From Myxococcota bacterium (GTDB taxonomy: Bacteria; Myxococcota_A; UBA9160; PR03), in contig JASJBO010000373.1 of NCBI GenBank assembly GCA_030066475.1, forward strand, positions 1 through 7,058: a stretch of 7,058 bases of DNA. Direction: 5' to 3'. The translations under genes and the position numbers were made by a program. Positions 1 to 7,058 of this stretch are shown here, piece by piece; the stretch's first letter is position 1, and each line of letters opens with the position of its first letter. Under the pieces are notes generated by a model. It did not search any database. It was given only the letters and a program-made list of their open reading frames with translations, and had not been told where the DNA came from.

Positions 1-104
1 CGCCCGTCGTGGCGCGACGGGCAGCGGCGCGCCCGGGCGCCTTCGTCCTGCTGGCGAGCGGCGCCGCGCTGCTCGCGGCGCGCGGGCGCGCGAAGCGGCG
101 CTAG
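1..104 (+). CDS. C-terminal end of an unidentified protein (5' truncated)
   Basis: The reading frame beginning at base 3 is open from the window edge to a TAG stop at 102-104. Nearly all of its 33 codons end in G or C, as in the clear genes of this window, so it is probably coding. The visible tail reads as a hydrophobic stretch (GAFVLLASGAALLAA) followed by a strongly basic end (RGRAKRR). This fits a last transmembrane helix or a tail anchor with a cytoplasmic basic end. The fragment is too short to name a family. The frame starting at base 2 is also open here, but it runs unbroken into the next genes and lacks a start or a homologous-looking product. Confidence 0.55.
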   Translation, partial: PVVARRAAARPGAFVLLASGAALLAARGRAKRR

Positions 105-110
105 CGCCGC
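95..110. repeat. Perfect 16-base palindrome centred on a stop codon
   Basis: GCGGCGCT (95-102) is followed directly by its exact reverse complement AGCGCCGC (103-110). The TAG stop of the upstream gene overlaps the centre. It could fold as a GC-rich hairpin in RNA, but no T-run follows it, so it is not a convincing intrinsic terminator. In such GC-rich DNA it may be chance. Confidence 0.25.
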
Positions 111-130
111 CTCCCCCCGCCCGCTTCGGC

Positions 131-159
131 TTGACGGTCTCCTTTTTCGACAGTATTGT
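131..159 (+). promoter_or_regulatory. Sigma70-type promoter of the tetR-methyltransferase-HgcAB-like operon
   Basis: A TTGACG -35 box (131-136, 5 of 6 consensus bases) lies 17 bases upstream of a TATTGT -10 box (154-159, 4 of 6). This is one of the few AT-richer patches in the window. Transcription would start near 166, giving a leader of only about 14 bases before the ATG at 180. No other promoter-like site is visible between the three overlapping genes that follow, so this is probably the promoter of the whole operon. Confidence 0.6.
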
Positions 160-165
160 CGAAAA
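144..165. promoter_or_regulatory. Inverted-repeat operator, probable TetR-family binding site
   Basis: TTTTCGACA (144-152) and TGTCGAAAA (157-165) are perfect 9-base inverted arms around the 4-base centre GTAT, 22 bases in all. The repeat covers the whole -10 box and reaches the expected transcription start, so a bound dimer would block RNA polymerase. It lies 15 bases upstream of a tetR-type gene. TetR-family repressors commonly bind palindromes of this size at their own promoters, so autoregulation of the operon is the natural inference. Binding itself is not shown by the sequence. Confidence 0.7.
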
Positions 166-170
166 CAAGC

Positions 171-176
171 GAGGGG
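171..176 (+). promoter_or_regulatory. Ribosome binding site deciding the TetR start
   Basis: GAGGGG ends three bases before the ATG at 180. It supports that ATG over an in-frame TTG at 156. The TTG lies inside the -10 box, upstream of the expected transcription start, and so should not be in the mRNA. Confidence 0.55.
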
Positions 177-179
177 TCG

Positions 180-761
180 ATGCCGAAGCTGGTCGACGCC
201 GCCACCCAGCGCAGCGAGATTCGCCACGCGGCGCGCCGCGTCTTCGCGCGGCGCGGGGTGCGCGCCACGGGGCTCGCCCACGTGGCCGACGCTGCGGGAC
301 TCGCCCGCTCGAGCCTGTACCACTACTACCCCGACAAGAAGGCACTGATCCGCGACCTCGCGCGGGAGCTGCTCGCCGACGAGGAGCGCCTGTTCGCGCG
401 CGCCGCGCAGGCGCCCGGCGCGCCGCTCGACCGTGTCGCCGAGCTCGCGGGCACCGCCACGCGCCTGTTCGACGAGTGGGCGGCGCTGGGCCGCGTCGTG
501 TTCGACCTGCGCATGCTCGAGAGCGCCCGCTTCCGCAGCTACTTCCATCGCATCCGCGAGCACCTGGCGGCCGTCGTCCGCGCGGGACAGGCCGGCGGCG
601 AGATCGACGCGACGCTCGAGCCGGAGCTGGCCGCGGCCGCCGTGATCGGGCTGATCGACGGCCTGCTGCTCCAGCACTTCGCCGATCCGCATGTCTTCGA
701 GGACCGCGAGGCGCTGGCCGCGCAGGTGGAGCGCCTGGTGCGCAAGGCGTTGAGCTCGTGA
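180..761 (+). CDS. TetR/AcrR-family transcriptional regulator
   Basis: This 193-residue protein has the usual TetR length. Its N-terminal DNA-binding domain contains the family signature: a basic helix (about 11-25, AARRVFARRGV), then a helix-turn-helix at about 30-50 (GLAHVADAAGLARSSLYHYY), followed by PDKKALIRDL. The remaining residues (about 65-193) are the variable all-helical ligand-binding and dimerisation domain, so the inducer cannot be predicted. The start is the ATG with GAGGGG just upstream. The TGA stop overlaps the GTG of the methyltransferase gene by four bases (GTGA). With the 22-base palindrome over its own -10 box, it probably represses itself and the two genes behind it, and is released by a small molecule linked to the operon's chemistry. 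Family assignment is firm; ligand and targets are inference. Confidence 0.93.
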   Translation: MPKLVDAATQRSEIRHAARRVFARRGVRATGLAHVADAAGLARSSLYHYYPDKKALIRDLARELLADEERLFARAAQAPGAPLDRVAELAGTATRLFDEWAALGRVVFDLRMLESARFRSYFHRIREHLAAVVRAGQAGGEIDATLEPELAAAAVIGLIDGLLLQHFADPHVFEDREALAAQVERLVRKALSS

Positions 762-1420
762 GCTCGCTCGCCCTGATGCGCCTGCTCGAGTCGGGACCGC
801 AGCGCTACGACGCCGGCATGCGCGCGGTGACGCTGGGCCGTGTCGCCCGGCTGCACGACGCGGTGGCCGCAGCCGCCGCGCCGCGCCCGGGTGCGCGCGT
901 ACTCGAGATCGGCTGCGGCACCGGGGCCGTCACCGCGCGCCTGGTGGCGCGGGGCGCGCGGGTCACCGCCCTCGACCAGAGCCCGGACATGCTCGAGCAG
1001 GCGCGTCACCGGCTCGACGGACGGGACGACGTCGAATGGCTCGAGCGCACCGCGGCCGAGATCGACGCGCTTCCGGCTGCCGGCTACGACGCCGTCGTGC
1101 TCTGCCTGGTCCTCTCCGACATGTCCGCCGCGGAGCGTCGCTTCGTGCTGCGCGAGTGCGCGCGGCGCCTGGCGCCGGGGGGCGTGCTCGTCGTGGGCGA
1201 CGAGGTGCGGCCCGCACGCCGCGCGCAGCGCTGGCTCCAGTCGCTCGCCCGCGCGCCCCAGGCGGCGCTCGGCTGGGTGCTGGTGGGCTCCGTCTCGCGT
1301 CCCCTGGCAGACCTGCCCGCCGAGCTGCGCGAGGCCGGCTTCACGGGGTACCCCGGGGAGAGCTGGCTGCTCGGCAGCCTGGCAACGTATACGGCCCGCC
1401 TCGAAGGGCGAGCGCCGTGA
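758..1420 (+). CDS. cpaM: Class I SAM-dependent methyltransferase, likely corrinoid-protein-associated (CpaM-type)
   Basis: This is a 220-residue cytosolic Rossmann-fold methyltransferase. Motif I, the SAM-binding glycine loop, is VLEIGCGTG (48-56). The acidic residue that binds the SAM ribose is Asp73 (ALDQSPDML). Motif IV is around AVVLCLVLSDM (112-122), and the RLAPGG turn is at 137-142. The GTG start overlaps the tetR stop (GTGA), and AAGG at 744-747 can serve as ribosome binding site. An in-frame ATG at 776 is the alternative start. The gene's own stop overlaps the GTG of the HgcAB-like gene, so the two products are probably made together. I recall a named family, corrinoid protein-associated methyltransferase CpaM, defined by this neighbourhood, and I use that symbol tentatively without a search. 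The substrate is unknown. It might feed a methyl group to the corrinoid, modify the partner protein, or methylate the target compound. The methyltransferase fold is certain; the subfamily is likely. Confidence 0.85.
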   Translation: MSSLALMRLLESGPQRYDAGMRAVTLGRVARLHDAVAAAAAPRPGARVLEIGCGTGAVTARLVARGARVTALDQSPDMLEQARHRLDGRDDVEWLERTAAEIDALPAAGYDAVVLCLVLSDMSAAERRFVLRECARRLAPGGVLVVGDEVRPARRAQRWLQSLARAPQAALGWVLVGSVSRPLADLPAELREAGFTGYPGESWLLGSLATYTARLEGRAP

Positions 1421-2517
1421 CCGCCCGGGAGCTGGCGCTCGAGGTGCTCCAGACGGCGTTCCGGCTGGTCCCGTGGCCGACCGAGCCGGGCCTGCGGCGG
1501 GTGGGCGAGCCGGGGCCGCTCTCGCCGGTGCTGATCACGGGGAACTTCGACCTCACCGTGCGGCGCCTGCTGCGCGCGCTGGAGGGCCTCGACGTCTGGG
1601 TGGTCGTGGCGCCCTCCTCCGGCATCAACGTCTGGTGCGCCGCCTCGGGCGGCCATCTCGGCACCCATCAGGTGGTGACGGCGCTCAAGACCTCGGGCGT
1701 GGAGGACGTCGTGCGCCACCGGCGCGCGATCCTGCCGCAGCTCGCCGCCACCGGCGTGCGCGGCCGCGACGTCGGGCGCCGCTGCGGCTGGCGCGTGCGC
1801 TTCGGGCCGGTGGACGCGCGCGATCTCCCCGCCTACCTGGCCGCGGACGCGCGCAAGACCGAGGCGATGCGGCGCGTGCGCTTCGGGCCGCTGCAGCGGC
1901 TCGAGATGGCCGCCGTGTGGGCCGCTCCCACGGCGCTGTTGCTGGGCGGCGTGACGGCCCTGCTGCGGCCCGCCTGGGCCCTGCCCCTGGCCGGGCTCGC
2001 GTGCGTCCTGGCCGCGTTCGTGTTCCTCGCCTACGACCGCATCCCCGGGCCGCGTCGCGTCCTGCTCGGCGCCGGCGCGGCGTGCGCGGCGGCCGCCGTG
2101 GCGGCACTGGCCGGCGGCGGCCTCCCCGCGGTCGGCGTGGCGGCCGCCTGCGGCGCCTTCCTCACGGGTGTGCTGACCTACGACTACGCCGGCTCGACGC
2201 CCGTCGAGGGCGGCAGCCACTTCGCCGAGCGGAGCTGGCACGTGACGCTCGACCGCGAGCGCTGCCGGGGCGTGTTCACGTGCTGGGAGGTGTGCCCCGA
2301 GGCCTGCTTCGAGAGACGGCCCGAGGCGAGGCAGGTGGAGCTGGTCCACGGCGAGCGCTGCGTGCGCTGTGGCGCCTGTGTGGTGCAGTGTCCCATGGAC
2401 GCGCTCGCCTTCGAGGACGACGCCGGCCGGCGCATCGACCCCGAGGAGATCCGCCGCTTCAAGCTCAACCTGCTGGGTCGACGGCGCGTCGCCGCCGGCG
2501 ATCCGTCGGCAACCTGA
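1417..2517 (+). CDS. HgcAB-like fusion protein: corrinoid-binding domain, four membrane helices and dicluster ferredoxin
   Basis: This is a 366-residue membrane protein. Residues about 37-160 resemble the HgcA corrinoid-binding domain: ITGNFDLTVRRLL, the cap-helix core NVWCA (71-75, with Cys74 as expected lower ligand of cobalt), HRRAILPQL (101-109), RVRFGPVDARDLPAYL (126-141) and EAMRRVRFGP (149-158). Four hydrophobic segments follow (about 163-183, 186-206, 214-233, 236-254), then the HgcA-like YAGSTP turn (257-262). Residues about 273-335 form an HgcB-like ferredoxin. Its first cysteine set is Cys283, 289, 293 and 297 (Cx5Cx3CP pattern). The second is a complete CxxCxxCxxxCP at 315-326. 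HgcA takes a methyl group on its corrinoid and passes it to Hg(II), and HgcB is its reductant; here both parts are in one chain. Four helices with basic flanks put both domains in the cytoplasm. The usual GK after NVWCAA is SG. The start is GTG with GAAGGG (1403-1408), overlapping the methyltransferase stop. Homology is firm; mercury as substrate is unproven. Confidence 0.88.
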   Translation: MTARELALEVLQTAFRLVPWPTEPGLRRVGEPGPLSPVLITGNFDLTVRRLLRALEGLDVWVVVAPSSGINVWCAASGGHLGTHQVVTALKTSGVEDVVRHRRAILPQLAATGVRGRDVGRRCGWRVRFGPVDARDLPAYLAADARKTEAMRRVRFGPLQRLEMAAVWAAPTALLLGGVTALLRPAWALPLAGLACVLAAFVFLAYDRIPGPRRVLLGAGAACAAAAVAALAGGGLPAVGVAAACGAFLTGVLTYDYAGSTPVEGGSHFAERSWHVTLDRERCRGVFTCWEVCPEACFERRPEARQVELVHGERCVRCGACVVQCPMDALAFEDDAGRRIDPEEIRRFKLNLLGRRRVAAGDPSAT

Positions 2518-2518
2518 C

Positions 2519-2547
2519 TTCACGGAGTCGTCGCCCGGCTGTACCAT
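2519..2547 (+). promoter_or_regulatory. Possible promoter for the crotonase gene
   Basis: TTCACG (2519-2524) and TACCAT (2542-2547) each match 4 of 6 bases of the sigma70 boxes and are 17 bases apart. They lie in the 53-base gap after the HgcAB-like gene. This would allow the crotonase and hydrolase genes to be expressed independently of the TetR operon. The match is weak and read-through from upstream is equally possible. Confidence 0.3.
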
Positions 2548-2570
2548 GGGCCGCCTGGGACGGAGGTGCG

Positions 2571-3377
2571 ATGGCCGAGCTCGTGAGCCTCGAGCGCCCG
2601 CGCGAAGGCGTGGCGCTGGTCACCATGACCAACCCCGCGATCCGCAACCATGGCTCCTGGCAGGCGATCGAGGCGCTCGCGGCGGCGCTCAGCGAGGCGC
2701 GCGAAGGCGGCGCGCGCATCACGGTGCTCGCCTCGGGCGTCGAGGGGCACTGGCTCGAGCACGCCTGGCTCACCGACCTGTCGCGCGCGGTCGAGGGCAA
2801 GCCGACCAGCGGCGACGGCGCCGCCTGGTTCCGCGCGCTCGACGAGATCGCCCGCAAGCCGGTCGTGACGATCGCGGCGATCTCGGGCGACTGCTCGGGG
2901 GGCGGTGCGGAGCTGGGCTGGGCCTGCGACCTGCGCATCGCCGAGGAGCAGGCTTGCTTCTCGCAGCCCGAAGTGATGATCGGCGTCGCGACCGGCGTGG
3001 GCGGGACCTGCCGGCTGGCGCGCCTGATCGGACGCACCGCCACTGCGGAGATGGTGCTCGACGGGGCGCCGTTGACGGCGCGACGCATCTACGAGCTCGG
3101 AGGCGTGAACCGCGTGGTGCCCACGGGCCAGGCACGCGCCGCGGCGCTCGCCTGGGCCGAGCGGCTCGCCGAGCGACCCGCCCACTCGCTGGCCGCCCTC
3201 AAGCAGATGCTGGTGGAGAGTGACGACCTGCACCTGACCGACGCGCTGGCGAACGAGCAGAAGCGCTTCCAGGGCGTCGTCACCCGGCCCGAGGCGCTGG
3301 AGGGCATGCAGCGCACCCAGGCCCGCTTCGACGCCGGCGAGACCCTGCGCGAGGTCTACGGATCGCCGCGGGATTGA
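2571..3377 (+). CDS. Enoyl-CoA hydratase/isomerase family protein (crotonase fold)
   Basis: This 268-residue protein has the normal length for a single-domain crotonase. The core reads VVTIAAISGDCSGGGAEL (98-115), then CDLRIAEE, then FSQPEVMIGVATGVGGT (130-146). Glu114 and Glu134 are 20 residues apart and match the two catalytic glutamates of mammalian enoyl-CoA hydratase (Glu144 and Glu164 in the rat enzyme). This suggests a real hydratase rather than one of the many other crotonase activities. The first CoA/oxyanion region is atypical: NPAIRNHGSW (21-30) replaces the usual N-A-L/F pattern, and the stretch normally reading like AGADIKE is GVEGHWLEHAWLTDL (56-70). The substrate may therefore differ from simple fatty enoyl-CoA. 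The ATG is preceded by GGAGG (2562-2566). The next gene starts at or within a few bases of the stop, so the pair is probably co-transcribed. The exact substrate is not predictable. Confidence 0.93.
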   Translation: MAELVSLERPREGVALVTMTNPAIRNHGSWQAIEALAAALSEAREGGARITVLASGVEGHWLEHAWLTDLSRAVEGKPTSGDGAAWFRALDEIARKPVVTIAAISGDCSGGGAELGWACDLRIAEEQACFSQPEVMIGVATGVGGTCRLARLIGRTATAEMVLDGAPLTARRIYELGGVNRVVPTGQARAAALAWAERLAERPAHSLAALKQMLVESDDLHLTDALANEQKRFQGVVTRPEALEGMQRTQARFDAGETLREVYGSPRD

Positions 3378-3382
3378 GTGCC

Positions 3383-4336
3383 GTGGACGCGCGCGACGCC
3401 GCCATCCGCACCGAGTGGATCGACACCGCCGGCCTGCGCTTCGAGGTCGACACCTGCGGCGACCCGGGCAGCGACCGGCTCGCCCTGCTGCTGCACGGCT
3501 TCCCCGAGCTCGCCTGCTCCTGGCGTCACCAGATGCCGCTGCTGGCGCGGCTCGGCTACCGCGTCTGGGCGCCCAACCAGCGCGGCTACGGGCGCTCGCC
3601 GCGCCCACTCGACATCGCGAGCTACCGGCTCGAGCGCCTGGTCGAGGACGTCGGGCACCTGATCGACGCCTCGGGCAGCGGCGCGGTGACGCTCGTCGGC
3701 CACGACTGGGGCGGCGCCGTGGCCTGGTTCCTCGCGCTCGCCAAGGCGCGCTCGCTCGAGCGCCTGGTCGCGATGAACTTCCCCCATCCGACCCGCTTCC
3801 GGGAGGGCCTGCGCACCTGGCGGCAGATGCGGCGCTCCTGGTACGCCTTCTTCTTCCAGGTGCCGCGGCTGCCCGAGTGGCTGCTGGGCCGGCGCGACGC
3901 ACACGCGATCGGCGAGATGTTCCGCCGCGGCGCGGCCGATCCGAGCCGCTTCCCCGACGAGGTGCTCGAGGTCTACCGCACGCACGCCTGCCAGCCGGGT
4001 GCGCTGCGGGCCATGCTCAACTGGTACCGCGCGGCGCTGCAGCAGCCCGGCCCGCTCTCCGATCTCTCGCTCGAGCCGCCGCCGATCGACGTCCCCACGC
4101 TGCTGCTGTGGGGCGATCGCGATCTGGCGCTGGGCGCCGAGCTCGCCGACGACACCGAGCGCTTCGTGCGCGACCTCACCGTGCGTCACCTGCCGGACGC
4201 GTCGCACTGGGTGCAGCAGGACGCGCCGGAGCTCGTGAACGAGCTGCTCGAGGCCTGGCTGCTCGACCGCCCGGTGCCCGAGGTAGGCCCCGACGGATCG
4301 CTCCAGCCGCCCGCGGCGGGCGCGCTCCCCGTCTGA
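3383..4336 (+). CDS. Alpha/beta-hydrolase, epoxide hydrolase type
   Basis: This is a cytosolic alpha/beta-hydrolase of about 317 residues with the full epoxide hydrolase signature. Numbered from the GTG start, it has the oxyanion-hole motif HGFPE (38-42), the nucleophile Asp108 in GHDWGG (106-111), the acid Asp247 in WGDRD (243-247) and the base His275 in DASHWVQQ. The cap domain has the two ring-opening tyrosines expected for the family, Tyr154 (WYAFFFQVP) and Tyr215 (NWYRA). Such enzymes form a covalent ester with the epoxide and hydrolyse it to a diol. Asp as nucleophile also occurs in haloalkane dehalogenases, but the two tyrosines argue for epoxide hydrolysis. GTG at 3383 is chosen because GGGA (3370-3373) sits nine bases upstream. 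TTG at 3374, overlapping the preceding stop (TTGA), is an alternative adding three residues. It is probably co-transcribed with the crotonase. The Pro-rich tail after about 295 looks disordered. Confidence 0.92.
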   Translation: MDARDAAIRTEWIDTAGLRFEVDTCGDPGSDRLALLLHGFPELACSWRHQMPLLARLGYRVWAPNQRGYGRSPRPLDIASYRLERLVEDVGHLIDASGSGAVTLVGHDWGGAVAWFLALAKARSLERLVAMNFPHPTRFREGLRTWRQMRRSWYAFFFQVPRLPEWLLGRRDAHAIGEMFRRGAADPSRFPDEVLEVYRTHACQPGALRAMLNWYRAALQQPGPLSDLSLEPPPIDVPTLLLWGDRDLALGAELADDTERFVRDLTVRHLPDASHWVQQDAPELVNELLEAWLLDRPVPEVGPDGSLQPPAAGALPV

Positions 4337-4464
4337 GCCCATACTGGACCAGACGCAGAGGGCGCCTGGCGCTCCATTGGATCGGGAAGGTGGCGGGCCC
4401 GAACGCTGGGCGTGCCACCCGGACCCTGCGCGCGTCCACCTCCTTCCGGGCCCGGGAGGGCGGC

Positions 4465-4469
4465 GGAGG
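4465..4469 (+). promoter_or_regulatory. Ribosome binding site deciding the start of the PEP-CTERM-like gene
   Basis: GGAGG sits nine bases before GTG 4479. It favours that start over the in-frame ATGs at 4491 and 4503. The rest of the 142-base gap after the hydrolase gene (4337-4478) shows no convincing promoter or T-tailed hairpin. It does hold the GC palindrome CCGGGCCCGG shortly before this site. Confidence 0.5.
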
Positions 4470-4478
4470 CACGGCGCG

Positions 4479-5336
4479 GTGCGGCAGTGGATGTGCAGGC
4501 GAATGGCGGCGGCTGTGGTGGGCGCCACCGTCCTGGCCTGGGGCGGCGCGACTGCCGTCGCCCTCCCGGTCACCTTGATCGACGGCAGCTCGGTCGTCAC
4601 GGTCGACCCCGAGTCCGAGCAGGGCCTCTCGGCCTGGACCGTGAACGGCGTGGTCCACGTGCGCGAGCAGGGCTTCTGGGTGCGCGTCGGCGACACCGGG
4701 CCCGAGGCCTCGCTGGCCGGCCTCGTCCTCGACAGCCAGCTCGCGAGCGACGTCGACCGGGACGGCCACGACGAGACCCTGGTCGCCATGCTGGCGGACC
4801 CGCTCGGACGCTTCGGGCTGGAGCTGCGCTGGAGCGTGCTGGGCAGCCGGATCGGCGTCGGCTCGACGGCGGCCTCGGACATCGCCGTGCAGATCGCCCT
4901 CACCAATCTGACGGACGCGCCGCTCGCGGTCAGCCTGTTCGAGTACACGGACGTCGACGTCCTGGGCAGCTTCGCGGACGACGTCGCCGAGTTCTCGGGC
5001 ACGCCCCCCAACACGCTGCGCGCGGGCGACGCCAGCGGGCTGGCCCGCTACGAGTCGGTCTGGACCGCGGCGCCCGGCGCCGTGGAGGCCGCGCTCTTCG
5101 ACGACACGCTCGCGAGCCTGCGCGACACCGCGCCGACCGAGCTCGACGGCACGCTCGCGGCCGCGGGCGACGTCACCGGCACCGTACAGTGGGACCTGCG
5201 GCTCGAGCCCGGGGCGACCCGCATCCTGAGCCAGGATCAGGGCGTGGACGTGCTACCCGTTCCGGAATCCGCCACGAGCTGGCTGCTGGGGTTGGCCGCG
5301 CTGCGCGCCCTCCGGCGCCGGGGAGTCCGCGCTTGA
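4479..5336 (+). CDS. Secreted protein with PEP-CTERM-like sorting signal
   Basis: This 285-residue protein reads as an exported envelope protein. From the GTG start, a basic region (RQWMCRR), a hydrophobic core (about 10-27) and a likely cleavage after Ala28 (TAVA before LPV) form a Sec signal peptide. The C-terminus has the tripartite PEP-CTERM layout: VPES (261-264, in place of the usual VPEP), a short hydrophobic segment (266-278) and a basic tail (RRRGVRA). In known systems this signal is processed by an exosortase at the inner membrane before surface delivery. The middle is an acidic, beta-rich-looking domain of about 230 residues that I do not recognise. DVDRDGHDE (91-99) resembles a calcium-binding loop. 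The variant motif and rather short hydrophobic stretch lower certainty about sorting. The TGA overlaps the TTG of the phosphatase gene, so the two exported products are probably made together. Confidence 0.8.
   Translation: MRQWMCRRMAAAVVGATVLAWGGATAVALPVTLIDGSSVVTVDPESEQGLSAWTVNGVVHVREQGFWVRVGDTGPEASLAGLVLDSQLASDVDRDGHDETLVAMLADPLGRFGLELRWSVLGSRIGVGSTAASDIAVQIALTNLTDAPLAVSLFEYTDVDVLGSFADDVAEFSGTPPNTLRAGDASGLARYESVWTAAPGAVEAALFDDTLASLRDTAPTELDGTLAAAGDVTGTVQWDLRLEPGATRILSQDQGVDVLPVPESATSWLLGLAALRALRRRGVRA
5320..5325 (+). promoter_or_regulatory. Ribosome binding site deciding the TTG start of the PhoD-family gene
   Basis: GGGGAG lies seven bases before TTG 5333, inside the 3' end of the preceding gene. 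Starting here places the twin-arginine motif near the N-terminus. No better start is visible nearby upstream in this frame. Confidence 0.55.
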
Positions 5337-6871
5337 GCTCGAGCCGCCTGTCCCGCCGCCACTTCCTCCAGCTCGCCGCCGCCAGCGCCGCCACCGCGGC
5401 GGTGCGCTGCGGGTCGGGCGAGTCGCAGCTGCCGGACTGGCCGTTCCGGCTGGGCGTCGCCTCGGGCGACCCCCTGCCCGATCGCGTCGTGCTCTGGACC
5501 CGCCTCGCCCCCGATCCGCTGGCGCCGCGCGGCGGCATGCCGGACGCGCCCGTCCCGGTGTTCTGGGAGGTGGCGAACGACGAGGGCTTCTCGCTGATCG
5601 TGCGCACCGGCCTCGCGGTCGCCTCGCCCACCCTGGCGCACTCCGTACACGTCGACGTGAACGGGCTCGAGCCCGACCGCTGGTACTACTACCGGTTCTG
5701 GGCGGCCGGGCACGCGAGCGAGGTGGGGCGCACGCGCACCATGCCCGCGGCGGACGGCGCCCCTGCGCGCCTGCGCTTCGCGAGCGCCTCGTGCCAGAAC
5801 TTCAAGGAGGGCTTCTACACCGCCTACGCCAACCTGGTCGAGGAGGACCTCGACCTCGTGGTGTTCCTCGGCGACTACATCTACGAGTCGGGCATGGACG
5901 GTCCCGTGCGCCAGCACGACGCCGGTCGCATCCAGGATCTCACCGGCTACCGGAACCGCTACGCGCACTACCGCAGCGACCCGAACCTGCGCGAGGCCCA
6001 CGCCCGCTTCCCGTGGATCGTCACCTGGGACGACCACGAGGTCTCGAACAACTACGCGGGGCTGCTGCCGGACGAGAACGCCCCGTCCTCGGCGCCCCCG
6101 CCCGAGCGCTTCCCCGCGCTGCGCGGCGAGGCCTACCTGGCCTGGTACGAGCACATGCCGGTGCGCCTGCTGCCGCCCAAGACCAACGCGCTGCGCATCT
6201 ACCGCCAGCTCGACTTCGGCGACCTGGCCTCGTTCCTGGTGCTCGACACGCGCCAGTACCGCACCGACCAGGACTGCATGGACGAAGCGCTGGCGCCGAT
6301 CTGCCCGGAGTTCCCGAATCCCGACGGCGACATGCTGGGTCCGGCCCAGGAGAGCTGGATGACCGCCCGGCTCGGGGCGTCGAGCGCGATCTGGAACGTG
6401 CTCGCCCAGCAGGTGGTGTTCTCGCCGACGCCGCTGGGCGTCGCGCTCAACTACGACCAGTGGGACGGCTACCCGATCGCGCGCCAGCGGGTGATCGACT
6501 TCCTCGACCAGGCCGCGATCCGCAACCCGGTGGTGCTGACCGGCGACGTGCACGCGTCGGGAGCCAGCTTCGTGCCGCGGGACGTGGCCGGCTTCACGGG
6601 CCCGCTGGCCGCGGAGTTCGTGGCCACCGGCATCTCGTCGGGCGGCCTCGACGAATCGACCGCCCAGCTGGTCGAGACCATCCTGCAGGGCTACCCGCAC
6701 GTGAAGTACTTCGACGCGGTGCTGCGCGGCTACATCCGCCACGAGGTGACGCGCGAGACCTGGCGCGCCGACTTCCGACTGGTCGAGACCACCGCGCAGG
6801 AGAGCTCGCCGATCGCCACGGCCGCGAGCTTCGTGGTCGAGGACGGCAACCCGGACCCGCAGCCCGCCTGA
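5333..6871 (+). CDS. phoD: PhoD-family alkaline phosphatase/phosphodiesterase, Tat-exported
   Basis: This 512-residue protein is of normal length for the family. It begins with a Tat signal: SRRHFLQ (7-13) followed by an Ala-rich hydrophobic stretch, so it should fold and load metal in the cytoplasm before export. Cys26 follows Arg and does not make a lipobox. Residues about 37-140 form the N-terminal beta domain usual in PhoD (FRLGVASGDPLPDRVVLWTRL). The catalytic metallo-phosphoesterase domain has all expected blocks: SCQN (153-156, Cys as iron ligand in Bacillus subtilis PhoD), GDYIYE (180-185), TWDDHEVSNNY (231-241), DTRQYR (305-310) and GDVHAS (404-409). By family precedent it uses Fe and Ca to hydrolyse phosphate mono- and diesters in the periplasm or outside. 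The TTG start overlaps the PEP-CTERM-like gene's stop (TTGA). The substrate is unspecified and no Pho box was seen. Family assignment is firm; the symbol is at family level. Confidence 0.94.
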   Translation: MSSSRLSRRHFLQLAAASAATAAVRCGSGESQLPDWPFRLGVASGDPLPDRVVLWTRLAPDPLAPRGGMPDAPVPVFWEVANDEGFSLIVRTGLAVASPTLAHSVHVDVNGLEPDRWYYYRFWAAGHASEVGRTRTMPAADGAPARLRFASASCQNFKEGFYTAYANLVEEDLDLVVFLGDYIYESGMDGPVRQHDAGRIQDLTGYRNRYAHYRSDPNLREAHARFPWIVTWDDHEVSNNYAGLLPDENAPSSAPPPERFPALRGEAYLAWYEHMPVRLLPPKTNALRIYRQLDFGDLASFLVLDTRQYRTDQDCMDEALAPICPEFPNPDGDMLGPAQESWMTARLGASSAIWNVLAQQVVFSPTPLGVALNYDQWDGYPIARQRVIDFLDQAAIRNPVVLTGDVHASGASFVPRDVAGFTGPLAAEFVATGISSGGLDESTAQLVETILQGYPHVKYFDAVLRGYIRHEVTRETWRADFRLVETTAQESSPIATAASFVVEDGNPDPQPA

Positions 6872-6872
6872 G

Positions 6873-7058
6873 TCAGAGGTAGCCGCCCTGCCCCGGCTTC
6901 GTGGGCGGGACCTCGTGGCGCGTGCGCCCGGTCACCACCTCCTGGTAGGTCGCGCCGCCGAACATCTGCTTCAGGCGGTCGTCCCACTCGTCGGCGGTGC
7001 GCGCCACCACGTCGATCGCGAAGCGCAGCTCCTCGTCCACGAAGTGGTCGCCGAGCAG
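6873..7058 (-). CDS. C-terminal end of an unidentified protein (5' part beyond the window)
   Basis: Reading the minus strand from the window edge, a frame of 61 codons runs to a TGA whose complement is at 6873-6875. Codon third positions are almost all G or C. The peptide is amphipathic and acidic at first (LLGDHFVDEELRFAIDVVAR, then TADEWDDRLKQMFGG), and ends in a Pro/Gly-rich tail (PPTKPGQGGYL). It looks like the end of a soluble globular protein. I do not recognise the family. The gene converges on the phosphatase gene with only one base between the two stop codons, leaving no room for a separate terminator between them. Confidence 0.7.
   Translation of the reverse strand: MLGDHFVDEELRFAIDVVARTADEWDDRLKQMFGGATYQEVVTGRTRHEVPPTKPGQGGYL

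Follow-up and report, generated by a model that had tools for sequence, protein, structure and literature searches.

The locus

The window, a stretch of 7,058 nucleotides from a member of the Myxococcota, carries three plus-strand genes that encode, in order, a TetR repressor (180-761), a SAM methyltransferase (758-1420) and a protein in which a corrinoid domain, membrane helices and a ferredoxin are fused (1417-2517). Both gene junctions are 4-base GTGA overlaps, at 758-761 and 1417-1420, and renewed reading of the DNA bore out the coordinates, the three-gene order and the overlaps of an earlier, sequence-only reading. The features of the operon are as follows.

131..159, plus strand: sigma-70-like promoter, TTGACG-17-TATTGT, with its -10 hexamer within the putative operator
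144..165, no strand assigned: putative TetR operator, the perfect palindrome TTTTCGACA-GTAT-TGTCGAAAA, overlapping the promoter-like site
171..176, plus strand: likely ribosome binding site GAGGGG, read from the sequence
180..761, plus strand: TetR gene, ATG 180 to TGA 761, 193 aa
758..1420, plus strand: gene for CpaM (corrinoid protein-associated methyltransferase), GTG 758 to TGA 1420, 220 aa
1417..2517, plus strand: HgcAB-like fusion gene, GTG 1417 to TGA 2517, 366 aa
1468..1851, plus strand: HgcA-type corrinoid domain, residues 18-145
1627..1644, plus strand: cap-helix motif NVWCAA, residues 71-76, with the predicted cobalt-ligating Cys74 at 1636-1638
1888..2181, plus strand: four predicted membrane helices, residues 158-183, 185-208, 213-231 and 236-255, from an AlphaFold2 model and a hydropathy count
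2236..2421, plus strand: ferredoxin domain, residues 274-335, first motif C-x5-C-x3-CP, second C-x2-C-x2-C-x3-C

Domain searches assign the genes downstream of the operon to an enoyl-CoA hydratase (2571-3377) and an alpha/beta hydrolase (3383-4336). An Rfam scan gave no match at the gathering level. A defence system suggested by PADLOC, in which P0002 resembled mad2 (80.7 bits, residues 31-152) and P0003 resembled mad1 (18.3 bits), was rejected, the matches being taken as a generic methyltransferase core and a helix-turn-helix.

The HgcAB-like fusion protein

The 366-residue protein scores 386.6 bits against the NCBIfam HgcAB_like profile NF043039 (cut-off 285), the family in which corrinoid domain, membrane helices and ferredoxin share one chain. 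Pfam finds CdhD (PF03599, 43.7 bits, residues 18-140) together with Fer4 families, and the AlphaFold2 model (pLDDT 92.2, pTM 0.89) puts four long helices in the stretch that links the corrinoid domain to the ferredoxin, all of which confirms the fusion that had been read from the DNA. Hydropathy counts gave four helices in 36 of 38 HgcAB fusions, and five in 5 of 7 HgcA and 8 of 9 CpaM-HgcA loci, and the helix number is consistent with the predicted topology.

The N(V/I)WCA cap helix of HgcA is represented by NVWCAA, within the wider string INVWCAASGG (residues 70-79), and N71, W73 and C74 are invariant over 94 aligned proteins. Cys74 is predicted to be the cobalt ligand, the Co-thiolate role being transferred from Cys93 of HgcA as described in PMC11588087. 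The ferredoxin end departs from HgcB, which has two CxxCxxCxxxCP motifs: the first motif of the window protein reads C283-x2-V286-x2-C289-x3-C293, with V286 in place of the second cysteine. C283, C289, C293, C315, C318, C321 and C325 are invariant across the 94 proteins, and the first motif is likewise incomplete in Heimdallarchaeota and Aminicenantes loci. Equivalents of HgcB Cys73 and of the C-terminal Cys94 and Cys95, the HgcB cysteines reported as critical, are absent from the window's lineage, the window protein having no cysteine after C325.

Relationship to HgcA, HgcB and the corrinoid iron-sulfur protein

The fusion scores 164.4 bits against HgcA (NF040863) and 46.3 bits against HgcB (NF040864), under the respective cut-offs of 275 and 99. 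The sequence-only reading had called for a search against HgcA, HgcB and fusion profiles, of which the fusion profile alone was passed; its 'HgcB-type ferredoxin' is present as a ferredoxin, but the label is too strong for this score, for V286 and for a chain lacking cysteine past C325. The score against CFeSP gamma (NF003195) is 72.3 bits, under a cut-off of 306. Among solved structures, CFeSP gamma is the best match by sequence. Both trees nonetheless place the corrinoid domain with HgcA against CFeSP (support 100, and 100/99 in the tree of 86 rows); a CFeSP origin is rejected on this ground, and the placement that had been put forward as a test is decided for HgcA. HgcA itself forms one clade that excludes the window protein (99; 100/96 in the 86-row tree).

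In the 86-row tree HgcA falls inside the CpaM-linked proteins; support for this is weak (91/72), and the analysis warned of long branches meeting. In AU tests neither an arrangement with all CpaM-linked rows on one side, one row without CpaM (L059) being counted among them, nor one uniting HgcA with two odd HgcA rows as a clade was rejected (p 0.244 and 0.295). With nine long or odd rows removed, leaving 77, the constrained tree was no worse (p 0.514), and HgcA was joined to the nearest fusions at 61/40. The trees neither show nor exclude that HgcA is nested among CpaM-linked proteins.

CpaM and its association with HgcA-like proteins

The methyltransferase scores 260 bits against the NCBIfam CpaM profile NF043040 (cut-off 180), a hypoth_equivalog family named by association with a corrinoid protein, and its gene adjoins that of the corrinoid protein through the overlap at 1417-1420. 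It matches Methyltransf_12, Methyltransf_25 and Methyltransf_11 at 71-73 bits and is a class I SAM methyltransferase with the SAM motif LEIGCGTG. E11, Y17, G52, G54, G56, M78, S120 and E149 are invariant over 65 CpaM sequences; no cysteine or histidine is invariant in this set, and the nearly invariant C53 sits inside the SAM motif.

CpaM lies directly upstream of the HgcA-like protein at 61 of 81 loci and is fused to it at 12 more, making 73; the remaining eight comprise four contig ends, three true HgcA and one real exception. At locus L059 the HgcAB-like protein stands without CpaM, and none was found elsewhere in that genome. CpaM was also upstream in all 23 HgcAB-like loci fetched from a phylum sample of 282 genomes, at least seven and probably ten of which were already in the first locus set. 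Of 36 sampled genomes that encode an HgcAB-like or CpaM-HgcA protein, 35 also have CpaM above its cut-off, against none of eight with HgcA-type proteins only and none of 14 control genomes; these genome-level absences, like those of CobS and CFeSP below, concern genomes of unstated completeness.

Single chains of the forms CpaM-HgcA and CpaM-HgcA-HgcB are common among the relatives listed. Of the 120 relatives listed for L075, 115 carry a cluster motif on the same chain as a CpaM match and the corrinoid domain; for L076, 89 of the 114 newly listed relatives join CpaM and a corrinoid domain. Two fused proteins bear the NCBI names 'HgcAB-like fusion protein' (P0217) and 'CpaM' (P0280), neither of which mentions the fusion. 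The counts lean towards near relatives, since the locus set was limited to the best 80 of 584 loci and each protein list to the best 120 (of 1743, 350 and 902).

No other neighbour holds a fixed place across phyla in the 80 loci, though basic gene calling may overlook genes in GC-rich DNA; clusters beyond CpaM/HgcA and TetR occur at scattered distances. An exception comes from Heimdallarchaeota, four loci of which (L030, L032, L035 and L052) share an upstream gene on the minus strand.

The repressor and its putative operator

The TetR protein carries the TetR_N helix-turn-helix (PF00440, 52.2 bits) and PF13977 (40.8 bits). It contains no cysteine, and the TetR proteins of its relatives have none to three each, none of them conserved. 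The promoter at 131..159 is the sole promoter-like match in positions 1-2700, shuffled sequence giving a mean of 0.0 over 50 shuffles. The core of the palindrome, TCGACA-N4-TGTCGA, is kept in seven of the eight TetR-bearing relatives that have upstream sequence. An 18-base form of the operator is held by eight genomes, and in six of these its single site is at this operon. One genome, G129, has the identical 18-base operator at a second TetR gene, adjoining a CpaM-like methyltransferase (69.8 bits, cut-off 180), with no corrinoid partner within the 10 kb fetched.

TetR is adjacent in 9 of the 13 Myxococcota-clade loci with upstream sequence. In a different HgcAB-like clade (L051, L059, L065, L066 and L067) all five loci are preceded by an ArsR-type regulator, and this clade also has a cysteine-rich tail. 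TetR does not belong to the general CpaM/HgcAB-like module, and of the conserved three-gene unit proposed earlier, the methyltransferase-fusion order holds across many phyla whilst the repressor is a narrower feature.

Host genomes

A haem-copper oxidase family protein is encoded by all twelve hosts G001-G012, a family (PF00115) that can include nitric oxide reductases. It is not distinctive, occurring also in 9 of 24 other HgcA-like hosts and 2 of 3 HgcA-only hosts; the oxidase and CFeSP checks covered the genomes of 39 of the 80 loci. The hosts look aerobic, and no CFeSP-like second match was found in the drafts of G001-G012. B12-binding domains are present in 12 of 12 and CobS in just 1 of 12, and therefore most of these hosts probably import cobamides.

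Proposed mechanism and alternatives

The operon may encode a self-contained corrinoid methyltransferase that is fed by SAM, anchored in the membrane and controlled by a repressor of its own; in this reading, to which a probability of about one half is given, CpaM would charge the corrinoid. Anchored on the cytosolic face by the four membrane helices, the ferredoxin domain would reduce the bound corrinoid to Co(I). SAM-bound CpaM would then donate a methyl group to give methyl-Co(III), with Cys74 of the cap helix as ligand, and the methyl group would be handed on to an acceptor. This acceptor, or something linked to it, would free TetR from the palindrome covering the promoter. Against this reading, no member of the class I SAM methyltransferases is known to us to have been shown to methylate corrinoid cobalt.

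The principal alternative, appreciably less probable but a serious competitor, is that CpaM methylates the acceptor, such that CpaM and a SAM-using HgcAB-like protein add successive methyl groups to a compound sensed by TetR. According to PMC11588087, SAM supplies the methyl group of HgcAB by way of methylcobalamin, and HgcAB methylates its own corrinoid without any CpaM, so that a separate SAM enzyme is not chemically required. The fold of CpaM resembles the small-molecule methyltransferases Coq5 and RebM, and the second TetR pair of G129 would suit CpaM acting on the inducer, although its methyltransferase, scoring below the cut-off for CpaM, may be another enzyme. This pair and the L059 locus count against the charging of the corrinoid by CpaM. 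What speaks for such charging, and against CpaM working on the acceptor, is the near 1:1 co-occurrence and the repeated fusion of CpaM to the corrinoid domain. The charging model is further favoured by SAM being the methyl source of HgcAB itself and by the absence of any further neighbour with a fixed position across phyla.

An HgcAB-like role in methylating mercury or some other thiophilic metal(loid), with the metal delivered differently, is rather unlikely. The invariant cap-helix cysteine is in keeping with this, as is the clade with ArsR-type regulators and cysteine-rich tails, but the window's lineage is without the HgcB Cys73/94/95 equivalents and its TetR repressor without a conserved cysteine. 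Moreover, according to PMC5893877, Methanococcoides methylutens, which carries a fused hgcAB, made no methylmercury, Pyrococcus furiosus being cited as an earlier such case, organisms likened to the window only as carrying a fused hgcAB. The earlier suggestion of a non-mercury substrate is thereby supported indirectly, and the acceptor is probably other than mercury. The loss of HgcB's metal-handling cysteines, together with a repressor in which no cysteine is conserved, makes a thiophilic metal a less likely acceptor in this lineage than an organic or lipophilic electrophile.

A role in the fatty-acid or aromatic catabolism of the downstream hydratase and hydrolase is very improbable: the next gene lies on the same strand and begins 53 bases past the operon, and neighbours typical of aerobic catabolism had rightly been pointed out, but such genes do not recur as neighbours among the 80 loci and archaea too carry the CpaM-HgcAB pair. 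An origin of the corrinoid domain as a stray component of the acetyl-CoA pathway (CFeSP/CODH) is scarcely credible given the full support with which both trees separate it from CFeSP, the draft hosts without a second CFeSP-like match and their aerobic appearance.

Returning to the charging of the corrinoid by CpaM, a bolder and tentative extension, more doubtful than the mechanism itself, treats CpaM as a class I methyltransferase dedicated to the transfer of methyl groups from SAM to a corrinoid, to our knowledge not a kind of enzyme yet described. In this view the module would occur widely among bacteria and archaea, probable aerobes among them, and would be ancestral to the mercury-methylating HgcAB, which would have lost CpaM and gained mercury-handling cysteines. 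If so, the use of SAM as the methyl donor of HgcAB would be inherited. The question bears on the role of mercury-methylation proteins before mercury, and a near-obligate, often fused SAM methyltransferase partner makes the function of fused HgcAB directly testable on one natural polypeptide. For surveys, the NVWCA motif alone also counts proteins without mercury-handling cysteines, in likely aerobes.

Comparison with known systems

CFeSP gamma (2ycl, 2h9a) aligns well only in its last part, at about 318-443, lies on a separate tree branch, lacks the NVWC cap helix in seven CFeSP rows and has no membrane helices. The fused HgcAB proteins of P. furiosus and M. methylutens are likened by their description in PMC5893877, as fused hgcAB with no methylmercury in culture. 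HgcA and HgcB share with the window protein the NVWCAA cap helix, the HgcA-type domain, a membrane part and a ferredoxin; unlike them, it falls below both cut-offs and outside the HgcA clade, lacks the mercury-critical HgcB cysteines, is accompanied by CpaM and has four helices against mostly five. The methyltransferase agrees with the CpaM family in its score over the cut-off and in its place directly upstream of a corrinoid protein. No membership-breaking difference separates the fusion from the HgcAB-like family, within which the branch of the window is marked by a TetR partner and by a first cluster motif that is incomplete. Names for both proteins already exist in NCBIfam (NF043039 and NF043040), and the window is a new member of that pair; new here are the grouping of the corrinoid domain with HgcA, the absence of the mercury-critical HgcB cysteines, the adjacency and fusion counts of the pair, its co-occurrence, the common single-chain fusions and the lineage palindrome over the promoter-like site.

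Operon organisation and family assignment

Bases 131-2517 of the window form a single operon, in which a promoter-like site and a palindrome precede genes for a TetR regulator, a SAM methyltransferase and a fusion protein. The GTGA overlaps reported by the sequence-only reading are present at both gene junctions.

Features of the operon (forward-strand coordinates)
131-159, promoter-like site, the only match in 2.7 kb (mean 0.0 in shuffles)
144-165, perfect palindrome, 9+4+9
180-761, TetR
758-1420, SAM methyltransferase (CpaM)
1417-2517, fusion protein, 366 residues

The next gene, for an enoyl-CoA hydratase, starts 53 bases past the operon and does not recur as a neighbour in the loci of relatives (best 80 of 584). 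The window also encodes a PhoD-like alkaline phosphatase (5333-6871; PF09423, 338 bits) with an apparent twin-arginine signal, SRRHFLQL.

Against NCBIfam, the fusion reaches 386.6 bits with HgcAB_like (NF043039), over the cut-off of 285, and CpaM (NF043040, cut-off 180) matches the methyltransferase at 260 bits. The fusion remains under the cut-offs for HgcA (164.4 bits against 275), HgcB (46.3 against 99) and the CFeSP gamma subunit (72.3 against 306). As both proteins bear linked NCBIfam names, the connection between them had already been made by curators, and the operon is a typical representative of two paired families that are named but still unexplained. No paper was found for the CpaM phrase, NF043040 or NF043039 in the open-access literature, most subscription papers lying outside the search; the term 'HgcAB-like' does occur there, for instance in PMC7319479.

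Partnership of CpaM with the corrinoid protein

Among 81 loci (the best 80 of 584 relatives plus the window), CpaM lies immediately upstream of the corrinoid protein in 61, where the corrinoid match begins 11-88 bases after CpaM ends (213 in one case), and is fused to it in a further 12. The eight loci without CpaM comprise four contig ends (L008, L012, L022, L027), three true HgcA loci (L077, L078, L080) and L059. Of the three-gene order whose conservation the sequence-only reading took as a check, the methyltransferase-fusion pair is retained (73/81 loci); TetR adjoins CpaM in 9 of the 13 Myxococcota-clade loci that have upstream sequence. L059 (HgcAB-like protein at 9070-10272) is the one exception found that is neither contig end nor true HgcA, and no CpaM was found nearby or elsewhere in the available sequence of its genome.

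Within the phylum of genome G002, 23 of 282 sampled genomes pass the HgcAB-like cut-off and all 23 loci carry CpaM, at least seven and probably ten of these belonging already to the first locus set. In whole-genome searches CpaM exceeds its cut-off in 35/36 genomes with an HgcAB-like or CpaM-HgcA protein versus 0/8 with HgcA-type proteins only (Fisher p 5e-8), the genomes having been selected via these same genes and the HgcA label resting in five of the eight on motif, score or tree rather than the HgcA cut-off. Genome G129 holds two HgcAB-like genes and two CpaM. True HgcA, over cut-off, coexists with a CpaM-linked protein in G022, G029, G035 and G036, and hence neither can be regarded as simply another version of the other.

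Two divergent HgcA-like proteins (L127, L141; about 87 bits in a domain search), with cap helices NVWCASGKG/NVWCAAGKG and no CpaM within the fetched stretch, fall with the CpaM-HgcA fusions in the tree, on a long branch.

Fusion architectures

Three architectures occur: CpaM and the HgcAB fusion as two chains, CpaM-HgcA with a separate ferredoxin (L055, L056, L069-L073, L076, L079; L074 is truncated at a contig end) and the triple fusion CpaM-HgcA-HgcB (L068, L075). Among 120 listed relatives of L075, partial proteins included, CpaM matches in 118, the corrinoid domain in 120, and both together with a later cluster motif in 115. Of the 114 newly listed relatives of L076, partial proteins again included, 89 combine CpaM and corrinoid domain, and 18 of these also have a cluster motif.

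Predicted membrane helices by simple hydropathy
HgcAB-fusion loci: 4 in 36/38 counted, 3 in 2
HgcAB-fusion proteins listed: 4 in 113/120, 3 in 7
Triple fusions listed: 4 in 91/115, 3 in 22, 5 in 1, 2 in 1
CpaM-HgcA loci: 5 in 8/9, 4 in 1
CpaM-HgcA proteins listed: 5 in 54/66, 4 in 10, one or two in the other 2
HgcA: 5 in 5/7, 4 in 2

An even helix number would keep the fused ferredoxin on the corrinoid side. AF2 models gave pLDDT 92.2 and pTM 0.89 for the window fusion, with four long helices, and 85.9 and 0.82 for triple fusion P0134. The Poribacteria locus L076 (9275-11499) pairs its CpaM-HgcA fusion with a ferredoxin that has CMECGAC and the GPGC cysteine without a CC tail, a pattern intermediate between HgcAB and HgcAB-like; its genome also contains a true HgcA.

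Regulators and hosts

TetR adjoins CpaM in L002, L004-L007, L009, L011, L013 and L014 and is missing there in L001, L003, L010 and L044, the contig ends L008 and L012 being excluded from the count. The core TCGACA-N4-TGTCGA lies upstream in 7/8 TetR-bearing loci with promoter sequence (the exception, L014, carries an imperfect version, and L011 is truncated), and also in L111, L113 and L128, with L117 lacking it. The 18-base operator pattern occurs nine times in 8 of 28 genomes, 20 being without it, and a control pattern gave zero sites in the 28. Of the nine, seven lie at the operon and one at a second TetR in G129; the ninth, in G009, sits close to the end of its contig and is unassigned. 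In six of the eight genomes the single site is the one at the operon. The second TetR of G129 (L138:194-1541, contig 88), whose 18-base operator is identical, adjoins a CpaM-like methyltransferase (69.8 bits) with no corrinoid gene nearby. The TetR proteins have between 0 and 3 cysteines each, with none in the window copy, so on this residue count a thiophilic metal is an unlikely inducer.

An HgcAB-like clade from five MAGs (L051, L059, L065, L066, L067) has a cysteine-rich FRxGxCSCPTC tail (5/5), with CC in L051, L059 and L066, and an upstream ArsR-type regulator (5/5), which in L051 shares one open frame with CpaM; the three regulators tested (L059, L066, L067) exceed the NF033788 cut-off. 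The target of this clade may be a metal or metalloid. In L065 and L066 a further 161-residue gene lies between ArsR and CpaM; its L066 product matches nothing in Pfam or NCBIfam.

Haem-copper oxidase family proteins exceed the cut-off in 12/12 sampled host genomes of the window's clade, 9/24 other HgcA-like hosts and 2/3 HgcA-only hosts. B12-binding domains are present in 12/12 clade genomes but CobS in 1/12, a pattern that points to cobamide import. Genomes G001-G012 gave no CFeSP-like second match.

Possible role of CpaM

CpaM could be a dedicated enzyme that charges the corrinoid protein with the methyl group of SAM, a reading to which we give a probability of about one half. SAM is the methyl donor of HgcAB, via methylcobalamin with Co-thiolate, according to PMC11588087, and a SAM methyltransferase as near-obligate, often fused partner of a corrinoid protein of this kind fits such a charging enzyme. 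The main rival is that CpaM acts on the acceptor rather than the corrinoid. That HgcAB uses SAM alone, with no need of CpaM (PMC11588087), favours the rival and counts against charging, as does G129, where the second TetR and CpaM-like methyltransferase stand at an operator identical to that of the operon, with no corrinoid gene in the fetched 10 kb. The invariant residues of CpaM are E11, Y17, G52, G54, G56, M78, S120 and E149; C53, inside the SAM motif, is nearly invariant, and no Cys or His is invariant. With a partner gene this nearly obligate, with natural fusions and with a palindrome, the function of the operon is open to testing.

Comparison with mercury methylation

HgcA Cys93 and HgcB Cys73, Cys94 and Cys95 are described as critical for mercury methylation in PMC11588087. 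The window fusion keeps the counterpart of Cys93, as Cys74, but has no cysteine beyond the last cluster motif. Its first cluster motif is also without the second cysteine, an arrangement reminiscent of 7Fe ferredoxins.

The HgcB frames 3' of hgcA in L077, L080 and L086 end directly after NPGVG, the usual place of Cys73; these are candidates for the GVGU selenocysteine form listed in PMC13188914.

According to PMC5893877, Methanococcoides methylutens, with fused hgcAB, produced no methylmercury, and the paper names Pyrococcus furiosus as the earliest example of this kind. Judged by its parts, the window fusion would probably not be a mercury methylator.
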